Below, in pieces: positions 1 through 64,000 of a stretch of DNA of 64,000 bases. A program made the translations under genes and the position numbers. The notes under the pieces were generated by a model. The model saw nothing but the letters and a program-made list of their open reading frames with translations. It searched no databases and was not told the origin of the DNA. The stretch's first letter is position 1. Each line of letters opens with the position of its first letter. The DNA comes from Deltaproteobacteria bacterium GWC2_55_46. Lineage in GTDB: Bacteria; Desulfobacterota; GWC2-55-46. The stretch is taken from assembly GCA_001595385.3 (NCBI GenBank), contig LVEI03000001.1:682001-746000 (forward strand), in the 5' to 3' direction.

Positions 1-435
1 TATGACGCCGAGGTAATACATCGGGCTTCCCTTCAGGGGCACGTACGAGGTGAACATTATGTCGGCGCCGCCCATGAGGACGATGACGTTTATGACCGCT
101 CCGCCCGCGAGCATAAGGGCGAAGGCGAGCCACCCGAGCCACGGCGCGTATGAGCGCACGCCGAGGATAGCGGCTGATGTAAAGTGCACCAGCGCTATCT
201 CGAAAAAGATTATCCAGGCGAGGAGCGCGTCAATGCCGTGGAGCGTAAGGAACCTGTAATAGTAGTCGAGCGGCAGCAGATGCACGCTCGGCCACCTGGT
301 AAGGACCACCAGAAGGCCCAGCAGTCCGCCGACCGCCAGGGTGGCGAACGCCGCGATAAGGTTCCACCGTACAAGGTTCTCTGTGGACTTCTCTATCTTT
401 AGACCTGACAAGGGGTCTGTCCTGAAAATAGCCAT
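1..435 (-). CDS. ba3-type heme-copper oxidase subunit I (partial, N-terminal 145 residues)
   Basis: Catalytic heme-copper oxidase subunit, which reduces O2 in the cytoplasmic membrane. The reading frame opens with ATG at 435 behind GGGAGGTG and runs off the left window edge, so only the N-terminus is seen. Residues include a first hydrophobic helix (NLIAAFATLAVGGLLGLL), then FLTLHGIDALLAWIIFFE, whose conserved LHG histidine is an expected low-spin heme ligand position, and a third hydrophobic stretch. It is the last gene visible in an operon with a 52-aa protein, the CuA subunit and a 44-aa protein. The short subunit II and the tiny membrane subunits favour the ba3 (B-family) type over aa3 or cbb3. 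A nitric oxide reductase NorB relative is less likely because a CuA subunit precedes it. Confidence 0.82.
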   Translation of the reverse strand, partial: MAIFRTDPLSGLKIEKSTENLVRWNLIAAFATLAVGGLLGLLVVLTRWPSVHLLPLDYYYRFLTLHGIDALLAWIIFFEIALVHFTSAAILGVRSYAPWLGWLAFALMLAGGAVINVIVLMGGADIMFTSYVPLKGSPMYYLGVI

Positions 436-495
436 GAATTGTAAACACCTCCCGTTATGAATTCACCAACAGCTTCGAGTCCACCAGCCCGGGGA

Positions 496-630
496 TTACT
501 TCACTCCCCAGACGTCCATCAGCCACTTGAGGTGCGCGAACCAGATAACAACGAAAACAGCAAGGAAAATAAGGGCGAGCACTAATACGCCCGGCGCTTC
601 TATAATATCCTTGTGGTCCAGCTTCGGCAT
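496..630 (-). CDS. 44-aa single-span membrane protein of the oxidase operon
   Basis: Tiny protein starting MPKLDHKDIIEAP with one transmembrane helix (about residues 14-33, VLVLALIFLAVFVVIWFAHL) and ending WLMDVWGVK. The start at 630 follows GGAGGG at good spacing. It lies between the CuA subunit (34 bp upstream) and subunit I. Size, position and a single helix suggest an accessory subunit like the small subunit IIa of Thermus ba3 oxidase; that assignment is by context, not by recognised sequence similarity. Confidence 0.7.
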   Translation of the reverse strand: MPKLDHKDIIEAPGVLVLALIFLAVFVVIWFAHLKWLMDVWGVK

Positions 631-663
631 TTTTTGACCCTCCTTCCAGGTCCTCTCGCTTCT

Positions 664-1197
664 TTAGATGGCTTCCTTGACGTACATCTTGCCGACCATC
701 ATATGATGTCCTACGCCGCAGAACTCGTTGCAGACGACATGGAACTCGCCGCTGGTCGTCGGCGTGAGCGTAAGCACGTAGTCATAGCCGGGCAGCACCA
801 TGAAGTTCATGTTTATTGGCAGCACCGAGAAGCCGTGCTGTATATCCATGGACGAGAGGTGCACCTTGTAGGTCTTGCCCTTCTCAAGCTCGACTATCGG
901 GTACCACTGCCACATGGAAGCCCTGATGTAGACCGGCTCGTCAGGGCTGGGATGGACGACAGGGAAGCCCTGCTCCTCGCCGACCTTGTACTTTGTAACC
1001 ATGCCCTCGACGAGCTTGTCGAAGTCTTCAGCGCTTACCTTATACGTCTCTGACGGCGGGTTCTGAGCGCCGACGAGGTGATAGATCGGCATGAAAAAGA
1101 ACGAGACGAGCATCCAGATAAGGGCGAGCGCCACCCAGATCCTTTCGTCCTTGGATAATGGGTTCCACCAGACTCTTTCGGGTTCGTATATTGCCAT
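664..1197 (-). CDS. cytochrome c oxidase subunit II, CuA domain (ba3 type)
   Basis: Accepts electrons from cytochrome c through the binuclear CuA centre and passes them to subunit I. The 177-aa protein has one N-terminal membrane helix (about 22-40, WVALALIWMLVSFFFMPIY) and a periplasmic cupredoxin domain. The CuA ligand pattern C-x3-C-x3-H-x2-M is intact (CNEFCGVGHHMM near the C-terminus) and the upstream ligand histidine is in DIQHGFS. A single N-terminal helix and short length are typical of the B family; A-family subunits are longer with two helices. It is preceded 12 bp upstream by the 52-aa gene and is surely co-transcribed with the neighbouring oxidase genes. Confidence 0.92.
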   Translation of the reverse strand: MAIYEPERVWWNPLSKDERIWVALALIWMLVSFFFMPIYHLVGAQNPPSETYKVSAEDFDKLVEGMVTKYKVGEEQGFPVVHPSPDEPVYIRASMWQWYPIVELEKGKTYKVHLSSMDIQHGFSVLPINMNFMVLPGYDYVLTLTPTTSGEFHVVCNEFCGVGHHMMVGKMYVKEAI

Positions 1198-1209
1198 CTC
1201 TATCCCTCC

Positions 1210-1368
1210 TTAAGGGGCCACGGGCAGCTGGGGTACGCTCATGACCTCTATAAGCCCCCAGACCGTGTAGACCAGTGTAGGCACGACAACGCCAAGTATC
1301 AACAGCAACCACATGTTATCGAAAAAAACCTGCCAGGCCGGCAGCGGCCCCTCCGCTCTGTTAGCCAT
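1210..1368 (-). CDS. 52-aa membrane protein, first gene of the oxidase operon
   Basis: Starts MANRAEGPLPAWQVFFDNMW at 1368 behind GGAGGC and has one hydrophobic helix (about 20-41, WLLLILGVVVPTLVYTVWGLIE). It stops 12 bp before the CuA gene. I recognise no family; location at the head of the operon and a single helix point to a small structural or assembly subunit of the oxidase. Confidence 0.66.
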   Translation of the reverse strand: MANRAEGPLPAWQVFFDNMWLLLILGVVVPTLVYTVWGLIEVMSVPQLPVAP

Positions 1369-2063
1369 TACTATGCCTCCTTTTATTTGTACGTCTCCCC
1401 TGAAGGTACGTTTGTGCCATTTTGTTGATTTGCAAGGTAATAATATAAACTACTCCGCCAGTGATAAATGACTTTTATCAATATTTTCGGATTCTAATTT
1501 AATTTACTTGCACTGAAAGCGCGAGAGATGCATTTAGATGAGACTAAAAACCCTTGAACAGGGCGAAAAGCTTTTGCTGGATAGTGAAAATCTATACCAA
1601 TTCCGTAGGTTTGTCAATAAAAGTGTGGCTCCTGCCACGGAACGGCAAAAAACCCATAAAAAATCGGGACATGGAAGGGCCTGGTCCATATAAATATGCC
1701 CGGCTTGTTTAAAAATCAAAGCCCCCTTCACCATTTCCTCTGGTCATTGCGAGGAGCGTAGCGGCGAAGCAATCTCATCTTATTGACAAAGACCGTAGAT
1801 TGCTACGCTATCGCTCCCAATGACCATACTTACTTCCCCCTTTTATAAAGGGGGAACGTGGGGGATTATTTTTTTGGTGCGCACGGCGCACCCTACATCT
1901 CCAATGTCGTCATTGCGAGGAGCTTTAGCGGCGAAGCAATCTCATCCTTTTACCAAAGACCTGAGATTGCTTCGCTACGCTCGCAATGACAATACATGCC
2001 CCTCTTTAGAAAAGAGGGGTAACTCTCGGCTTCCCTTCGCCTTCGGCTCGCAATGACGCAGGC
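1369..2063. repeat. non-coding gap with a mosaic of dispersed palindromic repeats
   Basis: Roughly 1369-1740 holds AT-rich sequence that should include the oxidase promoter; no clear boxes seen. From about 1741 to 2056 the DNA is a mosaic of short repeats: direct copies of GAAGCAATCTCATC preceded by a CATTGCGAGGAGC-like stretch near 1745 and 1914, inverted partners ending CGCTCGCAATGAC near 1980 and 2050, a stem of TTCCCCC...GGGGGA followed by GGGGGATTA near 1835-1868, and CCCCTCTTTAGAAAAGAGGGG near 2000-2020. The same modules recur at 4738-4857 and 7518-7554. Short open frames crossing this stretch are accidental. Confidence 0.75.
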
Positions 2064-2099
2064 AAAAAAAATCGGGGCAGGCTTTTTAGCCTGCCCCGA
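2064..2099 (-). terminator. rho-independent terminator of the porin gene
   Basis: An 11-bp perfect GC-rich stem (TCGGGGCAGGC, 2072-2082, with its complement at 2089-2099) is followed on the minus strand by a run of eight T. It lies just after the porin stop codon. Confidence 0.9.
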
Positions 2100-2121
2100 C
2101 TGATCTTCCGGTCCCGAAGGA

Positions 2122-3348
2122 TTAGAAGTTTGCGGTGATCTGAAGATAGGCCCAGTCCTGAGCATCATCAGGAGTGGTCGCTGTCGCCTCACCAGGGGTG
2201 AAGCGCGCGGCGCCAGCTTCGATGGAAACGTTGTTGCTGTACTTGTAGGAGGCTACTAGGTCGATCTCATTGCCGATGTCATCGCTTGCGCCTGAGGCGG
2301 CTTCGTCCGTCGTGTAATCCCAGTAGGCCGCATAGAGCCTGAGCTTCTCGTTTACGTCAGCGGAGACGTTGAGGCTCCAGGCCTGGATATTCGACCAGCT
2401 GTTGGCTACAGCCACGTCGCCGATACCGAAGTGGTTGTGGTTGGTCGGATAGAGGTTGTTGAACGTCTCGTTCTCATCGGCTGAATCGGCCTCATCGCCG
2501 CTGGCGAAGTCATACTCGGCGCCTACCCTGATCTTCATCGGGGTCGGGAGAGTGTAGCCGGCCTTGGCGGCAAAGGCCCACGCGCTGATATCAACGGTAC
2601 CTGAGGTCTCGCCGGTCTGATAGGGGAGCTCAACGGTGTAGTCAACGCCCGCGACCGCGCCCTTCACCCTCGCGCCGATGGTGTACCTTGTGAGGTCAAC
2701 CGCGTCGGTCTGGTGGAGGACATATACATCAAGGCTGTTGTTCGGGATGACCTTGCCGAGTGTGGCGTAAACGCCGGTCAGGGTCGTGTCATGGGTGGTG
2801 CCGGTCAGGGTAGTCGCGCCGGTCGAGGAGCTGGTCGCAACGCCGGTGGCCTCTGAGACGGTCATCCTGAAGAGGTCGACGTTTATGCCGTCACGCACAT
2901 AGCCGAACTTCACGCCATCGAAGGCCCTGCCATAGTTCGACCAGCCGAAGGAGCCGATGAGCCTCTCATCGCCATAGTTGAGCTCCTGGCGGCCTATCCT
3001 GAAGTTCACAGGGGTGCCGAAGATGCCATTGACGTTGAGGTAGGCCTCATGGAGGTCCGGGCTCTCGGTGGTGTCGGTGATGAGAGAGTCGGAGCCGCCG
3101 AGTATCCTTGAATCCTGAAGCGTGAGCTTTACAGAGGTGTCGTCAGTGGCCTCGGCATTGACGTTGAGCCTGACCCTCTGGCCGATGAACGCCTTGGCGT
3201 CGCTGGCGTCATCGTTATAATCGGCGTTGTCCCTGAACTCGCCCCTGACCCTGTACTGGCCGCTAAATGACACATCAGTGGCGCTCGCGGGCACCGCCCA
3301 CGCAGCGGTCACCGCTGCCGCAAAAACCGATAACAAGATTCTCTTCAT
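2122..3348 (-). CDS. outer-membrane beta-barrel porin, alginate-export-like family
   Basis: The 408-aa protein has a classic Sec signal peptide (MKRILLSVFAAAVTAAWAVP, cleavage likely after ASA near residue 23), alternating polar/hydrophobic strands throughout and a C-terminal phenylalanine (LQITANF), the outer-membrane barrel insertion signal. The stretch FRIGRQELNYGDERLIGSFG resembles the alginate-export-type porin family, so it probably forms a diffusion channel; the substrate cannot be inferred. It starts at 3348 behind GAAGGAGG and is monocistronic, with its own terminator and a 350 bp upstream gap. No polysaccharide export machinery is next to it, so an alginate role is not implied. Confidence 0.82.
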   Translation of the reverse strand: MKRILLSVFAAAVTAAWAVPASATDVSFSGQYRVRGEFRDNADYNDDASDAKAFIGQRVRLNVNAEATDDTSVKLTLQDSRILGGSDSLITDTTESPDLHEAYLNVNGIFGTPVNFRIGRQELNYGDERLIGSFGWSNYGRAFDGVKFGYVRDGINVDLFRMTVSEATGVATSSSTGATTLTGTTHDTTLTGVYATLGKVIPNNSLDVYVLHQTDAVDLTRYTIGARVKGAVAGVDYTVELPYQTGETSGTVDISAWAFAAKAGYTLPTPMKIRVGAEYDFASGDEADSADENETFNNLYPTNHNHFGIGDVAVANSWSNIQAWSLNVSADVNEKLRLYAAYWDYTTDEAASGASDDIGNEIDLVASYKYSNNVSIEAGAARFTPGEATATTPDDAQDWAYLQITANF

Positions 3349-3707
3349 CCGTCTCTTCCTCCTTCTTTCTGTGTGAGTTAGTACTGCACTGCTGCAATAA
3401 GCGCAGTCTTCTTTGACTACGCTTGAGACTCAGGTCGGGAATGGCGCCAGGAACTATTGATGGACAATTTGGTCTCTTCGGATGCTATCTGCAAAACACC
3501 TTCAGACAATTTGCGTCATCACCGTTCTTGCGTCGATACCCTTTCTTGTACGGGATAAAGAGATGGATTCAACAGGTACTTCGTCTGACTTTTACTTCTT
3601 AATTTTGCACCCTTATACCTTACATATATTTTGGTGTCAAGCTTTTTAGCTAAAATATACTAAAAAAATAATCAAAACGTAACAAAGAGAACTAATGCAG
3701 GCGTTCA
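3349..3707. promoter_or_regulatory. intergenic region upstream of the porin
   Basis: About 360 bp without a gene between kdsD and the porin. It must carry the porin promoter (minus strand). The part at 3600-3690 is very AT-rich. I see no convincing -35/-10 pair or operator and no RNA gene. Confidence 0.4.
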
Positions 3708-4673
3708 TCAAACAACTCCTGCCTTAAGCAGGTCGTGCATGTGCACCACCCCTATGGCCTTCATCCCCTCGCCTGTAACAAAGAGAGACGTTATCGAGCG
3801 CTCTTCCATCATCCTCAAGGCGCTCTCCGCGAGCTCTTCGCCTGAAATGGTCAACGGATTTTTTGTCATCACCTCCGCGGCCCTTCTGCCGAATATGTCG
3901 GCACCCTTTTCAAGGGCCCTTCTCAAGTCTCCGTCGGTTATGATGCCGACGAGCGCGCCCTTATCGAATACGCCGGTCAAGCCCATCCTCTTCGCCGTCA
4001 TCACGAGTATCGCGTCGCGCATCAAGGTGTCCGGCCCTATCCCCGGTATCGAATCCCCGGAGTGCATCAGCTCCGAGACCTTCATGAGCCTCCTACCCAG
4101 GCTCCCGGCCGGATGAAGCCCGGCAAAGTCAGCTTCCATGAAGCCCTTCTTCTCGATGAGCGCCACCGCGAGGGCGTCTCCCATGGCAAGGGTGGCGGTA
4201 GTAGAGGCGGTAGGCGCGAGCCCAAGCGGGCATGCCTCTTCCGCGACCCCTACGTCAAGGAGCACGTCGCCGTAGCGCGCGAGCGAGGAGTCCTTGCGCC
4301 CCGTCATGGCTATCATCTTTATACCCATCCTCTTTACGATGGGTATTATCTTTATAAGCTCCTCTGTCTCCCCTGAGTTCGAGATGGCTAAGAGCACGTC
4401 GTTTTTCATGAGCATACCGATATCGCCGTGTACGCCCTCGGCCGGGTGGAGAAAGAACGCAGGCGTGCCTGTGGAGGCGAGCGTTGAGGCTATCTTCTGC
4501 CCGATGATGCCTGATTTTCCCATGCCGCAGACGACCACCTTGCCGGTTGCCGCGCATATGATGTCAACGGCCCTGGTAAACCCTCCGTCGAGCTTCTCGA
4601 CAAGGGCCTTTATTGCCTCGGCCTCTATCGTAAGCACCCTTTTAGCGGTATCGATCGCGTCTTTTGTTATCAT
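3708..4673 (-). CDS. kdsD: D-arabinose 5-phosphate isomerase (KdsD/KpsF)
   Basis: Converts ribulose 5-phosphate to arabinose 5-phosphate, the first committed substrate for Kdo of LPS. The 321-aa protein has an N-terminal SIS sugar-isomerase domain (about 35-180: VVCGMGKSGIIGQKIASTLA, HPAEGVHGDIGM, SNSGETEEL) and two C-terminal CBS domains (about 205-318: RDAILVMTAKRMGLTGVF; PLTISGEELAESALRMMEE). Length and order match KdsD/KpsF/GutQ. It is the last gene of kdsB-pyrG-kdsA-kdsD on the minus strand, separated from kdsA by about 165 bp of dispersed repeats. Confidence 0.95.
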   Translation of the reverse strand: MITKDAIDTAKRVLTIEAEAIKALVEKLDGGFTRAVDIICAATGKVVVCGMGKSGIIGQKIASTLASTGTPAFFLHPAEGVHGDIGMLMKNDVLLAISNSGETEELIKIIPIVKRMGIKMIAMTGRKDSSLARYGDVLLDVGVAEEACPLGLAPTASTTATLAMGDALAVALIEKKGFMEADFAGLHPAGSLGRRLMKVSELMHSGDSIPGIGPDTLMRDAILVMTAKRMGLTGVFDKGALVGIITDGDLRRALEKGADIFGRRAAEVMTKNPLTISGEELAESALRMMEERSITSLFVTGEGMKAIGVVHMHDLLKAGVV

Positions 4674-4737
4674 CGTTCAAGTCCGTTTGCATACTTATGA
4701 TGAGCCGAATCTTTTCAGGGATGAGATCGCCGCACGC

Positions 4738-4857
4738 CACGCTTCGCTCGCGGTGACCGTATTTACTTCCCCCTTTTATAAAAGGGGACTGAGGGGGATT
4801 ACAATAAATGCCATAAGATAATCTCCCCTTCCCCTCTTTAAAAAAGAGGGGTAACTG
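4738..4857. repeat. dispersed repeat modules between kdsA and kdsD
   Basis: Contains a GCTTCGCTCGCGGTGACCGT-like module, then TTCCCCC/GGGGA stem with GAGGGGGATT (4767-4800), then a CCCCTCTTT/AAAGAGGGG stem followed by GTAACT (about 4831-4856). The order of modules copies that in 1797-1868 and 2000-2023. The last stem overlaps the kdsA stop codon. Confidence 0.8.
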
Positions 4858-5665
4858 CTTTAACTACCCCGTCTATATCGATTATCTCTTTCAGTATCGA
4901 CGGGAGGTCCTTGAGAGCGATCGAATTGGGCCCGTCGCAAAGGGCCTTGTCCGGGTCAGGGTGCACCTCCAGGAAAAAGCCGTCCACGCCAACAGCAGCC
5001 GCTGCCCGGGCAAGCACCCTCGCCATAGCCCTGTCGCCGCCAGAGCAACTCCCCATGCCGCCTGGGGCCTGCACGCTGTGCGTGGCGTCAAAGACCACGG
5101 GGCAGCCGAAGCCCCTCATTATGGGTATAGACCTGAAGTCGACCACGAGGTTGTTGTAGCCGAAGCTCGACCCCCTCTCGGTCAAGAATACGCTCTCGTT
5201 CCCGGCGCTCCCGGCCTTCCTGACCGAATTGAGCATGTCTTGAGGGGCCATGAACTGCCCCTTCTTTATATTGATGATGCGACCCGTCCTGGCGGCCTCA
5301 ACAATCAGGTCGGTCTGCCTGCAAAGGAAGGCCGGTATCTGGATGATGTCAGCGACCTCGGCAACGGATGCCACCTCATCTTTACAGTGGATGTCGGTAA
5401 GAACAGGCACGCCGAAGGCCTCCTTCGCCTTCTTTAATATACGGAGCCCCTCCTTCATGCCGGGGCCGCGGAAAGAGGATACGGAGGTCCTGTTTGCCTT
5501 GTCGTAGGATGATTTGAATATGAACGGGACCCCGAGGTCTGCCGTGACGCGCTTCAATGCCTCGAGGGTTGAGAGGGTCGCCCCCTCGCTTTCGATGACG
5601 CATGGGCCGAGGATGAAGATGAGCCCGGAGCCTATGGAGAAGTCCTTAAGACCTATCCGCTTCAT
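4838..5665 (-). CDS. kdsA: 3-deoxy-8-phosphooctulonate synthase (KdsA)
   Basis: Condenses phosphoenolpyruvate with arabinose 5-phosphate to Kdo 8-phosphate. The 275-aa protein shows family landmarks: [12 protein letters not shown] near the N-terminus, [40 protein letters not shown] and [13 protein letters not shown]. Residue C in the GPCVIE segment and the DIHCKDE segment suggest the metal-type chemistry, an inference only. Its start (ATG at 5665) lies inside the end of pyrG, overlapping by 20 bp. The last five residues (VTPLF) and the stop codon are encoded by a dispersed hairpin repeat. Confidence 0.95.
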
Positions 5666-7370
5666 TCAGATGGACCTGCTTCCTCGCGCGTACGGCGGCA
5701 CGTGTGGCCGTCTTCTTTTTTCCGGGCTTGCTCTTTTGCCCCTTCACGGCGTTGAGCTTGTGCGAAAGCACCGCTCTTACGAAGCCCTTGAAGAGCGGGT
5801 GCGGCTCCATCGGCCTGCTCTTGAACTCCGGGTGGAACTGGCAGGCCACGAACCACGGGTGGTTCTTGTACTCCATTATCTCTACAAGGGAGCCGTCAGG
5901 CGAGAGGCCGCTGAAATCGACCCCCGCCTTCTCAAGCTCTCCCCTGTAGGCGTTGTTGACCTCGAAGCGGTGCCTGTGCCTCTCGCTTATCTCGGTTGTC
6001 CCGTAGACAGAATGCGCCTTTGTGCCTTTTTTGAGGACGCAGGGGTAAGCGCCGAGCCTCATCGTGCCGCCCTTTGAGTTGACCGACCTCTGGGATTCCA
6101 TTATATGGACGACCGGGTACGGGGACTCCGGGTCGAATTCGGATGAGTTGGCGAACTTCATCGAGCAGAGGTCGCGGGCTATCTCTATTATCGCCACCTG
6201 CATGCCGAGGCAGATGCCGAAGAAAGGCATCCTGCTCTCTCTGGCGTGCCTGATCGACGCGATCTTGCCTTCCACGCCCCTGCCGCCGAAGCCGCCGGGT
6301 ATGAGGAGGCCGTCGATGCCTTTCAACAAGGCCTGCGCCCCCTTCTTCTCTATATCCTCAGAGTCTATGTACTGGAGGTTCACGCTGGTGTTGCTCGCGA
6401 TGCCGGCGTGGATGAGCGCCTCATGCAGGCTCTTGTACGAGTCCTGCAGGTTGACGTACTTGCCCACTATGCCGATGGTTATCTCGTTTTTGAGGCTGTT
6501 GACCCTCTTCGCGAGCGCTTCCCAGTTTTCGAGCTTTGGCGAGCGGGTCCAGATATTAAGGAGCTTCACTATCTTCTCGTCAAGCCCCTGGTTGTGGAAG
6601 ACCATCGGGACTTCGTAGATGCATTTCACGTCCTGGGCGGATATGACGGCGTCCTTGTCGACGTTGCAGAAAAGGGCTATCTTCCCCTTAAGCTCCGGCG
6701 CTATGGCCCTGTCCGAGCGGCAAAGGAGTATGTCGGGCTGTATACCGATCTCCCTCAATTTGTTTACGCTGTGCTGAGTGGGCTTTGTCTTGACCTCGTG
6801 GGCGGTGGCTATATAAGGAAGAAGGGTAAGATGCACATAGAGGACGTTCTCCCTGCCGAGGTCGAACCTGAGCTGCCTTATGGCCTCGAGGAACGGGAGA
6901 GATTCTATGTCGCCGACGGTGCCGCCTATCTCTATGATGGCGATATCTACCCCGTTGCCTATCGCGAGTATCTTGCCCTTTATCTCGTCGGTCACATGGG
7001 GAACGACCTGGACCGTGCATCCGAGGTAGTCTCCCCGCCTCTCCTTCTGTATTATCGAGTCGTATACCTGGCCCGTGGTGAAGTTGTTACGCCTGGTGAG
7101 CCGGGCGGTAGTAAACCTCTCGTAGTGGCCGAGGTCGAGGTCGGTCTCAGCCCCGTCGTCGGTGACGAAGACCTCTCCGTGCTGAAAGGGGCTCATGGTG
7201 CCTGGGTCAACGTTTATATACGGGTCGAGCTTCTGGAGGGTTATCGAAAGCCCCCTTGATTCAAGCAGGGCGCCTATAGCGGCGCTCGCAAGCCCCTTGC
7301 CCAGGGAGGAGACGACACCCCCGGTTACGAATATGTACTTTGTCTTTGATTGTTTTTTAGGTTCGCTCAT
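5646..7370 (-). CDS. pyrG: CTP synthase (PyrG)
   Basis: Makes CTP from UTP, ATP and glutamine. The N-terminal synthetase domain opens [20 protein letters not shown] with the P-loop-like segment; the C-terminal class I glutamine amidotransferase domain carries [15 protein letters not shown], the nucleophile Cys in FFGICLGMQ and the catalytic His-Glu in [11 protein letters not shown]. At 574 aa it is longer than a typical 535-550 aa because of a lysine/arginine-rich tail after residue 540 ([20 protein letters not shown]). CTP is needed by KdsB for CMP-Kdo, which makes the kds context meaningful. Overlaps kdsA by 20 bp. Confidence 0.97.
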
Positions 7371-7451
7371 ATGAAGGCCGGGAATGTTTTGGATTTTTGA
7401 TTAAGGTTCTAATATAACCTGAAACCGCCATCGATTTGAAATACTTTTTAA

Positions 7452-7575
7452 AGCCCCCTCTCTTTTATTATCACCATCACAGTCTCTTTCCCCCTCCCTC
7501 CGGGGACAGCATAATCACCTCCCCCTTTTCTAAAGGGGGACTGAGGGGGATTATAGCCCCCTCTCTTTTATTATC
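7452..7575. repeat. 21-bp direct duplication of the kdsB 3' end flanking a repeat insertion
   Basis: The last 21 coding bases of kdsB (7555-7575) are repeated exactly at 7452-7472 in the same orientation. Between them sits an 82 bp segment containing the CCCCCTTTT/AAAGGGGG stem with GAGGGGGATTA (7520-7553). Read on the minus strand, the outer copy also encodes IIKERGL followed by TAA, so it looks like the original gene end before the insertion. Confidence 0.8.
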
Positions 7576-8291
7576 CGCCTCACCTTTTCAAGGTCTTCAG
7601 GGGTATCTACAGATACCGGGTTATAGTCCACCTCGACGACCTTTATCCTGTGGCCGTTTTCAAGGGCGCGGAGCTGTTCAAGGCTCTCCGCGACTTCAAG
7701 GGGCGCAGGCTTGAGCTTCGTGAACTCAAAGAGGAAGTCGCGCCTGTAGACGTAAAGCCCTATGTGCTTGAAGGGCGGCGGCGCAAGCTCACCGAATGGC
7801 ACGCGGGCGAAGGGAATCGGGCTTCTTGAGAAATAAAGCGCGTTCCCGTCCCTGCCGGTCACCACCTTTACCGCGTTGGGGTCATAATACTCGTCCTCTT
7901 CGGTTATCCTTGTCTTGAGGGTGCATACCTGGATGGACGGGTCGTCGATGAGCGGCTTCACGGCAGCGTCTATGAGCCACGGCTCGATGAGGGGTTCGTC
8001 GCCCTGAAGGTTCACGATTATTTCGGCGTCGACAGACAGAGCCGCCTCAGCCACCCTGTCCGTGCCAGACCTGTGGCTCACGGAGGTCATTACGGCCTTG
8101 CCGCCGTGGAAGATAACCGAATTGAGTATCCTTTCGTCGTCCGTGGCTACTATCACCCCCTGGATGAGGCTTGCGGCCCTGGCCCTCTCATATACGCGCC
8201 AGACCATCGGCTTTCCGTTGAGGTCGGCAAGGGGCTTTCCTTCCAGACGGGTCGAGGCGTACCTGGCAGGGATTATCGCGGCGATTTTCAT
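7551..8291 (-). CDS. kdsB: CMP-Kdo synthetase (KdsB)
   Basis: Activates Kdo with CTP to CMP-Kdo for LPS core assembly. The start at 8291 gives MKIAAIIPARYASTRLEGKP, the nucleotidyltransferase signature; the longer frame from 8351 adds 20 unconserved residues and is rejected. Further landmarks: VIVATDDERI, SGTDRVAEA, IIVNLQGDEPLI, FKHIGLYVYRRDFL and VDTPEDLEKVR. At 246 aa it has normal length. It heads the kdsB-pyrG-kdsA-kdsD cluster. The stop codon lies at the edge of a dispersed repeat and the last 21 coding bases are duplicated downstream. Confidence 0.96.
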   Translation of the reverse strand: MKIAAIIPARYASTRLEGKPLADLNGKPMVWRVYERARAASLIQGVIVATDDERILNSVIFHGGKAVMTSVSHRSGTDRVAEAALSVDAEIIVNLQGDEPLIEPWLIDAAVKPLIDDPSIQVCTLKTRITEEDEYYDPNAVKVVTGRDGNALYFSRSPIPFARVPFGELAPPPFKHIGLYVYRRDFLFEFTKLKPAPLEVAESLEQLRALENGHRIKVVEVDYNPVSVDTPEDLEKVRRIIKERGL

Positions 8292-8491
8292 CCTCGCCAA
8301 TATATCAAAACAGGTTTTGAAGTCAATAGGTGACGTTGAGCCCGTCACCACCGGGGGAAACGAAAAGAAAATTTAGTTTTAAAGAGGTCATAAAACCGGT
8401 AAAGCCGGTTTTCGCTGGGACATTTGCGTTGACAGCGAATGGACGCTGTGTTAATTTTTTCTTTTCTTTCCCCGCATCCCAACCGAAGAAA

Positions 8492-8578
8492 GCCGGAGTG
8501 GTGAAACAGGCAGACGCGCGGGACTCAAAATCCCGTGGGAGCAATCCCGTGAGGGTTCGATTCCCTCCTCCGGCACCA
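8492..8578 (+). tRNA. tRNA-Leu (anticodon CAA), target of the integrated element
   Basis: An 87-nt class II tRNA: acceptor GCCGGAG pairs with CTCCGGC, anticodon arm CGGGA-CTCAAAA-TCCCG gives CAA, a long variable arm GGGAGCAATCCC follows, T-arm GAGGGTTCGATTCCCTC, and CCA is encoded (8576-8578). The sequence from the anticodon stem onward was probably supplied by the island, since another version of a tRNA-Leu 3' half sits at the far end of the element (18985-19043). Confidence 0.96.
8520..8537 (+). other. attL core in tRNA-Leu
   Basis: The 18-bp block GGGACTCAAAATCCCGTG of the anticodon arm is identical to 18985-19002. Weaker similarity continues through the T-arm, CCA end and about 35 bp beyond. 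Recombination in the anticodon arm is typical of tyrosine integrases that use tRNA genes. Confidence 0.88.
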
Positions 8579-8644
8579 ATAAAATCAAGGGCTTACAGGG
8601 TTTTTAAGGAATTCTACCTGTAGCCCTTTTTCTTTAGCAAGGTA

Positions 8645-8668
8645 TTTGTCCAACCCCTGTCCAACCTA
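8645..8668. repeat. left copy of 24-bp end repeat (probable integrase arm site)
   Basis: Exact match to 18845-18868 in the same orientation. Internally it is two copies of TGTCCAACC separated by CC. Tandem short boxes near both ends of an integrated element fit arm-type integrase binding sites. Confidence 0.75.
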
Positions 8669-8669
8669 A

Positions 8670-8707
8670 TAAAAAAGACCGCCCCCCTTTTCAGGGAGCG
8701 GCCTTCC
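8670..8707 (-). terminator. terminator at the end of the element's long minus-strand gene string
   Basis: On the minus strand GGCCGCTCCC pairs (with two wobbles) with GGGGGGCGGTC around a GAAAA-type loop and is followed by TTTTTTATT. It lies between the last small gene and the left att site. Confidence 0.8.
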
Positions 8708-8856
8708 GGCATGGGTGCCTGGGGTTATGTGGCGGGTGTGAGGAAAGTTATTATAGGGAGCCGGACGCCGGGCCGGATAACCAGTATCCGTCATGGTCCC
8801 GGACGCCCGCTCCCAGTGTGCCCCTCAATGCCGATACATCGAGAGGGCAGCCTGTA

Positions 8857-9027
8857 TCAAGCTCCTAATGCTATCGCGTCGAGTTCGCGCCTCGGGTGCT
8901 CGCCCCAGGGTGATTCCTCAAAGCCTCTATGCTCAAGAGGCCCGGCGCATTTACCGCAAAGGCGATCTGCCTCGATGGTCATAAAGTCGAATGTAGAGCC
9001 GCAAGCCGAACAGATATACACGTTCAT
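8857..9027 (-). CDS. 56-aa zinc-ribbon-like protein of the element
   Basis: Sequence begins MNVYICSACGSTFDF and contains a second pair CGKC; the C-x2-C ... C-x2-C arrangement fits a small zinc ribbon. The ATG at 9027 overlaps the TGA of the preceding gene (ATGA), so translation is probably coupled. It is the last of four tiny genes before the element's terminator. Function is unknown; such small ribbons are common in phages. Confidence 0.68.
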   Translation of the reverse strand: MNVYICSACGSTFDFMTIEADRLCGKCAGPLEHRGFEESPWGEHPRRELDAIALGA

Positions 9028-9272
9028 CGTTTCCGTCCTTTCATTCCGGGTGTGTTCCGGCGCTCCGGTAGAATAACCAGCTGTATCAGCTTATTGACGG
9101 TCCTGAAGTACGCCGCCCGGAGCCTTGCCATTGCCGCCTTATCGTCTCTAAGGTGTGCCTGGACGGAAGCCCGGTCGAGCCTCTTTTCCTCTGCCCATAG
9201 AGCTTTGAGCCTGTCCATGTACGCCTCTGGAGCTTCCGTTGAAAATAGACCGATTAAAGGGCATTCTCTCAC
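9024..9272 (-). CDS. 82-aa helical hypothetical protein of the element
   Basis: Charged, helix-rich protein (EAYMDRLKALWAEEKRLDRA; RLRAAYFRTVNKLIQLVIL) with a basic tail. Its start overlaps the end of the 9269-9595 gene and its stop overlaps the start of the next gene, each by four bases. I recognise no family. Confidence 0.65.
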   Translation of the reverse strand: MRECPLIGLFSTEAPEAYMDRLKALWAEEKRLDRASVQAHLRDDKAAMARLRAAYFRTVNKLIQLVILPERRNTPGMKGRKR

Positions 9273-9595
9273 GGAAGAAAACCAGAATCAGAGGGCGCAA
9301 CCTTCTTCATAAATGGGCGCAAATGGTCAACATTGCCCTTTCTTCCTCTCAAGGCCGGATTCGTGCCTAACCTGTAGTCCCATAAGCTGCATTTATGGGG
9401 AGACGGATTCAGGATGTTACCCTGGCAGGAAACAACCTCGGCGCGGCTGCCCACGCAATCGTGGCAATGGCCCCTTATCCTCTTCAGCGGAGACAACCGG
9501 CGGTCATTCAGATTACAGGAAGTGCTCTCACAATCAAACCGCTGCCCGGACTTGCAGTAGCGGCATTGAACCTCAATGGCTTTTCTGGGAGTCAT
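9269..9595 (-). CDS. 108-aa cysteine-rich protein of the element
   Basis: Start chosen at 9595 (MTPRKAIEVQCRYCKSGQRF) because it follows GAAGGTG and overlaps the stop of the preceding gene. Cysteine pairs CRYC, CESTSC, CHDC and a later C and CSLW pair suggest one or two zinc sites. Similar cysteine-rich small proteins occur in phages, but I cannot name a family. Part of the ATGA-coupled run 9735-8857. Confidence 0.65.
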   Translation of the reverse strand: MTPRKAIEVQCRYCKSGQRFDCESTSCNLNDRRLSPLKRIRGHCHDCVGSRAEVVSCQGNILNPSPHKCSLWDYRLGTNPALRGRKGNVDHLRPFMKKVAPSDSGFLP

Positions 9596-9735
9596 ACCCG
9601 TTTCACCTTCTTTGTAGGCTTCTTTCCTTCCTGTCCGTAAAGAACGTCCGTGGGCTTTAAATCCTCTTTGTTGATTACGCAATACCCGCCCGGACATTCC
9701 GGCCTTACTATCCTTATAGTTTCAATCTCACTCAT
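9592..9735 (-). CDS. 47-aa hypothetical protein of the element
   Basis: Short frame MSEIETIRIVRPECPGGYCV ending in a lysine-rich tail, start preceded by GATGAGGTG, stop overlapping the next start by four bases. Unknown function; supported mainly by ribosome site and coupling. Confidence 0.55.
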   Translation of the reverse strand: MSEIETIRIVRPECPGGYCVINKEDLKPTDVLYGQEGKKPTKKVKRV

Positions 9736-9837
9736 ATTAGCACCTCATCCATTTATTAGGAGCCCCCCGCCCCGGAGGAGATTGCCGGAGCGGAGGGCAG
9801 AGAAGGGACCCGCATGGCAACGGGCCCCTTCAGCTTG

Positions 9838-10977
9838 CTATCCGAGCAGTATTGCTGCGTGCTCGGGTTTCACCATTTTGTAGCCCCATGCCGCCGAAAC
9901 TTCGTAGTGCATCTGGCGGTAGCCGGGATACATTGCCACTTCAAAAGCCAGGCCAGTCCTCGCGTCCGAGATAGCCAGCCTATCCGAAGCCAGGTCCCCG
10001 CCAGAAGGAAGCGCGGGCAGCCTCGTTGCAAGGACTATCGCGGAACGGGCAAAGGCCAGATTGTTGACCGAATTCGCCCCGATGGTCATAGCCGTGGCGC
10101 TCCCCGGAATAGCTTGCCGGAGCCCAGGAGCCGCTATAACTATCGTCCCCGGTTCCGTAACCCCGGTCGTAACGATATACTTATTTGAGTCTCCGGCAAA
10201 TGTAACTGTGTCCCCCGCCAGGACGGTCCCGGAGCCGGTGATTATCGGGATGGAAGTAGTCCCGATAGCAAACCCCGCGTTCGTCGTGGTGTAGGACGTG
10301 CCCGTGCCTTTGGTGTGGCTCTTGACCTGCGCGGACTCCTGCACGCCGAAGCCGTGAAGGGAGAGAAGCTCGCCCTGTCTGAGAGTCGCATCGCCGCCCG
10401 CCTGGTTCGCGTTTGTCAACTGCGTCAGCGTCCTCAGGGCCGTTCCTGCGTCCGTGTTGATAACCAGGTGCAGGTCAGATAACGGACTGCCGTTATTACT
10501 GAGAATCTTACGGAGGGCCGCCGTGTCCGCGAGAGTCGTAGCAAAAGGCGTTGTTCCTGCCGTACCAGTAGCCCTCGAAGCTGCAACATACAGACTCGCA
10601 ATGTCGGCTTCTATCTCGTTAACGATAGCCCTCATGGCCTGTTCTATCTGCGCGGACTGAATCGTACCAGCGCCGGGGCCGTGGTTTACTCCGACCTCTT
10701 CTTCGCCCGTCCACCTGAAGGGCGCTCTCCTGGACTTGCTTATGGTAACTTCGACGTTGCCGATGGTCTGATCGCCGTCGTCCGGGACCGTCGAGGCCGG
10801 AGTAACATCGGAAACGGTAGCAGCCGGGGCCACTATCGAGCGGACGGACTGGTTAAGGGCCGCGCGTTCAACTCCGCTGTCGCGGGTGACGGACGGAATG
10901 AATCCGGTAAGTTCGCGTGAAACAGTGTCAAGGGCCTGGTACAAAATAGGCACAAGGTTTGTGAGTGTGTTTGACAT
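9838..10977 (-). CDS. major capsid (coat) protein, P22 gp5-like
   Basis: Forms the icosahedral shell. The 379-aa protein begins MSNTLTNLVPILYQALDTVS and contains VTISKSRRAPFRWTGEEEVG, which resembles P22-type coat proteins, followed by helix-rich and then glycine/threonine-rich beta segments (about 220-310, GTSYTTTNAGFAIGTTSIPI; VLAGDTVTFAGDSNKYIV) that could be the extra Ig-like/I-domain insertion, and a C-terminal part with MYPGYRQMHYEVSAAWG. Somewhat shorter than P22 gp5 (430 aa). It follows the scaffold-like gene by 9 bp. It is the only clear virion gene in the element. A hairpin at 9802-9831 follows it. Confidence 0.82.
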   Translation of the reverse strand: MSNTLTNLVPILYQALDTVSRELTGFIPSVTRDSGVERAALNQSVRSIVAPAATVSDVTPASTVPDDGDQTIGNVEVTISKSRRAPFRWTGEEEVGVNHGPGAGTIQSAQIEQAMRAIVNEIEADIASLYVAASRATGTAGTTPFATTLADTAALRKILSNNGSPLSDLHLVINTDAGTALRTLTQLTNANQAGGDATLRQGELLSLHGFGVQESAQVKSHTKGTGTSYTTTNAGFAIGTTSIPIITGSGTVLAGDTVTFAGDSNKYIVTTGVTEPGTIVIAAPGLRQAIPGSATAMTIGANSVNNLAFARSAIVLATRLPALPSGGDLASDRLAISDARTGLAFEVAMYPGYRQMHYEVSAAWGYKMVKPEHAAILLG

Positions 10978-10986
10978 TTGAAGCTC

Positions 10987-11541
10987 CTATTCTTTTAGCT
11001 GCCCGCCGGAGCGGACAAATGTGGTTTTTCGTGGAGCGTCGAGCCTGTCAAAATCGGCCCGACGCATGGTTTTAGTCTCCCCCGCATTGTGGCGCATGAA
11101 GGTGCCCGCGCCCGCTGTGGGTGCGGCTTTCGCAAGGTGCGGGTTATCGGTCAAAAACCCCTCAAGATATGTTTTGACGGACAAAGGACTGCCAGCCTCA
11201 TCGAGACGGACAACGCCTTTTTCGTCAACTACCTCGAGTACACCATCTTCTCCGATTGCGATATTTTCATTGATTAGCTTCGCAACCTGTATTCCGTTTA
11301 CCGCGCCAGTCGAGGCCACTTCCGCTTGTAGAAGGGCCTTCCTGATACGCTCGTTCTGTCCGTCCCTCTCCTTTTGGAGAGTATCGTTACCCGCCCGGAG
11401 CGTTTCAATCTCGCCCTGGGCTTTTGCCTCGGCCTGTACAACGGCTTCGGCAAGTTCTTTTTCGTGCTTGGCCTTTATCTCGCCAACCCGCTTGTTTATC
11501 ATGGCGTCAATCGTCGCCTGCTGTTCTTTAGAAAAGTCCAT
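10987..11541 (-). CDS. scaffold-like protein preceding the coat gene
   Basis: 184-aa, strongly helical protein: MDFSKEQQATIDAMINKRVG followed by a long charged coiled coil (about 20-70) and an Ala/Arg-rich C-terminus. Position directly before the coat gene, coiled coil and acidic/basic layout fit an internal capsid scaffolding protein, which would direct coat assembly. The start at 11541 follows GGGAGGAG, and this ribosome site sits directly against the IS30 insertion. Its N-terminus resembles that of the truncated gene at 12613-12777. Assigned by context and composition; not a firm family match. Confidence 0.62.
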   Translation of the reverse strand: MDFSKEQQATIDAMINKRVGEIKAKHEKELAEAVVQAEAKAQGEIETLRAGNDTLQKERDGQNERIRKALLQAEVASTGAVNGIQVAKLINENIAIGEDGVLEVVDEKGVVRLDEAGSPLSVKTYLEGFLTDNPHLAKAAPTAGAGTFMRHNAGETKTMRRADFDRLDAPRKTTFVRSGGQLKE

Positions 11542-11559
11542 TATTTATCTCCTCCCGAA

Positions 11560-12612
11560 TTCAACCTCGAAGTGCAACGAAGGGAGCAGCTACTTCGATT
11601 GGTTTTTTGAAGCCCAGGCATTTTCTGGGTCTGTTGTTGATTAAGAACTCGATTCTGGCGATCTGGTCGTCCGTTATCTTACTGAAGTCGGTGCCCTTGG
11701 GCAAGTACCACCTGATGAGGCCGTTTACATGTTCGTTTGTGCCGCGCTGCCATGAGGCGTAGGGGCGCGCGAAGTAGCACTTGATGCCTATTGCCGATGT
11801 AATGGCCTCATGCCTTGAATTCTCGGTGCCGTTATCGAAGGTCATGGTCCGTCTGGCCTTTGACGGTAGGTCTCCGAGTCTCTCCACAACGGCATTATAG
11901 GTGGCCTCCGCTGTCTTGGCGTCGAGCTTGGTAAGCATAAGATACCTGCTCTTGCGCTCCACCAAGGAGTTGAGGGCTGCAAGGCTCTTTCTGGAGACCA
12001 GGCTGTCGCCTTCCCAGTGGCCGAACTGGATGCGACTTTCAACGGCTTGAGGCCGCTGGTCTATGGGAACGCGGTTGGGTATCTTGGTCTTACGCTCTTT
12101 TCTGCCGATGCCTTTGTTCCTTCGCTTGCGGTGTGCCCTCCTGAGGCACCGTATAAGCTCCTGACGGTCTTTTGTGTCAGGATGGTAGATGTACTGGTAA
12201 ATGGCCTCGTGGCTTATTGAGAGCCCCGGCTGGTCGATCTCGATTCTCCCAGCTATTAGCTCCGGCGACCAGCCATCCTTGAGCATGGAGCGCACATAGG
12301 CCTCGATGCTCTCGTTCTTGAGCCTCTGATGCGTATTGGCCTGTTTCTTTCTCTCTTCGGCTCTGCCGTGTGCCCTGTGGGACATGTAGAGCCGATACGC
12401 AGGCGTTGCATTGCGGCGAAGTTCCCGTGAGACAGTGCTCTTGCTTCTTCCGAGGGCCTTGGCTATTTCCCCGAGGGACTTCTCCTCGGCAAGCATGGTG
12501 GTTATTAAGTCTCTTTCAGACAAAGACAGGTGAACATATTCTCTTTTCGGCATAGCCACTTAGGATAGCATCTTCCTTCCTGCTCTCCCAAGTGTTGCAC
12601 TTCGCTATTGAA
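11560..12612. mobile_element. IS30-family insertion sequence
   Basis: About 1.05 kb with imperfect terminal inverted repeats: left TTCAACCTCGAAGTGCAACG (from 11560) and right, read inward, TTCAATAGCGAAGTGCAACA (from 12612). One transposase gene fills it. It splits the 3' end of a small element gene from the scaffold-like gene. CGG occurs at both junctions and may be the target duplication if the left end is placed two bases further out. Confidence 0.87.
11561..12553 (-). CDS. IS30-family transposase
   Basis: Catalyses transposition of the surrounding IS. N-terminal helix-turn-helix region (LSLSERDLITTMLAEEKSLG, IAKALGRSKSTVSRELRRN) is followed by a DDE integrase core: D in FGHWEGDSLV, D in MTFDNGTENSRHE and E in WQRGTNEHVNGLIRWYLPKG. 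The C-terminus NNRPRKCLGFKKPIEV is characteristic. Start at 12553 (MPKREY) preferred over the ATG two codons earlier. At 330 aa it is intact and presumably active. Confidence 0.93.
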   Translation of the reverse strand: MPKREYVHLSLSERDLITTMLAEEKSLGEIAKALGRSKSTVSRELRRNATPAYRLYMSHRAHGRAEERKKQANTHQRLKNESIEAYVRSMLKDGWSPELIAGRIEIDQPGLSISHEAIYQYIYHPDTKDRQELIRCLRRAHRKRRNKGIGRKERKTKIPNRVPIDQRPQAVESRIQFGHWEGDSLVSRKSLAALNSLVERKSRYLMLTKLDAKTAEATYNAVVERLGDLPSKARRTMTFDNGTENSRHEAITSAIGIKCYFARPYASWQRGTNEHVNGLIRWYLPKGTDFSKITDDQIARIEFLINNRPRKCLGFKKPIEVAAPFVALRG

Positions 12613-12777
12613 CCGGCGCCTTAAAAATCCAAATAGTTTTTTGTTTTTTAATTCCTCAATCTCTGCCTTGAGTGCGTCTATCTCGGCTTGTGCTTTGCGC
12701 CGTCCTTTGCCGTATGCTTCGTTGATTAATCTGTCAACGTGTATCTGTTGTGTAGGCGTGAAGGAAACCCGCTCCAT
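12613..12777 (-). pseudogene. element gene truncated by IS30 (N-terminal 55 codons)
   Basis: Reads MERVSFTPTQQIHVDRLINE and a lysine/glutamate-rich helix up to GFLRRR, then enters the IS (frame stops at 12505 inside it). Its N-terminus is similar in layout to the scaffold-like protein (FTPTQQIHVDRLINEAYGK versus FSKEQQATIDAMINKRVGE). If the IS is removed with a CGG duplication, the frame would continue REEINNGLF and stop over the scaffold start, giving about 63 aa. Its ATG overlaps the stop of the upstream gene (TAATG). Confidence 0.65.
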
Positions 12778-13442
12778 TATTCCCCCCCCAGGGCCGCCTT
12801 TGCTTTTGCCGCCTCAGCCTCGTGGAGTTCAAGGGCGCGGAGCTTCACGGGATCGCTGTACTCTGAGGCCGCCGTTAAAGAGGTCTTGACTGCCGCCTGG
12901 ACGTGCTCATTCAAGTCCCGATAGGTATCACGGGCCTTGACGATATCAGGGGCCGCCGTCTGAAAATACTGTTCACGAAACTTTCCAATATCCTCAGAGG
13001 AAAGGCCGGTGAGCATCGAGGGCGCGTCAATGATTGCCGCAAGTGATGAACCATCACGGGACTCAATCATGGCCTGTACGACCTTTACCTTTTCTCCGGG
13101 TGCCATGCCCTGTAGCCTCTGCCTTATCTCGACGGCATAAGGACCGTTGACAAGGCCGCTGTGCTCTCTCAGGCTGGACTCAAAAGAGGCCCCGGCGGAT
13201 GTAGCCTTCGTGGTTATAGCGGCCTCAGCCGCCTCTGCAAGAACCTGAAGCCTGGCCGCTGCCCTCCCTACATTCAAGGCGTGGTCCCCGCCCTGAGGGT
13301 TTGCCCGGATAAATTCCACGGCCTTTAAAGCGTCGGCAAGGTCATTGAGCGTCGTCTGCAAGGCTTTGTGGTCCCGGTTCTGCTTGTCGTGCTTTTCCTG
13401 AAATCTTACCTTGAGTGTGTCCAGTGCTTTCGTGTAGTCCAT
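12777..13442 (-). CDS. 221-aa helical hypothetical protein of the element
   Basis: Alanine-rich, almost entirely helical protein with no signal peptide (MDYTKALDTLKVRFQEKHDK ... AAEAAITTKATSAG ... KVVQAMIESRDGSSLAAII). Start at 13442 follows GGAGAGAAA. I recognise no family. Location upstream of the scaffold and coat genes suggests a virion- or assembly-related role, but a regulatory role cannot be excluded. A 170 bp gap at 13443-13616 upstream could hold its promoter. Confidence 0.6.
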   Translation of the reverse strand: MDYTKALDTLKVRFQEKHDKQNRDHKALQTTLNDLADALKAVEFIRANPQGGDHALNVGRAAARLQVLAEAAEAAITTKATSAGASFESSLREHSGLVNGPYAVEIRQRLQGMAPGEKVKVVQAMIESRDGSSLAAIIDAPSMLTGLSSEDIGKFREQYFQTAAPDIVKARDTYRDLNEHVQAAVKTSLTAASEYSDPVKLRALELHEAEAAKAKAALGGE

Positions 13443-13616
13443 TTCTCTCTCCTGTATGTGGGCGCGGGATTGCGCTTTATTTGACTAAAAAGGTCTAATT
13501 TGTACGGAAATGTAACCCTCGAATTTTCATGGGAAAATAGTTGAAACCTGCGCCTTGGAATCCGCACGTTATGTAACAATCTCTGAACCCCAAGAGGGGG
13601 TAAGTGTTTGATATCA

Positions 13617-13799
13617 TTAATTAAATTCCTTTTTATCCATCACGGAAACATCCGGCTTACAAGTGCACGGGCCTTTCCCTTTCAGGCGCGGGCAGTCGTG
13701 GTCATGCTTAATTAATATGTGGCCTATGCCGCCCTTCGGTGTTTGGGCCAGCTTCCCCGCCTGATAGCCCTCTATTAATTTTTTAAGCCAGTTTTCCAT
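13617..13799 (-). CDS. 60-aa hypothetical protein downstream of the iterons
   Basis: Starts MENWLKKLIEGYQAGKLAQT and ends with a cysteine-containing part (HDCPRLKGKGPCTCKPD) that could bind metal. It lies directly beyond the iteron array. No clear ribosome site is visible because iteron sequence runs into the start, so this call is moderate. Confidence 0.5.
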   Translation of the reverse strand: MENWLKKLIEGYQAGKLAQTPKGGIGHILIKHDHDCPRLKGKGPCTCKPDVSVMDKKEFN

Positions 13800-13809
13800 T
13801 TAATCCCTT

Positions 13810-13936
13810 GTCCGGTTTTATGTCCGTTTTGCGTCCGGTTTGCGTCCGTTTTGTCCGGTTTACCTGTTTTGCCTGTGTCCGGTTTGTCCGGTTTATGTAT
13901 GTAATACATAACCGGACAGGACAGTACAACCGGACA
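13810..13936. repeat. iteron array with central dyad, probable replication origin of the element
   Basis: GTCCG(G)TTT units start at 13810, 13822, 13833, 13844, 13853, 13877 and 13886, mostly 9-12 bp apart (about one helical turn). Inverted units (CCGGAC) follow at 13912 and 13930. The last direct unit and first inverted unit form a dyad, TCCGGTTTATGTAT against ATACATAACCGGA (13887-13916), with an AT-rich centre. The array begins 7 bp beyond the primase-polymerase stop codon. Confidence 0.8.
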
Positions 13937-13942
13937 GGACCA

Positions 13943-15766
13943 TCAAAAGACGGGTGAGACAAAGCCGTGTGCTTCATGTACCGCTTGAGCTTCGATTAAC
14001 GCCCTTGTAACCTCAGCAATCCTCTGGCGTGGAAAGTCCTCGTCCTTGAGTGCATCTTTCCAATCAGCTAAAGAAATCCTGGCGGCTTCGCCTTCGCGGT
14101 CCTGCCGGGTGCTCCAGATATTCATCAAGACTTCATTTGCGCGTGTCTGCCACTTCCCCCGTCCTTGCTTTCCCTTCGCCGCCCGTGGTTCGTAGGACGT
14201 AAGCTCAAGGGCCGCGCCGGTGATAATCTCGCCGGTGTCGGGGTCTATCAGGTCGAGGTCAACTGGCCGCAGCCGGAACGCCATAGGTTCAGGGTGCTCG
14301 GCGTCTTTCATTTTTGTGGCCTCAAAGCGAATGGTCCCGGTTTCGTCTTTGTCCAGCCGGTACTCGGAATCGAGGGCCGCCTTGAGGGACATCGCCCCGC
14401 GCGCCCTTGTCTTATCAGCATGGCCGCTGTGGTGAACCAACAGGACGGTCGAACGATAGCGCGCCCGGATTGCGTCAGCCGCCGAAATTGCTTTAGACAT
14501 ATCTGAAGTGCTGTTTTCGTCCGCTGGGCCAAAGTTCCGGGCCAGGGTGTCGAATATGACGACGCGCGGAGGTCCTGCGGAAGCTGCGATATCATCGATC
14601 GCCTTTAGAACCTCGTCGAGCGCGTCCGGGTCTACAAGGGCCGTGGGAGACATAGAGACAAAGAAAGGCGCGCTATCGTGGCTTACGCCGCGCAACGCGC
14701 TCCAAGCCATCAACCTGCGCTTTATTCCGTTCTGGCCTTCGCCGCATACGTAGACAACGGGGCCGTGATCAGCGATAACATGGCCGTGAAAATCCGTACC
14801 CGTAGCAACGCTCAGGCCGATATCCATCGCCCAGAAGCTCTTGCAAGTCCCAGGGTCCCCGAATACGAGGGCCAGGGCTTCCGCTTCCAGAATGTCACGC
14901 ACAACCCACCTCGGAGGGCGCGCTTCGATTGCGCTTGCATGGACTAATTTAAAATGACGGTCTGTTTTTGTTCCGGCCTCTGGAGTTCCCGCCGGTTCGT
15001 ATCGTGCTACGCTCTGGGCAATGCCCTCGACCTCGGCATCAGGGAGGGGAGGACTACATTTTTCTTGATTCTCTACTCGGAGCGCGGCCAGGATTGCGGC
15101 CTCGGAGAAACCGCGCCGCCGCATGGAACCGCCCTGGCTGGTAAGAGACGCGTTACGCGCCCCCTCTGGCATGACTTCCCCTATCGCCGGAGCTGTGGTC
15201 TTTTTTGCCGCTGGTTTTGCCAGTTCCAAAAGCCAAGCCGGGGCCTCTGCTATCTCCTGTCCGGCGAGCGGGTCAGATGAAAGCTCCCAGGTGTAAATTT
15301 TGCCGTTCCTATGAAGCGACGGCGGCACCACGATATAACCGCCATCGGCCTTAATATCAACTTCCGCGAGTACGCCAGTTTTGCTCGCAAGCCCGCCAAC
15401 CGGCCTCTTGAAAATCAACTGCCGCCCGCGCCCCGTGTGCTGCTCAGCGGTGTCAGGCATCGCGTAACCTTCGAGCGCCGCCTCGCCTTGCTCGCCGTCG
15501 ATATCGCATGATGTAATGCCGCTTTCCTCGCCCGTCACAACCCCGATATTTGCTTCCGGCCATTGCGCCCACCACCTGCGGATTATGGCCGTGTCGGTTG
15601 TGGCATCGTCGCGCCCGTTCATGGTGCGCGGGTGCTTGCCAATGGATGTGCAATCTTTTTTACGGCAAGAGCAACCACCATTTAAAGGCGTGTGCAGCGG
15701 AAAGACGGGCCAGCCTTTTTCGGCATAGGCAAGCGCGTGTGTTATAAGGTCATCCGCGCCCGTCAT
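13943..15766 (-). CDS. bifunctional primase-polymerase with RecA-like ATPase domain
   Basis: Likely replication initiator/primase of the element. Start set at 15766 (MTGADDLITHALAYAEKGWP), overlapping the upstream stop as TAATG; upstream in-frame sequence is rejected. Residues about 1-190 form a Prim-Pol domain (GWPVFPLH, Cys cluster CSCRKKDC, catalytic-type SCDIDG, HTGRGRQLIF). A short primase C-terminal segment follows (about 215-260, RNASLTSQGGSMRRRGFSE). From about 290 a RepA/AAA_25-type ATPase has Walker A GDPGTCKSF, VVYVCGEG and Walker B-like VVIFDTLARN with LVHHSGHADKTRARG. 607 aa. The iteron array lies just downstream. Confidence 0.88.
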   Translation of the reverse strand: MTGADDLITHALAYAEKGWPVFPLHTPLNGGCSCRKKDCTSIGKHPRTMNGRDDATTDTAIIRRWWAQWPEANIGVVTGEESGITSCDIDGEQGEAALEGYAMPDTAEQHTGRGRQLIFKRPVGGLASKTGVLAEVDIKADGGYIVVPPSLHRNGKIYTWELSSDPLAGQEIAEAPAWLLELAKPAAKKTTAPAIGEVMPEGARNASLTSQGGSMRRRGFSEAAILAALRVENQEKCSPPLPDAEVEGIAQSVARYEPAGTPEAGTKTDRHFKLVHASAIEARPPRWVVRDILEAEALALVFGDPGTCKSFWAMDIGLSVATGTDFHGHVIADHGPVVYVCGEGQNGIKRRLMAWSALRGVSHDSAPFFVSMSPTALVDPDALDEVLKAIDDIAASAGPPRVVIFDTLARNFGPADENSTSDMSKAISAADAIRARYRSTVLLVHHSGHADKTRARGAMSLKAALDSEYRLDKDETGTIRFEATKMKDAEHPEPMAFRLRPVDLDLIDPDTGEIITGAALELTSYEPRAAKGKQGRGKWQTRANEVLMNIWSTRQDREGEAARISLADWKDALKDEDFPRQRIAEVTRALIEAQAVHEAHGFVSPVF

Positions 15767-15987
15767 TAAATGCCGTCCTTCGTCCTGGCCTGCAGCCACG
15801 CGCAAAGGTCTTCGACGCGATAGAAAATCTTTCGGCCCATTCTTCCTCTCGCCGGGCCTTCGCCCAGGCTGTCGAGGTTCGCCAGCGTCCTCGCGTTCAA
15901 AAGTCCGCCTGTAAACTTCGGGACTTCGTGCCTCGCCACTATGCCGGACGGCCACCTTTTAGCGAGTTCCTGAAAGTCAAAAGTCAT
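15766..15987 (-). CDS. AlpA/excisionase-like helix-turn-helix protein
   Basis: 73-aa protein MTFDFQELAKRWPSGIVARH ... GRMGRKIFYRVEDLCAWLQ. The pattern of a small winged HTH with 'Y.VEDL.AWL' at the end is that of the AlpA/Xis-type DNA-binding proteins that control excision in satellites and prophages. It precedes the primase-polymerase with a TAATG overlap, and is itself preceded by a terminator, so it begins a transcription unit. Start at 15987 follows GGAGGGGAC. Confidence 0.75.
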   Translation of the reverse strand: MTFDFQELAKRWPSGIVARHEVPKFTGGLLNARTLANLDSLGEGPARGRMGRKIFYRVEDLCAWLQARTKDGI

Positions 15988-16011
15988 AATGTCCCCTCCT
16001 TTTAAAATAAA

Positions 16012-16044
16012 AAAAACCCACGCTGATTTTTCAGCATGGGTTCA
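16012..16044 (-). terminator. terminator between the 280-aa gene and the AlpA-like gene
   Basis: On the minus strand AACCCATGCTGA pairs with TCAGCGTGGGTT around AAAA and is followed by TTTTTTTATTTT. It separates the integrase/cargo genes from the replication and assembly genes. Confidence 0.88.
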
Positions 16045-16112
16045 TCTTACGCTTTATGAATATTTGTTCCCGGTACATTCGGAAGATTTTTTATCCTCGA
16101 ATGTTCCGATTC

Positions 16113-16955
16113 TTACCGTTTCGGTTTTCGCGCCTTAGTGATATTGTCCGCCTCAATATCCTCATCAAAAAGAGCTTTTACAATTCCCGCCAAGCTCTCA
16201 TCCGTCAGCTTAAATCTCTCCGGAAGGTTGCAACAAATGTCCCGGTCCTGCATAATACAGTCTTCAAAGCCTCTTACGAAATCGGCATAACTTGTTTTGC
16301 GCGAATCGCTTACCGCGTCAACCTCAGAACGGCAGCCCGATATGGGGCTTTCCATCTCACGCTTTAGAGCCGCGAGAACATCCTGTATTCGCGGCATATA
16401 CTTCCCCATGCGCAAGCCACCATCAACCTTTGCCAATATGGGCACTACATGGCCTTCAAAAAGGAATTGCCTTTCCACTGTTCCAGATTCCAGCCCTGCC
16501 CTTTCAACCAGGTGTAAGGGGCAAGTATTGGCCGCGCTTGTCAAGTAACTCTCCTCTTTAATTCTGTTACGCTTATCGAGGAATTTTATCAGTTCCTCGG
16601 TTGTTTTAATTATGTCCTCCTGTGCTTCCTCTAAATCTTTACGATCCCTCTTTATGTTACGCTTTTCCTCATAGACTATCGCTGCATCAACGATTGCGGC
16701 CAAAACCGCTCGTCTGCCTAATCCGCCGTTTCCTCTCGGCGTGGAGCGGTCTGTTATCTTATGTTCAATCTCGGCATATACCGGGTTCATAACATCCGAG
16801 TTTTCTTTAAGTCGCTTGAGTATGTTTTTTTGCTCGGCTGTCGTCGTCTGTATTATTCTGTTGAGGCCGGGGTCAAAATAGCCGTTGATTCCCTCATCAA
16901 TGAAATCGTCAGCCCATTTATGTGAACCGTTTTGGGGCCCTTTAAATCGCTTCAT
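16113..16955 (-). CDS. 280-aa unknown protein in the cargo position
   Basis: Start at 16955 (MKRFKGPQNGSHKWADDFID) with GGAGAGGTG seven bases upstream; the GTG three codons earlier is within that ribosome site. Contains NPVYAEIEHKITDRSTPRGN, an Ala-rich helix, a lysine/glutamate coiled coil (about 98-135) and a C-terminal helical part with scattered cysteines. No membrane segment or known motif. AT-richer than neighbouring chromosome genes, as are the next two genes. It lies between the ART-like gene and the AlpA-like gene, where satellites often carry accessory or defence genes. Function unknown. Confidence 0.6.
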   Translation of the reverse strand: MKRFKGPQNGSHKWADDFIDEGINGYFDPGLNRIIQTTTAEQKNILKRLKENSDVMNPVYAEIEHKITDRSTPRGNGGLGRRAVLAAIVDAAIVYEEKRNIKRDRKDLEEAQEDIIKTTEELIKFLDKRNRIKEESYLTSAANTCPLHLVERAGLESGTVERQFLFEGHVVPILAKVDGGLRMGKYMPRIQDVLAALKREMESPISGCRSEVDAVSDSRKTSYADFVRGFEDCIMQDRDICCNLPERFKLTDESLAGIVKALFDEDIEADNITKARKPKR

Positions 16956-17055
16956 TTTTTGCACCTCTCCGTGCCTCGCTTTTTATTATTGCCCCGAAGC
17001 CGGAAGCGAGAGAGAGTTCCGGTTTTCGGCCCGTCGGCCTATCGGGGCAAGCTGT

Positions 17056-17622
17056 CTATCCCTTCTTTACAGGTATCTTTGTCAATTTCATATCTTTAGG
17101 TATGTAGCAAATAAATTCTTGTTCCTTTCGCTCATTGATATAGGCATATATATTTTCAACCGGAATAATAGCCTTGAACACTACAGGGTCCGACAAATAC
17201 GCATATCTTGATGAAAACCACTTTGCCAGCTCAAGGTCTGCCGTCCAGGACAGACCTCTTACCCTTCGCGCCGCACCTTTTCCGGCAACTCCACGATAAA
17301 GAGTAAAGGGACCGTTACCGGGCAAGGGATCTCCAGCCGATAACAGCCGCGTGCGGTCTGCTATATCAAAAAAAAGGTAATCAAGGACAACCTTAGAAAT
17401 ATGCATATTGTTTAATCGACAAATTATGAAGGCATGGAGAAGGGCATCTTCGAATAATCCCGCTTTCTTTAGTGAAATATGATTGTCACAAACAAAGGCT
17501 AAGTTTGCCATATTGTCCATCTTGATAAGAACGCCGAATATATCGCGTTCTTCCCAACACTGCAGAGCTTGTTTTCTTAGAGATAAATCTATAAGAGATA
17601 AATCCAATTGTGTGTTATCCAT
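17056..17622 (-). CDS. probable ADP-ribosyltransferase-fold protein (R-S-E type)
   Basis: 188-aa soluble protein. The C-terminal half carries the spaced motif set of R-S-E ADP-ribosyltransferases: YRG (109-111), SWT (125-127) and E-x-E (E167, E169 in KEQEF), with VFKAIIPVENIYAYI between as the expected beta strands. Members transfer ADP-ribose from NAD to protein or nucleic acid; the target here is unknown. The N-terminal half (1-100) is helical and unrecognised. It starts 5 bp after the integrase stop codon, so it is expressed with the integrase. No antitoxin is obvious unless the 280-aa neighbour serves. Motif reading by eye, not a search result. Confidence 0.55.
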   Translation of the reverse strand: MDNTQLDLSLIDLSLRKQALQCWEERDIFGVLIKMDNMANLAFVCDNHISLKKAGLFEDALLHAFIICRLNNMHISKVVLDYLFFDIADRTRLLSAGDPLPGNGPFTLYRGVAGKGAARRVRGLSWTADLELAKWFSSRYAYLSDPVVFKAIIPVENIYAYINERKEQEFICYIPKDMKLTKIPVKKG

Positions 17623-17627
17623 CGGCG

Positions 17628-18812
17628 TTATCCCTTCTTTACCAGCTCAATCACTTTGCCCTGTTCAGGCACAAGGGCCTGTGCAAGTCCGCTCATAGCG
17701 CGCCTCTGCGTGTCCTCGTCTCCCTTTGCATACCTGAAAACCATTGAGGGAGTTTTCCAGCCGAAAAGTATTTGAAGGTCTTTAACAGGCGTTCCTCTCC
17801 GGGCCGCCAGTGTCGCCGCCGTATGCCTCAAGCTATGGAAAACAACTTTGTCCCGCGCTCCCCTGCCCTTGTTAAGTTCAAGGTTCTTGACGGCAGTCCT
17901 GAAGGCTTGCGGGGTCTTTTCAAACGGGGTTCCGTCCTTCATGGTGAATACATACTCGCCGGGGCCGCCTATGCCGCGCCGCTCCATCATCTCAATGACG
18001 GCTGGCACAAGGTAAACCGTGCGCGGTTCTTTGTTCTTGGTGTCAGGGAATAAGGCCGTGCTTCTGGCCAAGTTCACGTGCTCCCAAGTAAGCCGCGCCG
18101 CCTCGGAGAAACGGCATCCGGTGAAGGCACAAAACATGGCTATGTCGTGAGTTGCCGTTTCGGTCACGCTCAGATAATCGAGTATGCTTTTTAACTCTGT
18201 CGGAGTAAGTACCCTGAGCCGGGTATTATCCATTTTGGGAAGCGTGACGCCGATTGCCGGGTTATCCCCTGCCTTTACCAGCTTCCTCTTTGCCGCGTGT
18301 TTCCATATCCTGTAAAGGGTCCCAACGGCATACTGTTGTGTACGCGGGGTCAGCTTATCCTCCCTCATACGGTCAAGCATCCGATCAACATCTTCCGGCG
18401 TGATTGTTTTAATAGGCTTGTGGCCCATAACCGGAAAAATCCGCTTCGTGTAATGCGCAAGCTCTTTTTCCCAGGAGGTTTCCTTTATCCTGGCCTTGAG
18501 GTTATGGACATAATCCTTGTCCCAAAACTCTGAAAGGGTAAGGCCCTCTGCAAGCTGTAGGGCCCTCTTTTGTTCCTCTAAGGATTTTTCCTCTCGATAG
18601 GTTTGATGTTTTTTGAGTAGATCGCCTCTTTTATCTGAGGCCGTTTTTTCTGTCCAGTCTTTTTCAGAGGCCCAACCCAGGGCCTCCTGTACCATCTTCC
18701 CGTTCAATTTATAAAATATGGTGAAGTACCTATCCGGTTTAGCGCCATGCGTCCTTGTCGGGTGTTCGCGCCAACGGACGCCAGTCCTTTTACTCTTTAT
18801 CCATTTCGCCAT
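17628..18812 (-). CDS. int: tyrosine recombinase (integrase)
   Basis: Catalyses site-specific integration into tRNA-Leu. 394 aa with an N-terminal DNA-binding region (YFTIFYKLNGKM), a core-binding domain (about 90-180) and a catalytic domain with R234 (TGCRFSEAARLTWEHV), H326-x-x-R329 (HSLRHTAATLAARRG), W352 (LFGWKTP) and nucleophile Y361 (VFRYAKG). The gene sits at the end of the element next to attR and the right 24-bp arm-type repeat, the usual place. Start at 18812 follows GGAGGTC. Confidence 0.95.
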   Translation of the reverse strand: MAKWIKSKRTGVRWREHPTRTHGAKPDRYFTIFYKLNGKMVQEALGWASEKDWTEKTASDKRGDLLKKHQTYREEKSLEEQKRALQLAEGLTLSEFWDKDYVHNLKARIKETSWEKELAHYTKRIFPVMGHKPIKTITPEDVDRMLDRMREDKLTPRTQQYAVGTLYRIWKHAAKRKLVKAGDNPAIGVTLPKMDNTRLRVLTPTELKSILDYLSVTETATHDIAMFCAFTGCRFSEAARLTWEHVNLARSTALFPDTKNKEPRTVYLVPAVIEMMERRGIGGPGEYVFTMKDGTPFEKTPQAFRTAVKNLELNKGRGARDKVVFHSLRHTAATLAARRGTPVKDLQILFGWKTPSMVFRYAKGDEDTQRRAMSGLAQALVPEQGKVIELVKKG

Positions 18813-18844
18813 CGGCAGACCTCCTTAAAATCCCGTGGAGTGTT

Positions 18845-18868
18845 TTTGTCCAACCCCTGTCCAACCTA
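18845..18868. repeat. right copy of 24-bp end repeat (probable integrase arm site)
   Basis: Exact match to 8645-8668. It lies 33 bp upstream of the integrase start, where it could also affect integrase transcription. Confidence 0.75.
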
Positions 18869-18984
18869 TATAGCTGAAACAGTGTGTTTTTACGGTAAGT
18901 CTCAGGAAGTCAGAATATCAAGGAAAACAGAGGAATGTCAAGGGGTTTGTGCGGTTTAGTGAAGTTATGGTAAGTAGTTCAAAA

Positions 18985-19043
18985 GGGACTCAAAATCCCG
19001 TGACCGCAAGGTCGTGCGGGTTCGACCCCCGCCTCCGGCACCA
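18985..19043 (+). pseudogene. attR: displaced 3' half of tRNA-Leu
   Basis: Starts with the 18-bp att core and continues as a different tRNA-Leu 3' half: variable arm GACCGCAAGGTC, T-arm GCGGGTTCGACCCCCGC, acceptor CTCCGGC, then ACCA. It has no 5' half. It was probably the original end of the chromosomal tRNA gene, displaced when the element brought its own. Confidence 0.85.
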
Positions 19044-19137
19044 TAATAAAATCAAAGACTTACAGAGTTTCTAAGACTTCAACATGAAACCCATTTTTCC
19101 TTGAAAGACGATTCTCTCCCTAAACTCTCCCTGAAAA

Positions 19138-19164
19138 TAAAAAAACCGCCCTCGAAAGAGCGGT
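19138..19164 (-). terminator. terminator of the lipoprotein gene
   Basis: On the minus strand ACCGCTCT and AGGGCGGT form an 8-bp stem (one G-T pair) around TTCG, followed by TTTTTTT. Confidence 0.82.
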
Positions 19165-19174
19165 CTAAAGGGCT

Positions 19175-19684
19175 TTAATAGCAGCTTGTGAAAGCGGTTG
19201 TGCCCAAATAGCCCATAGAGGTGGTGCAGTTTATAGGACGACGTGGCTGGTAGCCGTTCGAGTTGCCGTATATTGTCTGAGAATTATTTTGAATCTGCTG
19301 GCCTGTGCGAGACATGGAATCGCTCAAGGCACCTAAGCCTTGGATGTAAGCTTGTTCCTCTGAAAGAGCGCGCTCTCTTGTAAAGGCGAGGAATTGATTG
19401 ATAGCTTCATTGGCTTCTTTTATATCGTCGGTAGCATCAAGGCCGTCTGTTTTTTTCTGCGTTATTTTTTGATGGAGCCCTTCTATATAATCCACTTCCA
19501 TTTCATATTCGGGGAAAGCCGTCCTGAATGCAGCAATTAATGCCTTATTCTTTTCCGTAGAACTCATTGAATCATCGCGTATTTGTTGAGCTGTTACGGT
19601 AAGCTGATCCATCCGCATATTGTGCCTGGACAATGGACTACAGCCTACGATGATGAGCGCGAGCACTAACAGAAGAATTCTCAT
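19175..19684 (-). CDS. hypothetical lipoprotein
   Basis: 169 aa with a lipoprotein signal (MRILLLVLALIIVGC, lipobox IVGC, Cys15), a helical middle part and a C-terminus rich in Asn/Gln/Gly/Tyr ending TTAFTSCY. I recognise no family. Its ATG overlaps the stop of the membrane protein gene upstream, so the pair is co-translated. It lies just outside the tRNA-Leu element, beyond attR. Confidence 0.65.
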   Translation of the reverse strand: MRILLLVLALIIVGCSPLSRHNMRMDQLTVTAQQIRDDSMSSTEKNKALIAAFRTAFPEYEMEVDYIEGLHQKITQKKTDGLDATDDIKEANEAINQFLAFTRERALSEEQAYIQGLGALSDSMSRTGQQIQNNSQTIYGNSNGYQPRRPINCTTSMGYLGTTAFTSCY

Positions 19685-20061
19685 GGAGCCTCCTGTTTTA
19701 TCTTGTATAAACTGGCAGCGAAAGGGTAATGCGTACAGTTCCAGAATTTTACAATTTTGCCAGGGACTGGAATTAAAGAAACTATTGCGCCCAAAACTGT
19801 AAAAATTAAAAAAAGCGATTTTTCATCAATGTGCCTTATGTGAAACCATGAACTCGCTACATAAAAACCCATGCCGGACAAAATTGCATAGAAAATAGCG
19901 AGACGGAGCGCGGCAAACACAAAACCAAATACGGTTGGCAAGGGAACTTTTCCTGCCATAAGGCCGTGTGCGCATATTAAAAAAGCAACAACGCCCAAGA
20001 GCACCTGAATTGCAAAATTACCAAACAAAGCACCCCAAATAACAAGAACAACATTATCCAT
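19681..20061 (-). CDS. 126-aa hypothetical integral membrane protein
   Basis: About four hydrophobic helices (VVLVIWGALFGNFAIQVLLG; VVAFLICAHGLMAG; RLAIFYAILSGMGFYVASSW; SLFLIFTVLGAIVSLIPV). Overlaps the downstream lipoprotein start by four bases. No family recognised. Confidence 0.6.
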   Translation of the reverse strand: MDNVVLVIWGALFGNFAIQVLLGVVAFLICAHGLMAGKVPLPTVFGFVFAALRLAIFYAILSGMGFYVASSWFHIRHIDEKSLFLIFTVLGAIVSLIPVPGKIVKFWNCTHYPFAASLYKIKQEAP

Positions 20062-20552
20062 AAAAAGCCCCTTAAACCTTATCTGTCTCAGGTCAAACTT
20101 CTTTTATGCTTCCCTTATCAGTACAGTTATCTTTACAAACATACAAAGTTCGCCTCAAGGTTCTAATTGACATATATTATTCTATCCAATAAGCGTAAAA
20201 CTACCATTGACAGTTCCTTTTTGTCAACAATGTTCTTGTGTCAGATTGTTTCAATTTTGCCTGGAATGTTCAATAAATACGGGCATGAAAACAAAAGAGC
20301 TTACCGGTCTGAGAATCAGTCTCGTAGGGTGGGCTATGCCCACCAATATATTTCCTACAATCACACATTCCGAAGTCTCGTAGGTTGGGTTGCGTCTTTC
20401 AACCCAACAATAATGGACTCTCTTGCATTTAGGTTGGGTTACGCTCCGCTAACCCAACCTACACTAACTCTTGATTCCTAAAGGGTGCGCACGGCGCACC
20501 CTTGTATCTTTTTACTAAAAAACCATCTTCATTTATAGGCATGAAATTCCCA
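20062..20552. repeat. non-coding gap with GTAGGTTGGGTT repeat copy A
   Basis: About 490 bp without a supported gene. 20325-20345 holds CGTAGGGTGGGCTATGCCCA. A roughly 85-bp repeat at about 20374-20462 contains AGGTTGGGTTGCG, CAACCCAA, then GTTGGGTTACGCTCCGCTAA and CCCAACCTAC. It is followed by a GGGTGCGCACGGCGCACCC palindrome (about 20481-20499), also seen near 1877-1893. Copy B is at 20913-21000, same orientation, so higA is bracketed. Confidence 0.8.
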
Positions 20553-20831
20553 TTAAGCCGCCTTCAACTGTCTCACTTTTATCTTTTTCTTTCTCAACTC
20601 CCAAAGGTCATACTGCATCTGCTGATTAAGCCAGCTCTCCGGGGTAGTGTTGAAGGCTATGGAAAGCCGCACAGCCATTTCAGGGCTTATGCCAGCCCTT
20701 CCATTGACAAGCTCGGAAAGGGTCTTGCGGCTTACGCCCAGGGCCTTTGCCGTCTCGGTTATCGAAAGGCCCAAAGGCTCGATGCAGAGCTTCTTTATGA
20801 CTTCCCCAGGATGAGGAGGATTGTGCATCAT
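20553..20831 (-). CDS. higA: HigA-type antitoxin (XRE/HTH), orphan
   Basis: DNA-binding antitoxin of a HigBA module; normally neutralises the HigB mRNA endonuclease and represses the operon. 92 aa from 20831 ([20 protein letters not shown]), with the [28 protein letters not shown] and the family C-terminus [20 protein letters not shown] precedes the start. The toxin gene that should stand directly upstream is only a C-terminal remnant (20846-20914), so the antitoxin is probably an orphan that may still bind its operator or other HigB toxins. Confidence 0.9.
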
Positions 20832-20845
20832 TGTTTTATCTCCCT

Positions 20846-20914
20846 TCAATGGTAGTCCAGATAATCGACCACATGGGCATCATGCCCTTCAAATTTAAAT
20901 ATTACTCTCCAGTC
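20846..20914 (-). pseudogene. C-terminal remnant of HigB toxin
   Basis: Read on the minus strand this gives [20 protein letters not shown] then DYH and stop, the typical end of HigB toxins (WRVCFRF...DVEIVDYH in relatives). Upstream the frame runs into the GTAGGTTGGGTT repeat (copy B) and no start or N-terminal part is present. The stop lies 14 bp before higA, the normal higBA spacing. Confidence 0.82.
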
Positions 20915-21000
20915 TCGCAGGTTGGGTTGCGTTTTTCAACCCAACGATAACGGACTCTCCTGCATTTTGTTGGGTTACGCTCCGCTAACCCAACCTACAA
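20913..21000. repeat. GTAGGTTGGGTT repeat copy B at the higB break point
   Basis: About 85% alike to copy A (20374-20462), same orientation: AGTCTCGCAGGTTGGGTTGC, internal CAACCCAACG, then TTGGGTTACGCTCCGCTAAC and CCAACCTAC. It separates the HigB remnant from the asmA stop codon by only 8 bp. Confidence 0.8.
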
Positions 21001-21008
21001 AACTTTTC

Positions 21009-22430
21009 TTACTTCGGGTGTTTCACCGACCCCGCATAAAATACCTCGCACTCTCCGCCCTTCAAGAGCTCGCTTGTCTTTTCAAAGAGGTTTAGCACTG
21101 GTCCGGCAAGCGACTTGAGCGTGCTCACCTTTTCTACTTGTGGATGCTCGAAGCTGCCGTGGACCTTCTGCGTGAACCTTACGCACCCTTTTTCATCCAC
21201 CACCGCCACCGTCACATCGTCGAACCGCTCTTTCACAAAATCCAGCCTCCCCTTCATGGCGACCCTGTTCTCTTTTGTTGAAAAGGCTACGTCCTGAGCC
21301 TCCGCGACGCCGTTTTTCACCCTCCAGTCAGAGACGAGTATTTGTATCGTGCTCTTTCCTCCAAGGGAAGCCGCGTAGACGCTCCCGAAGTCATAGCCCT
21401 TTGTCAACACCGCGCCAAGGGGGCCCGCGATGAAAAACGCGCCCATATCGATAAGGCTCACGGTCTGGGTCTTTTCGAACTTCTCCAATACGCGGTCGAG
21501 GTCGATGCTTTCGTGAACAAGATTCTGCCCCCGAAGAGTTATCTCCCCCTGTGTGCTCCTCTCCATCTCATCGAGATTTTTGCCTTTCATCACAAGATGC
21601 GACTTAAGATCAAGCTCGCCCCGTATAGATTTTTCCTGTTTAAACGCCCCAAGCACCTCTTCAAAACGGAATTTCGTTATCGCGAAATCCACCGTGTACT
21701 CCGGGCTTTCGCCGGACATCACGCCTTTTATGCTCCCCATGCCTTCCCCGCCAAAGACCTTCATCGTGACGGGATCTGCCTCAAACTTTCCCTCACGGGC
21801 CTCCATTGCGACGCGCAGATCTCTTATCTTCAATCCTTTAGACTTGACCTCACCGCATGACAATCCCCCACCGAATGATATGTCGTAAAGAGACCCCCCT
21901 CCGGCCACAGCGATATCTTTTATCTCAACGTCGCACCCGTCCGCCTCGACTTTTCTCCTTTTTTTTTCATCCCTGAAAACGAATAGCCCCTTTTTGATGA
22001 AGATCTTTTCCACCTCAAAGGCGGGAAGCTCTTTAGGTTTCATTTCAGGCGTTTCGAAGTTGAAATGCCCTCTCCTGTCTTTAGTGATAAAGAACCTGGG
22101 TGAGATAAGCGCCACCTGGCGTACAAGTATTTTACGCCTTAAAAGAGGCGGCAGTTTTATCCTTACCTCAGCCTTTTCTGCCAAGGCGACATCGATACCC
22201 CGGTTTTGTATCAGGACGTCATCAAGCGATACACCAGCGTGTGGAAAGAGCACGATCTTCATTTTGCCGTTAACGCGGACCTTCATCCCCGTAGCCTCGG
22301 AAGCGGCCGCCTCGATGCGGGGCTTGTAGCTCTCTATGTCGAAGGTGAGGACGAAGATGACCGCCGCAAGGACAAAGGCTAACGCTGCTCCGGCGAGGAT
22401 AAAAAGGGCTTTTTTCATCTTTGCGTTCAT
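21009..22430 (-). CDS. AsmA-family envelope protein
   Basis: 473 aa with one N-terminal membrane anchor (ALFILAGAALAFVLAAVIFV) and a long periplasmic beta-rich part. The N-terminal AsmA segment is clear (FDIESYKPRIEAAASEATGM; GKMKIVLFPHAGVSLDDV). AsmA-like proteins span the periplasm and are implicated in phospholipid/LPS traffic between membranes; the cargo here is unknown. Monocistronic on the minus strand. The dispersed repeat copy B lies 8 bp after its stop. Confidence 0.85.
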   Translation of the reverse strand: MNAKMKKALFILAGAALAFVLAAVIFVLTFDIESYKPRIEAAASEATGMKVRVNGKMKIVLFPHAGVSLDDVLIQNRGIDVALAEKAEVRIKLPPLLRRKILVRQVALISPRFFITKDRRGHFNFETPEMKPKELPAFEVEKIFIKKGLFVFRDEKKRRKVEADGCDVEIKDIAVAGGGSLYDISFGGGLSCGEVKSKGLKIRDLRVAMEAREGKFEADPVTMKVFGGEGMGSIKGVMSGESPEYTVDFAITKFRFEEVLGAFKQEKSIRGELDLKSHLVMKGKNLDEMERSTQGEITLRGQNLVHESIDLDRVLEKFEKTQTVSLIDMGAFFIAGPLGAVLTKGYDFGSVYAASLGGKSTIQILVSDWRVKNGVAEAQDVAFSTKENRVAMKGRLDFVKERFDDVTVAVVDEKGCVRFTQKVHGSFEHPQVEKVSTLKSLAGPVLNLFEKTSELLKGGECEVFYAGSVKHPK

Positions 22431-22683
22431 CGCTTCGCACCCATATACAGAAAGCCTCGATTGATATAGACAGCATCTTCCACCTCTATTCTGCCAGAAA
22501 AGAGGTCACGAGTTAAGCTCAGCCAAAAACATCAATCGATTCATGTTGACATATTTTTTCGAAACGTATTATTCTGAGCTGATTTAGAGCCTTTTTTCAT
22601 GAAAAAGAAGGCCGTTGATATGTGGCGTTAAAAATACTGAAACCTGTTTTTACAAAATCCAAAAGCGATAGCGCAGGGGCATC

Positions 22684-24732
22684 ATGAGAAAGCAGACCGG
22701 TATCCTGATTTATCTTTGTATGTTTGTCCTTCTTTTTTTCTCCGTCTCTAAAAGCTATTCCGAGGAGCAGCCCCCACCGCGCCTTTCCGTCCTCGAAAAT
22801 TATGTAAACCAGACCATAGCCCCGTATTTCAATGAAAACCAGGTCGTCCGCCAGTTCGGATACGATATCTTCGGGCGCCCTGCGGCCTTTGACCCGTCTG
22901 ACCTTATGCCCGTTGGCCCGGATTACCTGCTGCGGCCTGGGGACGAGCTCAAGATAAGCTTCTGGGGCAAAATAAGCTCCGACCTCTCCGTCAGGATAGG
23001 CCGTGACGGCAGCGTAAGCCTCGGCGAGTTCGGCGTCCTGCATCCGGCAGGCCTCACCTTCGCTGAGGCGAAGGCGTATCTTCAGGAGGTCGTTGCCCGC
23101 TACTACAAGCCCTCTGAAGTGAAGATGAACCTGAGCATGGGAGCGCTCTCATCTATGAGGGTCTTCGTGGCCGGAAGTGCTTCAAACCCTGGCAGCTTCA
23201 CGGTTTCATCGATGTCGTCTATCTTAAACGCGCTTATGGCGGCTGGAGGCCCGAGCAAGTCCGGGTCTATGCGCTCGATCACATTGCATCGTAACGGCAA
23301 GGTAGTCTCCGGCCTCGACCTCTATGACCTCTTGCTTAAAGGGGATAAGTCGGGGGATATAAGGCTACAGCCGGACGATGTCATATTTATCCCGCCGGTC
23401 GGGCCTCAGGTTGCTGTGGCAGGCTATGTCAAATCCCCTGGCATATATGAACTTAAAGGCGAGTCGAGCATAAAGGAAGCGATAGAGATGGCCGGAGGGA
23501 TCGACGCGCTGGCCTACTCCGGAAGGCTTAAGATAGACAGGATAGCTGAAGGCGGCAGGACCGCGGCCTTCGAATGGAAGTACGATGACGAGCTCATTAA
23601 AACCGGGGTCAGGCCGGGCGACATCATAACTATCTTTCACGCGGTAGCAGACAAGAAGCACGTAAGGCTTGAGGGCGCGGTCAAACGGGAAGGCGAATAC
23701 GGGGTAAACGGGAAGCTCACGGTAAGCGGGCTTATAAACCTCGCCGGAGGGGTTGAGCCTTATTCGTATACCAGGGAAGCTGAGCTTACCAGGGTCGACC
23801 CAACGCCAGCGGGCCCCAAGACGACAAAGTTTTTTATCGACCTCGACAAGGCGATGGCCGGCAACGCTCTGCACGACATCGAGCTTAAGGGGGATGACTA
23901 CCTCTATGTAAAGACGATCCCCGAATGGCGGCTGTACAGGAAGGTCAAGGTAAGCGGCGAGGTAAAATTCCCAGGGACATATATCGTCGAAAAGGGTGAG
24001 ACGATAAGCTCGCTCCTTTCGCGCGCCGGCGGGCTTACGGATAAGGCCTTCTTCAAAGGCGCGGTCTTCACAAGGGTCTCCGTGAGAGAGGTCCAGCAAA
24101 AACAGCTGGACGAGTCTATATCAAGGCTGGAGTACGAGCTCTTTTCTTCTTCCGCCGAGGCTATTGAGACGGCTTCCGACCCTCAGAGCGCGGAACAGCT
24201 AAGGCTTTCCATGGTCCAGAAAAAAGCGCTGATAGCCAAGCTGAAGAGCGCGCAAGCCCTCGGCAGGATCGTCATCAACCTTGAGCCCATCGACAAGTTC
24301 AAAGGCTCTGTTTACGATATCGAGCTTCTGGACGGCGACGAGGTCCGTATCCCGGAGGTGCCAGCCCAGGTACAGGTCGTAGGCTCGGTATATAACCAGA
24401 CGGCGCTCGTCTATTCCCCTGAGCTTTCGGTCTCTGAATACATCAATACCGCGGGAGGCGTCACCAAGTATGCCGCCGAGGACGAGATCTACATCCTCAA
24501 GATGAACGGCACCGCCATAAACAGCCGCCAGGCTGGAAACTGGTCTGTCGGCTGGGACAAGGTAACGGGCCGGTGGGTGACGGGTTTCATGTCCAGCTCC
24601 CTCGACCCTGGAGATACGATAGTCGTGCCGGAAAAAACGGACAGGATCGCATGGCTCAAAGAGACAAAGGACCTGACCCAGATACTTTACCAGATAGCCG
24701 TTACAGCAGGCGTATTGATAGTGGCTTTCTAA
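22684..24732 (+). CDS. polysaccharide export protein with SLBB domains
   Basis: 682-aa exported protein: signal peptide (about 1-26, IYLCMFVLLFFSVSKSYS), then a Wza-type poly-export domain (about 78-155, LLRPGDELKISFWGKISSDL), and repeated SLBB domains (about 158-230, 238-310, 316-395, 410-470 and 555-640; e.g. VAVAGYVKSPGIYELKGES, VKVSGEVKFPGTYIVEKGE, VQVVGSVYNQTALVY). A C-terminal hydrophobic helix (ILYQIAVTAGVLIVAF) may anchor it. Likely part of an outer-membrane polysaccharide export channel, but no Wzc/glycosyltransferase genes are adjacent. No lipobox is seen, unlike Wza. Confidence 0.9.
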   Translation: MRKQTGILIYLCMFVLLFFSVSKSYSEEQPPPRLSVLENYVNQTIAPYFNENQVVRQFGYDIFGRPAAFDPSDLMPVGPDYLLRPGDELKISFWGKISSDLSVRIGRDGSVSLGEFGVLHPAGLTFAEAKAYLQEVVARYYKPSEVKMNLSMGALSSMRVFVAGSASNPGSFTVSSMSSILNALMAAGGPSKSGSMRSITLHRNGKVVSGLDLYDLLLKGDKSGDIRLQPDDVIFIPPVGPQVAVAGYVKSPGIYELKGESSIKEAIEMAGGIDALAYSGRLKIDRIAEGGRTAAFEWKYDDELIKTGVRPGDIITIFHAVADKKHVRLEGAVKREGEYGVNGKLTVSGLINLAGGVEPYSYTREAELTRVDPTPAGPKTTKFFIDLDKAMAGNALHDIELKGDDYLYVKTIPEWRLYRKVKVSGEVKFPGTYIVEKGETISSLLSRAGGLTDKAFFKGAVFTRVSVREVQQKQLDESISRLEYELFSSSAEAIETASDPQSAEQLRLSMVQKKALIAKLKSAQALGRIVINLEPIDKFKGSVYDIELLDGDEVRIPEVPAQVQVVGSVYNQTALVYSPELSVSEYINTAGGVTKYAAEDEIYILKMNGTAINSRQAGNWSVGWDKVTGRWVTGFMSSSLDPGDTIVVPEKTDRIAWLKETKDLTQILYQIAVTAGVLIVAF

Positions 24733-24741
24733 AAGGCCGCT

Positions 24742-24767
24742 GTCCCTCTCCCCTCCGGGGAGGGGGA
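24742..24767. terminator. hairpin between convergent SLBB gene and nirF
   Basis: GTCCCTCTCCCC and GGGGAGGGGGAC flank TCCG. No U-run follows on either strand, so termination activity is only probable. Confidence 0.5.
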
Positions 24768-24783
24768 CAAAAGACTGCGCCTG

Positions 24784-26004
24784 TCATAGGCCGAACTTCG
24801 ATGCCCTGTCCGTAGAGAAGACCCCTGACGGCTTGTGCGACGGGAACTCCTTTATGAGCTTGTACGTGTCAGCGTCATAGACGGCGATCTTGTCCTCCTC
24901 GCGGACCGATATATAGACCGCCTCGCCCTTGGGCGTGAACTGCGGGTCAAGCGCGCCCTTGCCGACGTCTATAATCTTTTTGACCTCCATCTTCTCTACG
25001 TCTATCACATCTACAAGCCTCTCCTCCGGGCTTCCTGGCGCTCCGACGTTATCGACCCAGACCTCCCTGCCTCCAGGCCTTGCCACCACAAATAGCGGGG
25101 TGCCGGAAACAGGAATCGATCTCATCACCTTCCAGTTTTTGATGTCGTATACTATGACCCTTTTTTCGGCGAAGGCAGGCACGAAGGCTATGTCTCCGGC
25201 TATGGCCCATGACTCAAGGTGCGGTATATGGTAGAGCGGCACCTTCTCGCCATCGGGAGAGAGCCCGGCCTTTCTTTCGCGCACGTCGAGCCTTTTCATC
25301 CCGTCGAGCTTCCAGGTATCGAGGAGCCCCATCCAGTCCGAGTTGAGCAGGCCCACGAGATAGTACCTGCCGTCAGGCGTTATAAGCTGGTCGTAGGGCG
25401 TGTCGCCCACGTCGTTGAACTTCCTTATTACGGGGAAACCCTCCTGCTTCATATCGACTACCCATACGGCGTTGCCTTCCATGAGGCCGAATATCATGAG
25501 GTTGTCCGGGGTGTCGAGCGGCCCGACCGTCCGCGACCTTATCTGTGTGCCGTCGGCCGTCTCCTTTATGACGGCGGGTATCTCCTTTACGAGCTTCAAG
25601 GTCTCGGAATCCATTATGACAACGCCGCCCGGGTCGTAGTTGCAGACCATGACATATTTATTGTCCCTTGATATCGCTATGCCAATGGAATTCTCCCCTG
25701 ACTTCGCCTGCCTGTCGAGCCTCATCTCGATAAGGTCGACCTTGCTGAGCGTGCCGTCCCTGGCTATGACGTAAGCGAAGCGCGCGTCCCTGGAAAAGAC
25801 TATGGTGCCGTGCCTTAAGTTCCCCAGCCCCTCTACCCTGCCCAGAAGCTCATGGTTTATCGTATCGAATACCGCTACGCGCCCTTTTTCCCTCTCCACC
25901 ACTACCATGAGCGCTGCCGTGCCGTATACCTTCTTAGGGGGTTCTGCCAGTGCCTGGGTAGAAAGGAGCAAGAACGTAAACGCCGCTACAAGCAACTTTC
26001 TCAT
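24784..26004 (-). CDS. nirF: heme d1 biosynthesis protein NirF
   Basis: Required for a late step of heme d1 synthesis; a d1-type eight-bladed propeller without the cytochrome c domain. Start at 26004 (MRKLLVAAFTFLLLSTQALA) follows AAGGAGG; the frame extends upstream but without a ribosome site. It has a Sec signal peptide, so it is exported. Blades are visible as repeated motifs (VAVFDTINHELLGRVEG, GVVIMDSETLKLVKEI, VIVYDIKNWKVMRSIP, IAVYDADTYKLIKEFP), and GTPLFVVARPGGREVWVDN is a typical d1-domain stretch. 406 aa. Lies 40 bp downstream of nirJ. Confidence 0.9.
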   Translation of the reverse strand: MRKLLVAAFTFLLLSTQALAEPPKKVYGTAALMVVVEREKGRVAVFDTINHELLGRVEGLGNLRHGTIVFSRDARFAYVIARDGTLSKVDLIEMRLDRQAKSGENSIGIAISRDNKYVMVCNYDPGGVVIMDSETLKLVKEIPAVIKETADGTQIRSRTVGPLDTPDNLMIFGLMEGNAVWVVDMKQEGFPVIRKFNDVGDTPYDQLITPDGRYYLVGLLNSDWMGLLDTWKLDGMKRLDVRERKAGLSPDGEKVPLYHIPHLESWAIAGDIAFVPAFAEKRVIVYDIKNWKVMRSIPVSGTPLFVVARPGGREVWVDNVGAPGSPEERLVDVIDVEKMEVKKIIDVGKGALDPQFTPKGEAVYISVREEDKIAVYDADTYKLIKEFPSHKPSGVFSTDRASKFGL

Positions 26005-26044
26005 GACGCCTCCTTGTAAAATACTATAGTATGAATATGGCAAG

Positions 26045-27187
26045 TCAGCTGATTCCAAGCTCTTCGTCCGTCAAATAACAGGCCGGGTCCTCGGCCCAGA
26101 TATCCCCCGTGGCAAACTCGGCGCGCACCCTGTAGCTCCCCCCGCATATGTCGAAAAAGGCGCACTTCGCGCACCTTCCCTTCACATAGCCGCGTCTGTC
26201 CTTGAGCGCCATGAGGAGCGGGTCAGTCGAGGTCCATATCTCGCCAAAGGGCCTCTCTTTGACATTACCAAAAGAATGCGCTGTCCAGAACTGGTCGGCG
26301 TGCACGTTGCCGACGCTGTCTATGTTGCCGAGACTTACGCCTGAAGAGTTGCCGCCCCTTCCGGCAAGGAGCTTCCTTACCATCGCCGCCCTCTCCGGGT
26401 CGGACTTGACGAGCAACCGGTAAAGATAGACCCCGTCCACGTCGTTGCTGCCGGTGACTATGTCCTTCCTCCCGCCAAAAGCCCTCGCGCGGTCAAATAT
26501 ATAGCCTACGGCCTCTCTCGTCTCCCTGTGGTCAAGGTCTTCCCGCGCAAACCTCTCCCCCCTGCCCGCATAGACGAGATGGGCGAAGTAGCCCCTGTCT
26601 ATCCCTTCCCTCTCTATCAACTCGAATATGAAGGGCAGCTCCCCTATCGTCTTCCTGCTCATCGTGAAGCGCACTCCGACGATGAGGCCGGCGTCACGGC
26701 AATGCCTCATGCCTTCTATCGCCAGCCTGTACCCGCCTTTGCTGCCCCTGAGCCTGTCGTTTACCTCTTCGCCACCGTCAAGGCTTACCCCCACGTAGAC
26801 GACACCAGCGTCCTTGATCCTTTGCGCGGTCTCTTCCTCTATCGAGACTCCGTTTGTGGAAAGGATGCTCCTTACGCCCCTGGAGGCGGCGTACTCGATG
26901 AGCTTGAAAATATCGGGCCTTTGCAGCGGGTCCCCGCCTGAGAATATGAGGGCAGGCACCTTGAAGTCGGCAAGCCCGTCTATGATGGCGAGCGCTTCAG
27001 TTGTGGAGAGCTCTCCAGGGTATTCTTTTTTTCCGGAGTCGTTGTAGCAGTGTACGCAGCTGAGGGTGCAGCTCCTGGTGATGTTCCAGACCACGACCGG
27101 GCGGTCCTCACGCAAATAGCGAGCGCTATCCGTGGAGCTACCCTGGCCCGGCAAAGACTTCCCGAGAAGCTTTGATACGCTCAGCAT
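26045..27187 (-). CDS. nirJ: radical SAM heme d1 synthase NirJ
   Basis: Radical SAM enzyme that removes the propionate side chains and introduces the oxo groups of heme d1. CTLSCVHC (C-x3-C-x2-C) binds the SAM iron-sulfur cluster; FSGGDPLQRPDIF and VGVSLDGGEEVNDRLRG are standard radical SAM core segments. A C-terminal SPASM-like cysteine set is present (CAKCAFFDICGG, then a C in AEDPACYLTD). 380 aa, normal for NirJ. Starts 30 bp after the diheme cytochrome gene and is followed by nirF. Confidence 0.92.
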   Translation of the reverse strand: MLSVSKLLGKSLPGQGSSTDSARYLREDRPVVVWNITRSCTLSCVHCYNDSGKKEYPGELSTTEALAIIDGLADFKVPALIFSGGDPLQRPDIFKLIEYAASRGVRSILSTNGVSIEEETAQRIKDAGVVYVGVSLDGGEEVNDRLRGSKGGYRLAIEGMRHCRDAGLIVGVRFTMSRKTIGELPFIFELIEREGIDRGYFAHLVYAGRGERFAREDLDHRETREAVGYIFDRARAFGGRKDIVTGSNDVDGVYLYRLLVKSDPERAAMVRKLLAGRGGNSSGVSLGNIDSVGNVHADQFWTAHSFGNVKERPFGEIWTSTDPLLMALKDRRGYVKGRCAKCAFFDICGGSYRVRAEFATGDIWAEDPACYLTDEELGIS

Positions 27188-27217
27188 AGCTTTAGTCCTG
27201 GATGAGAGGTAGGATAG

Positions 27218-27979
27218 CTACTTTGACTTATTCTGCCTGAACCTCATGTATGAGATCAGCTCGTCTATCTCGTCCGGGCTCAAAACGGCAAGACCGCCCA
27301 TGCCCTTAAGATAGCCCTTCATGGGCGTGCCGGGCCTTCCCCACATGATCGTGCCCCTGAGCTCGCCATCGGATATCGACGACAGAAGGCCCGCGTCTAA
27401 CAGCGGCGGGGCCATCGCGCCCTCGCCTTCCGGGCCGTGACAGCCGCCGCAGAGGATGAAATGCCTTTCGCCCCTTTGAGTATATAAGGGCGAAACTGCA
27501 TGGGACGGGGCAACTACCTGCTCGCCTTCCTGCCATGATTTTATGTACGACGCTATATCTTCAATCTCCAGGCTTGCGAGCCTTCCGTTAAAGGACGGAC
27601 AACCGAGCAGAGGCCTGCCATAGAGCATCGTCCCGGTAAAATAATCGAGGGTGACCGTGCGAAGGAGCCCCTCTTTCCTCAGGGCAGGGGCCTTTAGCCC
27701 CTCGCCCCCCTTGCCGTGGCATGAGGAGCAGTTTTCAATGTACAGAGTCCTGCCTTTCCCCTCCGAAAAAGCGTACGAAGGGAAGAGCCCGATGGAGATG
27801 ATGACAAGGAGGGAAGCAGAGAAGAATTTCACAGATCCGATTCTATCAGAAAATGAAGAAAATGTTAACATGAAAAAGGAAATCAGGTTGACAGAAGAAG
27901 AAGTCGGTGCTAAGTTGGTTAATAGTAAAAGGCGCAAAATGTTCAGGTAAACTGCGTTTTTTGTAACAATCATCACCAT
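27218..27979 (-). CDS. diheme c-type cytochrome (NirC-like electron carrier)
   Basis: Two c-heme sites, CSSCH and CGGCH, each in a small cytochrome c domain (about 70-145 and 155-245) with distal-Met candidates (GTMLYGRPLL; GTPMKGYLKGMGG). It probably passes electrons to NirS or NirN in the periplasm. The start is uncertain: the ATG at 27979 has AAGGAGAGG ten bases upstream but gives a long hydrophobic N-terminus; a GTG at 27832 would give a clean signal peptide (VKFFSASLLVIISIGLFPSY). First gene of the leftward nir unit. NirC of other denitrifiers is monoheme, so the diheme form is a variation. Confidence 0.8.
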   Translation of the reverse strand: MVMIVTKNAVYLNILRLLLLTNLAPTSSSVNLISFFMLTFSSFSDRIGSVKFFSASLLVIISIGLFPSYAFSEGKGRTLYIENCSSCHGKGGEGLKAPALRKEGLLRTVTLDYFTGTMLYGRPLLGCPSFNGRLASLEIEDIASYIKSWQEGEQVVAPSHAVSPLYTQRGERHFILCGGCHGPEGEGAMAPPLLDAGLLSSISDGELRGTIMWGRPGTPMKGYLKGMGGLAVLSPDEIDELISYMRFRQNKSK

Positions 27980-28084
27980 ATGCCGCCAGCCTCTCCTTAC
28001 GCTCGTTATCCTTGGCGTATTTCTAAATATTTTGTTACAATTTTATATTTTTACTAACTCTAACGGCACTACTCAAGGTCTGAT

Positions 28085-28882
28085 TTGACTCCAAAGGTCT
28101 ATCTTGTCGGGGCAGGGCCCGGTGATCCGGAGCTAATAACCATCAAAGGCAGACGTGTCCTCGAAGAGGCTCAAGTCGTCATCTACGACCGTCTCGTCTC
28201 AGAGCGGATACTCGACCTCGCTGGAGATGACGCCGAGCTTATATTCGTAGGCAAGGAGACCTCCTTCCACTCCACTGCCCAGGAAGATATCAACCGCCTC
28301 ATCGCGGCGCACGCCAGGAGAGGAAAACGGGTAGTAAGGCTCAAGGGCGGCGACCCTTATATCTTCGGGAGGGGCGGTGAGGAGGCCTCCCACCTGCATG
28401 ATGAAGGCATCCCTTTCGAAGTGGTGCCTGGCGTCACCGCAGCCTCCGGCATAGGGGCCTACGCCGGTATCCCGCTTACAGACCGCCGGTACTCCCAGGC
28501 CGTGACCCTCGTTACCGGCCACCGCATGAAGGGCGAAGGGCTCGAAGACCTCAACTGGGCCGCCCTTGCCGGGCTTGGCCACACCCTGGTCTTCTACATG
28601 GGAGTGGCCAATATTTCCGAGATAACCGGCAAGCTCATGGCGAACGGTCGGGCTCCTTCGACTCCGGCGGCTATGGTCAGCCGCGGCACAATGCCGGGGC
28701 AAAGGACGGTACTCGGCACGCTATCCGACATAGACGTACGGTGCAGGGAAGAGGGGGTAAAGCCCCCGGCGCTACTCATCATCGGAGAGGTCGTTGAGCT
28801 AAGCCGCGTCCTTAACTGGTCCGAGCAGGCGTTGGACGAATCTCAGGTCCCGATCGACGGGCCGCTTAAATCCTTCGGCTAA
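28085..28882 (+). CDS. nirE: uroporphyrinogen-III C-methyltransferase (NirE/SUMT)
   Basis: Makes precorrin-2 from uroporphyrinogen III and SAM, the entry to siroheme and heme d1. 265 aa with hallmark segments VYLVGAGPGDPELITIKG, VIYDRLVSERIL, VVRLKGGDPYIFGRGGEE, VVPGVTAASGIGAYAGIPLT and LVFYMGVANI. The likely start is TTG at 28085 behind AAGG; no in-frame ATG fits the conserved N-terminus. First gene of the rightward nir unit, divergent from the diheme cytochrome. No precorrin-2 dehydrogenase/chelatase is fused or adjacent. Confidence 0.9.
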   Translation: MTPKVYLVGAGPGDPELITIKGRRVLEEAQVVIYDRLVSERILDLAGDDAELIFVGKETSFHSTAQEDINRLIAAHARRGKRVVRLKGGDPYIFGRGGEEASHLHDEGIPFEVVPGVTAASGIGAYAGIPLTDRRYSQAVTLVTGHRMKGEGLEDLNWAALAGLGHTLVFYMGVANISEITGKLMANGRAPSTPAAMVSRGTMPGQRTVLGTLSDIDVRCREEGVKPPALLIIGEVVELSRVLNWSEQALDESQVPIDGPLKSFG

Positions 28883-28905
28883 AAAGGCTTTAAAAGGAGT
28901 GTGGG

Positions 28906-29370
28906 ATGACAGATACGCTGGATGGCATTGATAAGAGCCTTCTGAACAGGATCCAGGGTGATTTTCCGTTGTCTGCCGACCCCTACTCGGAGATAGGGCG
29001 CGAGCTTGGGATAAGCGCTGAGGAGGCGCTTTCAAGGATGCGCGCCCTCGTAGAGGCCGGGGTCGTCCGCAAGGTCGGGGCGTTCTTCGACGCGCGCAAG
29101 ATGGGCTACACCTCTACCCTTTGCGCCATGGACGTGCCTCAGGAGAGGCTTCAGGAGGCGGCCTCGGCCGTAAACTCGTACCCGGAGATCACGCATAATT
29201 ACCTGCGGGCCGGCCACCCCAACATGTGGTTCACCGTTATAGCCGGGTCGAAAGAGAGGATAGAAGAGATAATATCCGAGATATCGGTCAAGACATCTGT
29301 GTGTCCCATACGCAACCTCAACGCGACGAAGATGTTCAAGGTGAAGGTCGACCTCAAGGTGGGGGAATGA
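28906..29370 (+). CDS. siroheme decarboxylase subunit (NirD/L/G/H, AhbA/B family), first
   Basis: Decarboxylates siroheme to 12,18-didecarboxysiroheme on the way to heme d1. 154 aa of the AsnC/Lrp-like fold: N-terminal HTH-like region (LLNRIQGDFPLSADPYSEIG, LGISAEEALSRMRALVEAG), then the ligand-binding half (VRKVGAFFDARKMGYTSTLC, ITHNYLRAGHPNMWFTVIAG). Start at 28906 follows AAGGAGTG. It overlaps the next, related gene by four bases; the two presumably form a heterodimer like AhbA-AhbB. Regulator function is unlikely in this context. Confidence 0.88.
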   Translation: MTDTLDGIDKSLLNRIQGDFPLSADPYSEIGRELGISAEEALSRMRALVEAGVVRKVGAFFDARKMGYTSTLCAMDVPQERLQEAASAVNSYPEITHNYLRAGHPNMWFTVIAGSKERIEEIISEISVKTSVCPIRNLNATKMFKVKVDLKVGE

Positions 29371-29861
29371 TGGAACCGAGGGACATAGAGCTTATAAGGG
29401 CGCTGCAGGACGAAGAGATATTCCTTATGCAGAGGCCCTTCGAAGAGGCGGCAAGGAGGCTTGGCTGGGGGCTTCAAGAGGTGCTTGAGCGCGCCGCGGC
29501 GCTTAAAGGTTCAGGGGTCATAAGGAGGTTCGGCGCCGCGCTCACCCCAAGGAACGCCGGGTTCAAGGCCAATTCGATGGTGGTCTGGGAGATAGCCGAG
29601 GAGAAGGCGATGGAGGCTGGAAACCGCCTTGCGGGGCACCCGAGGGTAAGCCACTGCTATATAAGGCCGTGTTTTGATGGATTCCCTTACAACGTCTACA
29701 CCATGGCACACGGGAACGACCCGGAAGACCTCGAAAGGATTGTCCTTGAGCTTGCCGGGATAGCCTCCGCTGCCTCTTACAGGACGCTCGATTCGCTCAA
29801 GGAGTTCAAAAAAAGCTCTCCCGTCTATTTTCCACGGCCGACCGAGCCAGCCGGGGCCTGA
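29367..29861 (+). CDS. siroheme decarboxylase subunit (NirD/L/G/H, AhbA/B family), second
   Basis: Paralogue of the preceding gene: ALKGSGVIRRFGAALTPRNA, HPRVSHCYIRPCFDGFPYNV and YTMAHGNDPEDLERIV match the same fold and active-site region. Two consecutive ATGs (29367 and 29370) follow GGTGGGGG; the first overlaps the upstream TGA. 164 aa. Only two such genes are present, where Pseudomonas-type clusters have four, so a single heterodimer probably does the job. Confidence 0.88.
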   Translation: MMEPRDIELIRALQDEEIFLMQRPFEEAARRLGWGLQEVLERAAALKGSGVIRRFGAALTPRNAGFKANSMVVWEIAEEKAMEAGNRLAGHPRVSHCYIRPCFDGFPYNVYTMAHGNDPEDLERIVLELAGIASAASYRTLDSLKEFKKSSPVYFPRPTEPAGA

Positions 29862-29902
29862 GGGCCAAAAAGCACGTCAAACCTATTGGACGGAAAACCC
29901 AG

Positions 29903-31312
29903 ATGATGAAGAAGCTGCTGCCCGCGATACTCGCCACATTACTACTCTGCGGCCATGCCTTTGCAACCGGAGAGGCAATTTATTCGAAGCACTGCTCAAA
30001 CTGCCATCACCCTGAAAGATACGGACTGAGCGGACCGCCCCTGATACCAGAGTACTTCGGCATGAAAAAGGAGAAGGAGCTTATCTCTATCGTGGCTAAC
30101 GGGCTTGAGGCTACGAACATGCCTGCCTTCAAAGGCCTCCTCACGGACGATGAGATAAAAGAGGTGGTGGCGTTCTTAAAGACCCCCGCCAGGACGCCGA
30201 GGTGGGAACAAGCTGAGATGCTCTCCACCTGGGATCTGGCCGTTACGGAAGACAATGGGAGAGAGGCCCCCTATGATTTAGAGAACTTCTTCATGGTCGT
30301 GGAGGGCGGCACAGGCAAGGTCCATTTCATGGACGGCGGCAGCTTCGAGGTGCTCGGCAATGTCAAGGCCGGGGCTGTCCATGGCGGCCCGAAGTTCTCC
30401 CCATCCCTCAAGGAGGCCTACGTGGTCTCAAGGGACGGATGGGTCACAAAATACGACATCGTCAACCTGAAGGAGACCGGACGGCTGAGGACAGGCATAA
30501 GCGCGCGTAACCTGGCCATCTCTTCGGACGGGACGAGGCTGGCGGTCGCCACCCTTCTCCCGGAAGGGCTTGTAATACTCGATTCGCTTACCATGAAGCC
30601 GGTCAAGACCTTTAGCGGGATAGGAGCGGTCAGCTCCGTATACGCCTTGAAGGGCAGCTCCAGATTCGTGGCTGCCCTCAAGGACAGGCCGGAGGTCATC
30701 CTCATTGATGAGTCGACCCTGGAGACCAGGACTATCGCGACAGGACAGCCCCTTACAGACTTCTTCATAGAACCGGAGGAGAGGTATATTATCGGCACGT
30801 CGAGGGGCGCCTCCGATATAACTGTACTGGACCTCAAGGAAGAAAAGGTCGTAAGGTCAATAAAATCCGGGGTGAGGATGCCGCACCTCGCCTCTGCCGC
30901 GGTCTGGAGCCAGGGCGGCTCCGTTTACGCCGCCTTCCCGCACATAGGCGAGCCCCTTGTTAGCGTTCTAAGGCTCTATGACTGGGAGCTTGTGGCCGAG
31001 ATAAAGATGAAAGGCCCCGGCTTTTTCGCCCGTACTCACGAGTATATCCCGCATATCTGGGTGGACACAGGCACCGATACGGTTGAGCTCATAGACAAGA
31101 AGACACTAAAGCTCGCTGGCGAGGTCATCCCTCAGCCCGGCAAAAAAGCGATGCACATCGAGTTCACCAAGGAAGGCTCCTTCGCGCTGGTGAGCGTGTG
31201 GGAGGACGACGGCGCCGTCGTGGTCTATGATACCCGCACGCTAAAGCCTGTAAAGAGCCTGCCTTTCAAAAAGCCGGTCGGCAAATACAACGCTACGAAC
31301 AAGAGGTTCTGA
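29903..31312 (+). CDS. nirN: cytochrome c-d1 type protein NirN
   Basis: NirN-type protein that oxidises dihydro-heme d1 to heme d1 in the periplasm and hands it to NirS. 469 aa: signal peptide (MMKKLLPAILATLLLCGHAF), cytochrome c domain with one heme site CSNCHH (about 28-95, Met candidate in TNMPAFKG), and a d1-type propeller (about 110-469: VHFMDGGSFEVLGNVKAG, LVILDSLTMKPVKTF, ITVLDLKEEKVVRSI, HEYIPHIWVDTGTDTVEL). It lacks the paired SSHH active-site histidines of NirS. Similar domain order to NirS explains possible misannotation as nitrite reductase. Confidence 0.82.
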   Translation: MMKKLLPAILATLLLCGHAFATGEAIYSKHCSNCHHPERYGLSGPPLIPEYFGMKKEKELISIVANGLEATNMPAFKGLLTDDEIKEVVAFLKTPARTPRWEQAEMLSTWDLAVTEDNGREAPYDLENFFMVVEGGTGKVHFMDGGSFEVLGNVKAGAVHGGPKFSPSLKEAYVVSRDGWVTKYDIVNLKETGRLRTGISARNLAISSDGTRLAVATLLPEGLVILDSLTMKPVKTFSGIGAVSSVYALKGSSRFVAALKDRPEVILIDESTLETRTIATGQPLTDFFIEPEERYIIGTSRGASDITVLDLKEEKVVRSIKSGVRMPHLASAAVWSQGGSVYAAFPHIGEPLVSVLRLYDWELVAEIKMKGPGFFARTHEYIPHIWVDTGTDTVELIDKKTLKLAGEVIPQPGKKAMHIEFTKEGSFALVSVWEDDGAVVVYDTRTLKPVKSLPFKKPVGKYNATNKRF

Positions 31313-31684
31313 GCTGATCCAGGCACGTTAAATGCCTGCCAGACAAGCTATTCCAGCGCCAAAGGCCGCCTCCTTAACCAGGAAGCCGCTTACCGGTTCA
31401 AGCGCCTTCCTGTCGCATGCGGCATTTTTGCAAGCGGAAGTAAAACGACTGTTTTTAAAAAGAAAAAACCAATACATCAAATGTAATGCATTCCATATTG
31501 CCGCATCATAACAAACAAGGCCAGCTTCCCCGCCAGTAATCCCTCATATTACATTGTTTTTTAAGCCACATATTACCGGCACGTCTTTTGCAATCAACAC
31601 AATCCGGACCGATCCATCCCGAATCAGGAGTGGAGAAGGCATGCGCTCTTTTGCTTTTATGAAATCTTTTTAAAGGAGGAAAGA
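31313..31684. promoter_or_regulatory. gap between nirN and the 98-aa secreted protein gene
   Basis: About 370 bp without a supported gene; AT-rich around 31450-31570. The gene at 31685 has a strong ribosome site AAAGGAGGA, so its promoter should be here. I see no FNR-type TTGAT-N4-ATCAA dyad. Confidence 0.4.
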
Positions 31685-31981
31685 ATGAAAGGGTTTTACC
31701 TGACGATCGCAGCTCTATTATCTATCTTCGTATTAAGCACTACCGTGAAGGCTGAAGAGCTTCTGGACGCGGACAGGATAATATCCGCGATGGAGGACAA
31801 CTACAACGGCTACACCTACAAGAACGTCCACAAGCTGGATAGCTTCATCGCCGCCCTCGGCGACCAGTATACCCCGGAAAGGTATCAGGCGATCATGGAC
31901 CCCGCCAGGTTTACCGGTCTCCTCAACGAGAAGCATGCCGAGCAGGCCTTTGCAACCTGGTTATTCTCAGAGAGAAACTAA
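31685..31981 (+). CDS. 98-aa secreted hypothetical protein next to the nir genes
   Basis: Signal peptide MKGFYLTIAALLSIFVLSTT with cleavage near VKA-EEL, then a helical mature part (DRIISAMEDNYNGYTYKNVH, FATWLFSERN). No cysteines or heme site. Strong ribosome site AAAGGAGGA and a terminator directly downstream make it a real small gene. Context suggests a link to periplasmic nitrite respiration, but no family is recognised. Confidence 0.7.
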   Translation: MKGFYLTIAALLSIFVLSTTVKAEELLDADRIISAMEDNYNGYTYKNVHKLDSFIAALGDQYTPERYQAIMDPARFTGLLNEKHAEQAFATWLFSERN

Positions 31982-32001
31982 GGACAAAAGAGAGGCAGAC
32001 A

Positions 32002-32040
32002 TGAAAGCCGGCCGTGATTTCACGGCCGGCTTTCATTTTT
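32002..32040 (+). terminator. terminator after the 98-aa gene
   Basis: 15-bp perfect stem (TGAAAGCCGGCCGTG, 32002-32016, with 32021-32035) followed by TTTTT on the plus strand. Confidence 0.9.
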
Positions 32041-32087
32041 GGCTACATGCCTAAACACCGCCAGGATGGCCAGTTGCGGTTTGAACC

Positions 32088-32507
32088 CTAATAGCTGATC
32101 TCATCTATCAGGGCTATCATCTTAAGGAACCTGTCGCCCTGCACCCCGCTTGCGATGCTAATGGCCTCTTCCTCTTTTCCGGAGAGGATAAGGGGCACAA
32201 GCACCTCTTCGCGGGTCTTTTTGAACGCATCCCAGGTATCTACCAGCAGCTTGTACCTGCTCGCCTTCGCATCAGGCACCCTGATCTGGGCAAGTGTCGC
32301 GCTTACCGCGTCAGCCGTCTCTTTTATCTTTTTCTGCTGCTCCGCTCCGCGCATATCCGGGTGCTGGATCATAAGAGTAAGAGAGTTCCTGGCATCTATC
32401 ATCTTTGCCTTGAGGTCCCCGAAAGTCCCTGCCGCCTCAACAGCCGAGACCATTACATACAAGGAAACCACGAGCAAGGCTATGAAGCCTTTGGAATTTA
32501 ACCGCAT
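32088..32507 (-). CDS. 139-aa periplasmic helical protein downstream of nirS
   Basis: Start at 32507 (MRLNSKGFIALLVVSLYVMV) after GGAGAGAG gives a signal peptide with cleavage near VEA-AGT; the frame upstream to 32546 has no support. The mature part is a helical bundle (KAKMIDARNSLTLMIQHPDM, ETADAVSATLAQIRVPDAKA, WDAFKKTREEVLVPLILSGK) resembling the ligand-binding four-helix bundles of chemoreceptors, with no heme motif. It begins 45 bp after the nirS stop and is probably co-transcribed. Confidence 0.68.
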   Translation of the reverse strand: MRLNSKGFIALLVVSLYVMVSAVEAAGTFGDLKAKMIDARNSLTLMIQHPDMRGAEQQKKIKETADAVSATLAQIRVPDAKASRYKLLVDTWDAFKKTREEVLVPLILSGKEEEAISIASGVQGDRFLKMIALIDEISY

Positions 32508-32552
32508 CTGCTCTCTCCTTTGATATCTGTTTTTGCCATACGTCACCAGACG

Positions 32553-34148
32553 TCAATAGATGTCCCACATGGTATTGTATACGTTAAACTTGCCAGTAGG
32601 TGTATCGACCTTTATCCTGTTCTTTACCTTCCTGGTCTTGTCGTCTATGACGATTATCTCCCCTTCCCTGTCCCAGACAGACAGCCATACCTCGTCCCCG
32701 GCCTTGTTGTACTCCATGTGAACTATCTTGCCGTGGTCGGTGAGCTTCATGTCGACCGGCTTTGCGTCGAGGTTCTTCTTGCTGTAAACGGTGACCGTCT
32801 GAGCAATGGTGAGGTCCTTGCTGAGGGTGTTATCCACCCAGATATTATCGCTCTTCGGATGGGTCTTGATGAAGAGGCCGTTTCCGGATACCGGGAGTTT
32901 CCTTACGACCTTCCAGGCATGCTCCTTGTGCTTCGCCGGGTCTGTGCCGATGACCGCCACCATTGGCTCGCCAAGGTGCGGGGTCGCCCAGACAGGGCCG
33001 TACTTCGAGTCCACCCAGTTCGCGCCCCTGCCGGGGTGGGGCTTGTTGCCGGTCTCTACGAGGGCCGCGAGCTTTCTCTCGACGGTGTCGATGACTGCGA
33101 CCTTGTTCCTCATATTGGCCGCGACGAGGAAGTACCTCTTGGATGCGTCCCAGCCGCCGTCATGCAGAAACCTTTCGGCGTTTATCTTGGTCTCGATCAC
33201 CGTGCCGCTGTCCACCTTGCTGTAGTCAACAAGCAGCACTATCCCGGTCTCTTTTATGTTTAGGACCCACTCCGGGGCGTGGTGGGAAGATACTATGGAG
33301 GCGACCCTCGGCTCCGGGTGAAACTCGTTTGTGTCGTACGTGTAGCTCCGGGTGCTCACGACCTTCAATGGCTCGAGCGTATCACCCTTGAGGATGACAT
33401 AATGGGGCGGCCAATAGTTGCCGACGACCGCGTATTTGTCGGTGAAGTCGCCGAGCTTGCCCTTGTACTTGCTCGTGTCTACCGACCTCGCGTCAAAGCC
33501 GGTCTTTATCTCGGCCACGATGTTGGGGGTCGGCGACCAGAGGTCTATCATCGTCGCCTTGCCGTCGCGCCCTATCGAGAACATGTACCTGCCGGACGCC
33601 GAAGTCCTCAAGATATGGACGGCGAAGCCGGTATTTATACTGGCGAGTATCTCTTTGGTATCGCCGTCGATTATGCTGACCTTGCCGATATCCCTCTGGA
33701 TGACCCCGAAGTAGTTCAACCAGTTCCTCTTGGGAGGCTGCGTGGGCCTTTTATCGACAGGGACGATGAGCTTCCATGAGTCCTTTATCTGCTCCATGCC
33801 CCACTCTGGCGGCTGAGGAGGGTCGCTGTGCATATAGGCCGCGACCATGTCGATCTCTTCTTTGGTCAGTATGTCCTTATGGGGCGGCATGCCCCCTTTC
33901 GTGCCTTCCGCGATTATAAGCGACAATGACGCTGTAGGTATGGCGCGGGTCTTGGCTGGCTCGAGGTTCGGCCCTGTGGCGCCTTTCCTCAGGGTCCCGT
34001 GGCAACCGGCGCACCGGTCGAAGTATATCTGCTTGGCCTTGGCGAAATTCTCTTCTGAAAGGGCGGCCTCCTGGGAATAGGCCGCGCCAGCCGCAGAAAG
34101 CAGGACTACGGCGAGTAATATGGACAGGAGACTGAGCTTATTGACCAT
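32553..34148 (-). CDS. nirS: cytochrome cd1 nitrite reductase NirS
   Basis: Periplasmic homodimeric enzyme reducing nitrite to nitric oxide. 531 aa: signal peptide (LLSILLAVVLLSAAGAAYSQ), cytochrome c domain with CAGCH and a Met candidate in GGMPPHKD (about 35-115), then the eight-bladed heme d1 propeller. The d1 pocket histidines are present (SIVSSHHAPEWVLNI), as are HPGRGANWVDSKYGPVWATP and VSGNGLFIKTHPKSDNIWVD. Length is close to other NirS proteins. It is transcribed away from nirN, from its own promoter in the 665 bp upstream gap. No nitric oxide reductase genes are in the window. Confidence 0.96.
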   Translation of the reverse strand: MVNKLSLLSILLAVVLLSAAGAAYSQEAALSEENFAKAKQIYFDRCAGCHGTLRKGATGPNLEPAKTRAIPTASLSLIIAEGTKGGMPPHKDILTKEEIDMVAAYMHSDPPQPPEWGMEQIKDSWKLIVPVDKRPTQPPKRNWLNYFGVIQRDIGKVSIIDGDTKEILASINTGFAVHILRTSASGRYMFSIGRDGKATMIDLWSPTPNIVAEIKTGFDARSVDTSKYKGKLGDFTDKYAVVGNYWPPHYVILKGDTLEPLKVVSTRSYTYDTNEFHPEPRVASIVSSHHAPEWVLNIKETGIVLLVDYSKVDSGTVIETKINAERFLHDGGWDASKRYFLVAANMRNKVAVIDTVERKLAALVETGNKPHPGRGANWVDSKYGPVWATPHLGEPMVAVIGTDPAKHKEHAWKVVRKLPVSGNGLFIKTHPKSDNIWVDNTLSKDLTIAQTVTVYSKKNLDAKPVDMKLTDHGKIVHMEYNKAGDEVWLSVWDREGEIIVIDDKTRKVKNRIKVDTPTGKFNVYNTMWDIY

Positions 34149-34813
34149 AGACAGGTTCTCCTCTTTTTTTGCGGGTTAAAAGGTTGGGGTCAGAGTGAAA
34201 ACGGCAAATAATCCTTCCATAAGAGATATCGTTTTCAGGCGAATGATGTCTCAGGAAGGATCTCTCATTTCTTTTGCCAAAGGCTCTACGGCTTGATACT
34301 CGCGTACTCTAATAGGGTAACTGGTACCCTGGCGCGGAGGTTTGTGACGTGTTGACGAGACGACCCTGGCAATGGATGCCAGGAGAAGGCATGGCGACCC
34401 TTGAATACTTTCCGGCGAGTGTGAAGCTATATGACTTAAGAAGGATTATGTCTATTATTGCCGGGTCTGGCCATGGATTCTCTTGCCCCTCCGATTTGTG
34501 AAGGAAGTCAAAACAAGCCCGTACGAGGGCCGGCTCAGGTCAGCGAATATCAGGTTATTTCAGCGGCACCTCCTTTCACGCGGACTTGGGAAATTCGCAG
34601 GTAAAGAGACAACCACCCCCTTCCATTCGAGAGAAACGTCTTTGGGGATTGTACAAACAATATATCAACCTGGACTTGATGTCAACTGAAAATCGGCCCG
34701 GCTGCCGTTAAAAAACAAATATGGTTCCTATAGTGCTGGATTTCAGCCTGACGATTACCTATAATGCGTAAGACCGTCGAATAAAATCTCAGACGGACTT
34801 AAAGGAGAGAAAA
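34149..34813. promoter_or_regulatory. 665 bp divergent gap between nirS and the OB-fold protein gene
   Basis: Should carry the nirS promoter and that of the gene at 34814. I see no supported gene, tRNA or repeat. No complete FNR/NNR dyad (TTGAT-N4-ATCAA) and no sigma-54 -24/-12 pair were found by eye. A short dyad CTGGCAATGGATGCCAG lies near 34366. Confidence 0.4.
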
Positions 34814-35464
34814 ATGATACGCGCCAAAATACTCATCTCAGCTCTTGCTTTTTTGATAATTACAGCCTCGTACGCTATCGCCGGGGGACAGCACACAGGG
34901 ACCGTCCTCGAGACCGCGGAAGGCGGCGGGTACACATACGTCAAGGTCAAGGAAAAAGGAGAGGCCTTCTGGATAGCGGGCCCGCAGACCAAGGTAGGCA
35001 AAGGGGCTACTGTAAGCTTCTCGGAACAGGTGTGGATGCCGAACTTCAGGAGCAACGCGCTCAATCGCACATTTGACAAAGTATTGTTCGTAAGCGAGAT
35101 CAAGGTCGGTTCATCCAAGGGCGCGCCTGCCAAGAAGCCCTCCAAAAAATCCAAGGCGGCAAAGGCAGCCAAGGCATACACTATCGAGCAGATCTACGCC
35201 AACGCCTCTGGCCTTAAAGGGCGCGTCGTCAAGGTCAGCGGGAAGGTCGTAAAGGTATCCGAGAACATAATGGCCAGGACATGGGTGCATATCCAGGACG
35301 GCACCGGTGAACAAGGCACAAACAACCTTGTTTTCAGGACCACGGATACGCCGCCTGCCGTCGGTTCGGCTGTTACCGCCCAGGGTACGGTCGATACTGA
35401 TAAGGACTTCGGGTTTGGGTACTTCTATGCAGTCATCATCGAGGATGCTACCTTTTCAAAATAA
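34814..35464 (+). CDS. exported OB-fold protein (NrfJ-like)
   Basis: 216 aa with a signal peptide (ILISALAFLIITASYAIAGG), a first beta domain (GTVLETAEGGGYTYVKVKEK), a Lys/Ala/Pro linker (about 100-120) and an OB-fold domain (IYANASGLKGRVVKVSGKVV, WVHIQDGTGEQGTNNLVFRT). Such proteins often stand next to multiheme cytochrome or nitrite reductase genes; the role is not established. GGAGAG precedes the start and a strong terminator follows. Divergent from nirS. Confidence 0.75.
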   Translation: MIRAKILISALAFLIITASYAIAGGQHTGTVLETAEGGGYTYVKVKEKGEAFWIAGPQTKVGKGATVSFSEQVWMPNFRSNALNRTFDKVLFVSEIKVGSSKGAPAKKPSKKSKAAKAAKAYTIEQIYANASGLKGRVVKVSGKVVKVSENIMARTWVHIQDGTGEQGTNNLVFRTTDTPPAVGSAVTAQGTVDTDKDFGFGYFYAVIIEDATFSK

Positions 35465-35487
35465 GATCTCTGCTCCCGGATCGTAAA

Positions 35488-35522
35488 GCTGGGCCCGCCA
35501 GGGTTGACCTGGCGGGCCCAGC
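35488..35522 (+). terminator. strong hairpin after the OB-fold gene
   Basis: 15-bp perfect stem GCTGGGCCCGCCAGG (35488-35502) with 35508-35522, loop GTTGA. No long T-run follows, yet it separates convergent genes and can act in both directions. Confidence 0.75.
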
Positions 35523-35533
35523 CCGTTTGAAGC

Positions 35534-37276
35534 TCAACGCAACGAACCCAGCTTCGGCAACGGTATAACTCCCCTTGCAGCCTCAGCGAGAAGCTCGTCG
35601 AACTTCTTTAAACGCTCCCCTGCTATTCCGTTGACGTCTATAAGCCCCTTGAAGCTGCCATTGAGCTCCTTGAGCGGCTCCGCAGTCTTTTCCAGGAGCT
35701 CACCCCTCATACCGCTTTCGAAGGCTGCCACTTTATCCCTCAAGGCGCCCCCGACCGCGCCGCTTAAGACCCTGTCCAGGTCTGAAGAGACGCTCAAGCC
35801 ATACGCGTCGAGCTTACCGTCGACTTTCGCGTCGATATTAAATGCCTTAACGTCAGAGAACGCGGCGGCGATAGTATCGAGCATGGGGTTCTTCTCTGCC
35901 TTGACCGTTGCTTCTGTCAACGCCGACCTTACGGCAGAGCCGATATGCCCATTTATCATACCCCCCTTCACCTCGGCATTAAGGTCAAAGTCCGCGAGCG
36001 CCTCTTTTAAGGCTACCGTCATGTATTCATTGTCTGTAAGCAAAAGATCGTGAAGCCTGTACCCCTTGACAGAGAAGTTTATTATATCCCTGGGGCTTTC
36101 AGGCGCCACCCTGTTTATCTCGCCTTCGAGGAGCGCTGATGTTAGCCCCTTTAGCCTCTCGCCGTAGAACCTTATCCTCATGGGGCTTCCGAGTATATCC
36201 TGGTCCCCTGTTATGTTCGTTACAGCCCCTGCGATATCTCCTGAGGGGATATTGAATGATACAGAGGCCTTTCTGATGAGAAAATCCGGCAACGGCCTGT
36301 ACTCGTGGAACTGGACGTCGACCCCCCTGCCCCTCAAGCTCTTTTGCACCTCGGCCCCGCCCTCCTTGCCTTCGCGTGAGACTATCCTGTCGAGCTTCTC
36401 ACGCCATTCAAGGCCGTTTTCCACCCACTCGCGTACCCTGCCGCCGACAAAAAGACTGCCAAGGTTCTTAAGCCCCTCGGGTGAGATGGAATACTTGCTT
36501 ACTATCTTCTGAACATCTCTGCCCGGCGCTAAAGCGGCCGCCTCAACCCTTTTCCGGTAATCGGCGGTCTTCACGGCAACGGTATCCTTGAAGACGGCTA
36601 CGCGCTTGAGGTCAGCCTGTATCTCGTTTTTAAGGGCTAGCGCCTCGCCCGCCCCGCCTACTATGCCGCCGAAGCCCCGAGAGCCCTTCAGGGCCGCTAT
36701 ACGCCTTTCATACTCCCTTATCTTCTTCTCGTCAGGCAGGGCCTTCAGCTCCTTTTCGAAGTTCTCCCTGTCCGCCTTTACTTCTTTATTTAGCCCTTCT
36801 ATCTCTTTTATCGACTCGATCTTTTCCTTTTTAATGACCTCATCCACTTCAGGCAGCTCAAAGGTCAGGAGCTTCAAGGCCTCCTCTTCCGGGCCTTTGC
36901 CTTTTTTTGCCCTGCCGATAGCGCCTGAGCTCTTGCGTTGCGTATTGAGCCTCACGCCCTCAACGGCCATCTCTTCTATAATATACTTCTTGCGGATGAG
37001 GTTCGCTCCGTCGATGGTGAATGCGATGCGGCCGGCCTCGAAGGCGTTCTTCATCGGCTGGCCTGGGTTTGTCACACGCAGGCCGTAAAGCGTAAGCCCA
37101 AGGGGGAATAGCGTCAAGTCGGCCTCGCGAAGCTCGACCTTCGCTCCGACAATGGCCGTCCCTGTCTTTTCTATCTGGCGCTTGATGATGACATCGATAA
37201 AAAGAAACCAGAACGCGAGCAGTACCGCCGATAGGACGAAGAAGGCCAGGAGCCCTTGCCAGCGTATCCACTTCAT
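35534..37276 (-). CDS. TIGR03545-family envelope protein
   Basis: 580-aa protein with one N-terminal membrane helix (LLAFFVLSAVLLAFWFLFID), an AsmA-like beginning (VELREADLTLFPLGLTLYGL), a central coiled coil (about 140-250) and a long beta-rich periplasmic part. I recognise it as the conserved TIGR03545 type, which is regularly paired with a TIGR03546 membrane protein, as here (stop-start overlap of four bases). The AsmA-like start suggests a role in the envelope, possibly lipid transfer; the function is not known. Confidence 0.78.
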   Translation of the reverse strand: MKWIRWQGLLAFFVLSAVLLAFWFLFIDVIIKRQIEKTGTAIVGAKVELREADLTLFPLGLTLYGLRVTNPGQPMKNAFEAGRIAFTIDGANLIRKKYIIEEMAVEGVRLNTQRKSSGAIGRAKKGKGPEEEALKLLTFELPEVDEVIKKEKIESIKEIEGLNKEVKADRENFEKELKALPDEKKIREYERRIAALKGSRGFGGIVGGAGEALALKNEIQADLKRVAVFKDTVAVKTADYRKRVEAAALAPGRDVQKIVSKYSISPEGLKNLGSLFVGGRVREWVENGLEWREKLDRIVSREGKEGGAEVQKSLRGRGVDVQFHEYRPLPDFLIRKASVSFNIPSGDIAGAVTNITGDQDILGSPMRIRFYGERLKGLTSALLEGEINRVAPESPRDIINFSVKGYRLHDLLLTDNEYMTVALKEALADFDLNAEVKGGMINGHIGSAVRSALTEATVKAEKNPMLDTIAAAFSDVKAFNIDAKVDGKLDAYGLSVSSDLDRVLSGAVGGALRDKVAAFESGMRGELLEKTAEPLKELNGSFKGLIDVNGIAGERLKKFDELLAEAARGVIPLPKLGSLR

Positions 37277-37794
37277 AGCCTGCCCCGTAACTTACTGAAT
37301 GACATGTAGTACTCGTAGAACTTGCTCGCGGTTATGGTCTTAGCCAGAGGGGTCTTTTTAAGCCATGTCAGCACGTGCTCGCGATACTTCCTGATGGCGT
37401 AATTCAAAGATAAAAGCAGCGGGATGAAAACGACGATTGAGAAAAGCAGGCTCCCCATGACAATGGAGTTATAGAAGTTGGAGAGCTTGAAGAGAGTAAT
37501 ATTGTAAAGCGAGGTCCAAAGGCCGGAGAGCCCTCCGATGGAGAGCGCCTTGAAACCTATAAGATGGAAAATCGGGTCTAGCGCGTACGCGAAGGCGCTG
37601 AAGAAGGCAAGGCCGAGCATGAAGGAGGAAATATTGACCTTAAGGCCGAGGACAAGAAAAAATACGAGGATATTGTGGAGGCTTAATAGAGGCGTAAGGC
37701 CGGCTATCATCGACAGGCACAGAGCAAGACTTATCTGGCCGGGCGCCGTCCCGGAATTGAGGACTACAAGAACTTTCGCTACAGTCCTTATCAT
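37273..37794 (-). CDS. TIGR03546-family membrane protein
   Basis: 173 aa, with a SGTAPGQISLALCLSMIAGLTP segment resembling DUF2062 proteins and about four hydrophobic helices (NILVFFLVLGLKV, ISSFMLGLAFFSAFAYAL, IVMGSLLFSIVVFIPLLLSL). Its stop overlaps the start of the TIGR03545 gene, so they are translated together and probably form a complex. Confidence 0.78.
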   Translation of the reverse strand: MIRTVAKVLVVLNSGTAPGQISLALCLSMIAGLTPLLSLHNILVFFLVLGLKVNISSFMLGLAFFSAFAYALDPIFHLIGFKALSIGGLSGLWTSLYNITLFKLSNFYNSIVMGSLLFSIVVFIPLLLSLNYAIRKYREHVLTWLKKTPLAKTITASKFYEYYMSFSKLRGRL

Positions 37795-37916
37795 ATTATG
37801 ATTATATAGCAGGAAAGCAGGAAGAGGCTTCTATCGATCCCTTCCCTCACGCGATCCTTTCGGGTGCGGCTATTTAAATCATGGATTCTTTACGGCCATC
37901 TATGTAGAATAACCGC

Positions 37917-38549
37917 ATGAGATCCATACCCGCACTTCTCCCGGCTCTTTTCCTCGGGCTGGCCCTCTTTGCCGCCAACGCCACGTCCATCTATGCCCAT
38001 CCGCCATCGTACTCGCCTGCAAGGCCGCAACAGGAGATAGACGCGCTCGATTTTTCGCCAGCAAAGGGCAAGTTCCTCGTGGCAAGCAGGAAGATGAAAG
38101 ACCCGATCTTCAAATCCGCCGTAATACTTCTGGTGGACAGGAACAATCTGGGCTACACGGGACTGATCGTTAACCGCCCCATAATGAAGCTCAAGGACTA
38201 CAATGTAAAAGGTCCGGGAGGGGACGATCCGCTCTTTTTCGGCGGCCCGGTCGAGGTCAGCAACCTCTGGATCCTCGTCCGTTCAGAAGGGCCGTCCGAG
38301 GGATGCAACCAGGTCCTGGCAGGCGTGTGCGTGAGCACAAGCCAGGGACTGCTGATGAACAATATGAACGCCGGGGCCGGGCCTCAGAAGTTCCGGGTCT
38401 ACGCGGGATATTCAGGATGGGCGGCGAACCAGCTCGAAAGGGAACTGGCAAACGGCGGATGGCACCTGGTCGACGCCGACGCGGAGGTGATATTCGCGAA
38501 GGAACCTGGGGAGATATGGAATGAGCTTGTGCCTGCTGAAACCCGGTAA
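37917..38549 (+). CDS. YqgE/AlgH-family protein with a signal peptide
   Basis: The AlgH/YqgE domain covers about residues 42-200: KGKFLVASRKMKDPIFKSAV, GYTGLIVNRPI, LFFGGPVEVSNLWILVR, and FRVYAGYSGWAANQLERELA with the family ending W(H)LVDADAEVIF. Members are usually cytosolic and of unknown function. This one has an N-terminal signal-like segment (MRSIPALLPALFLGLALFAA, cleavage near YAH) of about 28 residues plus a linker, so it appears exported. 210 aa versus about 185 for typical YqgE. Confidence 0.83.
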   Translation: MRSIPALLPALFLGLALFAANATSIYAHPPSYSPARPQQEIDALDFSPAKGKFLVASRKMKDPIFKSAVILLVDRNNLGYTGLIVNRPIMKLKDYNVKGPGGDDPLFFGGPVEVSNLWILVRSEGPSEGCNQVLAGVCVSTSQGLLMNNMNAGAGPQKFRVYAGYSGWAANQLERELANGGWHLVDADAEVIFAKEPGEIWNELVPAETR

Positions 38550-38702
38550 GCAAGTACTGGAACCGCACATTGACGGTGCTTTTAGCCACGATATCGCTAC
38601 GTCAATTGAAAACAGGGCAGTAATTTTCCATATAATCGGGAGAGTCTTTCAGGGCAGAAAGGCGGGGTGCTCAGGCTCAAGATATAAAGCCCGGCTGCTG
38701 GT

Positions 38703-39092
38703 TCATTCCGCAACACTCCAGGTATAAAGGCGCATGCCGGTCATAAGGCTTCTTTTTATAAGCTTTGCGAATGCCGACTGCTCTTCATCGGGTTCAGCAG
38801 CTTTTTTTTCCTGTTTTTTCCTGACCGGCTTGAGGACCTCGCCATCATCATATCTGGCGGAGTTGGCCTTAACGAGGTCGCTGCATGATACCCCGGTGCC
38901 GTCTTCGAAAACGTCCTTGCACCTGTCCATCGCGCCTTCATAAGAGCTTTTCGCCTGAACGTAGACAGGGGCGGCAGCGTGAGCAATAGATGCGCGCCTG
39001 CCCTCTTTTGGCTCTATTACAATGACCGAGCAGCCTGAGAGCAGGAAAAATACCAACAAAAACGATAAAAAAACGGGAGACCTCTTCCTCAT
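38703..39092 (-). CDS. hypothetical lipoprotein
   Basis: Start at 39092 (MRKRSPVFLSFLLVFFLLSG) after GGAGAG; the longer frame is rejected. Lipobox LLSGC gives a lipid-modified Cys at residue 21. The mature part is polar with a Lys-rich stretch (RKKQEKKAAEPDEEQS) and a C-terminal helix ending LYTWSVAE. No family recognised. Confidence 0.65.
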   Translation of the reverse strand: MRKRSPVFLSFLLVFFLLSGCSVIVIEPKEGRRASIAHAAAPVYVQAKSSYEGAMDRCKDVFEDGTGVSCSDLVKANSARYDDGEVLKPVRKKQEKKAAEPDEEQSAFAKLIKRSLMTGMRLYTWSVAE

Positions 39093-39239
39093 CGACTCTC
39101 CATTCAAGCTAGCGGTCCAGAATCTAAGTATAAACGCGGAACAGAACGAGTCAAACCTGCCCCTTCTCATGCCTTTTGCCATCAAGCAGAAACTACCCCG
39201 CGCGAAAGTGCTATAATTTATATATAGGAGGTGAGGTTT

Positions 39240-39353
39240 ATGTTCTGGTATGACTGGACCGACCCTGAGATAAGGCACGTGGATGAGGTCTACATCGCCG
39301 TTACCCTCTTGCTGACCCTTGCCATGATCATCGGATGGGTCCTCATCTGGTAA
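39240..39353 (+). CDS. 37-aa single-span membrane protein
   Basis: MFWYDWTDPEIRHVDEVYIA followed by a hydrophobic helix to the C-terminus (VTLLLTLAMIIGWVLIW). The very strong ribosome site AGGAGGTGAGG and a TATAAT box at 39212-39217 support expression of this unit, although no good -35 is seen. Similar aromatic-rich tiny proteins can be subunits of membrane complexes; no partner is visible. Confidence 0.65.
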   Translation: MFWYDWTDPEIRHVDEVYIAVTLLLTLAMIIGWVLIW

Positions 39354-39524
39354 AGGGATATCTTTCAGTGGAGCTGCGGCGCAGCTTCGCGTTAACGATA
39401 GCTGATGATAGCGGGGCAGAACTCAGGCTTCTTGACAACGGCAGATTATGGTCTACGATTAGATTGTGTCTGCTGTAATAGAGAGTTCTCCTCCCCATGG
39501 CTTTCATGAAAGGGGTGAAAAGAA

Positions 39525-39935
39525 ATGCAGCTAAAACAAATCATGCAGAAAAAAGTAGTCACGGTCAGCCCTGACACTTCGATACGGGAAGCGGCCAAGA
39601 AGATGAAGGACTACAGGATCGGCTATCTCCTTGTCACCAACGGAGAGTCCGTAAAAGGATGTCTCACCGACAGGGACCTGGTGATCTGGCTTGCGGGCGG
39701 CAAGGAACCTGACACGACCAGGATAAGCTCGATAATGCAGACGAACGTAGTAAGCGCCACACCGGAAACGGACGTCTTCGAAGCCTCCAAGCTTATGGCG
39801 CGGAAAAAGATAAGAAGGCTCCCGGTAGTCGACGGCGGCAAGCTTATCGGGCTGGTCTCAATATCTGACCTCGCGTCAGTGATCGAGGAAGAGGTAGACA
39901 ACTTCTTCCACGTCGAAGAGGCTTACCAGATATAG
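39525..39935 (+). CDS. CBS-domain pair protein
   Basis: 136 aa made of two CBS domains (about 5-60: VVTVSPDTSIREAAKKMKDY; about 70-128: VVSATPETDVFEASKLMARK, IRRLPVVDGGKLIGLVSISD). Stand-alone CBS pairs bind adenine nucleotides and sense energy state; the partner is unknown. Strong ribosome site AAAGGGGTG. Followed by the structured region at 39949-40248. Confidence 0.9.
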   Translation: MQLKQIMQKKVVTVSPDTSIREAAKKMKDYRIGYLLVTNGESVKGCLTDRDLVIWLAGGKEPDTTRISSIMQTNVVSATPETDVFEASKLMARKKIRRLPVVDGGKLIGLVSISDLASVIEEEVDNFFHVEEAYQI

Positions 39936-39948
39936 GCTTAAGAGGCTG

Positions 39949-40058
39949 CTTTCCCGGAACGGGATACCCGGCTGACAAGAGGAGAGAATAAGGGACCGTC
40001 CTTGGGATGGAACCCGAAAAGCTCCTCTCATTGGCCGGAGATACCCGGGCCGGGAAAG
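39949..40058. ncRNA. long imperfect stem-loop A, candidate structured RNA
   Basis: Outer stem CTTTCCCGG (39949-39957) pairs with 40050-40058. A middle stem AAGAGGAG (39977-39984) pairs with CTCCTCTC (40022-40029), one mismatch. The top holds GGG-AUGGAA-CCC (40004-40015). Internal loops are A/G-rich. Structure read by eye; RNA status is inference. Confidence 0.45.
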
Positions 40059-40064
40059 TAAATT

Positions 40065-40090
40065 GAGGCAGGAGGGAAACCTCCTGCCTC
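40065..40090. other. perfect 11-bp hairpin between stem-loops A and B
   Basis: GAGGCAGGAGG, GAAA loop, CCTCCTGCCTC. Followed by AAAAAA on plus; on minus the 3' side is AATTTACTTT. GNRA loop and perfect stem suggest RNA structure, with weak terminator potential on the minus strand. Confidence 0.55.
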
Positions 40091-40101
40091 AAAAAAGGCT
40101 T

Positions 40102-40205
40102 CGCGGGGCGGTAAAACCCGATCGGTAAGAGAAGAGCTAATAAAGTGTCATCTTCGGATGATAACTTGAGCTCTTCTCTTACCGACCGGAAGAAAACGCC
40201 CCGCG
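40102..40205. ncRNA. long stem-loop B with UUCG tetraloop, candidate structured RNA
   Basis: Outer stem CGCGGGGCG (40102-40110) pairs perfectly with 40197-40205. A perfect 16-bp middle stem CGGTAAGAGAAGAGCT (40123-40138) pairs with 40169-40184. The tip TCATC-TTCG-GATGA (40148-40161) closes with a C(UUCG)G tetraloop, a typical RNA feature. Built like stem-loop A and directly followed by a terminator. Confidence 0.5.
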
Positions 40206-40210
40206 GAGGC

Positions 40211-40248
40211 AAAAAAAGGCGGCAGGATAAAACCTGCCGCCTTTTTTT
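40211..40248. terminator. bidirectional terminator
   Basis: A7-GGCGGCAGG, loop ATAAAA, CCTGCCGCC-T7. Works for the CBS/structured-RNA unit on plus and the membrane protein gene on minus. Confidence 0.9.
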
Positions 40249-40289
40249 ATTGTCGGGTCTTCATCTTCGAGGTATCGCTCCCTGCCTGC

Positions 40290-41087
40290 CTATTGTCCGT
40301 CGCGCTCGTCGATTTCAGTATTATTTGGTTCAGTATTTGATTCAGCATTTGGTCCTGCCTTTTGCCTGCCCCGTCTCTTTGCCGGCCTGTTCGTTCCGCG
40401 GGACCTCTCCATGCGCTCCTTTATCATGTCTATCCTTTTGCCGAGGCCGAAGACCTCGCCAAGAGGCTTCGCGAGGCGCTTCCTCGTATCCGGGTTAGAG
40501 TACCTCACATAGACCATGCCGACCACGGCGGTTACAATGCCGCCTATAAGGTCGTTGATGAGGTCCCACATGGTGTCGCCAAGGCCGTTCTGGGTCATCT
40601 TGCCGAAGAGGGTATCCACAGTGAACTCACCAATTTCCCAGATACCGCCCATGGCCATGGCGAACGTAACGGTAAAAAGCCCGATGAACGGCAACGAAAG
40701 CCGCACTTTGCGTGTATAATTTAAGGAGTAGACGACCACAAAGGCCAGCAGGCCCACTACTGCGCTGCCGTAGACGTGCAAGGCCTTGTCGTAGAGCCAG
40801 ACCCGCTGGTAAAAGTTGAGCCATTCTCCCATGAATGTATTCAGGAATATGGAGAGCGTTATGAGGAGGTCAAGCTCAAATGGCAGGGTCACCCTGTAGC
40901 TCCTCTCAAGGAGGCTCGGTATCATTGAGAGGGCGACGGAGAAAACGATAAGGACCGAGAAGAGGTAATCACCTCTTGAGACCGCCACCGGAAGAAGCAG
41001 TACCATCAGAAGCTTCATGAACCAGGAAAGACCCGTTGTTATGGACAGGGTCCGCCAGTTCTTAAGCATATTTACGATGCTCAGCAT
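40290..41087 (-). CDS. DUF2238/YjdF-like integral membrane protein
   Basis: About six hydrophobic helices and signature stretches LYDKALHVYGSAVVGLLAFV, AMAMGGIWEIGEFTVDTLFG and GDTMWDLINDLIGGIVTAVV, resembling YjdF/DUF2238 membrane proteins of unknown function. The C-terminal 60 residues are a hydrophilic, basic tail (RMERSRGTNRPAKRRGRQKA). The start is uncertain: ATG at 41087 (MLSIVNMLKNWR) or 41069; neither has a strong ribosome site. Confidence 0.72.
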   Translation of the reverse strand: MLSIVNMLKNWRTLSITTGLSWFMKLLMVLLLPVAVSRGDYLFSVLIVFSVALSMIPSLLERSYRVTLPFELDLLITLSIFLNTFMGEWLNFYQRVWLYDKALHVYGSAVVGLLAFVVVYSLNYTRKVRLSLPFIGLFTVTFAMAMGGIWEIGEFTVDTLFGKMTQNGLGDTMWDLINDLIGGIVTAVVGMVYVRYSNPDTRKRLAKPLGEVFGLGKRIDMIKERMERSRGTNRPAKRRGRQKAGPNAESNTEPNNTEIDERDGQ

Positions 41088-41160
41088 AGAGGGCGTCCGC
41101 GTGCTATGGTTTTCGGTAAACCGTATAATTATTATACATGGAAGGCCTCTTGGCAAGTAA

Positions 41161-41787
41161 ATGCTAAAATTTTTACTCTACAGGCTTTGGGCAGTCACTT
41201 TACCCCTCCTCCTTATCTATAACGGGGCGGCCGCCTCGCCTGTTCCTTCTATACCTTACGGCCCCGGAGCAGCTCCACTGCCTCCGATGCTGAACTTTAA
41301 TCCCGGCCCACAGGATAACGGCGGTCTCGTCGACCAAAAGGAGCGCTTTAGCGATGACCCGCCCGTTACCGGAGAGACGGGCCGTCAAGCGGTAGTCTCG
41401 GGCAGGATGACGAGGCTTTTCAGGTCCATAATGGAGTTCGGGTCAGGCTTCCCTTCCACGCTCTGCGAGCTGGTCGAGAACATCTACACAAGGGGCAGCG
41501 TGACCAGGTCACCGGCCGGTGCTGGTGCCGGGCTATCCGAGATCCTTTCAGATGAGAGCCGGGTCGTAGGCACCGGGGTCGGCTACGACATAGGAGCAGG
41601 GCTCAGGGTCCAGGGCTTCGGCGTATTTGACATGGACGACAACAGCGCCTTTGCAGGCCCTGCCTTGAGATTTAACGTACAGGAGTACATAGACCTGACT
41701 ACCGGCATGCAACTCCTTATAAACGAGGATGAGAGCCGCTTTGAGCGGCAGGGGCTCTATTTCGCGGAGTTCAGGTTCCAGTTCTGA
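41161..41787 (+). CDS. secreted or outer-membrane hypothetical protein
   Basis: 208 aa: signal peptide (LWAVTLPLLLIYNGAAASPV), a Pro/Gly-rich region (about 28-60), then a C-terminal half of alternating strands (VVGTGVGYDIGAGLRVQGFG, YFAEFRFQF) ending in Phe like outer-membrane barrel proteins. Too short for a full barrel by itself. Divergent from the DUF2238-like gene. No family recognised. Confidence 0.65.
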   Translation: MLKFLLYRLWAVTLPLLLIYNGAAASPVPSIPYGPGAAPLPPMLNFNPGPQDNGGLVDQKERFSDDPPVTGETGRQAVVSGRMTRLFRSIMEFGSGFPSTLCELVENIYTRGSVTRSPAGAGAGLSEILSDESRVVGTGVGYDIGAGLRVQGFGVFDMDDNSAFAGPALRFNVQEYIDLTTGMQLLINEDESRFERQGLYFAEFRFQF

Positions 41788-41825
41788 CAGGCTGCCCAGG
41801 GCCCTTTCGGGGATATAATCAATAT

Positions 41826-42002
41826 ATGGATATTGTCGAAGAAAAAAAGGAAGGCCGAGCGGAAGATATATGTCCGGTCTGCGGATACTCTCTCGATGAG
41901 TGCGTCTGCTGCGCCGAATGCGGCCATGTCTGCCCGCTTGAGGCCGGGCTCCCGTACTGTCCGGTCTGCAGCCCCGGAAGAGGGAAAGCCGCTGAAAGTT
42001 AA
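41826..42002 (+). CDS. 58-aa multi-cysteine zinc-ribbon protein
   Basis: Eight or more cysteines in three knuckles: CPVCG, CVCCAECGHVC and CPVC. This suggests two zinc sites. Starts at ATG 41826 (MDIVEEKKEGRAED); ribosome site weak (GGGGAT). Its TAA overlaps the stop codon of the convergent UDG-like gene. Function unknown. Confidence 0.66.
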   Translation: MDIVEEKKEGRAEDICPVCGYSLDECVCCAECGHVCPLEAGLPYCPVCSPGRGKAAES

Positions 42003-42595
42003 TCGAGCTTCTTTCTGACTTTTAGAAGTGCCTTCCTAAGCTCACCGACGCTCTCGTCAAGGCGCTTCTGCCTTCTCAAGATGTAAGACGGGTGATAGAC
42101 CGGCATGACCGGCCTTCCTTCAAATTCCAGCCATTCCCCGGCCATAAAATCGCTATCGGGCAAAAGGGCAAAAAAGGCGGTCTTGCCTACGGCGATTATG
42201 ACATCAGGGGCGATTATATCGATCTCTTCCATAAGGTAAGGGATGAAGAACTCTCTTTCGTCCTTTTCCGGCTTCCTGGTCCTGAGCCTCTTCGTCTCTA
42301 CGTTAGGCCATATCTTGAGGACGTTGGTGATATAGATATTCTCTCTTTTTAACCTCAGGGCGTCCTCAAGTACCTTCACGAAAAAAGAGCCGGCCTTGCC
42401 AACGAAAGGCCTTCCGAGCCTCGTCTCGTCACGCCCTGGGGCCTTGCCTATGACCATGACGCGGCACGGCGCCGGCCCCTCCCCGAAGACAGACATGGAG
42501 CCTCTGAAACGCCTTGAGCACGTCTCGGAGAGCCTCCTTCTCAGGGCTTCGATCTGTTTTGATGGCTGTTTTCCCGGCTTTTTTGCGGGAGCCAT
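41999..42595 (-). CDS. uracil-DNA glycosylase superfamily protein (family 4-like)
   Basis: DNA repair glycosylase fold: motif 1 VMVIGKAPGRDETRLGRPFV with GKAG, the central TNVLKIWPN, APDVIIAVGKTA, and motif 3 VYHPSYILRRQ. 198 aa, normal for family 4. The iron-sulfur ligands of family 4 are mostly missing: the first CxxC is CSRRF and the KCRPP-type segment is KIWPN, so it probably lacks the cluster. Uracil activity is likely but not certain. It is 8 bp downstream of the YhaM-like gene. Confidence 0.82.
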   Translation of the reverse strand: MAPAKKPGKQPSKQIEALRRRLSETCSRRFRGSMSVFGEGPAPCRVMVIGKAPGRDETRLGRPFVGKAGSFFVKVLEDALRLKRENIYITNVLKIWPNVETKRLRTRKPEKDEREFFIPYLMEEIDIIAPDVIIAVGKTAFFALLPDSDFMAGEWLEFEGRPVMPVYHPSYILRRQKRLDESVGELRKALLKVRKKLD

Positions 42596-42603
42596 TCAGG
42601 ACT

Positions 42604-43650
42604 TCAGGGTTGGCGAAAAAGGTTGAGCGTGCCTCTTTCGCCGTTAGCGTCTTCCTTTTTCTCTTCAGCCTTTGCGGCTGCAGGCTCGTCCTCGGCTACA
42701 GGGGCCCCGCCCCTGTAGATATACCTTTCGAAGAGCTTCTGGTACGAGGTCCAGTTCGAGCCGTCCCCCTTATCGGTTACAAGGGACCTTACCATCGTGA
42801 CCTTGGCGTCAAGGTCGTCGATGTAGGAGAGTATTATCGCCTCGATGGTCTTTGGCCTCTTGGGTGAGCCGAACTCGAGATGGCCGTGATGCGACAGGAC
42901 CATGTGCTTGATAAGTACGGAAAGCTCCCTCGGAAAATCCGGTATGGCGGAGGCCTTCCTGTCGATAAGCTCTACCCCTATGGTGATATGGCCCAGAAGG
43001 CGCCCCTCGTCGGTGTAGTCGAACGACCTCTGGTACGAGAGCTCCCAGATCTTCCCTATGTCGTGGAGCATGGAGCCGGCTATGAGGAGGTCCCTGTTTA
43101 TCGCCTCCCCGTAGTGCTCGACGAGCTTATCGGCAAGGCCGCACATCGAGACGACGTGCTCCGCGAGCCCCCCGAGCCACGGGTGGTGCATGCTCTTCGC
43201 GGCAGGGGCCATGAGGAACTTTCCCCTCACCTCAGGGTCGGTGAATATGGCCTCAAGGAGGGCCTTCACATGCCTGTCCTTGAGGCTCGCGATTATGGAA
43301 TCTATCTCAGAGGCGAGGGTCGCCGGATCTTTGGCGGAGGCGGGGAGGAAGTCCCTCAGGGAATAGGCGTTTTCCGCAAGCGCCTTCACCGCCGAGACGT
43401 TCATCTGTACGCCGCCCTGGTAGGCCACCGCATAGGCCTTGACCGAGACGACGTCGTTTTTATTGAAGGCCTTCGCTATCTCCTCGGCGTCGTCCCATAC
43501 CCGGGCCTCCATCTCGCCGGATGAGTCCATGAGCCTCAGGCTTAAGTACGCCTTTCCGGACTTGCTTATCCCGGTCTCCTTTTTCGAGACGAGGAAGACG
43601 TCCTGTACGCTGTCCTTCTCCCTTATGTCCTTTATATAGGTCTTTTTCAA
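42604..43650 (-). CDS. YhaM-like 3'-5' exoribonuclease (OB fold + HD domain)
   Basis: 348 aa: N-terminal OB-fold nucleic acid-binding domain (about 12-90, AYLSLRLMDSSGEMEARVWD, VSVKAYAVAYQGGVQMNVSA) and HD phosphohydrolase domain (about 150-300; HHPWLGGLAEHVVSMCGLAD, AGSMLHDIGKIWEL, HMVLSHHGHLEFGSPKRPKT, SYIDDLDAKV). This order is that of YhaM/CBF1. It degrades RNA or DNA 3' to 5'. The C-terminal 40 residues are Ala/Glu/Lys-rich. Lies between the epimerase and UDG-like genes with small gaps. Confidence 0.87.
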   Translation of the reverse strand: MKKTYIKDIREKDSVQDVFLVSKKETGISKSGKAYLSLRLMDSSGEMEARVWDDAEEIAKAFNKNDVVSVKAYAVAYQGGVQMNVSAVKALAENAYSLRDFLPASAKDPATLASEIDSIIASLKDRHVKALLEAIFTDPEVRGKFLMAPAAKSMHHPWLGGLAEHVVSMCGLADKLVEHYGEAINRDLLIAGSMLHDIGKIWELSYQRSFDYTDEGRLLGHITIGVELIDRKASAIPDFPRELSVLIKHMVLSHHGHLEFGSPKRPKTIEAIILSYIDDLDAKVTMVRSLVTDKGDGSNWTSYQKLFERYIYRGGAPVAEDEPAAAKAEEKKEDANGERGTLNLFRQP

Positions 43651-43669
43651 TCGCTCTCTCCGGGGGCTT

Positions 43670-44623
43670 TTAAGCCTTCTCCCTTTCAGTGAACCACCTT
43701 ACGTACCTTTCGACCCCTTCATCTATCCTTACCGTCGGGCTGAAGCCCAGGAGCCTTTTGGCCTTTGTAACGTCGGCATATGTTATGGGCACGTCCCCTG
43801 GGACCGTGTCCGTATATTTTATCTTCGCCTTCCTGCCGAGCGCCGCCTCGATAAGCTCTATCAGGGTCTTGACCTCGACCGTATTCGCTCCTCCAAGGTT
43901 CACTATCTCGTACCTTGAACGGGTGTATATCGCCTTCAGAAGGCCGGAGATTATATCACCTACGTAGGTAAAGTCCCTCCTTGCGGTCCCGTCACCGTAG
44001 ACCTGAAGTTCCTTCCCTTCCCAGATGAGGCGGGTGAACTTGGCTACCGCCATGTCAGGCCTTCCCCTCTCGCCGTAGACCGTGAAGAAGCGGAGGCAGG
44101 TGGCCGGGAGGGAGTACAGATGCGAATAGGTGAAGCACATTAATTCTCCGGCCCTCTTTGTAGTGGCGTAAGGGGATATCGGAGTCGTTATCGGGTCCTC
44201 TTCCGAGAACGGCACCTTGCTGTTGATGCCGTAGACCGAGGAAGATGAGGCGAAGACGAAGTTCACGGTACCTGTTGAGCGCGCCGCCTCGAGGAGGTTA
44301 AGAGTGCCGACACAGTTTACCTCTTCGTAAAGGATCGGGTCCTCTATCGACGGCCTCACCCCGGCCCTTGCCGCCAGATGGCAGACCGCGTCCGGCTTTA
44401 CGGAGGCGAAGATGGCCTCCATCTTCTTTTTGTCCCTGATATCGGCCTCGAAGAGGCTGAAGGAGGCCCGTTCCTTATAGGCCTCCACGTTCTCCCTCTT
44501 GAGCTTTGGGTCGTAGAAGCCGTTGAAATCGTCTATTACAGTAACGTTCTCGCCGCGGTCAAGAAGCGCGGCCACAAGGTGAGAGCCTATGAAACCGGCC
44601 CCCCCGGTCACTATTATTTTCAT
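43670..44623 (-). CDS. NAD-dependent sugar-nucleotide epimerase (UDP-glucuronate 4-epimerase-like)
   Basis: Extended SDR: NAD-binding VTGGAGFIGSHLVAALLDRG, VCHLAARAGVRPSIEDP, catalytic Tyr-Lys in SPYATTKRAGELMC, and FFTVYGERGRPDMAVAKFTR, typical of UDP-glucuronate/UDP-glucose 4-epimerases. 317 aa. Supplies an activated sugar for LPS or capsule; the substrate is not fixed by sequence alone. First gene of a run with the YhaM-like and UDG-like genes. Confidence 0.87.
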   Translation of the reverse strand: MKIIVTGGAGFIGSHLVAALLDRGENVTVIDDFNGFYDPKLKRENVEAYKERASFSLFEADIRDKKKMEAIFASVKPDAVCHLAARAGVRPSIEDPILYEEVNCVGTLNLLEAARSTGTVNFVFASSSSVYGINSKVPFSEEDPITTPISPYATTKRAGELMCFTYSHLYSLPATCLRFFTVYGERGRPDMAVAKFTRLIWEGKELQVYGDGTARRDFTYVGDIISGLLKAIYTRSRYEIVNLGGANTVEVKTLIELIEAALGRKAKIKYTDTVPGDVPITYADVTKAKRLLGFSPTVRIDEGVERYVRWFTEREKA

Positions 44624-44712
44624 GCGGTAAAGCTATCATAGTTGAACTCGAAGGGTCAAGAGAAAGGGGCTTGAAAGGGCGGCAGACGCGCCCTTTCAAA
44701 GGCCGCCTCACC

Positions 44713-45147
44713 TCATGGATTCACGAGATTCCCGATATTGCCCCTCAAGGCAAGCTCCGCCCCTTCAACGTCCTCGGTGTCCTTGTTAGGATGGTGCAGG
44801 ACCTCTATCTTGTCCCAGTCCTTGAACTGGGCCCCAGGCACCCTCGCTATGTAAGAGCCTCTGCCATCGCCGTCGCTTACAAACGTAAGGTCGCCAGAAC
44901 CCACGCCCACTTCGCCGAGCATAGGCGTCACGTCGATGAGCCAGATAGAGAAGACCGAATTCGGCTCAAGCCCTGTAGCGGCTATCTTTATCTGCTTCTG
45001 CCCTCCAGCTATGTCGTCTATAACGGCCTCGCCCCTGGCGTCGTCCCATACCTCGCCCCTGAGCTCGATCACGCTTGGCGAAGCGTACGCCCCCGCGGCC
45101 GAAAGAAAGAGCGCCGCAAGAGCGGATATTAGCTTGATGTATCTCAT
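44713..45147 (-). CDS. secreted hypothetical protein, paralogue 1
   Basis: 144 aa with signal peptide (ISALAALFLSAAGAYASPSV). The mature beta-rich domain shares with the next gene GLxPNxVxxxWL, a V/AxVP segment, WDxIExxHHPN and AxxALRGxxG. The conserved His pair could bind metal. It follows the paralogue after a terminator. No established family recognised. Confidence 0.68.
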   Translation of the reverse strand: MRYIKLISALAALFLSAAGAYASPSVIELRGEVWDDARGEAVIDDIAGGQKQIKIAATGLEPNSVFSIWLIDVTPMLGEVGVGSGDLTFVSDGDGRGSYIARVPGAQFKDWDKIEVLHHPNKDTEDVEGAELALRGNIGNLVNP

Positions 45148-45164
45148 CTCATACCTCTTTCCCC

Positions 45165-45215
45165 AATGGCCTCAAAAAAAAGAAAAAGGCCTCCGGCCTT
45201 GGGCGGAGGCCTTTT
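45165..45215 (-). terminator. terminator between the two paralogues
   Basis: 12-bp stem AAAAGGCCTCCG (45184-45195) with 45204-45215; on minus followed by TTTTTCTTTTTTTT. Confidence 0.9.
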
Positions 45216-45233
45216 ATCCTGCTGGCTTTTTCA

Positions 45234-45662
45234 TCAGCCCAGGTCACCCCTGAGTGCTACCTGCGCGTTGTCCAGGTCGGCTGGGTCGCCGTTCGGATGA
45301 TGAGCGATCTCGATTACATCCCACCTTAACATCTCGCCATCCGGCACCGACGCCACGAACCGGCCGTTCCCTGCCGCGTCTGTCCTAAACGCGTAATCCC
45401 CTACCCCGAGCCCCTTAAGTCTGGACGGAGCTTCCCTGGTGAGCCATACCGTATATACGGCGTTAGGCTTAAGTCCGCTCACATCGACCGTGACCTCGTT
45501 CACGTTGAGCCCGATATCGGAGTAGGATATCTCTACGTTTCCCTTCGCGTCCGGGAAGCTCAAGAGGCCCTCGAGCGGTATCGTAGTATACGCGGCGTAC
45601 CCGGTTGATGTAAAAGCGGCCACGACAATAGTCAATGCGGCCGCAAGCAAGCTCTTTTTCAT
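45234..45662 (-). CDS. secreted hypothetical protein, paralogue 2
   Basis: 142 aa, signal peptide (LLAAALTIVVAAFTSTGYAA), then a domain like the preceding one: SGLKPNAVYTVWLTREAPSR, RFVASVPDGEMLRWDVIEIA, HHPNGDPADLDNAQVALRGD. Good ribosome site AAAGGAGG. The pair arose by duplication; each is separately terminated or at least separable. Confidence 0.7.
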   Translation of the reverse strand: MKKSLLAAALTIVVAAFTSTGYAAYTTIPLEGLLSFPDAKGNVEISYSDIGLNVNEVTVDVSGLKPNAVYTVWLTREAPSRLKGLGVGDYAFRTDAAGNGRFVASVPDGEMLRWDVIEIAHHPNGDPADLDNAQVALRGDLG

Positions 45663-45868
45663 TTCACACCTCCTTTGAGTTCAAAACCCCTGAGTACCGA
45701 TGCGGAAGACCCTATGTCCGCATAATGCCTCATATTTAGATTGTAAACCCGCAAGGGGGCTTGTCAAGCTCACGCGGCGGCGGTGGAATCCGGAGCAAAA
45801 CAAGATCGCTTTTTTCTGATAGAGTATTAATTATTAATCCAGTCCATCTTTAACAATGAGAGGCTTAT

Positions 45869-47326
45869 ATGCCTTTGCCTTCAGCCCTGAAAAGGGTCTC
45901 AGAGACCGTCTGGGAGCTGCCCACAAGCTACAAGGAGGGCATGCTCGTCCCGGCGCGCGTCTTCGCCACGGAGAAGCTCATAAAGGAGATGGACGATGGC
46001 GTATTCAATCAGGTCACGAACGTCGCCTGCCTGCCCGGCATAGTGAAGTACGCCTACTGCATGCCTGACGGCCACTGGGGCTACGGCTTCCCGATAGGCG
46101 GGGTTGCGGCCATGGACCCTGTAAAGGGCGTCATCTCCCCTGGCGGCATAGGCTTCGACATCAACTGCGGCATGAGGCTCGTCCTCACGAGCCTGACCTT
46201 TGAAGAGGTGAAGCCAAAGCTCAAAGAGCTTGTGGACGCCCTCTTCTACAGCATACCCTCCGGCGTTGGCTCAACAGGCATGCTCAGGCTCAAGCGCGAC
46301 GAGTTCAGGGAGGCCCTGAAAGATGGCTCCCGCTGGTGCCTAAAGAGAGGCTTGGCCTGGCCAGAGGACATCGAGCTTACCGAGGAACGCGGCTGCTTCG
46401 AAGGCGCGGACCCCACGAAGGTGAGCGAGAAGGCGATAGAGCGCGGCTTTGACCAGATCGGCACCCTCGGCAGCGGGAACCACTACTGCGAGATACAGGT
46501 CGCCAGCCCCGGGAACGTCTTCGATGAGAATATCGCGAAGGCCTTCGGCTTTCGTATACCGAACCAGGTGGCGATAATGTTCCATTGCGGCAGCCGCGGC
46601 TTCGGCCACCAGGTCGCAACAGACTACCTCAAGCTCTTTCTCAAGGTCATGGAAACGAAGTACGGGATCAGGGTCCAGGACCGTGAGCTCGCGTGCGCAC
46701 CCTTTAGCTCACATGAGGGGCAGGCCTACTTCGCCGCGATGAAATGCGGCGCCAACATGGCCTTCGTCAACAGGCAGGTGATCCTCCACAGGATACGCCA
46801 GGTCTTCTCCGACGTATTCAAGAGGTCCCCTGAGGACCTTGGCCTCGACATGGTCTATGACGTCACGCATAATACCGCCAAGCTGGAGACTCACCTTGTC
46901 GACGGGAAGCAAAGAGAGCTCCTTGTGCACAGGAAGGGCGCAACGCGCGCCTTCGCCCCCGGGATGGAGGGGCTGCCGGAAAAATACAGGGACACCGGGC
47001 AGCCGGTCATAATAGGCGGGAGCATGGAGACGGGCTCGTACCTGCTCGCCGGCCTCAGAAGCGGAGAGGACGCTTTCTACTCGACCGCGCACGGCAGCGG
47101 CAGGACTATGAGCAGGCACCAGGCAAAGCGCATGTACAGGGGGACGAAGCTCCAGCACGACATGGAGGAGCGGGGCATATACGTCAAGACCGTCACGTGG
47201 GGCGGCCTTGCCGAAGAGGCCGGAGCGGCATACAAGAAGATAGACGAGGTCGTCGAGGCAACAGAGCTTGCTGGATTGAGCAAACGGGTCGTGAGGCTTA
47301 CGCCCATCGGCAACATAAAGGGTTAG
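45869..47326 (+). CDS. rtcB: RNA-splicing ligase RtcB
   Basis: GTP- and Mn-dependent ligase joining 2',3'-cyclic phosphate (or 3'-phosphate) to 5'-OH RNA ends. Landmarks: CMPDGHWGYGFPIGGVAAMD, GVISPGGIGFDINCGMRLV, GTLGSGNHYCEIQVA, MFHCGSRGFGHQVATDYL, YDVTHNTAKLE, HRKGATRAFAPG and the guanylylated-His region HGSGRTMSR. 485 aa, normal. The ATG at 45869 sits just after ATTAAT-rich sequence; an archease gene follows after 2 bp, the classic partner. Confidence 0.97.
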   Translation: MPLPSALKRVSETVWELPTSYKEGMLVPARVFATEKLIKEMDDGVFNQVTNVACLPGIVKYAYCMPDGHWGYGFPIGGVAAMDPVKGVISPGGIGFDINCGMRLVLTSLTFEEVKPKLKELVDALFYSIPSGVGSTGMLRLKRDEFREALKDGSRWCLKRGLAWPEDIELTEERGCFEGADPTKVSEKAIERGFDQIGTLGSGNHYCEIQVASPGNVFDENIAKAFGFRIPNQVAIMFHCGSRGFGHQVATDYLKLFLKVMETKYGIRVQDRELACAPFSSHEGQAYFAAMKCGANMAFVNRQVILHRIRQVFSDVFKRSPEDLGLDMVYDVTHNTAKLETHLVDGKQRELLVHRKGATRAFAPGMEGLPEKYRDTGQPVIIGGSMETGSYLLAGLRSGEDAFYSTAHGSGRTMSRHQAKRMYRGTKLQHDMEERGIYVKTVTWGGLAEEAGAAYKKIDEVVEATELAGLSKRVVRLTPIGNIKG

Positions 47327-47328
47327 GG

Positions 47329-47760
47329 ATGGAATACCGTTATCTGGAAGAGATCGCCACCGCTGACGTGGCATTTGAGGCCCGTGGCAAGGACCCGGCT
47401 GAGGTCTTCACCGCCGCGGCAGAGGCCACCGTAAACGTCATGGTCGATGAGCCGGAGAGGATAGAACGCAAGGAATGGGTTACGGTAGAGCTCGAGGACA
47501 CCGGCCTTGAGATGCTGCTTTTCGACTTCCTGAACGAACTCGTCTATTACAAGGACGCCAAAAAACTCCTTTTACGTGTGGACACCATGAAGATACGTGA
47601 GTCTGACGGGAGCTACAGCCTATCCGCAGAGCTTTCAGGCGAGGAGATCGATCCGGCCAAGCACCCTCTCGGAGCTGACGTAAAGGCGGTGACGCTCCAC
47701 ATGTTCAGCCTGGAGGAGGATAGCGCCGGATGGAAGGCGATAGCGATACTCGATATCTGA
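47329..47760 (+). CDS. archease, RtcB activator
   Basis: 143 aa from 47329 (MEYRYLEEIATADVAFEARG). Archease features: acidic N-terminal TADVAFEARG, FTAAAEATVNVMVDEPERIE, FDFLNELVYYKDAKKLL, and a C-terminal AVTLHMFSLEEDSAGWKAIA ending in VxDI-type strand. Archease speeds RtcB guanylylation and turnover. It follows rtcB directly with 2 bp spacing, so co-expression is certain. The usual TAD...H His appears replaced. Confidence 0.93.
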   Translation: MEYRYLEEIATADVAFEARGKDPAEVFTAAAEATVNVMVDEPERIERKEWVTVELEDTGLEMLLFDFLNELVYYKDAKKLLLRVDTMKIRESDGSYSLSAELSGEEIDPAKHPLGADVKAVTLHMFSLEEDSAGWKAIAILDI

Positions 47761-47771
47761 AAGGCTCTTCT

Positions 47772-47942
47772 TTAAAAATCCTCTTCGAGAAATAGCTCGT
47801 CCGTCTTCTTCTTGCGAAGCGCCAACGGTGTCTGGCAATAGGGGCAGAATACCTGCTCGCCCACCCTCTCATCCCCTGCCATCGGGACTTCGACGTCGCA
47901 CATCGGGCATGTAAGATAGCTGTATGAGCCTTTAGTGGACAT
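47772..47942 (-). CDS. 56-aa zinc-ribbon protein
   Basis: MSTKGSYSYLTCPMCDVEVP ... FCPYCQTPLAL: two CPxC knuckles of a zinc ribbon with an acidic C-terminal tail (TDELFLEEDF). Start at 47942 follows GGAGGTG. Convergent with archease. LysW-like size, but the LysW EDWGE end is absent, so function is open. Confidence 0.7.
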   Translation of the reverse strand: MSTKGSYSYLTCPMCDVEVPMAGDERVGEQVFCPYCQTPLALRKKKTDELFLEEDF

Positions 47943-48093
47943 ACGCACCTCCCAAAGCTTAAACCAAAATTATCTTCTCATACCTTGTCGAAAGGTTCAA
48001 GTCCGTGCTTTAGCGCATCAATAAGCCAACTCTCCTTTCCCCTTGACGCACACTGATAAAAGACGGAAAATTATAATTAAATAAAGGTGCGCC

Positions 48094-48321
48094 ATGCGCG
48101 AGGAGATAAGAAAATTATATCTTTCCGTAGGTGAAGTCGTCGTCCACCTGAGGCACCCTGAATGGGGGCAGGGCCGGGTGGTCGAGGAGATGAACTCTAT
48201 CATTCCTGGCGGGATATCGATTATAAGGATCGAGTTCAGGTACGCGGGCAGGAGGGCCTTCGACAACAACCTCGAAAGCCTCATGTGCTGTTATCACGCT
48301 GGCGTAAGAAGGTTGGGCTGA
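48094..48321 (+). CDS. DUF3553-type small protein
   Basis: 75 aa with VGEVVVHLRHPEWGQGRVVE and IIRIEFRYAGRRAFDNNLES, the pattern of DUF3553, a small beta-barrel resembling the CarD/Mfd RNA polymerase-interacting fold. It may bind RNA polymerase; not shown. Monocistronic, followed by a strong terminator. Confidence 0.72.
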   Translation: MREEIRKLYLSVGEVVVHLRHPEWGQGRVVEEMNSIIPGGISIIRIEFRYAGRRAFDNNLESLMCCYHAGVRRLG

Positions 48322-48335
48322 GATTGTTTTTTGAC

Positions 48336-48374
48336 AATAAATAAGGGCGGGAGCCCCTCCCCCCCTTATTTATT
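48336..48374. terminator. bidirectional terminator after DUF3553 gene
   Basis: AATAAATAAGGG (48336-48347) pairs with CCTTATTTATT (48364-48374) and an inner GGGAG-CCCC-CTCCC. Lies between convergent units. Confidence 0.85.
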
Positions 48375-48420
48375 CCTGTTTAGAAGGTTGCGGAAAAACT
48401 AAAAATCACAATTCAGCCTG

Positions 48421-49953
48421 TCAGAGGAGCGGCTTCCCGGTCATCTCCGCAGGCTGAGTCAGTCCCATCAACTTCAATACCGTCGGCGCCACGTCCTGAA
48501 GCCCGCCGCCATTGAGTTTCACGCCTTTCATGGAGTCGTCTATCAGGATGAACGGGACCAGGTTCGTGGTATGGGCTGTCTGCGGCTCGCGCGAAGCCGG
48601 GTCTATCATCTGCTCGGCATTGCCGTGGTCAGCGGTGATGATAACGGCCCATCCACCGGCAAGGGCTGCCTCCGTTACCATGCCTATGGCCTTATCGACC
48701 GCCTCGCAACCCTTTACGGCGGCCTCGAGCACGCCGGTGTGGCCTACCATGTCCCCATTCGCGAAGTTCATGAGCATGAAGGAATAGCCCCCCCGCCCTA
48801 TCTTCTCAACGGCTGCCTCGGCTATCTCTACGGCCCTCATCTCAGGCTTCAAGTCATAGGTGGGCACGTCCTTTACGGAGGGTATCAGGAGCCTGTCCTC
48901 TCCCGTAAAGGGCTCTTCCCTGCCCGCGTTGAAAAAGAAGGTTACGTGGGCGTACTTCTCGGTCTCTGATGTCCTGAACTGCCTCAAGCCGTTCCTGCTC
49001 AAGACCTCTGCGAATATATTCTCAAGCCCCTGCGGCTTGAACAGCACAGGCAATTTGAGCCTGGATTCGTACTCCGTCATGCAGACGAACCTTGAGAGGG
49101 CCGGCCTCCTCTGCCTTTCAAAGCCGTCAAACCCGTCAAGGACAAAGGCCCTTGTTATCTCACGCGCCCTGTCGGCCCTGAAGTTGAAAAAGAGGATCCC
49201 GTCCCCGTCCGATATCGCGCCTGAAGGCGTCCCGCTGTCTTGCAAGACCGTCGGCATTACAAACTCGTCCGTCTCGCCCCTTGAGTAGGCGTCCTTTACC
49301 GCCTGCACAGGGTCTATGGCAGATAAGCCCGCCGCGCCGGTCATAGCGTCGTAGGCCTTCCTGACCCGCTCCCACCTGTTGTCCCGGTCCATGGCATAGT
49401 ACCTGCCTGAAACAGTCGCTACCCTCGCAGGCGAGCCGGTATCCTTCAGATACTTTACCAGCTTTTCCATATACCCCGCCCCGCTCGACGGCGGCGTGTC
49501 CCTGCCGTCGAGGAAGGCGTGGATGAATATCCTCTCAAGCCCCGTTCTTTTGAATATATCGAGGAGGCCGAAGAGGTGTTCGATGTGGCTATGGACCCCG
49601 CCGTCGGAGACAAGGCCGGGCAGGTGCAGGGCCGCGCCCCGTTCCTTAAGCGTTCTTGCCAATTCGCCTATAAGCGGATGCCTTTCAAGCTCGCCGTCCT
49701 TTATCGACTTCGTTATCCTGACAAGCTCCTGGTAGACGATCCTTCCGGCGCCCATGGTAAGGTGGCCGACCTCGGAGTTCCCCATCTGCCCTTCAGGCAG
49801 CCCCACAGAGAGGCCAGAGGTGTCGATGGCGGCAGCGGGATACTCTTTCGATAGACGGTTATAGTTGGGGGTTGAGGCGATAAGGGTGGCGTTCCCGTCC
49901 TTGTCAGGGTTTATGCCCCACCCATCGAGCACTATAAGGCAGACCTTCTTCAC
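48421..49953 (-). CDS. gpmI: cofactor-independent phosphoglycerate mutase (GpmI)
   Basis: Interconverts 3- and 2-phosphoglycerate, needs Mn. 510 aa. Landmarks: CLIVLDGWGINPDKDGNATL with metal-binding Asp, the phosphoserine region GQMGNSEVGHLTMGAGRIVY, SDGGVHSHIEHLFGLL, FLDGRDTPPSSGAGY, FNFRADRARE, and metal sites FANGDMVGHTG and ITADHGNAEQM. Last gene of nadD-rsfS-rlmH-lapAB-gpmI on the minus strand, 24 bp after the TPR gene. Confidence 0.97.
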   Translation of the reverse strand: MKKVCLIVLDGWGINPDKDGNATLIASTPNYNRLSKEYPAAAIDTSGLSVGLPEGQMGNSEVGHLTMGAGRIVYQELVRITKSIKDGELERHPLIGELARTLKERGAALHLPGLVSDGGVHSHIEHLFGLLDIFKRTGLERIFIHAFLDGRDTPPSSGAGYMEKLVKYLKDTGSPARVATVSGRYYAMDRDNRWERVRKAYDAMTGAAGLSAIDPVQAVKDAYSRGETDEFVMPTVLQDSGTPSGAISDGDGILFFNFRADRAREITRAFVLDGFDGFERQRRPALSRFVCMTEYESRLKLPVLFKPQGLENIFAEVLSRNGLRQFRTSETEKYAHVTFFFNAGREEPFTGEDRLLIPSVKDVPTYDLKPEMRAVEIAEAAVEKIGRGGYSFMLMNFANGDMVGHTGVLEAAVKGCEAVDKAIGMVTEAALAGGWAVIITADHGNAEQMIDPASREPQTAHTTNLVPFILIDDSMKGVKLNGGGLQDVAPTVLKLMGLTQPAEMTGKPLL

Positions 49954-49977
49954 GCATCGGTTCTCCGGGTATTTTTT

Positions 49978-51321
49978 TCAGAAGAGCTTTCTTAAGGCAG
50001 GGGCCTTGAGCTGACCTTGAATGCCCCTCATCGCGAGCGTATCCCACTGCCCGCATGAATGGCACCTCGCCGACCATGAGACGGTATCCATGCCGCACGC
50101 AGAACACTTGAAGCGGGGGCCGTACTCCCTGTCGAGGCCGAGGGCCTTGTGGAAGAGGTGGGCGGCCCTCCCGCCCTGCTTGCGCCTGAGGTACGCCTCA
50201 CCAAGGAGCACCGAGTGATAGAAGCCATCCTCGCCTTCGGTCTGCAGCCTCTCAAGCTCTTCTATGGCGTTGTCGACCATCTCAAGCCTCAGGTATAGCC
50301 TCGCGAGCAGGAGCCTCAGGTTCAGTCCGTTCTGGTGCGTGAGTATCTCCCTGTTATACCTCTCAAGTATCCTTTCGGGGGCCGATTCCCTGATACAGAG
50401 GTCCTCGAGCCGGAGCATGAGCGCCTCCGGGTTCGGGAACTTTTGTATGGCCTTCTCCCAGACCTTGGCCGCGTTCGCGGTGTTCCCCTGCTTGTCGAGC
50501 ACATCTCCCAGAAGGATATGGCCTGGGAGGAAGCTCTCCTCGTTCTTCAATACCTCTTTGAGCTTTATAAGGGCCTCAGCGAGCCTGCCTTCGGCCGATG
50601 ACTGGCACGCAGATTCATATTGAAGCCCGGCAAGAAGCTTTTTCTCCTTCTTCCTCGACTCCTCGTTTCTCTCCGAATCTATGACGCTTCTCTGGAGCGC
50701 CGACGCCTCAGCCCATGACCCGTCCTCGATCTTCCGGTCCCTGAGCCTCCTGAGGGCGTGGAGGTTCCTGGGGTCGAGCCTTATGACGTCTTCGAGCGCC
50801 TTGGCCGCCTTCTGAAGGTCACCGGACTCAGAGGCGCACCTCGCAAGGGAGATCAATATGCCGATGGAGGAAGGGTTGGCTGCAAAGCCGTTCTCCAGTA
50901 CGCTTACCGCCTCTTTGGGCCTGTCCTCCCTCATATAGGTCTCAGCGATGCTTATGATAACGCCGGTATCGTTCGGCTTTGCCCTGTGGGCCTTCTCCAT
51001 AAGCTCCCTCGCGGAAGAGGTATCGCCCTTTACCTGTAGTTCCGCGCCCTTCCTGTAGTTCTCGTCCGCCTGGACAAGGAGCTTTTTCTCCTTCCTCTCC
51101 TTCATCTCTTTCCAGGCCCTTCGCGCGTCCGCGAGAATGGAGTTGAGGACCGCCAGCGCCACGCCGGAAATAAAACCGAAGAAAAGGAGGAGCGTGGACG
51201 GGAGCACGTAAGTGCGATCCCGCGTGACCACGAATGTCATCGTGCCTGGGTTCTGGGTATGGAGATAGAAGAAGACCCCGAGGATGAAGATAATAAAGAC
51301 GAGAAGGACCTTGGTATACAT
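49978..51321 (-). CDS. LapA-LapB fusion: membrane TPR protein with rubredoxin-type metal site
   Basis: 447 aa from 51321 (MYTKVLLVFIIFILGVFFYL). Residues 1-75 are a LapA (DUF1049) domain with two membrane helices (VLLVFIIFILGVFFYLHTQN; LPSTLLLFFGFISGVALAVL). Then follow TPR repeats (about 95-400) and a C-terminal CSACG...CHSCG rubredoxin-like metal site (about 413-432), the LapB/YciM architecture. LapB controls LpxC turnover and LPS assembly at the inner membrane. In enterobacteria LapA and LapB are separate adjacent genes; here they are one protein. Confidence 0.85.
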   Translation of the reverse strand: MYTKVLLVFIIFILGVFFYLHTQNPGTMTFVVTRDRTYVLPSTLLLFFGFISGVALAVLNSILADARRAWKEMKERKEKKLLVQADENYRKGAELQVKGDTSSARELMEKAHRAKPNDTGVIISIAETYMREDRPKEAVSVLENGFAANPSSIGILISLARCASESGDLQKAAKALEDVIRLDPRNLHALRRLRDRKIEDGSWAEASALQRSVIDSERNEESRKKEKKLLAGLQYESACQSSAEGRLAEALIKLKEVLKNEESFLPGHILLGDVLDKQGNTANAAKVWEKAIQKFPNPEALMLRLEDLCIRESAPERILERYNREILTHQNGLNLRLLLARLYLRLEMVDNAIEELERLQTEGEDGFYHSVLLGEAYLRRKQGGRAAHLFHKALGLDREYGPRFKCSACGMDTVSWSARCHSCGQWDTLAMRGIQGQLKAPALRKLF

Positions 51322-51346
51322 CGAAAACCCGCGCTTTTGAATTTTG

Positions 51347-51817
51347 TCAGTGCGAATACGGCTCGTTGCCCAATATGGTAAAGGCCCTGTAGACCTGCTC
51401 ATACAGGACCAGTCTCGCGAGGTCGTGCGGCAGGGTCATCGGCGAAAGGGAGAGCAGCTCGTCGGAAGCATCGTAGACATCATTGTGAAGGCCATACGCC
51501 CCGCCTACTATGAACACGAGCCGCTTTCTCCCTGAATTCAGGAGCCCCTGCATGAACTTCGCGAGCTGAGACGAGGTCATCTGCCTGCCTGTGTCGGAGA
51601 GTACCACGACAAAGTCGCCTGGAGAGAGCTTCGTGAGGACCCTCCGGCCTTCGCTCCGAAGGACCTCCTCCCTGGGCGTCTTGGGTGTGGCCGGCTCGTC
51701 TTTCACCTCGGCCACTTCTACAGGGGCGTACCTTTTTATCCTCTTGAGGTACTCTGAGGCCGCTTCCCCCACCCCCGCCTTTTTGACCTGCCCCACGCAG
51801 ATGAAGCATATCTTCAT
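51347..51817 (-). CDS. rlmH: 23S rRNA pseudouridine-1915 N3-methyltransferase (RlmH)
   Basis: SPOUT methyltransferase acting on assembled 70S ribosomes. 156 aa, standard length. Landmarks: ICFICVGQVKKAGVGEAASE, FVVVLSDTGRQMTSSQLAKF, KRLVFIVGGAYGLHNDVY, and LSLSPMTLPHDLARLVLYEQ ending YRAFTILGNEPYSH, the typical C-terminus. Starts 7 bp after rsfS. Confidence 0.96.
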   Translation of the reverse strand: MKICFICVGQVKKAGVGEAASEYLKRIKRYAPVEVAEVKDEPATPKTPREEVLRSEGRRVLTKLSPGDFVVVLSDTGRQMTSSQLAKFMQGLLNSGRKRLVFIVGGAYGLHNDVYDASDELLSLSPMTLPHDLARLVLYEQVYRAFTILGNEPYSH

Positions 51818-51824
51818 CTAAGGC

Positions 51825-52256
51825 CTATGAGCCCTTTTTCTTCGGGGCCGGCTTGGCCGGCTTGGCCGCCTTTGCGGGTTTTGCGGCAGCAGCCTTCTTC
51901 GGCTTATCGGCGACCTCTGTTGCCGGGGCCTCCGCCCACAACCCCTCAAGGTCGTAGAACGTCCTGGCGTGCTCAAGGAAGATATGGACGACTACGTCGA
52001 TATAATCGATGAGCGCCCACTTGCCGCCTGTGACGCCTTCCGTCCCGATGGGCCTCTCGCCCTGCTTTTTAAGCCCATCCTCTATCGAAGAGGCTATCGC
52101 CTGCACCTGTCTTTCAGACTCGGCGCTGCATACGACGAGGTAGTCGGAGACGCTGGAGAGCTTCTTTATATTCAGTATTACGATCTTCTCGGCCTTTTTG
52201 TCGAGCGCGTACTTCGCTATCTCGAGCGCCTTCTTTTTCGGTTCCAGTTTCGCCAC
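51825..52256 (-). CDS. rsfS: ribosome silencing factor RsfS
   Basis: Binds ribosomal protein L14 and blocks subunit joining. 143 aa: ALDKKAEKIVILNIKKLSSV, SDYLVVCSAESERQVQAIAS, KWALIDYIDVVVHIFLEHAR and FYDLEGLW are family hallmarks. The C-terminal 30 residues are an Ala/Lys/Pro-rich tail (KKAAAAKPAKAAKPAKPAPK) not found in most relatives. 12 bp after nadD. Confidence 0.95.
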   Translation of the reverse strand: MAKLEPKKKALEIAKYALDKKAEKIVILNIKKLSSVSDYLVVCSAESERQVQAIASSIEDGLKKQGERPIGTEGVTGGKWALIDYIDVVVHIFLEHARTFYDLEGLWAEAPATEVADKPKKAAAAKPAKAAKPAKPAPKKKGS

Positions 52257-52268
52257 TCCTTTGGTGCC

Positions 52269-52910
52269 TTATTTATAAAGCCCGTGAGACTCTATGAGCC
52301 GAGCCGCAACATCCGGCAGCAGATACCTTATCGAAAGCCCCTTTTGCACCTTGCACCTTATATCCGACGAAGAGATGTCCAGCATGGTCGTATTCAGATA
52401 AGTGATAGAATTCCCGTCGGAATTGACGTAAGAGCCGGTTTGAGAATCATACCAGAACTTGCGGGCCACTTCAACCGGCAGGGCCTCTCCCGGTTTTTTG
52501 GCCGGGTAGTGCGGCCTCTGTACCACGACGAAACTCGCAAGTTTAAGCAGCTCCTCGTATTCGCACCAGGTAGTTATCTCGTTAAACGAATCGTTGCCGA
52601 TTATGAGGCTAACCTTTGCGGAAGGCCTTTGTCTCGTAAGCTCCCTGACGGTATCGATGGTAAACGACCTTCCACCCCGCCTGATCTCGATATCCGACAG
52701 CTCGAAGGCGGGGTTGCCTTCGATTGCGGCCTTGACCATCTCGAAACGCAGCTCCGGCGGCGTGAGGGCCTCTTCGGGCTTATGAGGGGTTACGCAGGCC
52801 GGGATAAAGACGACCTTGTCGAAAAGACAAGCCTCCCTGGCCTCCTCCGCTATCCTCAGGTGGCCGAAGTGTATGGGGTTGAAGGTGCCTCCAAGGACGG
52901 CTATGCGCAT
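52269..52910 (-). CDS. nadD: nicotinate-nucleotide adenylyltransferase (NadD)
   Basis: NAD synthesis enzyme. Start at 52910 (MRIAVLGGTFNPIHFGHLRI) contains the nucleotidyltransferase GGTFNPIHFGH motif; an ATG six codons upstream is possible. Further landmarks: VVFIPACVTPHKPEE, SFTIDTVRELTRQRP, SLIIGNDSFNEITTW, LDISSSDIRCKVQKGLSIRY. 213 aa. Heads the nadD-rsfS-rlmH order common in bacteria. Confidence 0.95.
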   Translation of the reverse strand: MRIAVLGGTFNPIHFGHLRIAEEAREACLFDKVVFIPACVTPHKPEEALTPPELRFEMVKAAIEGNPAFELSDIEIRRGGRSFTIDTVRELTRQRPSAKVSLIIGNDSFNEITTWCEYEELLKLASFVVVQRPHYPAKKPGEALPVEVARKFWYDSQTGSYVNSDGNSITYLNTTMLDISSSDIRCKVQKGLSIRYLLPDVAARLIESHGLYK

Positions 52911-53051
52911 CAGTTTTCCATTTTCCATCCATGTGAATTGAGAGCTAATGCTATCCCAGAGGGATAATCCGTGTCAACCCTTAAGGCCGAAGCTTGAGCC
53001 CTTCCATTTCCATACCGCATATAGTAAACTTTCTGAAAGGAGTTTTATCCA

Positions 53052-54383
53052 ATGGAAATGGAGCTTTTCAGCAGCCCTGAAAAGGGAGGATTGGACCCCT
53101 CGCCGCTTGCGGACAGGATGAGGCCCGCCAACCTTGAAGGGTTCGTCGGCCAGGAGCACCTTCTTGGAGAGGGAAAGCTCCTGGACAGGGTCATAAAGAA
53201 AGGGGACCACCCTTCCCTTATACTCTGGGGGCCGCCGGGCACGGGAAAGACCACGCTCGCCAGGATCGTCGCCGAGGCGTCGAAGGCCGAGTTCGTCGAG
53301 TTCTCCGCGGTACTCTCCGGGGTAAAGGAGATAAGGGAGGTCATAAAGATAGCGAAGGACAACCTCATGCGCGGCAGGAAGACGGTCCTGTTCGTAGACG
53401 AGATACACAGGTTCAACAAGGCACAGCAGGACGCCTTCCTCCATAGCGTTGAGGACGGCACCATAACGCTCATCGGCGCAACGACCGAGAACCCCTCCTT
53501 CGAGGTGAACGCGCCGCTCCTTTCCCGGTGCAAGGTGCTGGTGCTCGAATCTCTATCCCCTGACGGGCTTAAAAAGATAATGGCGCGCGCCATGGAAGAT
53601 AAGGAACGGGGCCTTGGCTCATTGGAGGCCAGGCTCGACGATGGCGTGCTCGATTTCATCTCCGATGCTTCGGCAGGGGACGCGAGGACCGTTTTGAACG
53701 CCCTTGAGGCTTCTTACATGCTGACAGAGCCTGATAAAGATGGCGTAAGGCATGTGACCCTTGAGGCCGCGACAGAGGCGATGCAGACAAAGGCCCTCTT
53801 CTATGACAAATCAGGCGAGGAGCACTACAATGTCATCTCTGCCTTCATAAAATCGATGCGCGGGAGCGACCCTCAAGCAGCCCTTTACTGGCTCGCCAGG
53901 ATGGTGGAGGCGGGGGAGGAGCCTCTCTTCATAGCCCGGCGAATGGTGATCTTCGCCTCCGAGGACGTCGGCAACGCCGACCCCAACGCGCTCCGCGTGG
54001 CCATAAACGTTAAAGATGCCGTCGATTTCATCGGCATGCCGGAGGGTTGGATCCCTCTTGCGCAAGGGGTCACGTATCTCGCGACCGCGCCAAAGTCGAA
54101 CGCCTCGTATATGGCCTACATTGAGGCGGCGGACGACGTAAAAAAGCACGGCGCGCTAAGCGTCCCCCTTCATATAAGGAACGCTCCTGCGAAGCTCATG
54201 AAAGGCCTCGGCTACGGAAAGGGCTACAGGTACCCGCACAGCTACAAGGACGCGGAGGTGGAGCAGGACTACCTGCCCGATAGCCTCAAGGGACGGGAGT
54301 ACTACAAGCCCAATGAACGGGGCTATGAAAAGGAAATAGCGGAGAGGATGAAACAATGGGAGTTAAAAAAGAGAAGGAAATGA
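53052..54383 (+). CDS. rarA: replication-associated recombination protein A (RarA/MgsA)
   Basis: AAA+ ATPase acting at stalled forks. 443 aa: PLADRMRPANLEGFVGQEHL, Walker A LWGPPGTGKTTLAR, Walker B TVLFVDEIHRFNKAQQD, sensor LIGATTENPSFEVN, and the C-terminal tetramerisation part (FYDKSGEEHYNVISAFIKSM, RMVIFASEDVGNADP, YRYPHSYKD). Starts after AAAGGAG. Its TGA overlaps the start of the ACT-domain gene. Confidence 0.96.
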   Translation: MEMELFSSPEKGGLDPSPLADRMRPANLEGFVGQEHLLGEGKLLDRVIKKGDHPSLILWGPPGTGKTTLARIVAEASKAEFVEFSAVLSGVKEIREVIKIAKDNLMRGRKTVLFVDEIHRFNKAQQDAFLHSVEDGTITLIGATTENPSFEVNAPLLSRCKVLVLESLSPDGLKKIMARAMEDKERGLGSLEARLDDGVLDFISDASAGDARTVLNALEASYMLTEPDKDGVRHVTLEAATEAMQTKALFYDKSGEEHYNVISAFIKSMRGSDPQAALYWLARMVEAGEEPLFIARRMVIFASEDVGNADPNALRVAINVKDAVDFIGMPEGWIPLAQGVTYLATAPKSNASYMAYIEAADDVKKHGALSVPLHIRNAPAKLMKGLGYGKGYRYPHSYKDAEVEQDYLPDSLKGREYYKPNERGYEKEIAERMKQWELKKRRK

Positions 54384-54910
54384 AAAGGTTCGCCCTTTCG
54401 GCAATAGGGCGGGACAGGCCCGGCATCATCGCCGCCGTGACAAAGGCGCTCTACGAGCACGATTGCAATATCGAAGACTCCAGCATGACCGCCATTGAAG
54501 ACGAGTTCTCGATAATCCTCATCATGTCCATGCCCGCTGAAGGCGACGCGGCGGGCCTTGAAAGGTCGCTCCGCCGGATAGAAGATGAGATGGGCCTCTC
54601 CATAAACTTTAACGAGCTTGGGGAACGCGGCGAGGAAGGGCCTCCGGGGAACTGCCTCATCACTGTCCACGGCGCTGACAAAGCCGGGATAGTCTACCTG
54701 ACCGCCGACCTGCTGGCGCGCCTCGGCATAAACATCACCGACCTTGAGACAAAGGTCATCGGAATGCCGCCGGTCTACATAATGCTCATCGAGGCGTATG
54801 TGCCGGAACAGGACAGCCTGCCCGGGCTCGGACAAAGACTCAAAGAACTTGAAAAGACGCTCGGCGTGACCATCACGATAAAGCCGGTCGAAGAGGCCGA
54901 AGTCCTCTGA
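54380..54910 (+). CDS. tandem ACT-domain protein (GcvR-like), copy 1
   Basis: 176 aa from 54380 (MKRFALSAIGRDRPGIIAAV) with two ACT domains: about 1-80 (VTKALYEHDCNIEDSSMTAI, FSIILIMSMP) and 90-176 (CLITVHGADKAGIVYLTADL, GINITDLETKV, YIMLIEAYVP). Relatives include GcvR, which modulates glycine cleavage expression; ligand and partner here are unknown. Overlaps rarA by four bases and is followed 5 bp later by def. Confidence 0.85.
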   Translation: MKRFALSAIGRDRPGIIAAVTKALYEHDCNIEDSSMTAIEDEFSIILIMSMPAEGDAAGLERSLRRIEDEMGLSINFNELGERGEEGPPGNCLITVHGADKAGIVYLTADLLARLGINITDLETKVIGMPPVYIMLIEAYVPEQDSLPGLGQRLKELEKTLGVTITIKPVEEAEVL

Positions 54911-54915
54911 GTACG

Positions 54916-55416
54916 ATGGGACCTTTTGAAATAAGGATATACCCTGACCCGGTGCTAAAAGAGCTCTCAAGCGAGGTCCGGGAAATAGACGCGGGGATAT
55001 CGTCCTTCATCGACCGACTCGTCGCCACCTTGAGGTCGACCCCGGGAGTTGGGCTTGCCGCCCCGCAGGTCGGAGAGCTCCTCAGGATAATCGCCATCGA
55101 CGTCACCCCGAAAAACCCCGGGCACGGACTCATCGTCCTCATCAATCCGGTAATAACCTCCTCTACCGGCATTGAAAAGGTCCGCGAAGGCTGCCTTTCA
55201 GTCCCCGACTACACGGCCAATATCCAGCGGGCCAAAGAGGTCGAGGTCAAGGGGCTTGATAGAGATGGAAAGGAGGTCGCGTACAGCTCAAGCGGTCTTG
55301 AGGCCATAGCCTTCCAGCACGAGATAGACCACCTCGACGGGATCCTCTTCCTGGACAGGATAGCGAACATGAAAAGGGACCTTTTCAGGCGTAAGATAAA
55401 AGGCACTGTGAGCTAA
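54916..55416 (+). CDS. def: peptide deformylase
   Basis: Removes the N-formyl group from nascent proteins. 166 aa with all three metal motifs: GVGLAAPQVG, EGCLSVPDY (Cys ligand) and QHEIDHLDGILF (two His and Glu). Start ATG at 54916 just after the ACT-domain gene. Active enzyme expected. Confidence 0.97.
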   Translation: MGPFEIRIYPDPVLKELSSEVREIDAGISSFIDRLVATLRSTPGVGLAAPQVGELLRIIAIDVTPKNPGHGLIVLINPVITSSTGIEKVREGCLSVPDYTANIQRAKEVEVKGLDRDGKEVAYSSSGLEAIAFQHEIDHLDGILFLDRIANMKRDLFRRKIKGTVS

Positions 55417-55575
55417 GTCACATAATAGATTTAATTATTTTAATAAAAGAAAGGAGTGATGAGCAGAAAAGAGCTGAACATCAACTCGCCTTGTATTCCT
55501 TCCAGTTCTCATTTCAACCTTTATCCCAGCCGCGCCTCCCTCACCTGTGTGTCCTTAAAAAGAAAGGAGCCTTAA

Positions 55576-56085
55576 ATGAAAAGGTTCGCGCTTTTGGCCT
55601 TTGGGGCTAAAAAAAACTGCCTTCCGGCGCTCTACAGGTCGCTCATAAAAAACGGGTGCTCTACGGGAGACTCGCTTATAGCCTCTTTCGGCGAGGAGTT
55701 CGCGGCAGCCGTTGAAGTGCTCGGAAAGGACGGCCAGAGCGTATCAAAGGCGATAAAGGGCATGAAGGGCGCCGTCGCGATAAGGTCGAAGGAGCTTAAG
55801 GAGAAAAAGAGAGCGCCACTCAGCAACCTGCTTATAACCCTTCACGGCCCAAACAGGGAAGAAACCCTGTATGAGCTTTTTATGCTTCTTGAGCGCTCAA
55901 ATGTAGCGGTGAACGGGATGGAGGCCAAGACCGTCGCGGAAGGCACCCTTTTCGCCGCAGCCCTGGAGGCCTGGTGCCCGACAAGGACCGTTCAGAGGAA
56001 GATCAAAAGCGATATATCCGCCCTCGCCAGGTCCTTAGGCCTCAAGGCGAGCGTAAGCCCGACAGAGCCTGTTGACATCTTTTGA
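55576..56085 (+). CDS. tandem ACT-domain protein (GcvR-like), copy 2
   Basis: 169 aa, MKRFALLAFGAKKNCLPALY, organised like the gene at 54380: LYRSLIKNGCSTGDSLIASF and SNLLITLHGPNREETLYELF, NVAVNGMEAKTV. More diverged in the first domain, where the DRPG motif is replaced by KKNC. Own ribosome site AGAAAGGAG; 160 bp gap after def with no other gene. Function unknown, probably regulatory. Confidence 0.78.
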   Translation: MKRFALLAFGAKKNCLPALYRSLIKNGCSTGDSLIASFGEEFAAAVEVLGKDGQSVSKAIKGMKGAVAIRSKELKEKKRAPLSNLLITLHGPNREETLYELFMLLERSNVAVNGMEAKTVAEGTLFAAALEAWCPTRTVQRKIKSDISALARSLGLKASVSPTEPVDIF

Positions 56086-56126
56086 ATGTGGCTGAAAAAA
56101 ATAGCGCCAGGTTCGATTGCCTTTCC

Positions 56127-56159
56127 ATTGTCAACCACATAGATGTTTGAGTTGACAAT
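56127..56159. promoter_or_regulatory. BirA-type biotin operator overlapping the bio promoter
   Basis: Perfect inverted repeat ATTGTCAAC-N15-GTTGACAAT (56127-56135 and 56151-56159), matching the layout of BirA operators (TTGTNAACC-N14-16-GGTTNACAA). The right half includes TTGACA (56152-56157), a consensus -35; TATTCA at 56176-56181 is an 18-bp spaced -10. Bound BirA would block RNA polymerase at bioB. Confidence 0.85.
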
Positions 56160-56215
56160 TATCATTCTCCTATGCTATTCAATTTAAGGTAAATACCTTA
56201 ACCCATGGAAAAAAC

Positions 56216-57202
56216 ATGAAAAAAATACTGGATATCGCGCTTGAGAAAGGGCTCGGGAAAACAGGCCTTTCAACAGACGAGGCCCTTGAGTTTACGAAAC
56301 TGCCGGCATCGTCAATATACGGGATATTAGCGGTCACTGAAAAGGTACGCACAAGCCATAAAGGGGTCGAGGTCAGCCTCTGCTCCATCGTGAACGCCAA
56401 GAGCGGGCTCTGCAAGGAGGACTGCTCCTTTTGCGCCCAGTCTGTGAAGTACTCGACAGGCTCGCCCGAGTACCCAATGGCAGAGGCCTCAAGGCTTGTT
56501 AGCGCGGCCAGGGAGGCCGCATCAAACGGGGCGCGCGAGTTCTCGATAGTAGCGAGCGGTACAAGGATTGAAAAAGACAGGGATATATCCATACTCACCG
56601 ATGCGATAAGGGAGATGCGCCACGAGCTTCCTCTTGAAAGCTGCGCCTCATTGGGGATACTGACTAAAGAGACGCTAAAAAAACTCAAGGAGAGCGGCCT
56701 TGAGAGCTATCACCACAACCTTGAGACCGGCAGGAGCTTCTTCCCCAACGTATGCACGACCCACGATTACGAAGATGATGTGGAGGTGGTGAGGACGGCC
56801 AAGGAGCTTGGGTTCCATGTCTGCTCAGGCGGCATATTCGGCCTCGGCGAGGGCTGGGAGGTACGCGTAGAGCTCCTTTCCACCCTGAGGGAGCTTGAGG
56901 TCGATTCCATCCCGATAAACTTCTTGAACCCCAGGCCCGGCACCCCTCTTGAGGGCGCGGGTTTTCTCACGCCCGTAGAATGCCTCAGGATAATAGCCCT
57001 GGCCCGGCTCATGCTCCCTGAAAGGGACTTGATCGTCTGCGGTGGCAGGCAGGTGAACCTGCGCGACCTTCAGCCGCTCATATTCGCGGCAGGCGCTAAC
57101 GGCATGCTGATAGGCAACTACCTTACCACGCCTGGAAGGGCCCCTGAAGACGACCTCAGGATGCTGGCCGACCTCGGCCTCAAGCCCAAGGGCCATCACT
57201 AA
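56216..57202 (+). CDS. bioB: biotin synthase (BioB)
   Basis: Radical SAM enzyme inserting sulfur into dethiobiotin. 328 aa. SAM cluster motif CKEDCSFC (C-x3-C-x2-C), then AQSVKYSTGSPEYP, ESYHHNLETGRSFFPNVCTT, CSGGIFGLGEGWEVRVELLS, NFLNPRPGTPLEG and CGGRQVNLRDLQP with the Arg ligand to the second cluster. First gene of bioBFHCAD; the start is 57 bp after the operator. Confidence 0.97.
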   Translation: MKKILDIALEKGLGKTGLSTDEALEFTKLPASSIYGILAVTEKVRTSHKGVEVSLCSIVNAKSGLCKEDCSFCAQSVKYSTGSPEYPMAEASRLVSAAREAASNGAREFSIVASGTRIEKDRDISILTDAIREMRHELPLESCASLGILTKETLKKLKESGLESYHHNLETGRSFFPNVCTTHDYEDDVEVVRTAKELGFHVCSGGIFGLGEGWEVRVELLSTLRELEVDSIPINFLNPRPGTPLEGAGFLTPVECLRIIALARLMLPERDLIVCGGRQVNLRDLQPLIFAAGANGMLIGNYLTTPGRAPEDDLRMLADLGLKPKGHH

Positions 57203-57208
57203 TCACCT

Positions 57209-58366
57209 ATGAAAAACGGAATACTCGAAGAGCTCGATAGGCTTTCGGCGCTGGGGCTCAAACGCGCCCTAACCAAGGTCGAAGGCCCCCAGGGACCCAG
57301 GGTAAGGGTAGATGGCCGCGAGGTCCTGCTCATGTGCTCAAACGACTATCTCGGGCTCGCAGATCACCCGCTCGTAAAAGAAGCCGCGATAAAGGCGACC
57401 GAAAGGTGGGGCGCTGGCGCGGGTGCCTCACGCCTGGTCTCAGGCTCGATGGAGCCGCATATGATGCTCGAAGAGAGGATACGGCGGTTCAAGGGGGCTC
57501 AGGCCGCGCTCCTTTTTAACTCCGGCTATAGCGCCAACCTCGGCGCCATCAGCGCCCTTGCGGACAGGACTACCGAGATCTTCTCTGACAGGCTCAACCA
57601 CGCCTCTATCGTAGACGCCTGCGTATTGAGCAGGGCCAGGGTAAGAAGGTACCCCAACAGGGACGTCGATTCGCTCGACAGGCTCCTCAAAGCTTCCAGG
57701 GCCAAAAAAAAGCTCATAGTGACCGACAGCGTCTTCAGCATGGACGGCACTATCGCTCCTTTAAAAGAGATAATATCCCTCCTTGATAAATATAACGCCA
57801 TGCTGCTTGTGGACGACGCCCACGCCACGGGCGTACTGGGAAGCAATGGCAGGGGCAGCCTCGAAGACCTGCAATCAAGCAACCAGTCGATAATACAGAT
57901 GGGCACGCTGGGAAAGGCCCTGGGCTCTTTCGGGGCCTTCATAGCGGGGAGCAAGGATATAATAGAGTTCCTGATAACGAAATCGCGCCCCTTCATATAC
58001 ACCACGGCGTTGCCGCCTTCGGTATGCGCGGCGGCGGCAAAGGCGATCGATATAATAGAAGAGGGACCTGAGATAATAGAGCGGCTCTGGAGGAATACCC
58101 GCAGGCTTAAAAAGGGGCTTAATGACGCTGGCCTTGACACGATGGGGAGCGCTACACCCATAATACCCGTCAAGGTCGGCGACGCCAAAAAGACGATGGA
58201 GGCCTCAGGGAGGCTCCTTGAAAAGGGCGTATTCATACAGGGGATAAGGCCGCCAACAGTGCCAGAGGGCGCTTCACGCCTGAGGGCGACCGTCTCGGCG
58301 GCACATACCGATAGAGATATCGACCTGGCAGTCTCGGCTATCACAGAGGCCTTCGATGAGTGCTGA
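57209..58366 (+). CDS. bioF: 8-amino-7-oxononanoate synthase (BioF)
   Basis: PLP enzyme condensing pimeloyl-ACP (or CoA) and alanine. 385 aa: LLMCSNDYLGLADHPLVKEA, GAGASRLVSGSMEPHMMLEE, SDRLNHASIVDACVLSRARV, LLVDDAHATGVLGSNGRGS, and PLP Lys in QMGTLGKALGSFGAFIAGS. Starts 6 bp after bioB and overlaps bioH by 11 bp. Confidence 0.96.
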   Translation: MKNGILEELDRLSALGLKRALTKVEGPQGPRVRVDGREVLLMCSNDYLGLADHPLVKEAAIKATERWGAGAGASRLVSGSMEPHMMLEERIRRFKGAQAALLFNSGYSANLGAISALADRTTEIFSDRLNHASIVDACVLSRARVRRYPNRDVDSLDRLLKASRAKKKLIVTDSVFSMDGTIAPLKEIISLLDKYNAMLLVDDAHATGVLGSNGRGSLEDLQSSNQSIIQMGTLGKALGSFGAFIAGSKDIIEFLITKSRPFIYTTALPPSVCAAAAKAIDIIEEGPEIIERLWRNTRRLKKGLNDAGLDTMGSATPIIPVKVGDAKKTMEASGRLLEKGVFIQGIRPPTVPEGASRLRATVSAAHTDRDIDLAVSAITEAFDEC

Positions 58367-59132
58367 CAGGCTGATATTCGTTCACGGCTGGGCGACAGAC
58401 AGCCATGTATGGCAGGACGTTGCAAGGGAGTTCAGCTCCGTCCTTGTAGACCTTCCGGGCCATGGCGGCAAAAGGGGCTGGGACGAGGCTACTCTTGCGC
58501 CAGCGGCCGGGGAGGTATCAGAGCGTATGAAAGGCCTTGAGGGGGAGGCTATAGGCGTTGGCTGGTCCCTTGGGTCGCAAGCTCTAATGACAGCGGCCCT
58601 GAAGCAGAGGTTCAGGGCCCTCATACTCGTCGGCTCTACCCCATGCTTCGTCGAGAAAGACGACTTCCATTGGGGGCAGTCAAAGGCGCTGGTCAAGAGG
58701 ATGATACTGGACATGAAAAAGGACCCGGCATCGACCGTAGACAGGTTCTACGCCCTCAACTTTACCGCGGAAGAGGCCGGCAGCCCTGAGGCCCGCGCCT
58801 TTATCGAGAGGTACAGATACCCCGGCCCGATATCATGCGAGGGCGATATTCCTGGCTGCTTCCCGACTTTCAAGTATGACGAGGTCACACGGGCGCTTGA
58901 AGCCCTGTATTTGACAGACCTGAGAAAAGAGATAACCGCGATAGATATACCCGTCCTCCTGGTCCACGGCAACAATGATGCCGTCTGCCCGGTTGGCGCG
59001 GCAGAGTACATGGCCCACAGGATAAAGGGGGCCAGGCTTGAGGTATTCGAGGGCGCGGGCCACGCCCCTTTCATCACGGAGCGCGAGAGGTTTATCACGG
59101 TCCTTAAAAGGTTTCTCGGTTCTATCGGGTAA
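58356..59132 (+). CDS. bioH: pimeloyl-ACP methyl ester esterase (BioH)
   Basis: Alpha/beta hydrolase that frees pimeloyl-ACP from its methyl ester. 258 aa: RLIFVHGWATDSHVWQDVAR, nucleophile elbow GWSLGSQ (Ser), LLVHGNNDAVCPV with Asp, and catalytic His in GAGHAPFIT. The operon place between bioF and bioC supports BioH rather than another hydrolase. Confidence 0.92.
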   Translation: MSADRLIFVHGWATDSHVWQDVAREFSSVLVDLPGHGGKRGWDEATLAPAAGEVSERMKGLEGEAIGVGWSLGSQALMTAALKQRFRALILVGSTPCFVEKDDFHWGQSKALVKRMILDMKKDPASTVDRFYALNFTAEEAGSPEARAFIERYRYPGPISCEGDIPGCFPTFKYDEVTRALEALYLTDLRKEITAIDIPVLLVHGNNDAVCPVGAAEYMAHRIKGARLEVFEGAGHAPFITERERFITVLKRFLGSIG

Positions 59133-59140
59133 CGATTAAA

Positions 59141-59929
59141 ATGCTAAAGACATCTATCGATAAAGGGATGATAAAAAGGTCTTTTTCGCGGGCCGCCTCT
59201 ACCTATGACGAGTTCTCCTCTTTTCAGAAGGAGACCGCTGAAGAGGTCTCAAGGAGGCTTGCGTCCCTGGTAGAAAACGGAGAAGCACCCTCTGTCCTCG
59301 ACATCGGCTGCGGCACAGGAAGGCTCATGGGGCTTATAAACGCTTCAATCCCCGGGGCACGGGTCTTTGCCTGTGACATCGCCTTCCCCATGCTCCTGAA
59401 GACGCGTGAAAACAACGGGCCCTCGTGCTCAGGCCTTGTAGCCTCGGAGTGCGAATCGCTCCCTTTCATCGATTCATCGTTCGATATAGCCGCCTCAAGC
59501 CTGACCTTCCAGTGGGCTGAGCTTTCAGCAGCCTTCTCCGAGGCCGCGCGTGTGCTTGAAAAAAGCGGCCTCTTTATCTTCTCCACACTAGGCCCAGAAA
59601 CGTTAAAGGAAATAAGGGAGTGCTATCCCGGCTATCATGGGCTTGAGTTCAACAATTGTGATGAGATAGAAAACGGGCTTAAGGCCGCCGGCCTTGACCC
59701 CCTTTTTATTGAGAAGCGCATAGTAAGAAAGAGATACGCAAACCTCATGGAGCTTCTGAGGACCCTTAAATACATAGGCGCATCCCCTCCGCTCGAATGC
59801 GGCAAGGGGCTTTCGCCTGGAAGGGCGCTTAAAGAGGCCGGGAGGTCATACGCCAGGATGTTCGCTAGCGCCGACGGAGGCGTATACGCGACTTACGAAC
59901 TTATGATAGCCGCCGCGAGGAAGCCTTAA
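59141..59929 (+). CDS. bioC: malonyl-ACP O-methyltransferase (BioC)
   Basis: SAM-dependent methyltransferase that starts pimelate synthesis by methylating malonyl-ACP. 262 aa: the BioC N-terminus KRSFSRAASTYDEFSSFQKE, SAM motif VLDIGCGTGRLMGLI, ACDIAFPMLLKTRE, SSLTFQWAELSAAFSEAARV, FSTLGPETLKEIRE. Located 8 bp after bioH and 4 bp before bioA. Confidence 0.95.
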   Translation: MLKTSIDKGMIKRSFSRAASTYDEFSSFQKETAEEVSRRLASLVENGEAPSVLDIGCGTGRLMGLINASIPGARVFACDIAFPMLLKTRENNGPSCSGLVASECESLPFIDSSFDIAASSLTFQWAELSAAFSEAARVLEKSGLFIFSTLGPETLKEIRECYPGYHGLEFNNCDEIENGLKAAGLDPLFIEKRIVRKRYANLMELLRTLKYIGASPPLECGKGLSPGRALKEAGRSYARMFASADGGVYATYELMIAAARKP

Positions 59930-59933
59930 CCAT

Positions 59934-61292
59934 ATGAAAAAGAAGACATCACGCCTTATAGCCCTTGACCGGAAATACGTCTGGCACCCGTTCACCCAGA
60001 TGAAAGAGTGGACTGCGACCGACCCGCTCATAATCGAACGGGCGCAGGGCAACTACCTCATAGATACTGAGGGCAGGCGCTACCTCGACGGGGTCTCGTC
60101 GCTCTGGGTCAACGTCCACGGCCACAGGAAAAAGGAGATCGACAGGGCGATAAAAGAGCAGCTTGGGCGCATCTCCCATTCAACGCTCCTGGGCCTCGGC
60201 AACACCCCTTCGATAGAGCTGGCCGAAAGGCTTGTAAATATCGCCCCCAGGGGGCTTACAAAGGTATTTTTCTCTGATAACGGCTCTACCGCCGTGGAGA
60301 TAGCCCTCAAGATGGCCTTCCAGTACTGGGAACAGTCCGGGAAGGCGGATAAGAAAAAGTTCATCGCCTTTACCGGCGCGTACCACGGGGACACCTTCGG
60401 CTCCATGAGCGTCGGGGAAATAGATATCTTCGTAAAGAAGTACCGGCCACTCCTTTTCAGCGCCTTCCGCGCCCCGTACCCCTATTGCTACAGGTGCCCT
60501 CTCAAGAAAAACTACCCTGACTGCAAGACAGGTTGCCTCGATGTCTTTGAAGAGACCTTGAAGAGGCATCACGAGGAAATAGCCGCCTGCGTTATAGAGC
60601 CCCTCCTGCAGGGCGCGGCTGGCATGGTCACCTCCCCTCCAGGGTTTCTGAAAGAGGTAAGACGGCTCACAAGAAAGTACGGGGTGCTCCTCATAGCCGA
60701 CGAGGTGGCAACAGGCTTCGGCAGGACCGGCGCCATGTTCGCCTGCGACATTGAGATGGTCAGCCCGGATTTCCTCTGCCTTGCCAAAGGGATAACAGGC
60801 GGCTACATGCCTCTGGCGGCCACCTTGACGACTGAGAAGGTCTATAAGGCATTTCTCGGAAGATATGAAGATTACAGGAGTTTTTTCCACGGCCATACCT
60901 ACACGGGAAACCCGCTCGGTTGCGCGGCTGCCCTTGCCAACCTCGATATCTTCGAGAAGGAGAAGGTGCTATATGCGCTTTTACCAAAGATAGACCTCTT
61001 CAAAAAAATGCTTCAGGGTTTTAACGGGCTTAAGCACGCAGGCGACATAAGGCAGACAGGCCTTGTCGCCGGGGTCGAGCTGGTAAAGGACAGGCTTACA
61101 AAAGAGCCATACCCGGCGAAGAAGAGGGTTGGCTACAGGGCATGCCTCAACATGAGGAAGTATGGAGTAATCCTTCGCCCGCTTGGGGACGTCATAGTCA
61201 TCATGCCTCCCCTCAGCATAAAGACCTCAGAGCTTAAAAAAATAATGGCAGCGGCCTATAGGGGAATAAAGGAGACGACCGAAGGACTGTGA
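59934..61292 (+). CDS. bioA: DAPA aminotransferase (BioA)
   Basis: Adenosylmethionine-8-amino-7-oxononanoate aminotransferase, PLP class III. 452 aa: KYVWHPFTQMKEW, LDGVSSLWVNVHGHRKKEID, VFFSDNGSTAVEIALKMAFQ, TGAYHGDTFGSMSVGEID, LIADEVATGFGRTGAMFACD, PLP Lys in LAKGITGGYMPLAATL, and FFHGHTYTGNPLGCAAALAN. Ends with a four-base overlap onto bioD. Confidence 0.97.
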   Translation: MKKKTSRLIALDRKYVWHPFTQMKEWTATDPLIIERAQGNYLIDTEGRRYLDGVSSLWVNVHGHRKKEIDRAIKEQLGRISHSTLLGLGNTPSIELAERLVNIAPRGLTKVFFSDNGSTAVEIALKMAFQYWEQSGKADKKKFIAFTGAYHGDTFGSMSVGEIDIFVKKYRPLLFSAFRAPYPYCYRCPLKKNYPDCKTGCLDVFEETLKRHHEEIAACVIEPLLQGAAGMVTSPPGFLKEVRRLTRKYGVLLIADEVATGFGRTGAMFACDIEMVSPDFLCLAKGITGGYMPLAATLTTEKVYKAFLGRYEDYRSFFHGHTYTGNPLGCAAALANLDIFEKEKVLYALLPKIDLFKKMLQGFNGLKHAGDIRQTGLVAGVELVKDRLTKEPYPAKKRVGYRACLNMRKYGVILRPLGDVIVIMPPLSIKTSELKKIMAAAYRGIKETTEGL

Positions 61293-61987
61293 AGCGGGGC
61301 TTTTTCATAACCGGGACAGACACAGGGGTCGGAAAGACCGAGGCGGCATGCCTGCTTGCGAGGTCTTTCAGGGGCGCCGGGTTGCGTGTCGGGGTCATGA
61401 AGCCTGTAGAGACCGGGTGCCCTGAAAGTGACGGGAAGCTCGTGCCAGTCGACGCGCTTAAGCTCCAGGAGGCCGCTGGCTCAGAGGCCAGGCTTGAGAT
61501 AATTAACCCATACAGGCTCCCGCTACCCTTATCGCCTCAGACAGCATCAGAGCATTTCGATATAACCATCGAATTTGAAAAGATTAAATCCTGTTACGAA
61601 GAGCTATCGATAGATAGTGATATCATGTTGATAGAAGGCGCCGGAGGCCTCCTTGTGCCTGTCTCCGAAGGCAGGAGCATGGCTGACCTCGCCCTCTCGC
61701 TTGGCCTGCCCGTCATCGTAGTTGCGGCAAACAGGCTTGGCGCGATAAACCACACCCTCCTTACCGTCAGATGCGCCATCTCAATGGGGCTTAACGTTGC
61801 CGGCGTCATACTAAACAACGCCACACCGGAAGACAACGACATAAGCCGTGGATATAACCGGGCCGATATCGCACGCCTCTGTCAAGCCCCCCTCTTATTC
61901 GAGATCCCTTTCAGCGACAGAAAAAAAGAGGCCCCCTTCCTTCTGGAAGAGGGCCTCTTGTCTGACCTTTTAAGCAGAGCTACTTAA
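61289..61987 (+). CDS. bioD: dethiobiotin synthetase (BioD)
   Basis: ATP-dependent carboxylase forming the ureido ring. 232 aa. GTG start at 61289 overlapping the bioA stop; P-loop-like FFITGTDTGVGKTEAACLLA, MKPVETGCPESDGKLVPVDA, MLIEGAGGLLVPVSEGRSMA, VVAANRLGAINHTLLTVRCA. Last gene of the operon; a 70 bp gap then separates it from convergent aconitase. Confidence 0.95.
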   Translation: MKRGFFITGTDTGVGKTEAACLLARSFRGAGLRVGVMKPVETGCPESDGKLVPVDALKLQEAAGSEARLEIINPYRLPLPLSPQTASEHFDITIEFEKIKSCYEELSIDSDIMLIEGAGGLLVPVSEGRSMADLALSLGLPVIVVAANRLGAINHTLLTVRCAISMGLNVAGVILNNATPEDNDISRGYNRADIARLCQAPLLFEIPFSDRKKEAPFLLEEGLLSDLLSRAT

Positions 61988-62060
61988 TTAGCGCATCAAG
62001 ACAAAGCAGACCAAGGCGAACAGAAGAGCAACGCAGGCATGCCTCAGTCTCGTGGCTGCG

Positions 62061-63992
62061 TTACTTGGCCGCGGTCGTGTAGTTAAGCGTGCCTCCGGCA
62101 AGTATCGTCTCTACCTGCCTGGGCGAGTACCCGTGCTTGAGCTTAACATCCGTACCCTTTGACACGTTCCTCATTATGACCGTATCACCGGAGGTAAGCC
62201 CCTGCCTCAAGCCAGGCATCTCAAGCTCGTCCCCGTCCTCGATAGAATCGTAGTCAGCCGGGGTGGCGAAGGTAAGCGGCAGTATGCCGAAGTTCACCAG
62301 GTTGTCCTTGTGGATCCTCGCGAAGCTCTTCGCGACTATCGCCTTAATGCCAAGGTACATCGGGCAGAGCGCCGCGTGTTCGCGGGACGAGCCCTGGCCG
62401 TAGTTCTCTCCGCCGACCACGAACCCGCCGCCAGCGGCCTTCGCCTTCTCATGGAACTGTGCGTCTATCTGCGAAAAGACGCTCTCGGAGTACTTTGGCA
62501 CGTTAGAGCGGTACTTGAGCCACGTGCCCGCGGGCGTGATATGGTCTGTGGTGATGTTGTCCCCGAGCTTTATGAGGACCTTGCCTTTAAGAACATCGGG
62601 AAGGGGCGACTGCTTGGGGAGCTCTTTTATGTTCGGTCCGCGCGAGATATTGACCTTTGAAGGGTCCTTCGCTGGCGCGACTACCATAGAGTCGTCGATA
62701 AGGAACTTTGCAGGCATCTTGACCTTGGGGAACTTGCCGAGCTTCCTCGGGTCGGTTATGACGCCGTAGATGGCGGCGGCCACGGCGACCTCGGGGCTGC
62801 AGAGGTAGACCTTGCCGTCCTTGGTCCCCGACCTTCCCTCGAAGTTCCTGTTGAAGGTACGAAGAGAGACGCCGCCGGACGGGGGCGACTGGCCGTTTCC
62901 GATGCAGGGGCCGCAAGTGGCCTCGAGGATCCTCGCGCCTGACTCGATCAGATGCGAAAGCCCCTTGTTCAGCGCCATCATGTCGAGCACCTGCTTGGAG
63001 CCAGGGGAGATGGTCATGCTCACGTCAGGGTGCACCTTGAAGCCGCCCTTGTGGAAGACCTCGGAAACGAGCATCAGGTCCCTGTATGAAGAGTTGGTGC
63101 AGCTTCCCACGCATACCTGGTCGACCTTGAGCCCTTCTATCTCGGAGACCTTGCAGACCTGGTCGGGCATGTGGGGCTTCGCTATCATAGGCTCGAGCTT
63201 CGAGAGGTTTATCTCGATAGTCTCGTCGTATTTTGCATCCTCGTCGGCCTTAAGCTCTATCCAGTCAGATTCCCTGCCCTGCGCCTCGAGGAACGCCTTT
63301 GTCACATCGTCAGAGGGGAATACCGAGGTGGTCGCGCCTAGCTCGGCGCCCATGTTGGTGATGGTAGCCCTCTCAGGCACGGTGAGGCTTGCGACACCCT
63401 CGCCGCCGTACTCGATGACCTTGCCTACACCACCCTTAACCGTCATCTTTCTCAGCAGCTCGAGGATGACGTCCTTGGCAGAGACCCAGGGCTTCAATTT
63501 GCCCTTGAGGTTCACGAGCACTACCTTGGGGTATACGAGGTTAAAGGGGCCGCCGCCGAGAGCCACCGCCACGTCGAGGCCGCCCGCGCCTATGGCCAGC
63601 ATGCCTATGCCGCCGCCGGTCGGTGTGTGGCTGTCGGAGCCGAGCATGGTCTTGCCGGGCTTCCCGAACCTCTCGAGATGGACCTGGTGGCATATGCCGT
63701 TGCCGGGCTTCGAGAAGTATATGCCGTACTTCGAGGCGAGTGTCTGGAGGAACCTGTGGTCGTCGGCGTTCTCAAAGCCGCCGTACTGCAGGGTGTTGTG
63801 GTCGACATAGCTCACCGAGATCTCTGTTTTGACCCTTGGCACGCCCATCGCCTCAAACTGCAGGTACGCCATCGTACCTGTGGCGTCCTGAGTAATGGTC
63901 TGGTCTATCCTGATGTTTACTTCTTTCCCCTGTACAGGCTCGCCTGATACAAGATGGCTGTCGATCAGCTTATGCGCAACGCTCTTGCCCAC
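62061..63992 (-). CDS. acn: aconitate hydratase
   Basis: TCA-cycle enzyme interconverting citrate and isocitrate with a 4Fe-4S cluster. 643 aa: RIDQTITQDATGTMAYLQFE, LGSDSHTPTGGGIGMLAIGA, cluster Cys in QVCVGSCTNSSYRDL and ATCGPCIGNGQSPP, TTDHITPAGTWLKYRSN, and NYGQGSSREHAALCPMYLGI. Start GTG at 63992 (MGKSVAHKLIDSHL) fits relatives, but the window ends 8 bp upstream, so a further upstream start cannot be excluded. Length matches the short bacterial/mitochondrial-type aconitases, not the 890-aa AcnA. Confidence 0.94.
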   Translation of the reverse strand: MGKSVAHKLIDSHLVSGEPVQGKEVNIRIDQTITQDATGTMAYLQFEAMGVPRVKTEISVSYVDHNTLQYGGFENADDHRFLQTLASKYGIYFSKPGNGICHQVHLERFGKPGKTMLGSDSHTPTGGGIGMLAIGAGGLDVAVALGGGPFNLVYPKVVLVNLKGKLKPWVSAKDVILELLRKMTVKGGVGKVIEYGGEGVASLTVPERATITNMGAELGATTSVFPSDDVTKAFLEAQGRESDWIELKADEDAKYDETIEINLSKLEPMIAKPHMPDQVCKVSEIEGLKVDQVCVGSCTNSSYRDLMLVSEVFHKGGFKVHPDVSMTISPGSKQVLDMMALNKGLSHLIESGARILEATCGPCIGNGQSPPSGGVSLRTFNRNFEGRSGTKDGKVYLCSPEVAVAAAIYGVITDPRKLGKFPKVKMPAKFLIDDSMVVAPAKDPSKVNISRGPNIKELPKQSPLPDVLKGKVLIKLGDNITTDHITPAGTWLKYRSNVPKYSESVFSQIDAQFHEKAKAAGGGFVVGGENYGQGSSREHAALCPMYLGIKAIVAKSFARIHKDNLVNFGILPLTFATPADYDSIEDGDELEMPGLRQGLTSGDTVIMRNVSKGTDVKLKHGYSPRQVETILAGGTLNYTTAAK

Positions 63993-64000
63993 GATAGCTA

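What the first reader, a model, noticed from the sequence alone, without database searches (positions are those of the whole stretch)
8538..19002. Compact satellite-like element with its own coat and scaffold but no portal, terminase or tail
The tRNA-Leu element combines integrase, AlpA-like regulator, primase-polymerase with adjacent iterons, and a P22-type coat plus scaffold-like gene, all in 10.5 kb on one strand. Known P4-, PICI- and PLE-type satellites share the integrase-regulator-primase-origin backbone; capsid-forming PICIs carry capsid genes but normally also portal and terminase. Here the genes are tightly overlapped and both att sites, terminators and iterons are intact, so simple decay of a prophage is not the obvious explanation. 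A satellite that makes its own shell while borrowing portal, packaging and tail from a helper would be unusual.
Basis: partly seen in the sequence, partly recalled or inferred. Interest (0 to 1): 0.8.

Follow-up and report, generated by a model that had tools for sequence, protein, structure and literature searches.

The report
Satellite-like element carrying its own coat
A 10.5 kb mobile element in a bacterial leucine-tRNA gene carries its own virus coat and scaffold genes but no portal, DNA-packaging motor or tail; a coat-less sister in the same genome argues that it is a phage-satellite-like parasite rather than a broken prophage, though this is untested.

Summary
Core-to-core (8520-19002) the element has a tRNA-Leu(CAA) att pair, an integrase, an int-alpA RNA, an AlpA-like gene, a Prim-Pol/AAA primase with ACCGGACA iterons, a scaffold and a P22-fold coat. 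No portal, terminase or tail gene was found.

The decay reading is weakened by a sister element in the same genome (tRNA-Gln, 8.3 kb). It has the same order (int, AlpA, primase, p221-like, scaffold, p142/p82/p56-like) with an own TerS and no coat. All 53 near-invariant coat positions are kept. Coat relatives elsewhere sit in ordinary phages with portals.

Best reading: a P4/PICI-like satellite that supplies its own shell proteins and takes portal, packaging and tail from a helper. It fits neither the capsid-forming PICI definition nor PICMI. Packaging is untested, and the present copy may be crippled by the IS.

Unexpectedly, the host carries a single-copy, order-wide, GTA-like head-tail cluster. 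A 54-aa satellite gene matches only the scaffold N-termini of such clusters (and weakly the sister's). A GTA-exploiting satellite is possible but unproven.

The parts
8492..8578 (+). tRNA-Leu(CAA) with attL; core GGGACTCAAAATCCCGTG at 8520-8537
8642..8668 (.). arm-type integrase repeat TGTCCAACCCCTGTCCAACC (left end)
   Evidence: 96% identical to 18842-18868; function inferred
8857..9027 (-). p56, zinc-ribbon protein, homologous to sister p54 (56%)
9024..9272 (-). p82, unknown, 65% identical in the sister; also near the end of a G004 element
9269..9697 (-). p142, Cys-rich protein, counterpart of sister p73 by position and Cys motif
   Evidence: similarity judged by eye
9838..10977 (-). coat (major capsid) protein, 379 aa, P22 gp5 fold
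   Evidence: phrog_283 3e-91; Foldseek P22 1.9e-17; 53/53 conserved positions kept
10987..11541 (-). scaffold-like protein, 184 aa, phage-type
   Evidence: phrog_206 3e-6; nearest to G022 phage scaffold
11554..12618 (-). IS30-family insertion sequence, later arrival, 3-bp CCT target duplication
12619..12777 (-). p54 gene (now read as a 90-aa ORF running into the IS): resembles N-terminus of GTA-like scaffold; start overlaps the p221 stop
12777..13442 (-). p221, all-helical unknown, homologous to sister p235 (27-29%)
13617..13799 (-). p60, small protein; 50% identical copy beside a related primase in G029
13809..13936 (.). iterons (six exact ACCGGACA plus variants) around an AT-rich palindrome; presumed replication origin
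   Evidence: function inferred
13943..15766 (-). primase-polymerase/AAA helicase, 607 aa; start overlaps the AlpA stop (TAATG)
15766..15987 (-). AlpA-like regulator/excisionase, 73 aa
16014..16043 (-). strong terminator hairpin just before alpA; equivalent hairpin in the sister
16113..16964 (-). p283, unknown; homologue in a G002 tRNA-Arg element
16974..17049 (-). int-alpA RNA (RF02996), 49 bits
17056..17622 (-). p188, integrase-contiguous gene; phrog_4776; ART-like motif by eye
   Evidence: ART reading is inference
17628..18812 (-). tyrosine integrase, 394 aa
18842..18868 (.). arm-type integrase repeat (right end)
18985..19043 (+). attR: partial tRNA-Leu copy, core at 18985-19002

Best explanation
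It is a phage-satellite-like integrative element of the P4/PICI/PICMI type that has acquired a phage scaffold-coat cassette. Proposed steps: a helper signal releases the AlpA switch; integrase plus AlpA excise the element; Prim-Pol replicates it from the iterons; its own scaffold and coat build a shell; portal, terminase and tail come from a helper. Shown here: the gene set, the att sites, the sister element, the intact coat sequence and fold. Inferred: induction, replication, shell formation and use of a helper.
For: The sister element in the same genome (L121:5374-13721, exact 44-bp att repeat in tRNA-Gln) has int-AlpA-primase-p221-like-scaffold-Cys protein-p82-p56 in the same order at 28-68% identity, with TerS (phrog_57, 3e-33) and no coat, portal, TerL or tail. 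So the layout without portal is shared by two divergent elements. The coat keeps 53/53 near-invariant positions and is no more divergent than phage coats, and folds as P22 coat. The IS30 insertion deleted nothing: removing it and one TSD restores p54-stop, Shine-Dalgarno and scaffold start. About 100 coat relatives are ordinary phages; about 70 loci have a portal by profile and five of the rest by Pfam. A same-genus genome has a further int-primase-TerS element at tRNA-Met.
Against: No TerS or packaging-site gene was recognised in this copy. No helper is demonstrated. p221, p82 and p142 have no known function. Only one element with exactly this coat-bearing layout was found. Other elements in the genus (G002 tRNA-Arg; G004) carry isolated head or tail genes and look partly degraded, so decay does occur here. 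The IS30 separates scaffold-coat from upstream promoters.
Confidence: 0.6

Rival explanations
1. Deletion remnant: a temperate phage that lost portal, terminase and tail, leaving integrase, replication, scaffold and coat.
For: In phages scaffold and coat lie directly downstream of portal and TerL, e.g. G022:C16 (TerL-portal-scaffold-coat; coat 63% identical). Elements in the same genus carry stray head or tail genes. A recent IS30 sits beside the cassette.
Against: Both this element and its divergent sister lack portal, TerL and tail while sharing p221, p82, p56 and gene order. The IS insertion is simple, with TSD. All ORFs are intact and coat residues conserved.
Confidence: 0.2
2. Interference element: coat, scaffold pieces or p54 are made not to package the element but to poison or remodel the heads of incoming phages or of the resident GTA-like particle.
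For: p54 is a scaffold N-terminus without the rest. The sister scaffold lacks the last ~35 residues of the full scaffold and has no coat. Satellites often act through scaffolds such as Sid and TcaP (PMC10945586).
Against: A full coat gene is not needed for interference; Prim-Pol, iterons and att sites point to a replicating mobile element.
Confidence: 0.1
3. Satellite of the host's own GTA-like cluster: portal, TerL and tail come from the conserved chromosomal head-tail cluster rather than from an infecting phage.
For: The cluster supplies the one portal of this kind found in the genome and has TerL and tail genes. p54 hits only cluster scaffolds, plus weakly the sister scaffold, among all ORFs of the fetched loci, including about 100 phage loci; shuffled sequences never reach its score.
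Against: The element's coat and 184-aa scaffold are nearer to phage types. The cluster's own coat is of another family. Phages related to the cluster are poorly sampled, so p54 may come from such a phage. No search for other prophages in the host was exhaustive.
Confidence: 0.1

Closest known systems
Capsid-forming PICI (cf-PICI)
   Same: Integrative satellite with own capsid gene; average about 14 kb (PMC10803314)
   Different: By definition cf-PICIs also carry portal, head protease, connectors, TerL, TerS and HNH and borrow only tails (PMC10690885); here only coat and scaffold were found
P4-like and PICI satellites (Sid, Cpm, TerS)
   Same: tRNA or chromosomal integration, AlpA-like regulator, primase with adjacent iterons, about 10 kb; the sister's scaffold plus TerS without coat resembles this plan
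   Different: They remodel the helper's coat and do not carry a coat gene
PICMI (Vibrionaceae)
   Same: int, integrase-contiguous gene, AlpA, primase; minimal size
   Different: PICMIs carry no capsid genes, target fis, and use DUF3987/DUF5906 primase (PMC10803314); here tRNA-Leu, Prim-Pol/AAA and coat
Mulch/Flayer satellites (Streptomyces)
   Same: Satellites with own MCP and scaffold
   Different: They also have TerS, TerL, portal and adaptor, and no primase (PMC10690885)
HK639-type siphophage head module (phrog_283 coat)
   Same: Scaffold-coat gene pair
   Different: Phage modules have TerS-TerL-portal-morphogenesis genes immediately upstream

Membership tests
Phage satellite (general) | Small integrative element with integrase, regulator and primase but without a full virion gene set | tested here: met
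Phage satellite (general) | Mobilised in particles made with a helper | not testable with these tools
   needs induction and particle sequencing
cf-PICI | Own major capsid protein | tested here: met
cf-PICI | Own portal, head-tail connectors, TerL, TerS, HNH | tested here: not met
   no such match in any element ORF scanned; definition from PMC10690885
PICI/P4-like | Gene for capsid-size redirection or TerS without own coat | tested here: not met
   coat present, no TerS recognised; the sister element does carry TerS and scaffold without coat
PICMI | No capsid genes; integration next to fis; DUF3987-type primase | tested here: not met
   criteria from PMC10803314
Prophage remnant | Relative with the same integrase/replication genes plus full head-tail genes | tested here: not met
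   none among fetched phage and host loci; not exhaustive
int-alpA RNA carriers | RF02996 between integrase and alpA | tested here: met

The most novel reading that the evidence does not exclude
A satellite that exploits a gene transfer agent: the element brings its own P22-type shell plus a GTA-scaffold-like adaptor (p54) and takes portal, terminase and tail from a vertically inherited, order-wide GTA-like cluster in the host chromosome.
Probability: 0.1. Interest if true: 0.93.

Novelty: new variant of a known kind. Interest (0 to 1): 0.7.

Why it matters
Known satellites either reshape a helper's coat or carry a complete head and packaging module. An element with coat and scaffold but no portal would be an intermediate, and would ask how a foreign portal is accepted into a shell built by another element. 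The pair of sister elements, one with coat and one with TerS, in one genome beside a GTA-like cluster makes that question directly testable.

Tried and rejected
IS30-mediated deletion of a portal/terminase block: rejected, since the TSD is present and the empty site is coherent. p221 as a hidden portal or TerS: 221 aa, all-helical, no significant structural match. Portal-less coat loci elsewhere: L005, L011, L031, L055 and L090 looked portal-less to my first profiles but have PF04860 portals. Wider family search by scaffold, p221 and p82 in viral contigs gave nothing. CRISPR spacers against the element: no convincing match in 48 order genomes. PADLOC defence families: none. TerL in the own genome by PF03354 and PF05876: none, but the GTA-like TerL (Terminase_6 type) escaped both, so those negatives are weak. 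The host taxon was not identified.

Full report
OBSERVATION. The window holds an integrated element in tRNA-Leu(CAA) (8492-8578). The 18-bp core GGGACTCAAAATCCCGTG is repeated at 8520-8537 and 18985-19002, followed by a diverged copy of the tRNA 3' half (83%) and trailer (87%); 27-bp arm-type repeats lie just inside both ends. All element genes are on the - strand: integrase, p188, int-alpA RNA (RF02996, 49 bits), p283, AlpA-like, Prim-Pol/PriCT_1/AAA_25 primase, p60, p221, p54, scaffold, coat, p142, p82, p56. The primase start overlaps the alpA stop (TAATG). Six exact ACCGGACA iterons in both orientations surround a palindrome just downstream of the primase. A strong hairpin with a T-run precedes alpA (z -4.9), and the sister has a similar one (z -3.5).

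COAT AND SCAFFOLD. The coat matches phrog_283 over its full length (3e-91). Its AlphaFold model (pLDDT 84, 30 sequences) matches P22, Sf6 and CUS-3 coats in the top 17 places (best E 1.9e-17). Against 83 distinct phage coats it keeps all 53 positions that are at least 95% conserved, and its mean identity (54%) is close to the median of the set, so it shows no sign of relaxed constraint. The scaffold is a weaker but consistent call (phrog_206 3e-6; PF06810 2e-4 below cut-off) and is nearest to a phage scaffold in a same-family genome, G022:C16, where the order is TerL-portal-scaffold-coat (coat 63%, scaffold 34%).

An IS30-family element occupies 11554-12618, 100% identical to two other copies in the genome. 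It is flanked by a CCT duplication, and removing it restores a 54-aa gene ending just before the scaffold's Shine-Dalgarno and start. It therefore deleted nothing, but it now stands between the upstream genes and scaffold-coat, so this copy may be impaired. The scaffold's own Shine-Dalgarno survives and the IS is co-oriented; any read-through transcription is conjecture.

SISTER ELEMENT. The primase and integrase led to a second element in the same genome (L121:5374-13721 = G000:C2, 8.3 kb, exact 44-bp att repeat in tRNA-Gln). Order: integrase (34%), p222, AlpA (38%), primase/D5 helicase (68% over PriCT), repeats, TerS (phrog_57 3e-33), p221 homologue (27-29%), scaffold (36-39%), Cys-rich protein, p82 homologue (65%), p56 homologue (56%). 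It has no coat, portal, TerL or tail, and its scaffold lacks the C-terminal segment. Two divergent elements sharing a portal-less plan argue against a one-off deletion. A third, simpler element (D5 primase, TerS, integrase, tRNA-Met) is in G005.

RELATIVES OF THE COAT. About 100 coat loci were fetched from genomes, viral contigs and phages. Portal profiles hit about 70. Five long loci that seemed to lack a portal have PF04860 portals and, where tested, TerL; the remaining misses are mostly short contigs. No coat locus shares this element's integrase or primase. I therefore found neither a parent prophage nor a second coat-bearing, portal-less element with this layout. p82 was found only in this genome and G004 (a marginal G002 hit aside), and p221 only in this genome, among the genomes searched.

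MECHANISM. Most likely a satellite: helper signal, AlpA-dependent excision (as shown for PICMI, PMC10803314), Prim-Pol replication from iterons, own scaffold and coat shell, and helper portal, terminase and tail. Only the anatomy is shown. It is not a cf-PICI (portal, connectors and terminases are defining, PMC10690885), not a PICMI (no capsid genes), and not a plain PICI/P4 (it carries a coat).

A POSSIBLE RESIDENT HELPER. Searching the own genome with the G022 portal found one portal at C1:2220862-2222241. It sits in a cluster TerL-portal-scaffold-capsid-adaptors-tail tube-tape measure-tail-endolysin with no integrase or replication gene, between ychF and lpxC. The portal is present in 34 of 48 genomes of the order, nearly always once, with identity falling with kinship (82-83% genus, 64-77% beyond). 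The cluster is syntenic in the twelve loci examined, with ychF upstream in ten of them; dN/dS within the genus is 0.05-0.17. This is what a vertically inherited gene transfer agent looks like (compare PMC9662315), but no particle is shown. Among all ORFs of the fetched loci, p54 hits only scaffolds of this cluster and, weakly, the sister scaffold; it scores 95 against the resident one versus 52 for its own scaffold and 44 for the G022 phage scaffold. A GTA-exploiting satellite is thus not excluded. I give it about 0.1, because the coat and main scaffold are phage-like, phages related to the cluster are under-sampled, and my prophage search of the host was not exhaustive.

VERDICT. A real element, best read as a new variant of phage satellite, with packaging untested and the current copy possibly impaired by IS30.

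Noticed in passing
G000:C1 about 2219590-2232550 (L167:13590-19804 and L168:1-6750): GTA-like head-tail cluster (TerL, portal, scaffold, capsid, tail tube, tape measure, endolysin) without integrase, between ychF and lpxC; single copy and syntenic across the order (portal in 34 of 48 genomes), dN/dS 0.05-0.17 in the genus. I found no description of it in the papers searched.
   Followed up: partly
L121:5374-13721: Second satellite-like element in tRNA-Gln with own TerS and a C-terminally short scaffold, no coat.
   Followed up: yes
window 12619-12777: A 54-aa gene resembling only the N-terminus of the GTA-like scaffold, placed upstream of the element's own scaffold.
   Followed up: yes
L137:5825-19901 and L143:1-4959 (G002, tRNA-Arg): Integrated element with capsid (C-terminal part of a protease-capsid family), Neck1, tape measure, D5 primase and a p283 homologue; no portal or TerL matched in the ORFs scanned.
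   Followed up: partly
L144:1-7400 (G004): Element end with p56 and a broken p82, TerS-like and portal-tail fragments, and a partial capsid gene; looks degraded; sits at a tRNA-Arg(CCT)-like 3' end.
   Followed up: partly
window 11554-12618; G000:C1:1039667-1040731; contig C3 ends: Recently active IS30-family element, three 100% identical copies, one spanning the ends of contig C3 (so C3 is probably circular).
   Followed up: partly
window 17056-17622: p188 next to the integrase has an R...SWT...EQE pattern suggestive of an ADP-ribosyltransferase; judged by eye only.
   Followed up: no

Follow-up and report, generated by a model that had tools for sequence, protein, structure and literature searches.

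An iteron array behind a Prim-Pol/RepA-type primase-helicase gene as the probable replication origin of a satellite-sized element

Introduction

For most uncultured phages and satellites, the origins of replication are unknown. In the genome of Deltaproteobacteria bacterium GWC2_55_46, within the 64,000-nucleotide stretch of contig LVEI03000001.1 analysed here as a whole and called the window, a cluster of short repeats surrounds an AT-rich dyad directly behind a primase-helicase gene. The locus raises two questions: what the array does, and which part of which protein reads it. Here we describe the array, the element that carries it and the protein encoded beside it, follow similar arrays through related loci, and weigh a replication origin against the other functions that the repeats might have.

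Results

The repeat array and its dyad

In the window, seven direct iterons of the form GTCCG(G)TTT run along the forward strand from 13810 to 13894, starting at 13810, 13822, 13833, 13844, 13853, 13877 and 13886, that is, in steps of 12, 11, 11, 9, 24 and 9 bp. Two inverted iterons, AACCGGAC(A), occupy the reverse strand at 13910 and 13928 (13910 to 13936), closest to the primase stop codon. The dyad core, TTATGTAT-gta-ATACATAA (13893 to 13911, no strand assigned), has perfect 8-nt arms (13893 to 13900 and 13904 to 13911) and a 3-nt loop; with the flanking TCCGG and CCGGA it extends into a longer, imperfect dyad at 13887 to 13916. Seven direct units, a core of 77% A+T (13890 to 13911, against 47% and 40% in its two flanks) and two inverted units together compose the layout of a SaPI/PICI-type origin. 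The array ends at 13936, and six bases separate it from the stop codon of the primase-helicase gene (ORF end 13943, reverse strand). An earlier, sequence-only reading of this DNA had described the seven direct units, the two inverted units and the AT-centred dyad, and coordinates and control counts bear it out exactly. Its longer dyad arms are complementary apart from one extra T, and its placement of the array 7 bp beyond the stop codon is right as to adjacency, 7 being the coordinate difference.

The array score, defined as the most copies of one 7-mer on both strands within 250 bp at the stop codon, is 7 at this site; over 1265 other stretches of the window it reaches a maximum of 4, with a mean of 2.14. 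Every one of 20 Markov-shuffled windows held at most one unit per 127 bp. Genome-wide, no second cluster of units was found, and a double-unit pattern with two mismatches returned scattered single matches only.

The element that carries the array

The array lies within an integrated, satellite-sized element of about 10.5 kb (8520 to 19043) inserted in tRNA-Leu. One end (attL) is the tRNA-Leu itself (8492 to 8578, forward strand, with the repeated part beginning at 8520), and the other, attR-like end is a partial tRNA-Leu copy (18985 to 19043, forward strand). The element encodes a tyrosine integrase (17628 to 18812), a major head protein (phrog_283, E 3e-91; 9838 to 10977) and a head scaffolding protein (E 3e-6; 10987 to 11541), all on the reverse strand. 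The integrase, the specific attachment site, and the primase gene with its origin-like array, by which PICIs and capsid-forming PICIs are recognised, are all present. No terminase, portal or tail genes were seen among the element ORFs scanned, a set that leaves out some small ones.

Several further features accompany this core. A 24-bp direct repeat, TTTGTCCAACCCCTGTCCAACCTA, occurs just inside both element ends (8645 to 8668 and 18845 to 18868) and likely represents the integrase arm sites. The similarity between the ends continues beyond the 3' end of the tRNA (8579 to 8615 versus 19044 to 19080), a pattern that would fit an attachment site acquired in a different host. The element also encodes a transposase with HTH_38 and rve domains, which we take to be IS30-like. 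In the region 11561 to 12777, the transposase gene adjoins a short ORF (12505 to 12777) that weakly matches a scaffold family (phrog_14063, E 0.001), and the insertion sequence probably interrupts a second scaffold-like gene. Behind the array, a 60-aa ORF (13617 to 13799, reverse strand) has a 50%-identical counterpart behind the array of a relative, L193; the two share conserved Cys/His residues, and both sit directly behind the arrays of distant elements.

A sibling element, L014, resides on another contig of the same genome, at about 8429 to 16750, and ends near tRNA-Gln. Its genes include those for an integrase, for a scaffold homologous to that of the window element, and for the small subunit of a terminase; the ends of the two elements are also homologous. 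The L014 primase has a D5-type helicase in place of the RepA type, and directly behind it a repeat of another kind, built on TGTGACGGGT, occurs four times, with an array score reached by 7 of 385 control stretches. The two primase genes have only the PriCT joint in common (68% over 81 aa, 83% over 175 bp of DNA); therefore, helicase, C-terminal domain and array differ together.

Domain organisation of the primase-helicase

The primase-helicase gene (13943 to 15955, reverse strand) is listed from a GTG codon as an ORF of 670 aa. Its true start is probably further in, since residues 1-65 are disordered in the structure model, which has a mean pLDDT of 82. On the same strand, the protein consists of several domains: a Prim-Pol domain (PF09250, residues 74-241, E 4e-38; 15233 to 15736), PriCT_1 (residues 260-321; 14993 to 15178), an AAA_25, RSF1010-RepA-like helicase domain (residues 342-514, E 9e-36; 14414 to 14932) and, in the AF2 model, a C-terminal winged helix (residues 601-668; 13952 to 14155), the putative iteron-binding domain. 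The predicted winged-helix elements are H601-617, H629-638, H643-655, E659-662 and E665-668, in a block with pLDDT 89-97. The best Foldseek matches are the RSF1010 RepA structures 1olo, 1nlf and 1g8y, with TM (target) of 0.70-0.74, and 1g8y is the only PDB sequence match (phmmer E 1.1e-5). Because of these three domain hits, the modelled winged helix and the RepA fold matches, the protein is assigned, with its folds predicted, as a single chain that joins a Prim-Pol primase to a RepA-like helicase and a DNA-binding domain. The combination of Prim-Pol with a RecA-like ATPase rather than an SF3 helicase, proposed from the sequence alone, is thereby confirmed by domain search and by the fold and sequence matches to RSF1010 RepA.

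Arrays recur behind related genes

A search of 394 genomes of the phylum for PF09250 was positive in 49 genomes, at 66 places; 60 of these were taken, the window's own and five others being omitted, and 58 retain a stop codon and enough flank. In the 250 bp at the stop codon, 19 of the 58 reach an array score of four or more, and 17 are among the highest-scoring 1% when set against the other stretches of the same locus, with about 0.6 expected. A RepA-type set of 38 further loci (32 from an alignment of window relatives, six fetched earlier) gives 24 with at least four copies and 22 in the top 1%; the counts of both sets include near-identical copies, such as L169/L171, L176/L179/L180, L192/L202 and L211/L212/L213. 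Fewer than four copies are present at 39 of the 58 phylum loci and 14 of the 38 RepA-type relatives, four RepA-type loci among these (L195, L193, L203 and L008) having units visible by eye. The spelling of the unit changes with almost every element, with CCCAAAC, CGTAGTA, GTCATCA, GTCCGAA, CGGCACA and CTCGCAC as examples.

In the viral L016 family, 62 of the 74 loci found reach the stop codon, and all 62 have units behind it. In 60 of the 62, the unit is ACA preceded by three to five G, and L116 has GGGGTACC units; L113, whose sequence ends 50 bases past the stop codon, shows two G-rich ACA units in those 50 bases. In the complete 34.5-kb genome of phage MW202867, 8 of the 11 TGGGACA copies lie in one 112-bp stretch behind the gene, with direct units 9, 10, 10 and 15 bp apart. 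A comparison with homologous elements had been suggested as a check on the origin reading, and arrays do stand beside homologous primases in all three sets. In two complete phage genomes, cumulative GC skew shows no clear switch at the array; it is uninformative, because the genes mostly point one way.

Within one genome, L140 and L144 encode related Prim-Pol proteins (39.6% identical) and carry different arrays (GTGTCCGA versus CTGTCGC), as expected for two compatible replicons.

Dyads and hairpins

The L016 family contains 27 distinct dyad forms, 11 of which share one length and register; the other 16 were excluded for longer loops or odd length, or as the two L017-relative ones. In these 11, 97.7% of cells pair and four of eight pairs change on both sides, a covariation score reached by none of 500 shuffles. 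Such covariation favours a structure, either a cruciform or a single-strand hairpin, over a fixed sequence. With identical stretches taken once, and with many of the hairpins being pairs of inverted units, perfect hairpins with arms of at least 8 nt are present at 10 of 58 loci in the phylum set (controls 119/2134), 25 of 36 in the RepA set (71/1423) and 19 of 45 in the L016 and L017 families (46/1209).

A hairpin core with a C-rich, TATA and G-rich succession was considered and rejected. It is found at 3/58, 14/36 and 5/45 loci against 3/1756, 0/1170 and 0/991 controls, with a pattern devised after these sequences had been viewed, and the window dyad is without this CCCCTATAGGGG-like core known from other members.

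The C-terminal domain as the likely reader

Six AAA_25 proteins of 374-410 aa lack a Prim-Pol domain, and the 7.5-13 kb that surround them gave no Prim-Pol match either. Five of the six loci have arrays of 4-8 copies, and the sixth, L203, has a score of 3 and a hairpin. A Toprim-AAA_25 fusion, L192, is accompanied by six array copies. Arrays thus stand behind helicases without Prim-Pol or with Toprim, which ties the array to the helicase and the C-terminal domain.

In the L016 family, residue 598 is Q at all 55 loci with GGGACA units and K at all seven with four or more G. The residue is numbered as in L056 and corresponds to residue 80 of the modelled C-terminal fragment, right after helix 72-78; both this column and the definition of the unit, which takes in the GGGGTACC form of L116, were picked post hoc, with the data already seen. 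Of the 640 columns, none within the gene but that of residue 598 tells the Q set from the K set, two further separating columns being artefacts of the ragged N-terminal end, with letters in one of the seven K rows. In a tree of 60 rows built without the winged-helix domain, two short rows having been dropped, residue and unit change four times each, together; the independent pairs number only three to four, and the sign test, at p 0.25, cannot reach 0.05. Viral scans with L205 and L214 returned almost only self matches, and no second covariation family was obtained from them. A fold search with the L056 C-terminal fragment gave common winged-helix matches only, none with E < 0.001 (best Z 7.3); on its model, this predicted fold is a winged helix with no closer relative.

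The covariation suggests that the C-terminal winged helix, and not the primase as such, likely reads the repeats. The initiator-bound array of the sequence-only reading consequently keeps its origin layout but changes its reader, the winged helix being likelier than the primase in view of residue 598. The covarying homologues are viral, and the window protein is only about 31-33% identical to them.

Discussion

The array as a replication origin

With high probability, the array would be the replication origin of the element, its iterons bound by the winged helix and its dyad the place where the RepA-like helicase and the Prim-Pol domain act. The origin first proposed from the sequence gains support from the recurrence of arrays behind related genes and from the covariation of unit and residue. 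From these we infer, for the window element, iteron binding, unwinding, priming and hence origin activity in the following form. On either side of the AT-rich dyad, the GTCCGGTTT iterons would be bound by the winged helix of the primase-helicase. The helicase domain of that protein, RSF1010-RepA-like in fold, would load and open the core, and the strand thus exposed would be primed by the Prim-Pol domain, with the dyad as a possible site. Helicase, winged helix and origin would act as a single cassette, in which the unit varies from one element to another but fits the winged helix of the neighbouring gene's protein.

Other functions of the repeats

An operator array, with repeats that bind a repressor or activator of the head-gene operon behind, is unlikely. 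The position of the array would suit it: in the window, replication gene, array, small ORF, scaffold and head genes follow one another in a single transcription direction. However, the array stays constant while the genes behind it vary, 40 array-bearing loci falling into 30 classes with no common ORF within 2 kb; the unit tracks a residue of a replication protein; and a search for a sigma-70-like promoter at the window array, itself a weak test, gave none. Turnover of downstream genes within the L016 family was tried as a further test and discarded, as 50 of 52 loci form one linked class in which the array is not separable from the genes downstream.

Somewhat less probable still, the units might be single-strand template start sites for Prim-Pol, in the style of NrS-1 polymerase, and not duplex sites for a winged helix. 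According to the available parts of PMC7102993 and PMC8718748, NrS-1 polymerase does need an 8-nt template sequence, but the same partial accounts give the NrS-1 genome just two copies of its site. Arrays also persist behind helicases without detectable Prim-Pol and behind the Toprim-helicase fusion, and the covarying residue sits in the C-terminal domain.

A dyad working in RNA, where it would terminate or stabilise the primase transcript and leave the repeats as a by-product, is very improbable. The covarying stems of one viral family are what RNA hairpins would show, as would hairpins in single-stranded DNA, but a search of the window array gave no terminator-like site, and the direct units outside the dyad are retained in both orientations. 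In pRN1, moreover, the terminator hairpin behind the gene is dispensable and the large stem-loop is not, as far as the accessible text of PMC4234260 goes. Integrase or excisionase arm sites, brought to mind by the TGTCC-containing 24-bp repeat at both element ends, are least probable of all, the array lying about 5 kb from either end with a unit, GTCCGG, unlike the end repeat GTCCAACC.

A portable helicase-origin cassette

Beyond the origin itself, we lean slightly towards a broader reading in which one portable cassette unites a RepA-type helicase with its C-terminal winged helix and an iteron-dyad origin. It would be present in many phages and satellites, with Prim-Pol, Toprim or no primase domain, and would be exchanged as a block, as between the two sibling elements of this genome, whose primase genes have nothing but the PriCT joint in common, each copy with its own origin code and each unit matching the winged helix encoded next door; residue 598 (Q or K) would set the length of the G-run in the iteron. 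Proteins differing at this one residue should then prefer different repeats. If the origin does lie directly behind the helicase gene and the final domain encoded there reads its unit, origins could be found by sequence; if the cassette exists as described, both origins and mutual compatibility could be read from it. Judged from sequences, what appears to be new here is that the Prim-Pol/RepA type has an array, that such arrays extend to phages and to helicase-only genes, and that one residue is a candidate for reading them. A published layout special to PICIs would thereby be extended to phages and to elements with RepA-type helicases.

Comparison with known systems

The SaPI Rep helicase is of the SF3/D5 type. 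The window array resembles the SaPI/PICI arrangement in standing immediately 3' of the replication gene, with iterons flanking an AT-rich core, and differs from it in the helicase, which is AAA_25 with an RSF1010-RepA-like fold and not SF3/D5, and in its Prim-Pol primase. Because of this helicase, the window origin is classed as working like the SaPI/PICI type, not as a member of it. In the SaPI/PICI origin, as the available portion of PMC6092414 has it, two iteron sets surround an AT-rich core directly 3' of the rep or pri-rep gene, and SaPI Rep reads its iterons via a C-terminal domain (PMC7581432, in the part accessible). The suggestion of a different replicon type accordingly stands for the non-SF3 helicase and falls for the layout, already published for SaPI/PICI. 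The SCCmec Cch2 helicase, in the same portion of PMC7581432, likewise uses a C-terminal domain to bind short direct repeats, which closely follow its own gene; unlike the window element, it comes with a different helicase and polymerase and three 5-nt iterons.

In the oriV of RSF1010 (IncQ), the iterons are read by RepC and the hairpins by the RepB' primase, according to partial texts of PMC4234260 and PMC4434180. The RepA-type helicase fold, an archaeo-eukaryotic-type primase, and iterons with a hairpin at the start site, a putative one in the window, are common to both systems. RSF1010 has separate RepA, RepB' and RepC, whereas the window has Prim-Pol, RepA-like domain and winged helix in one 670-aa ORF and its array directly behind the gene; the RSF1010 primase recognises the hairpin start sites ssiA and ssiB, and the window has a dyad. 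In pRN1, a stem-loop behind orf904 (PrimPol-SF3-winged helix) is needed for replication, with its structure kept and its sequence free (PMC4234260, accessible text). The window likewise has a structured element behind a PrimPol-helicase-winged-helix gene, but with iterons and a short dyad in place of a stem-loop of about 100 nt without iterons.

For Prim-Pol/RepA elements, no described origin was found in the open-licence PMC literature. A close counterpart in domain make-up is PrimQH of PrimPol-PV1, for which Kazlauskas et al. (2018) report a primase with PriCT, an ATPase of the RepA or another type, and a winged helix at the C-terminus, which in their suggestion may serve to recognise origins in such primases (PMC5862659, in the part available). 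The window protein has the same succession of PrimPol, PriCT-1, RepA-type ATPase and C-terminal winged helix. That part of PMC5862659 describes no origin sequence for PrimQH, and the arrays presented here would supply one.
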